Shown here: piece after piece, positions 1 through 12,319 of the stretch
How positions within the stretch are numbered: position 1 is the stretch's first letter
How the letters are laid out: the number at the start of each line of letters is the position of its first letter
NCBI GenBank assembly: GCA_022562795.1
Contig: JADFOP010000052.1
Location: forward strand, 1 to 12,319
DNA length: 12,319 bases
From: Nitrospinota bacterium
GTDB taxonomy: Bacteria > JADFOP01
Direction: 5' to 3'
The notes under the pieces: generated by a model
Database searches by the model: none
Told to the model about the DNA's origin: nothing
The model's input: the letters and a program-made list of their open reading frames with translations, nothing else
Made by a program: the position numbers and the translations under genes

Positions 1-215
1 CTGACTCGATTGAACCTCCAGGGGCAAATTACCCCAGTAATATTAACTTTTCCCCTCTAAGCGAAAGTAACGATTACCTGGGATAATCTTAACTACCGAG
101 TAAGTTCGCACTGCCACGCCGCATAATCCAGGATAAATGACGGTGCATAGCGGATTCGATAATCTCTCGACAGCATGATGGTGGTGGTTCTCGGTTGATA
201 ATCTTATTTGTCCTG

Positions 216-533
216 CTACGAGCCCTCCTGTCTCATCAGCTCAATAGCTTCCGTTGGGGTTAGCATGTTCTCGGGGATACGGTAGAAGCCTGCCTTCCAG
301 TTTTGGGTGTTCTTCGGCACTTCCAGTATCACATAGCTGTAATCGAGGAATTTGGCTGGCAGGATACGCTCTTGAACGAGCCGAGGTGGATGGTTTATCG
401 ATGCTATCCAATGCTCCTGTGCCAGATGAAATTTCTCAATCGCCCTTTCTAGGGATATCTCAAGGGGCGGAAGGGGGGTCGCACCCTTTTCCTCCTCATG
501 GCGAAGGGCTTTGGTTAGCCAGACCTTGACCAT
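216..533 (-). CDS. Hypothetical protein, 105 aa
   Basis: I do not recognise this protein. It is 105 aa, soluble in appearance, with a basic start (MVKVWLTKALRHEEEKG), a Glu/His-rich middle and no signal peptide, membrane segment or cysteine pair. Support that it is a real gene comes from its upstream signals. The ATG at 533-531 is preceded by the purine-rich Shine-Dalgarno AAAGGGGG about 7 bases away. A textbook extended -10 (TGATATAAT) lies at 552-560, giving a leader of only about a dozen bases. It diverges from the pair of small CxxC proteins starting at 670, so the two units share the 534-669 intergenic stretch. It sits in an AT-rich accessory segment unlike the GC-rich right half of the window. 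The plus-strand frame covering the same bases is taken to be its shadow. Confidence 0.65.
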   Translation of the reverse strand: MVKVWLTKALRHEEEKGATPLPPLEISLERAIEKFHLAQEHWIASINHPPRLVQERILPAKFLDYSYVILEVPKNTQNWKAGFYRIPENMLTPTEAIELMRQEGS

Positions 534-551
534 GATTTCCCCCTTTCATTG

Positions 552-560
552 ATTATATCA
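552..560 (-). promoter_or_regulatory. Extended -10 promoter of the 105-aa hypothetical gene
   Basis: Read on the minus strand the bases are TGATATAAT: a perfect TATAAT box with the TG dinucleotide one base upstream, the extended -10 arrangement. No good -35 hexamer is found 16-18 bases further up, as expected for extended -10 promoters. Predicted transcription start is near 545, just before the ribosome-binding site of the gene starting at 533. Confidence 0.55.
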
Positions 561-669
561 CCTCCCAGCGTGTCCCCGCTATGGTAGCCTAAGGATAACC
601 CCTGCAATGGAAGCCCGTATTACAAGCCACATCTGGACGATGGAGAAAATCTTGGGAGGAGGATAGGTA

Positions 670-828
670 GTGCCACAGGTCAAACTTTGTAAGTACTGCC
701 AGGAACCCATCGATGAAAGGGACGATGAATTTGTTCTTTTGAACCCTGAGGCAATGGGCGATAATGACAAGCCCCTCCCGGAAGCACTGTGGATTTATGC
801 TCACGTTAGGTGTCATGTCCAGGATTAG
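670..828 (+). CDS. Small CxxC...HxxC putative zinc-binding protein, 52 aa (first of a tandem pair)
   Basis: A 52-aa frame starting with GTG (670-672) and ending at TAG (826-828). The start is supported by a strong Shine-Dalgarno, GGGAGGAGG, within 6-15 bases upstream. The protein has Cys7-x2-Cys10 in the context CKYCQEPID, followed about 35 residues later by His45-x2-Cys48 near the C-terminus (YAHVRCH). The CxxC...HxxC spacing is like one zinc knuckle of a LIM or treble-clef fold, so a single zinc ion is the likely ligand (inference). The next gene, 33 bases downstream on the same strand, repeats the pattern with CHYCREPIW and YHVPC, so the two look like diverged tandem duplicates. Function is unknown. 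Small proteins of this sort are common on phages and mobile elements, where they often bind nucleic acid or partner proteins, but nothing here proves that role. Confidence 0.6.
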   Translation: MPQVKLCKYCQEPIDERDDEFVLLNPEAMGDNDKPLPEALWIYAHVRCHVQD

Positions 829-861
829 GAACGTAGGAAGAAAGGGTAATCTTTAATTCAA

Positions 862-1065
862 ATGGCGATTATGACTAACTTAAACAACGATATTGGCCTA
901 TGCCACTACTGTCGAGAACCCATCTGGGAGAACGATAGCTACGTCCAGAGGGGTAGTCTGGAAGGCAACGAGATAGAACAATACCATGTCCCATGCTTCA
1001 GAGAAGTGGAACCGAAAGGGAAGCATGGATTTATGGGTTCATTTTTTTTAGATGATGCGAAATGA
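862..1065 (+). CDS. Small CxxC...HxxC putative zinc-binding protein, 67 aa (second of a tandem pair)
   Basis: 67 aa with Cys14-x2-Cys17 (LCHYCREPIWENDSYV) and His42-x2-Cys45 (QYHVPCF), then a C-terminal tail with a Phe-rich stretch (FMGSFFLDD). It shares CxYCxEPI, an acidic stretch and the Y-H-x-x-C element with the preceding 52-aa protein, pointing to a tandem duplication. The start is uncertain. ATG at 862 has only a distant AAAGGG (15 bases); ATG at 871 is an alternative, and an in-frame stop (TAA 847-849) rules out a much longer protein. Translation may depend on the upstream gene. The segment is AT-rich (19 G/C in bases 841-900). The role is unknown and zinc binding is inferred from the four-residue pattern. 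Confidence 0.6.
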   Translation: MAIMTNLNNDIGLCHYCREPIWENDSYVQRGSLEGNEIEQYHVPCFREVEPKGKHGFMGSFFLDDAK

Positions 1066-1193
1066 ATGAAACATTGAAATGGGCCATCTACAATTTCTGC
1101 TGACTCAACTACATAATCGCCTTAGGAACTGACCCTTGTTTATCATTAGGTTTGATAAAATAGGGTAGCAGAGACATTGGCGGTGAATATTTC

Positions 1194-1352
1194 TTAAACT
1201 TTCTGTCCCTCTTTATATCCTTCTTTTCGTCTACATCGAGGACAGAGGCGGTTAGCCTTGCCCCAGCTGTCGAAGTAATCGCTACAGCCAAGGCATTTCA
1301 GGCGTACCGTTCCTTGTTTGGGTTTGGGTTGTGGCTTTTTTATGTAATTCAT
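1194..1352 (-). CDS. Small four-cysteine zinc-ribbon protein, 52 aa
   Basis: A short minus-strand frame: ATG at 1352-1350, TAA at 1196-1194. The protein opens with a Lys/Pro/Gln-rich basic arm (MNYIKKPQPKPKQG), followed by Cys20-x2-Cys23 (LKCLGCSDYFDSW) and Cys37-x2-Cys40 (NRLCPRCRRKE), and ends in a basic tail. The KCxxC...F-S...NRxCxxC layout resembles small zinc-ribbon proteins often found on phages, plasmids and integrative elements, which I know as a recurrent pattern rather than a characterised family. Its basic arm suggests nucleic-acid binding (inference). The ribosome-binding site is modest (GGGAAG just ahead of ATG), but an extended -10 box lies about 50 bases upstream. An in-frame TAA seven codons before the ATG limits any N-terminal extension. 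A different minus-strand frame over 1109-1291 overlaps it and has no recognisable motif. Confidence 0.6.
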   Translation of the reverse strand: MNYIKKPQPKPKQGTVRLKCLGCSDYFDSWGKANRLCPRCRRKEGYKEGQKV

Positions 1353-1399
1353 GTCTTCCCAGAACTCTTATTGCTATGGACAGTGACCTGCCCCCATTC

Positions 1400-1408
1400 A
1401 TTGTACCA
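1400..1408 (-). promoter_or_regulatory. Probable extended -10 promoter of the 52-aa zinc-ribbon gene
   Basis: Minus strand reads TGGTACAAT: a -10 box one base off consensus with the extended TG element. No convincing -35 is seen. The predicted start is near 1393, about 40 bases ahead of the ATG at 1352. Supported by position and sequence only. Confidence 0.4.
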
Positions 1409-1764
1409 CCTACAAAGAGGTATTGACTATCTTAAGGATCGCCATACTTAGGTTCTATTACACGATGTAGTCTTAACTCGTGGCCCTAGGGGGCCAGGGG
1501 CAATAACTGTTGAAATATGCCCTCTAAGACGGTCCATGGATGGAGTTTCCTTTTTAGGAAGGAGAAGCCTCGGCATATGGTGTCTGGGTTCCGCCTGAGG
1601 CGGGCCTGAGGCGGAGGGCCGGGCGACCCCGACCTACCCGGGATGCGGACAGGGAGTCCGCCTTAAAAGGAGTCGGGGTCAGGGGGTCGCAGGCGACCTT
1701 TGGTCGGCCCGACTACCCGGTGGATGCGGACAGGGACGAGCCCTGTCCCTACAGTGAGGCCCAT

Positions 1765-1790
1765 TGTAGGGACACCCCATGTGGGTGTCC
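1765..1790. repeat. 26-bp palindromic intergenic repeat, copy 1
   Basis: Begins TGTAGGGACA and ends GGGTGTCC. It folds as a hairpin with stem GGACACCC/GGGTGTCC (1770-1777 with 1783-1790). Its left end also pairs perfectly over 10 bases with 1744-1753 (TGTCCCTACA), so two alternative structures are possible. It matches the copy at 1810-1835 at 24 of 26 positions. Confidence 0.75.
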
Positions 1791-1809
1791 TCTACAGGGT
1801 CTGTCTCAA

Positions 1810-1835
1810 TGTAGGGACGCCCCTTGTGGGTGTCC
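1810..1835. repeat. 26-bp palindromic intergenic repeat, copy 2
   Basis: Begins 45 bases after copy 1 begins and differs from it at two positions. One difference, in the stem, is A to G and would still pair as G-U in RNA; the other lies in the loop (A to T). Retention of the hairpin despite sequence change is what one expects of a dispersed structured repeat. Whether further copies exist elsewhere in the genome cannot be seen here. Confidence 0.75.
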
Positions 1836-1855
1836 GCGAACAGGCATGACCCCAA

Positions 1856-1889
1856 CTAAAAGGATGAACCCCTCCGCATACACGGTTCA
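1856..1889 (-). terminator. Weak candidate terminator after the SDR gene
   Basis: On the minus strand TGAACC (1889-1884) pairs with GGTTCA (1870-1865) across a 13-base loop, followed by TCCTTTTAG. The position, about 40 bases past the stop codon of the reductase gene, is right. The stem is short and the loop large, so this is tentative. Confidence 0.25.
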
Positions 1890-1926
1890 GCCTCCCAGCC
1901 CACGGACATCCGCCTGTGACGGGCCC

Positions 1927-2772
1927 CTACATCTCATCGAGCTTGACGAGCTCGGCGCTTGCGTCCCATAGCCGACTGGCGACTTCCTTATTGTATGACT
2001 CCTCGGACGTTTTCACCGGGGTCTTTTCGACGAAGTATTTGCCGGTCACCCCTTCCACGTCGGGAGACGATGCGAGGTAGATGACCGTCTCGGCGCCCTT
2101 TTCAGGGCTTAAGAGCATGGGGCTCATCAGCGGCCAGAGAATACGGAGCCACAGCGCGGCGTCCTTGGCAAGCCTGGTCGCGACAACGCCAGGATGCATG
2201 CAGTTGGCAGCGACCCCCGTCCCTTCCAGCCTTTTTGCGAGCTCGTAGGTGAAGAGGACGTTGGCGAGCTTTGAGTGATCGTAGACGCGCATCCCAGCGT
2301 ATCCTCTCTCCATCTGGAGGTCGTCGAAGTCGATGGTAGCCCCCTTGTGGGCGTTCGAGCTTACGTTGACGATCCGGGAGGGGGCGCTCGCCTTGAGGAC
2401 GTCGAGCAGAAGGTTCGTAAGGAGAAAGTAAGCGAGATGATTGAGGGCGAAGGTCGCCTCGATGCCGTCTTCGGTGAGCCTCCGGGTCCCGATGATGGCC
2501 CCGGCGTTGTTCACCAAAACATCGAGGCGCCGGTGTCGGCGGGCGAACTCCTCGGCGAGACGTCGGATCGCCCCTTGGGAGGAGAGATCGGCTATAAGCA
2601 GCTCCACCGACTCGTTTCCGCTCGTTTCGGCGATCTCCGCCCTCGCAGCCTCGCCACGGCCCCTGTCTCGGCAGACCATCGCCACCGTGGCGCCTCGCGT
2701 CGCCAGGGCCAGGGCGGTCGCCTTTCCGATCCCGGAGTTGGCCCCGGTCACGAGACAGACCTTGGAGCGCAT
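1927..2772 (-). CDS. Short-chain dehydrogenase/reductase, retinol-dehydrogenase-like, 281 aa
   Basis: A classical SDR with a Rossmann fold. It has the cofactor motif TGANSGIG (residues 9-16), Asp62 of the adenine-ring site, NNAG (88-91), Asn111, the catalytic Ser (VNVSS, 136-140), Tyr164 and Lys168 in YDHSK, and HPGVV (193-197). Arg35 after beta-2 (MVCRD) suggests NADP(H) preference, as in retinol dehydrogenase-type SDRs (RDH11-14/WWOX-like), which are the closest group by eye. The substrate in bacteria is unknown; a hydrophobic alcohol or ketone is a fair guess. The start is ATG at 2772-2770, because the Rossmann motif begins right after it; the frame is open up to 3108, but that stretch is antisense-like shadow of the upstream gene. 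The ATG overlaps the stop of the Yip1-like gene as TGATG, so the two are probably translationally coupled. Confidence 0.85.
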   Translation of the reverse strand: MRSKVCLVTGANSGIGKATALALATRGATVAMVCRDRGRGEAARAEIAETSGNESVELLIADLSSQGAIRRLAEEFARRHRRLDVLVNNAGAIIGTRRLTEDGIEATFALNHLAYFLLTNLLLDVLKASAPSRIVNVSSNAHKGATIDFDDLQMERGYAGMRVYDHSKLANVLFTYELAKRLEGTGVAANCMHPGVVATRLAKDAALWLRILWPLMSPMLLSPEKGAETVIYLASSPDVEGVTGKYFVEKTPVKTSEESYNKEVASRLWDASAELVKLDEM

Positions 2773-3305
2773 CAGACCGGTTTTGCGGGAAGACCCATGA
2801 GAGAAAACAAGAGGGTGAGGATCAACGCTTGGACTACCCAGCCGATCACGCAAACCCCAACGGCGCGCCACGTGCTCGTATAGTCCAGAGCTTGCCTGAC
2901 CGCGATTATCATCGCGACGAGCATCCAGATCGAGGCGACCATCATTACGATCCCCGCAAGAGGCGGGATGACGCCCAGGATGCGAATCAACCCGGGGGAG
3001 CTCGAAAAGCCGATGGTTCGCAACAGCTCGCCGTGATCGGCTTTCGTCTGCGGCTCGGCAAGGAGTTTCGTCCCGATAAAGTAGGTGAGGTAGGCCCAGA
3101 TATACCACGCGACGAGGGCGACGATTGTGCCCACGACAATCCCGCCGACCCCTCCTCTTCCAAAGGTTCCGACTCCGGCCGCTATGCTGGAGAGAACGAC
3201 AACGCCCGTTGCCTGGCCCATCGCCCCCTTGTCGGCCTCGACCTCCTCGTAGAGGTTGACGTCGAGCTTGGCGGCGCGGATGATACGATCCATAAGAGGA
3301 TTCAT
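2772..3305 (-). CDS. Yip1-domain-like integral membrane protein, 177 aa
   Basis: A polytopic membrane protein with a short cytoplasmic start (MNPLMDRIIRAAKLDVNLYEEVEADKGA) resembling the N-terminal lead-in of bacterial Yip1-family proteins. Hydrophobic stretches lie at about residues 33-49, 53-78, 105-137 (long enough for two passes) and 147-171. The loop at 79-104 is polar. Yip1-family proteins in bacteria are of unknown function, and this assignment rests on the overall pattern, so 'multi-pass membrane protein' is the safe call. ATG at 3305-3303 is preceded by AAGGG seven bases upstream. Its stop codon overlaps the start of the SDR gene by one base (TGATG), making a two-gene unit; a membrane protein paired with a reductase could tether or supply it (inference). 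The leader contains a triple 10-bp repeat. Confidence 0.7.
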   Translation of the reverse strand: MNPLMDRIIRAAKLDVNLYEEVEADKGAMGQATGVVVLSSIAAGVGTFGRGGVGGIVVGTIVALVAWYIWAYLTYFIGTKLLAEPQTKADHGELLRTIGFSSSPGLIRILGVIPPLAGIVMMVASIWMLVAMIIAVRQALDYTSTWRAVGVCVIGWVVQALILTLLFSLMGLPAKPV

Positions 3306-3407
3306 CGTCGTACCCTTGTTACGCTAAAGGATTCAAAGGATCGGGGGGAGACGGGATCCGTCCCGGCGAAGGAGCTTGGACGGTACGGGATCACCCCCGG
3401 CGGCGGC

Positions 3408-3437
3408 CGATTTTCCGCGATTTTCCGCGATTTTCCG
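3408..3437. repeat. Three perfect tandem copies of a 10-bp unit
   Basis: The unit CGATTTTCCG is repeated exactly three times with no spacer. It lies in the leader between the possible -10 box at 3476-3481 and the start of the Yip1-like gene at 3305, so the RNA would carry three CGGAAAATCG units. The 10-bp period matches roughly one helical turn, which would place the copies on the same DNA face. Confidence 0.9.
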
Positions 3438-3475
3438 AATACGGCGCTAATCATAAATGGCTATGGCTTCTCAAA

Positions 3476-3481
3476 ATTATA
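3476..3481 (-). promoter_or_regulatory. Possible -10 box for the Yip1-like/SDR unit
   Basis: Minus strand reads a perfect TATAAT (context GTCTATAATTTTG). No good -35 lies 16-18 bases upstream, though an A-rich run is there. The predicted start leaves a leader of roughly 165 bases containing the triple repeat. Tentative. Confidence 0.35.
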
Positions 3482-3537
3482 GACGCAGGGATTTTTTAAT
3501 GCGGCTCGCGACCCAACTGGGTCCGGATTTCGTCCAC

Positions 3538-3702
3538 TCACGGGGGGCAGGCCCCGTCGGCTTCCACCCAATCGGGGTTATCCTCCTTGATCGCATCAAT
3601 GATGTGATGGTCCGTGTGTTTAAGAAAGGCCATGAGGTCCCGCTTCATCGTCTCGCCGCAGGTCGGGCAGGTATAGGTTCGATGCGTCTGCTCCTCGCCC
3701 AT
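3538..3702 (-). CDS. Small CxxC/H-rich putative zinc-finger protein, 54 aa
   Basis: 54 aa, with Cys12-x2-Cys15 (YTCPTCGETM) followed 12-18 residues later by His28 and His31-His32 (LKHTDHHI), a C2H2-like ligand set, then an acidic tail (EDNPDWVEADGACPP). Sequence-specific DNA binding is not implied; many bacterial mini-proteins use this layout structurally. The start chosen is ATG at 3702-3700, because GGAGGG lies six bases ahead of it. An in-frame TTG at 3723 would add seven residues but has no comparable site. A good promoter with an embedded palindrome lies about 60-85 bases upstream. It stands alone between rsmI and the Yip1-like gene. I do not recognise the family. Confidence 0.65.
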   Translation of the reverse strand: MGEEQTHRTYTCPTCGETMKRDLMAFLKHTDHHIIDAIKEDNPDWVEADGACPP

Positions 3703-3758
3703 GGCGCGCCCTCCATCTCTCAATTCTAAAACGGATTACGATACAGCCTGCACGGCTC

Positions 3759-3786
3759 ATTCTACCCTACTAGAATCTAGTATCAA
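3759..3786 (-). promoter_or_regulatory. Promoter with palindromic operator candidate, upstream of the 54-aa gene
   Basis: Minus strand: -35 TTGATA (3786-3781), 16-base spacer, -10 TAGAAT (3764-3759); each box is one base off consensus. A perfect 15-bp palindrome, TACTAGA-A-TCTAGTA (3768-3782), occupies most of the spacer and touches the -35. Such placement is typical of a repressor operator. The regulator is unknown; autoregulation by the small Cys/His protein it drives is one possibility. Confidence 0.5.
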
Positions 3787-3804
3787 ATGCCAGCTTTTCC
3801 GGCG

Positions 3805-4494
3805 TCAGCTCGGGGCTTTCTTCGGAGGCGCCCCGACGAGCACCGTCACCTCCCCCTTGACCTCGCGGTCGGCCAGGGCCTCGTTGAGCTCAGCCACACT
3901 CCCCCTGATAAACTCCTCGTAGCGCTTCGAGACCTCCCTGGCCACGACGCAGGGCCTCTCTGGCCCGAAGGTCTCAAGCAATTCGGCAAGGAGCTTCTTG
4001 AGCCTCCGTGGCGACTCGTAGAGGACGACCGTGTGTCCCAGGGCCGCGAGCTCCTCCAGCCGCCTCTTGCGCCGGCCCGATTTCGTCGATAGGAAGCCCT
4101 CGAACGTGAAGGTGTCGGTGGGCAGGCCCGAAGCCGAAAGGGCGGCGATGAGGGCCGTCGGGCCGGGGACAGGCACGACGGCCACGCCCGCCTCAACGGC
4201 GGCACGCACAAGCCGGACGGCGGGGTCGGAGATACCGGGGGTCCCGGCGTCGGTCACGAGCGCCACGGATGCCCCGGCCGCAAGTCTGGCGATGAGCTCG
4301 GCCTGCTTCTTGGCCGGGCTGTGGGCGTGGTAGCTCGTAAGCGGCGTGGAGATGCCGTATGCGCTCAAGAGCTTCCGGGTAACGCGGGTATCTTCGGCGG
4401 CGATGAGGTCGGCGGACCGCAAGACCTCGACGGCACGGTGGGTGATGTCCCCCAGGTTGCCGATGGGGGTGGCGACGATGTAGAGGGCGTCCAT
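3805..4494 (-). CDS. rsmI: 16S rRNA (cytidine1402-2'-O)-methyltransferase RsmI, short form, 229 aa
   Basis: Transfers a methyl group from S-adenosylmethionine to the 2'-hydroxyl of C1402 in the decoding centre of 16S rRNA. It is a tetrapyrrole-methylase-fold (class III) enzyme with the family's signature blocks in order: ATPIGNLGDIT (8-18), EDTR (34-37), SYHAH (54-58), TDAGTPGISDP (81-91), PVPGPTA (108-114), FEGFL (131-135), YESPRR (159-164), and VAREVSKRYEEFIRG (184-198). The product ends at GEVTVLVGAPPKKAPS, right after the catalytic domain. Longer homologues such as the E. coli enzyme have an additional C-terminal helical domain of roughly 45-50 residues that is missing here. ATG at 4494-4492 starts directly at the conserved LYIVATP; only a weak GGGAT lies upstream. 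Transcription is away from the 86-aa gene at 4628. Confidence 0.93.
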   Translation of the reverse strand: MDALYIVATPIGNLGDITHRAVEVLRSADLIAAEDTRVTRKLLSAYGISTPLTSYHAHSPAKKQAELIARLAAGASVALVTDAGTPGISDPAVRLVRAAVEAGVAVVPVPGPTALIAALSASGLPTDTFTFEGFLSTKSGRRKRRLEELAALGHTVVLYESPRRLKKLLAELLETFGPERPCVVAREVSKRYEEFIRGSVAELNEALADREVKGEVTVLVGAPPKKAPS

Positions 4495-4576
4495 CTCGAT
4501 CCCATGACGCTTCAGGCCAAGCCATCCAATGCCCCAAGGGAGGGGAACACCTCTTGCAAATTACCAAGCGTAAACA

Positions 4577-4608
4577 CGCCCCTCCTCGGACGAGGGGCGC
4601 TCAAGCGC
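4577..4608 (+). other. Two adjacent hairpins in the leader of the 86-aa gene
   Basis: CGCCCCTC (4577-4584) pairs perfectly with GAGGGGCG (4592-4599) over a 7-base loop, immediately followed by GCGC-TCAA-GCGC (4597-4608), sharing bases with the first. There is no T-tract, so it is not a simple terminator. The GGAGG of the 4628 gene follows directly, so the structures could affect its translation. They also sit on the rsmI upstream side. Confidence 0.4.
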
Positions 4609-4627
4609 CGCGGAGGTTATACGCCCG

Positions 4628-4888
4628 ATGCGTCTGGATAAGGCCTGGCCCCTCGTAGTTGTTGACAACACTTATCGTTGCGGCCACTGCCTCTCGCTAA
4701 AGGTAGAGTGGGCGGAGCTAGAGGCTATCCGCTACCGCGACCACATGGGGGGCAAAGTTATCATAGAGCCGGGTTATTTCTGCCTAGAATGCGAACAGAT
4801 ATCCTTGCCCAACAAGGCCGACGAAGCCATGGGAAGGCACCCCAAAAGAAACCTCGAGGGACGCCCTCCGGGCCTCCCTCGAACGTAG
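4628..4888 (+). CDS. Putative zinc-ribbon protein, 86 aa
   Basis: The protein has Cys18-x2-Cys21 (YRCGHCLSL) and Cys52-x2-Cys55 (YFCLECEQI), separated by about 30 residues with a beta-like stretch (KVIIEPGYF). This is the usual layout of a four-cysteine zinc ribbon; zinc binding is inferred. The N-terminal residues (WPLVVVDNTY) look like a strand leading into the first knuckle. Start ATG 4628 has GGAGG 11 bases upstream, a little far but usable. The last dozen codons coincide with the hairpin I assign as the icd terminator, so the C-terminal tail (RPPGLPRT) may be dictated by that structure rather than by protein function. It is the only plus-strand gene in the right two-thirds of the window, divergent from rsmI and convergent with icd. 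No family recognised. Confidence 0.55.
   Translation: MRLDKAWPLVVVDNTYRCGHCLSLKVEWAELEAIRYRDHMGGKVIIEPGYFCLECEQISLPNKADEAMGRHPKRNLEGRPPGLPRT
4844..4882 (-). terminator. Rho-independent terminator of the isocitrate dehydrogenase gene
   Basis: TCGAGGGA (4854-4861) pairs perfectly with TCCCTCGA (4875-4882), and inside it GCCC (4863-4866) pairs with GGGC (4870-4873) around a three-base loop: about 12 base pairs with one mismatch. On the minus strand the stem is followed by GGTTTCTTTT, a T-rich tail. It lies about 40 bases past the icd stop and inside the 3' end of the convergent 86-aa gene. Confidence 0.65.
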
Positions 4889-4919
4889 CAGGACTCGTAT
4901 CCTCGGAGGCGGGGCCCTT

Positions 4920-6125
4920 TCAGACCACCGCCTTAATGTAGTCGCTCCAGCGCTTCTCGATCTCCGTATCCTGGATCGTCTCCATGATGTAGGCGGCAAA
5001 TTCCCGCCCCGTGCAGCCGGTATCTCTACCCGTGATGGCGAGCCGCTTTTCGTACTGGCCGCAGACGTCGAGAGCCATCTCGAGCTTGTCAGCCAGATCG
5101 ACCAAGCCGATGTGGCGAATAAGCATCGCCCCGGCGCGAATCATGGAGGATGGGTCAGCATACTGGACCCGTCCCTCTTTCACCATGCGCGGGGCGCTTC
5201 CGTGGATGGCCTCGAACATGGAATAGACCCTTCCGATATTAGCGCTTCCGGCCGTCCCCACCCCGCCCTGGAACTCGGCCGCCTCGTCGGTGAGGATGTC
5301 GCCGTAGAGGTTGGGGAGCGCCATGACGCGAAAGTAGGTCCTGCGCTTGGGATCGATGAGCTTGGCCGTCATGATGTCAATGTACCAGTCGTCGCACTCG
5401 ATCTCGGGATACTCCTCAGCGATGCGGTAGCCGATATCGAGGAACTTCCCATCGGTCGTCTTCACCACGTTGGCCTTGGTCACCAGGGTCACCTTGGGGA
5501 TCTCATTCTTCTTGGCGTAGTCGAAGGCCAGCCGGATGAGCCGCTCAGTCCCCTGGCTCGTAACCGCGCAGAAATCTATGGCCAGATCGTCGGTCACGTC
5601 GATCCCGTCGGGGCCGAGGGCGTAGGCCCCCTCGGTGTTCTCACGGAAGAAGACCCAGTCGATCCCCTCGGCGGGCACCTTAACGGGCCGTACGTTGGCA
5701 AAGAGGTCGAGCTCCTTTCGCAAGGCCACGTTGGCGCTTTCAATGTTGGGCCACGGGTCGCCCTTACGCGGGGTGGTGGTCGGCCCCTTGAGGGTAACGT
5801 GACACTTCTTGATATCCTCAAGCACCTCGTCGGGGATGGGTTTACCCACCTCAGCCCGCCGCTCGATGGTCAGGCCTTCGACGTCTCTAAGCTCCACCTT
5901 CCCGTTGGAGATCTCCTCCTTGAGAAGCTCTTCGAGCAACCACCTGGCCTCCTTGGCGATGTAAGGGCCGATCCCGTCGCCGCCGATGATGCCGACGATA
6001 ATCGGCGAGACGGTGGAGAAATCGAGCCAGTCAGGGGCCTGCTTAATCCTATCCACACGCGCAAGCTGAAGCTCCAGAAGCCTTCCGAAATGCTCCTTTG
6101 CCCTCTCGATTACGTCAACGCTCAT
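4920..6125 (-). CDS. icd: Isocitrate/isopropylmalate-family dehydrogenase, probably isocitrate dehydrogenase, 401 aa
   Basis: A beta-decarboxylating dehydrogenase that most likely oxidises isocitrate to 2-oxoglutarate in the citric-acid cycle. Visible motifs: GDGIGP (49-54), GPTTTP (114-119), the substrate loop ESANVALR (129-136, with the Ser130 and Asn132 typical of isocitrate enzymes), Arg146 (NVRP), FRENTEG (160-166), Lys217 in TKANVVKTTDGKF, the metal-binding segment NLYGDILTDEAAEFQGG (272-288), and HGSAP (308-312). KANVVKTTDGKFLD and GSANIG favour isocitrate over isopropylmalate dehydrogenase. NAD versus NADP cannot be settled, because the cofactor loop after HGSAP (RMVKEGRVQYADPSS) does not follow the common NADP pattern. 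There is an N-terminal extension of about 40 residues before the first strand. ATG 6125-6123 has GGAGGGAGAGG just upstream. It forms its own transcription unit, with promoter at 6200-6228 and terminator at 4844-4882. Confidence 0.8.
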   Translation of the reverse strand: MSVDVIERAKEHFGRLLELQLARVDRIKQAPDWLDFSTVSPIIVGIIGGDGIGPYIAKEARWLLEELLKEEISNGKVELRDVEGLTIERRAEVGKPIPDEVLEDIKKCHVTLKGPTTTPRKGDPWPNIESANVALRKELDLFANVRPVKVPAEGIDWVFFRENTEGAYALGPDGIDVTDDLAIDFCAVTSQGTERLIRLAFDYAKKNEIPKVTLVTKANVVKTTDGKFLDIGYRIAEEYPEIECDDWYIDIMTAKLIDPKRRTYFRVMALPNLYGDILTDEAAEFQGGVGTAGSANIGRVYSMFEAIHGSAPRMVKEGRVQYADPSSMIRAGAMLIRHIGLVDLADKLEMALDVCGQYEKRLAITGRDTGCTGREFAAYIMETIQDTEIEKRWSDYIKAVV

Positions 6126-6199
6126 TCCTCTCCCTCCGTCCTCGGAGATACAATCGCATAAGCCACCAGGTAAATTCCTTACAAGCGCAGAACCTGCTA

Positions 6200-6228
6200 A
6201 GTATGACGGGTCTGCCAGCCGGTGTCAA
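6200..6228 (-). promoter_or_regulatory. Sigma70-type promoter of icd
   Basis: Minus strand: perfect -35 TTGACA (6228-6223), spacer of exactly 17 bases, -10 CATACT (6205-6200, four of six). The leader to the ATG at 6125 would be about 70 bases. It lies between the pyrF stop and icd, making icd independently expressed. Confidence 0.6.
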
Positions 6229-6284
6229 CGTTTCTGGGATGGATAGAGAAGGGCGTGAGGTAACGACAAAAATATGTTACATGC

Positions 6285-7013
6285 TTAGGTTCGCACCAAA
6301 TCCTTAAGCCCCTGCTCGATGGCGTCAATATAATTGCGAGCCGCTTGAAGCGGGTCAGAGGCATAAATAATCGGGCGGCCGACAACCACATAATCTGCTC
6401 CATTTCTAATAGCCATGGCCGGTTCTGAGTGCCTCTTGTGGTCGTCCGTCGTATCCGCCTCCAACCGAATCCCAGGAGTAACTATTATGGTTCTCTCTGG
6501 GACGACCTTCTTAATGGCAGGAGCTTCCAAGGGCGATGTAATGACACCGTCACACCCCATTTTGACCAGGTGCTCGACTCGCTGAAGGACAAATTCTTCC
6601 ATCGGCATATCAACGCCATATACTTCTTTCAGGTCGGATGCGTCCCAGCTGGTAAGGGCCGAGACAGCTAGGAGGCTGAGATCGTGAGAGCCCCTTGCCT
6701 CAATAGCCGCTGCCACATTCCTTGCCGTTCCATGGACAGTTGTAAAGCTGACCCCGCTCTCGGCGATAGCTCGGACGGCGCGGCCGACCGTTTCTGGGAC
6801 ATCGTAAAGCTTTAAATCGAGGAACACCTTCTTGCCAAGGTCCATGAGCCGTCGGGCAAAGTCCAATCCGGTTTGAAGGTGTAGAACGTGTCCTATCTTG
6901 AAAAAGGATACAATCTCATTGAGCTTTTCAACCAGCCCAAACGCCTCATCAGGGTCTGGTATGTCGAGGGCTACGATAAGGCGGTCTTTTGCTCTTAGGT
7001 TATCCCCAGCCAC
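6285..7013 (-). CDS. pyrF: Orotidine 5'-phosphate decarboxylase, 242 aa
   Basis: Decarboxylates OMP to UMP, the last step of de novo pyrimidine synthesis. A TIM-barrel enzyme with LIVALDIPD (12-20), Lys39 in FFKIG, the catalytic Asp66-x-Lys68-x2-Asp71 array (DLKLYDVPETV), SALTS (118-122), TPGIR (179-183) and GADYVVVGRPI (205-215) at the phosphate site. Length is normal for the bacterial group. Translation starts at GTG (7013-7011), preceded by an ideal AAGGAG eight bases upstream. Unlike its neighbours the gene is only moderately GC-rich: bases 6301-6360 have 33 G/C, compared with 44 in 10201-10260 of dapA. It has its own promoter at 7086-7116 and no shared unit with folK upstream. Recent acquisition or different codon pressure could explain the composition. 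Confidence 0.95.
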   Translation of the reverse strand: MAGDNLRAKDRLIVALDIPDPDEAFGLVEKLNEIVSFFKIGHVLHLQTGLDFARRLMDLGKKVFLDLKLYDVPETVGRAVRAIAESGVSFTTVHGTARNVAAAIEARGSHDLSLLAVSALTSWDASDLKEVYGVDMPMEEFVLQRVEHLVKMGCDGVITSPLEAPAIKKVVPERTIIVTPGIRLEADTTDDHKRHSEPAMAIRNGADYVVVGRPIIYASDPLQAARNYIDAIEQGLKDLVRT

Positions 7014-7055
7014 CTGGATATCTCCTTAATACACCATGCTTTGTGCGGGAATGGA

Positions 7056-7082
7056 ACCAGTCGTCCGTATGTCGTGACTGGT
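7056..7082. repeat. Inverted repeat at the start of the pyrF transcript
   Basis: ACCAGTC (7056-7062) and GACTGGT (7076-7082) are perfect 7-base complements separated by 13 bases, placed just downstream of the -10 box at the expected transcription start. It could be an operator or a 5'-end hairpin of the pyrF leader; the sequence alone does not decide. Confidence 0.5.
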
Positions 7083-7085
7083 AAT

Positions 7086-7116
7086 ATTATACAACCCTCG
7101 CCTTGCGCCTCGTCAA
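7086..7116 (-). promoter_or_regulatory. Sigma70-type promoter of pyrF
   Basis: Minus strand: -35 TTGACG (7116-7111) and a perfect -10 TATAAT (7091-7086) separated by 19 bases, slightly long. The predicted start near 7080 leaves a leader of about 65 bases before the GTG start, containing the inverted repeat at 7056-7082. Confidence 0.55.
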
Positions 7117-7167
7117 CTCCTTTCTGTCCTATCGTTGTGAGGTGAACCAACGGGCACGATTCCGCTC

Positions 7168-7182
7168 ACCCCCTTTGGGGGT
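7168..7182 (-). terminator. GC hairpin directly after folK
   Basis: ACCCCC (7168-7173) pairs with GGGGGT (7177-7182) around TTT; the stem begins at the folK stop codon. An outer pairing GGTGA/TCACC (7141-7145 with 7166-7170) adds a second hairpin. No T-tract follows on the minus strand, so it may be a weak or factor-assisted terminator, or a 3'-end stabiliser of the lysine operon mRNA. Confidence 0.35.
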
Positions 7183-7706
7183 CATCGGAGCTTCACGACG
7201 AGAGGGCCGATCTTCTCGACACGCTGGCCCGGCGGCAGGGCCGCCAGCATATCCTCGACCGAACGGCCTGTGACCGGATGGACGAAGCTGGGGTTCAGCT
7301 CCCGCAGAGGCTCCAGCACAAACGCCCGCTCGGATAACCTTGGGTGGGGTAGCGTGAGGTCTTCCTCGTCGATGACAATCTCTCCGTAGGTTAGCAGGTC
7401 GAGGTCGATGGGGCGGGGGCCGAAGGGGACCTCCTGGGAGCGGTCCCGGCCCATGGCCTTCTCGATGGCCTGACAGTGGGCCAGGAGCGCCTGGGGGGTA
7501 AGCAGGGTCTCAATGCGGACGACGGAGTTGATGAAATCGGGCTGGTCGGCCACGGGCCCTTCGGGGCTCGTTCGCCAGAGGCTCGAGGCGCCCGGGAGAG
7601 AAACCCGGTCGTGGTCGTCCAGCTGACGAGCCGCCTCCACAAGCTGAGCGATAGGCTCGCCCACGTTCGCCCCCAGAGCGACATAGGCCTCGACCGGCTC
7701 GTTCAC
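7182..7706 (-). CDS. folK: 2-amino-4-hydroxy-6-hydroxymethyldihydropteridine pyrophosphokinase, 174 aa
   Basis: Transfers pyrophosphate from ATP to 6-hydroxymethyl-7,8-dihydropterin in folate synthesis. All family blocks are present: LGANVG (11-16), SSLWRTSPEG (41-50), QPDFIN (55-60), the catalytic segment GPRPIDLDLL (96-105) with Asp101 and Asp103 for magnesium, and PHPR...RAFVLEPL (120-134). The frame is open as far as 7802, but the family start AYVALGANVG sits just after GTG at 7706-7704, which has AGGAGGT 11 bases upstream inside the end of dapL. One base separates it from the dapL stop codon (TAG-G-GTG), so it is translated from the lysine operon mRNA as its last gene. It lacks any fused FolB or FolP partner. 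Confidence 0.94.
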   Translation of the reverse strand: MNEPVEAYVALGANVGEPIAQLVEAARQLDDHDRVSLPGASSLWRTSPEGPVADQPDFINSVVRIETLLTPQALLAHCQAIEKAMGRDRSQEVPFGPRPIDLDLLTYGEIVIDEEDLTLPHPRLSERAFVLEPLRELNPSFVHPVTGRSVEDMLAALPPGQRVEKIGPLVVKLR

Positions 7707-7707
7707 C

Positions 7708-8883
7708 CTAGAACCCGACCTCCTGGATGCGTTGTGTCGCTTCGGCGAGCCTCTCTTCCCCCACGGTGAGCGCGATCCGGCAGTAGCCCTCGCCGGCGGC
7801 ACCGAAGCCCACCCCAGGGGTCACCACGATGCCGGTCTGCCTAAGCAGGTGGGCGGCGCAGTCTGTTGAGGCCAGCCCCGGAGGGCATGCGAACCAGACG
7901 TAGAAGGTGGCCCGAGGCCGCTCGACCTCGAGGCCCGCTTTACGTAGCCCCTCTACAACCACATCTCTTCGACCCTGGTATGTGCGCCGCATCTCGGCTA
8001 CACAATCCTGGGAGCCGCTCAAAGCCGCGATGCCCGCCTCCTGGACGGCCTGGAAAATCCCGCTATCGATGTTGGTCTTAATGCGCCCGAGGCCAGCCAC
8101 GAGCTGAGCGGCGCCGACGGCAAACCCGATCCGCCAGCCCGTCATGTTGTAGGTCTTGGAGAGGGAGTGAAACTCGATAGCTACTTCCTTGGCCCCCTCG
8201 ACTTCGAGGATCGAGGGTGGGCGGAAGCCATCGTAGGCCATCTCGGTATAGGCGGCATCGTGGGCCAGAGCCACGTTGTGCTCGGCCGCCCAGTCCACTA
8301 GCTCCTCGAAGAAGGAGAGCTCACAGCAAGCCGCGGTCGGGTTGTTGGGGTAGTTGAAGAAAAATAGCTTGGCACGCCGGGCAACCTCGGCGGGAATCTC
8401 CTCGAGCGCCGGCAGGAAACCACGGTCTTGCCGAAGAGGGACGGGATGAGGCTCCCCGCCGGCGAATAGGACCGAGGTGCGGTAGACGGGGTAGCCGGGC
8501 TCGGAGTAGAGGACCAGGTCGCCGGGGTTGACGAAGGCCAACGGCAGGTGGGCTATTCCCTCCTTGGAGCCGATGAGGCTTACCACCTCATCCTCCGGCT
8601 CGAGCGCCACATCGAAACGGCCACGGTACCAGTCGGCAACGGCCCGACGAAACTCAATCATCCCTTCGTAGGAGGGGTAGCGGTGGTTGGCCGCCTTCTC
8701 GGCCGCCCCCTGGAGGGCCTCGACTATATGAGCCGGGGTGGGCAGGTCAGGGTCGCCCACGCCGAGGTCGATGATATCGGCCCCCTTGGCTCGCTCCTCG
8801 TCGCGCATCCGGTCGATCTCGGCGAAGAGGTACGGCGGAAGAGCGCTCAAGCGCTGGGCCTGGGAAATCTCCAGGTCTGCCAT
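7708..8883 (-). CDS. dapL: LL-diaminopimelate aminotransferase (DapL type), 391 aa
   Basis: A fold-type I PLP aminotransferase that probably converts tetrahydrodipicolinate directly to LL-diaminopimelate using glutamate, bypassing the acylated intermediates of DapD/C/E. The start RLSALPPYLFAEIDRMRDE and DLGVGDPDLPTP (39-50) match the bacterial DapL branch. Other landmarks are the GSKEGI phosphate-binding loop (105-110), YPNNPT (178-183), Asp209 and Tyr212 (HDAAYTEM), the PLP lysine Lys243 in HSLSKTYNMTGWRIG, Arg251, and GYCRIAL (366-372) with the carboxylate-binding Arg369. Position between dapB and folK supports the lysine role over a generic aspartate or alanine aminotransferase. ATG 8883-8881 is preceded by GAGGAAG. 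A 62-base gap separates it from dapB. Confidence 0.88.
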   Translation of the reverse strand: MADLEISQAQRLSALPPYLFAEIDRMRDEERAKGADIIDLGVGDPDLPTPAHIVEALQGAAEKAANHRYPSYEGMIEFRRAVADWYRGRFDVALEPEDEVVSLIGSKEGIAHLPLAFVNPGDLVLYSEPGYPVYRTSVLFAGGEPHPVPLRQDRGFLPALEEIPAEVARRAKLFFFNYPNNPTAACCELSFFEELVDWAAEHNVALAHDAAYTEMAYDGFRPPSILEVEGAKEVAIEFHSLSKTYNMTGWRIGFAVGAAQLVAGLGRIKTNIDSGIFQAVQEAGIAALSGSQDCVAEMRRTYQGRRDVVVEGLRKAGLEVERPRATFYVWFACPPGLASTDCAAHLLRQTGIVVTPGVGFGAAGEGYCRIALTVGEERLAEATQRIQEVGF

Positions 8884-8945
8884 GAATCTTCCTCACTCAA
8901 TACGGTTGATGCCTCGGCTCAGGGCCGGCAGGAGAACACCGTCGG

Positions 8946-9752
8946 CTACTCTCTGAGGCCCAGGACGTCTTGCATGTCGTAGAGGCCCGGCGGCTGGTCG
9001 ACCACCCAGCGGGCGGCGCGGGCCGCCCCACGGGCGAAGTTGTCCCGGTTGTGCGCCCGGTGGGTAAGCTCCAGCCGCTCGCCGATGCCACCGAACATCA
9101 GGGTGTGGTCACCCGTTATGTCGCCGGCCCGAAGAGTCATAATGGCGATCTCCTCGCCCCGGCGCTCCCCTATGATTCCATGGCGACCGTAAACTCCCAC
9201 CGACTCAAGGTCCCGGCCAAGGGCCTCGGCCACCACCTCGCCGAGGCGGACGGCCGTCCCGCTCGGGGCGTCCTTTTTGAAGCGGTGGTGGGCCTCGACG
9301 ATCTCCACGTCGTAGTCCTCACCAAGGAGACGGGCCAGCTCGGCGGCTACCTTGAACATGACGTTTACGCCGACCGACATGTTGGGGGCCACCACCGAGC
9401 GGGTCGTGGGACCGATCTTCTCTATGGCGGCGCGTTGCTCGTCGGTGAAGCCCGTCGTCCCGATGACCACGGCGCAGCCACCCTCGGCAGCAGCGTTGAG
9501 GTGGGCGATGCTCGCCTCGGGGTGGGTGAAGTCTAGGACCACGTCGGCCCCTCCAAGGGCCTCAGCCAGGCTTCCCACGACGGCCACCCCCTGAGGCTCG
9601 GCCCCGGCCACGACGCCGGCGTCCTGGCCGACGGCGGGGTGGTCTGGCCGCTCAACCGCCCCGGCCAGGGTTAGCTCAGGATGGGCGATGACCTGATGGA
9701 CGACGCGCCCGCCCATCCGACCGGATGCGCCGCAGACCACGGCACGGACCAT
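8946..9752 (-). CDS. dapB: 4-hydroxy-tetrahydrodipicolinate reductase, 268 aa
   Basis: Reduces the DapA product to tetrahydrodipicolinate with NAD(P)H. Motifs: nucleotide-binding GASGRMG (8-14), DFTHPEA (74-80), GTTGF (98-102), APNMSVGVN (122-130), the catalytic block EAHHRFKKDAPSGTA (153-167) with His155, His156 and Lys159, then GDITGDHTLMF (210-220) and LTHRAHNRDNFARGA (229-243). Length is standard. Two starts lie side by side, GTG at 9755 and ATG at 9752. The upstream AGGAG is six bases from the ATG but only three from the GTG, so ATG is preferred. Third gene of the lysine operon, 42 bases after dapA. Confidence 0.96.
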   Translation of the reverse strand: MVRAVVCGASGRMGGRVVHQVIAHPELTLAGAVERPDHPAVGQDAGVVAGAEPQGVAVVGSLAEALGGADVVLDFTHPEASIAHLNAAAEGGCAVVIGTTGFTDEQRAAIEKIGPTTRSVVAPNMSVGVNVMFKVAAELARLLGEDYDVEIVEAHHRFKKDAPSGTAVRLGEVVAEALGRDLESVGVYGRHGIIGERRGEEIAIMTLRAGDITGDHTLMFGGIGERLELTHRAHNRDNFARGAARAARWVVDQPPGLYDMQDVLGLRE

Positions 9753-9794
9753 CACATTCTCCTCACTCGACGGTGTCGGCGGACTGAGACGCCG

Positions 9795-10667
9795 CTACAG
9801 GACGCCGGCCTCCTTGAGCACGGAGGCGAGCCGCCCCTCGTTGGCCTCGCTCAAGGGGCTGAGAGGGAGCCGGACCTCCCCTGTGATCCTGCCCATGAGC
9901 TTTAAAGCCGTCTTGACCGGGATGGGGTTCGTCTCCATGAACATCGCCTTGTTGATGGGCCTAAGGTAATAGTGGAGCTCTCTTGCGCGGTCCCACTCAC
10001 CCTTCAGGGCTGCGTCGCAAAGGGCCGCCATCTTGTCGGGAACGATATTGCTCACGACACAGATAACCCCCCTCCCGCCGACGCTGATCAGCGGAAGGAC
10101 CGTGAAATCGTCCCCTGAGACCACCACGAAATCCTCCGGACAGAGGGCGATTACGTCGGCGATCTGGGAGAGGTCGCCCGTCGCTTCCTTGATGCCGACG
10201 ATGTTAGGCAGCTCCGCGGCGCGGGCCACCTCGTCGGGCAGCATGTTGCGCCCCGTCCGGCTGGGCACGTTGTACATTATGATCGGCAAGCTCGTCGCCT
10301 CGGCCACAGCCTTGAAGTGCTCGTAGAGCCCCTGTGGGTTCGGCTTGTTGTAATAAGGGGTGATGACGAGGCAACCGCTGGCCCCGGCCCGCTCAGCATG
10401 CTGAGTCAGATCGATCGACTCGCTGGTGGAGTTGGAGCCGGTCCCGGCGATCACGGGCACACGGCCGGCGGCTTGCTCTATGGCCACTTCCACCACGCGG
10501 TGGTGCTCCTCGTGACTGAGGGTCGCCGACTCCCCCGTCGTCCCGCACGGGACAATGCCGTGTATGCCTCCCTCAATCTGGAAGTCGATGAGCCCCCGGA
10601 ATGCGGCCTCGTCGAACTCGCCGTCCCGGAAGGGTGTGACGATGGCAGTGAAGCAGCCCTGAAACAT
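9795..10667 (-). CDS. dapA: 4-hydroxy-tetrahydrodipicolinate synthase, 290 aa
   Basis: Condenses pyruvate with aspartate semialdehyde, the committed step to diaminopimelate and lysine. A TIM-barrel class I aldolase: TAIVTPF (7-13), GTTGES (42-47) with Thr43-Thr44, TPYYNKP (103-109), Tyr132 of the catalytic triad in MYNVPSRTGRN (131-141) with Arg137, and the Schiff-base Lys160 in GIKEATG (158-164). Length is typical. ATG 10667-10665 has a run of Gs (AAGGGGGGG) eight bases upstream. Only 15 bases separate it from lysA. The usual allosteric lysine site cannot be judged by eye. Confidence 0.97.
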   Translation of the reverse strand: MFQGCFTAIVTPFRDGEFDEAAFRGLIDFQIEGGIHGIVPCGTTGESATLSHEEHHRVVEVAIEQAAGRVPVIAGTGSNSTSESIDLTQHAERAGASGCLVITPYYNKPNPQGLYEHFKAVAEATSLPIIMYNVPSRTGRNMLPDEVARAAELPNIVGIKEATGDLSQIADVIALCPEDFVVVSGDDFTVLPLISVGGRGVICVVSNIVPDKMAALCDAALKGEWDRARELHYYLRPINKAMFMETNPIPVKTALKLMGRITGEVRLPLSPLSEANEGRLASVLKEAGVL

Positions 10668-10682
10668 GATGACAACCCCCCC

Positions 10683-11945
10683 TTAGAGCAAAAAGTCGGG
10701 AATGATCTCCCCCCGGACTAAGTCCTCGTAGCTCTCCCGCTGTCGGATGACGTGATAGTCCGAGCCCTCCACGAGGACCTCGGCGACCCGAGGCCGGGAG
10801 TTGTAATTGCTTGACATGGAAAAGCCGTAGGCCCCGGCGCTCATCACGGCCACGAGATCCCCCTGCGCCAGAGGCGGCAGGGGCCGGTCTTTTGCCAAAA
10901 AGTCGCCGCTCTCGCATACGGGCCCCACAACATCGACCGGAGAGCGGGGCGCCTCGGCGTCGGCCTCGGCCACCGGCCAGATGGCCTGGTAGGCCCCGTA
11001 TAGGCTCGGGCGGGCCAAGTCGTTCATGGCCGCGTCCACGACGAGGAACGTCTTCTCCTGGTGCGCCTTGGTATAGAGCACTCGGCTTACCAGCACCCCG
11101 GCGTTGCCCACGATGACCCGGCCGGGCTCGAAGATGAATGTCACCCCCAGGCCGTCCATTGCCGGCAGGAGCGCCTCTGCAAGCTCTTTCACGTCGGGCG
11201 GGTCCTCGTCCTCGTAGGTGATGCCCAGCCCGCCTCCAAGGTTTATGTAGCTGATGGCGATCCCTTCGGCCATGAGCTTCTCCACCAGAACGACGATCCT
11301 CCCCAGAGCGTCCACGAATGGGCTCGCCTGGGTAATCTGGCTTCCAATGTGGCTGTGAAGGCCCACGACCTCGAGGTGGTCCATCTCAGCGGCCCGCCGA
11401 AAAGCCTCCAAGGCCTCGGAGAAGGGGATGCCGAACTTGCTCTCCCTCAGGCCGGTGGCGATGTAAGGGTGGGTGGCCGGGTCGACGTCGGGGTTGACCC
11501 TGAGCGCCACCGGCGCCCTGAGGCCGAGCTCGCCGGCCACTGAGTCAATGACCTCAATCTCCTGGCGGCCCTCTACGTTGAACATGAGAACCCCGGCTCT
11601 GAGCGCCCCAGCGATCTCCTCCCGGGTCTTGCCTACCCCGGCGAAGACGATGCGTTTGGGGTCGGCCCCGGCGAGAATCGCCCGGTAGAGCTCGCCTCCC
11701 GAGACGATGTCCACGCCACCGCCCATATTTATAAAAAGCTTGAGGATGGCCAGGTTGGAGTTGGCTTTCACGGCGAAGCAGATGAGATGGTCCACCGAGT
11801 CGAAGGCCTCTTCAAAGGCCCTCCAGTGGCGCACCAGAGTGGCATGGCTATAGCAGTAGAAGGGCGTCCCGACATCGGCGGCGATCCGCTCGAGGGGCGC
11901 CTCTTCGCAGTGAAGCCATCCATCTATGTATGAAAAGTCGCTCAT
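10683..11945 (-). CDS. lysA: Diaminopimelate decarboxylase, 420 aa
   Basis: Decarboxylates meso-diaminopimelate to L-lysine. A fold-type III PLP enzyme: Lys60 in FAVKANSN forms the internal aldimine, with GLHSHIGSQ (195-203), the glycine-rich phosphate loop NLGGGLG (235-241), EPGR (273-276), the catalytic CESGD (344-348), AYGF (372-375) and YNSRPR (381-386). The frame is open to 12026, but the family start falls at [12 protein letters not shown] 11945-11943, and 420 aa is the normal length. The Shine-Dalgarno (AAGGA, 11 bases away) is weak. It heads the run lysA-dapA-dapB-dapL-folK. A possible promoter lies at 11998-12026. In many genomes with this arrangement dapF follows lysA; here dapA follows directly. 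Confidence 0.97.
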
Positions 11946-11997
11946 CGACCCAGGGGTCCTTTTCGGGGATGTCCGAAGGTGCGGTACGTAGCTTCTC

Positions 11998-12026
11998 AAC
12001 TTAGCATCGCCCAAAGGCAGCGTCAA
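11998..12026 (-). promoter_or_regulatory. Possible promoter of the lysA operon
   Basis: Minus strand: -35 TTGACG (12026-12021), 17-base spacer, weak -10 TAAGTT (12003-11998, three of six). The leader to the lysA ATG would be about 45 bases, too short for a lysine riboswitch. The operon could instead be read through from the lipoprotein gene. Confidence 0.35.
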
Positions 12027-12040
12027 GAAGCAACGGGGCC

Positions 12041-12301
12041 TTAAGGCGGGGGAGGAGGCTTCACAGGGCGGGGCTTCTCGGAGCGGATCGGTTCAGTCTC
12101 CGAAGGAGTCTTTGCCATGGGCGCCGGGGCCTTAAGAGAGCGGGCAGGGGGAGTCGGAGCCCCCTTTTTGCCGCAGCCGCCAGCAGCGGCCAGCCCGACG
12201 GCCAGCCCCAACGCCGCCGCGACCATCGTCCCCCGTCCTAAGCGCCAGATGCCGGCTCTCTCCGCCGGAAAGGCTCCATCCCTACTTTCGCCCCGGTTCA
12301 C
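12041..12301 (-). CDS. Small LptM-like lipoprotein, up to 86 aa
   Basis: A hydrophobic stretch (about residues 26-42, MVAAALGLAVGLAAAGG) ends in a cysteine (Cys43) followed by GKKGAPTPP, matching the GCGxKGPxxxP hallmark of LptM (YifL) lipoproteins, which assist maturation of the LPS transport machinery in the outer membrane. The remainder is a Pro/Lys-rich tail ending in six prolines. The lipobox reads A-G-G-C, short of the usual Leu at -3. Position just upstream of lysA agrees with the frequent lptM-lysA neighbourhood, which raises my confidence. The start is uncertain: GTG at 12301 gives a 25-residue arginine-containing lead-in, whereas the internal ATG before VAAALG gives almost no basic n-region. 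If real it points to a Gram-negative envelope. Confidence 0.6.
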   Translation of the reverse strand: MNRGESRDGAFPAERAGIWRLGRGTMVAAALGLAVGLAAAGGCGKKGAPTPPARSLKAPAPMAKTPSETEPIRSEKPRPVKPPPPP

Positions 12302-12319
12302 CGCTTCGCCCGACGTAGC

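Follow-up and report, generated by a model that had tools for sequence, protein, structure and literature searches.

Mobile insertion cassettes, which have been named together with MITEs (PMC3129680), carry a passenger gene between IS-type terminal repeats without a transposase, and their mobilisation is expected to occur in trans. A related arrangement is found among the "transporter IS" elements of the IS1595 family (Siguier et al. 2009, as cited in PMC3129680), and 8-bp repeats have been reported for an IS1595-family insertion sequence (PMC12561309). Here we analysed a 12,319-nucleotide stretch of DNA (the window). It begins contig C52 in a 2.15 Mb assembly and apparently fills that contig. 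Within the window lie two neighbouring small genes, p1 and p2, which the original prediction took for an old tandem duplication. It is very likely that p2 is instead the cargo of a 258-bp non-autonomous element of the mobile insertion cassette type, derived from an IS1595-family insertion sequence, and that phages of this group of bacteria also have the gene. All statements on distribution refer to three genomes of the phylum, with one congener (G001).

The 258-bp unit and its presumed IS1595-family partner

The unit occupies positions 864..1121 of the plus strand and is bounded by perfect 10-bp terminal inverted repeats. The left repeat, GGCGATTATG (864..873, +), fits the consensus for 10 bp only, and the right repeat, GGCGATTATGTAGTTGAGTCAGCA (1098..1121, -), is 24 bp long and matches the ends of an IS1595-family element in the congener. 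Four loci in the congener carry p2, and these are the same as the loci in Nitrospinae bacterium AH_259_B05_G02_I21. One of them, L010 on contig C444, is complete (6300-6538), and its homology with the window runs from GGCGATTATG to CATAATCGCC, coinciding with the inverted repeats. An exact 8-bp target duplication, AATCTCAA, stands on both flanks of L010. The flanks of the window unit differ from each other (ATTCAAAT versus TTAGGAAC), and since a matching duplication is absent this copy is either old or rearranged. The window and L010 are the two complete copies known; a further locus, L011, lies on contig C44, and the remaining two, L012 and L013, break off within p2 where their contigs end, and their right ends are degenerate. 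When the window's genome was searched for an empty site corresponding to the congener insertion, the flank had no DNA match.

The 24-bp right-end motif occurred six times, at no more than three mismatches, in the genomes of the window and the congener, whereas the reversed pattern, used as a control, had no match in three genomes. A 2145-bp congener element (C333:60852-62996, equivalent to L048:1853-3997) has the same 24-bp repeats, with two mismatches per end, and is enclosed by its own 8-bp duplication, TTTTCGGA. Its transposase scored 202.8 bits against NF033547 (cut-off 75) and also exceeded the cut-off of PF12762. A tRNA-Ser(TGA) gene (3221-3308, -) and two more small ORFs also lie between the terminal repeats of this element. 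The genome of the window yielded no complete insertion sequence with the 24-bp ends, and a search for terminal repeats at other IS1595 copies, including the C7 and C18 transposases of that genome, gave no clear result. On contig C69 of the same genome, a reading frame matching the C-terminus of the transposase of the congener element ends in the 24-bp repeat. Because the terminal inverted repeats are perfect, the right end is shared with an IS1595-family insertion sequence of the congener, and both this sequence and the congener copy of the unit have an 8-bp target duplication, we regard p2 as the cargo of a transposase-less mini-element.

Between the end of p2 and the right terminal repeat lies a nearly invariant non-coding tail (1052..1097, +; about 47 bases), in which two positions differ between the window and L010, significantly fewer than at synonymous sites. 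It resembles the 3' end of an IS1595-type transposase gene, and 1 of 2000 shuffles gave as good a likeness. The tail folded no better as RNA than its shuffles did and had no Rfam match; a role in transposase binding would be a guess. A possible frame of 13 codons, MNETLKWAIYNFC, lies in the tail and overlaps the stop of p2. According to the mechanism that we propose, the unit would derive from an IS1595-family insertion sequence that lost its transposase gene except for what may be a 3' remnant. Supplied in trans, an IS1595-type transposase would recognise the ends of the unit and move it, producing 8-bp target duplications on transposition.

Other repeats were seen in the window. An interspersed repeat at 13-94, which may be one end of a further mobile element, is also present in the congener (L011, L044 and L010), and units of the CATTGTAGGGACACCCC type form direct and inverted repeats at 1726-1837.

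The p2 gene and its predicted product

Both ORFs are located on the plus strand where the original prediction had put them, p1 at 670-828 (52 aa) and p2 at 862-1065 (67 aa), with 33 bases between, although the start of p2 needs revision. GCG-ATT, the codons upstream of ATG871, are part of the terminal repeat, and no ATG stands at 862 in the congener copy, so the true start is probably ATG871 and not ATG862. With this start p2 spans 871..1065 (+) and encodes a CxxC-x24-HxxC protein with ligand codons at 901-903, 910-912, 985-987 and 994-996, and the left terminal repeat would provide its start codon. It is the only substantial sense-strand ORF within the unit. Neither a Shine-Dalgarno sequence at the usual distance nor a convincing promoter was found 5' of p2, so that its expression is putative.

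The Cys/His pattern described earlier is present in both proteins as LC-K/H-Y-C-Q/R-EPI-x-E-x-D ... H-V-x-C. We were likewise unable to assign a family, as neither protein had a convincing match in Pfam, PHROGs or NCBIfam; the sole Pfam entry was C1_1 (E 0.066, below the cut-off), and the PARP-type profile PF00645 was unmatched. A LIM domain has two zinc sites with eight ligands, whereas p1 and p2 have four ligands each. The interleukin-7 receptor (E 0.2), the sole result of a sequence search of the PDB, was rejected.

The structural model of p2 (mean pLDDT 74.5, built on four close sequences) has the order of a treble clef, that is a zinc knuckle, a hairpin and a helix carrying HxxC. In Foldseek searches of the PDB its best matches were PARP-1 fingers and ribosomal treble clefs, which were weak (E ~0.3), and the overlay with a PARP-1 finger covered 48 residues at Z ~4, all structural matches being below Z 5. 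The best viral matches in BFVD were small phage proteins (probability 1.00, E ~0.03). The model of p1 was poorer (69.5), with mixed structural matches. Taken together, the models suggest that both proteins may adopt a treble-clef-type zinc fold, and p2 is predicted to be a treble-clef finger binding one zinc, with its ligands in the order seen in PARP-type fingers. Because it resembles PARP-type CCHC fingers and small uncharacterised phage proteins, the best guess at the function of p2 is that it binds nucleic acid. A zinc-bound, nucleic-acid-binding finger is accordingly put forward only tentatively, as the likeliest among the possible readings of the protein and a little short of probable overall.

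Origin of the p1/p2 arrangement

Upstream of p1 lies what remains of the C-terminus of an IS1-family transposase, SLRITPAMEARITSHIWTMEKILGGG (583..666, +; match 583-654), which stops 3 nt before the p1 start. A full-length relative on congener contig C266 matches NF033558 transpos_IS1 (E 1.4e-15) and PF03400, both below cut-off. The gene p1 (670..828, +) encodes a 52-aa CxxC-x34-HxxC protein; it begins with GTG, and the strong Shine-Dalgarno sequence that had been claimed for it, GGAGGAGG, is found immediately 5' of this codon, inside the transposase remnant. No p1 homologue was found outside the window in the three genomes of the phylum or in viral contigs. A "match" in a same-class genome (E 0.0016) was rejected as chance because it overlaps a longer ORF in another frame and lacks both the HxxC and the second half of the CxxC. 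In the congener the same IS1 remnant precedes a different small ORF, a relative of which is a passenger inside the IS1595-family element described above. This suggests, without proof, that p1 too may be element cargo. p1 is best explained as a small, diverged protein broadly similar in type to p2, lying beside an IS1 remnant in mobile-element debris.

Could a local tandem duplication have produced p1 and p2 as a functional pair, with the repeats around p2 being incidental? The two genes are neighbours on the same strand, and their likeness extends beyond the ligands. Searched with an HMM of the p2 family, p1 scored 15.1 bits, a value that was not reached in 20,000 full shuffles or in another 20,000 that kept the four ligands fixed, and hhalign aligned the two over 16 residues at E 2e-6 (for that single comparison). 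From this likeness we infer common descent. However, the homology of p2 with the congener ends exactly at inverted repeats that are common to an insertion sequence, and the congener carries p2 without p1. In addition, p2 is 72-88% identical to copies elsewhere and only about 30% identical to p1, and it is therefore not a recent copy of p1. The p1-p2 tandem arrangement itself was not found elsewhere in the three genomes or in viral contigs. Local duplication does not explain the pair well and appears very unlikely; what resembled a tandem pair is more plausibly a mobile cassette carrying p2 that inserted next to a similar gene.

Relatives of p2 in viral DNA raise another explanation, in which the region is nothing but a decayed prophage; p1, p2 and a zinc-ribbon gene close by would then be remnants of the phage, and the terminal repeats would delimit phage DNA and not a transposable unit. 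One viral contig (L014) carries p2 at 74% identity as an ordinary gene, upstream of a gene with a weak match to the terminase large subunit. A gene located shortly upstream of p2 in L014 is retained at congener locus L011 (72% identical DNA). L012 and L013 have long stretches in common, and L013 carries integrase and ArdC-type genes. The zinc-ribbon-like ORF of the window (1194-1352, -; 52 aa, LKCLGC...FDSWGKANRLCPRCR) also has relatives in viral or prophage-like contigs; they adjoin the p2 unit in L010, occur in L012 and L013 and are weakly recognisable in L014. Against this explanation, the left repeat and the tail are missing from the viral p2 gene, the terminal repeat is absent from the viral record, neither repeat nor tail was found in any viral contig, and the repeats match an insertion sequence that has its own 8-bp duplication. 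We consider a prophage origin of the whole region very unlikely. As to other phage sequences, the L014 terminase used as a query found only itself, and tblastn against isolate phages gave chance matches only. In L014, p2 continues without a stop into a segment that resembles a signal peptide followed by a second domain (L014:4998-5534).

It might also be argued that p2 is a non-functional fragment carried passively by the element, given that it lacks a Shine-Dalgarno sequence, that the C-terminus of the window copy is altered and that the L012 copy has a stop near its end. The substitution pattern speaks against this. The window copy and L010, both borne by the element, differ at 13.5 of 24.8 synonymous sites but at 3.5 of 104.2 nonsynonymous sites (Fisher p ~1e-9), giving a dN/dS of 0.04 despite a dS of ~1. 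Against the window copy dN/dS ranged from 0.04 to 0.10, and the Cys/His ligands are kept in all full-length p2 homologues. p2 is under strong purifying selection, and passive carriage of a dead fragment is the least credible of the alternatives considered here. The proposal of an old duplication kept by selection was thus correct in that p2 is maintained with its ligands conserved. It does not hold for the tandem duplication kept as a pair, as p2 sits in a mobile unit bounded by terminal repeats and is present without p1 in the congener.

In conclusion, the reading of p2 as element cargo describes a small phage-related gene that travels alone on a 258-bp derivative of a transposon and yet is strongly selected, in a poorly sampled marine lineage. 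Its product would fold as a zinc finger and most likely bind nucleic acid. A more speculative and rather unlikely extension is that the single-gene cassette carries a zinc-finger protein of phages back and forth between phages and the chromosomes of their hosts, where it is kept because it helps its carrier, for instance in blocking superinfection or in controlling the expression of phage genes. Such units escape routine annotation, and here one mimics a tandem gene duplication. With a conserved cargo and a conserved tail, both the role of the protein and transposition in trans are directly testable.

Comparison with known systems

Like mobile insertion cassettes such as MIC231 of Bacillus cereus, the p2 unit has a passenger gene and no transposase gene between terminal inverted repeats that match an autonomous insertion sequence, with an 8-bp target duplication at the congener copy, and it would likewise be mobilised in trans. 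Unlike these cassettes, it has IS1595-type ends and a phage-related cargo of zinc-finger type, is only 258 bp long and has its probable start codon inside the left repeat. The unit resembles the IS1595 "transporter IS" elements in sharing the terminal repeats of the congener element and in its 8-bp target duplication, and passenger genes are known in such elements from the work cited in PMC3129680; it differs from them in lacking a transposase apart from the possible 3' remnant. With regard to the protein, p2 shares the CxxC...HxxC ligand order of human PARP-1 Zn1/Zn2, and its predicted fold can be overlaid on them only weakly (Z ~4). In contrast to the PARP-1 fingers, p1 and p2 are isolated proteins of 52-67 aa, with no Pfam match and weak structural scores. 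In size and predicted fold p2 is close to three uncharacterised treble-clef proteins of phages in BFVD (A0A8S5MA84, A0A6J5L768 and A0A3G3BVJ3), although its identity with these is only about 22-25%.
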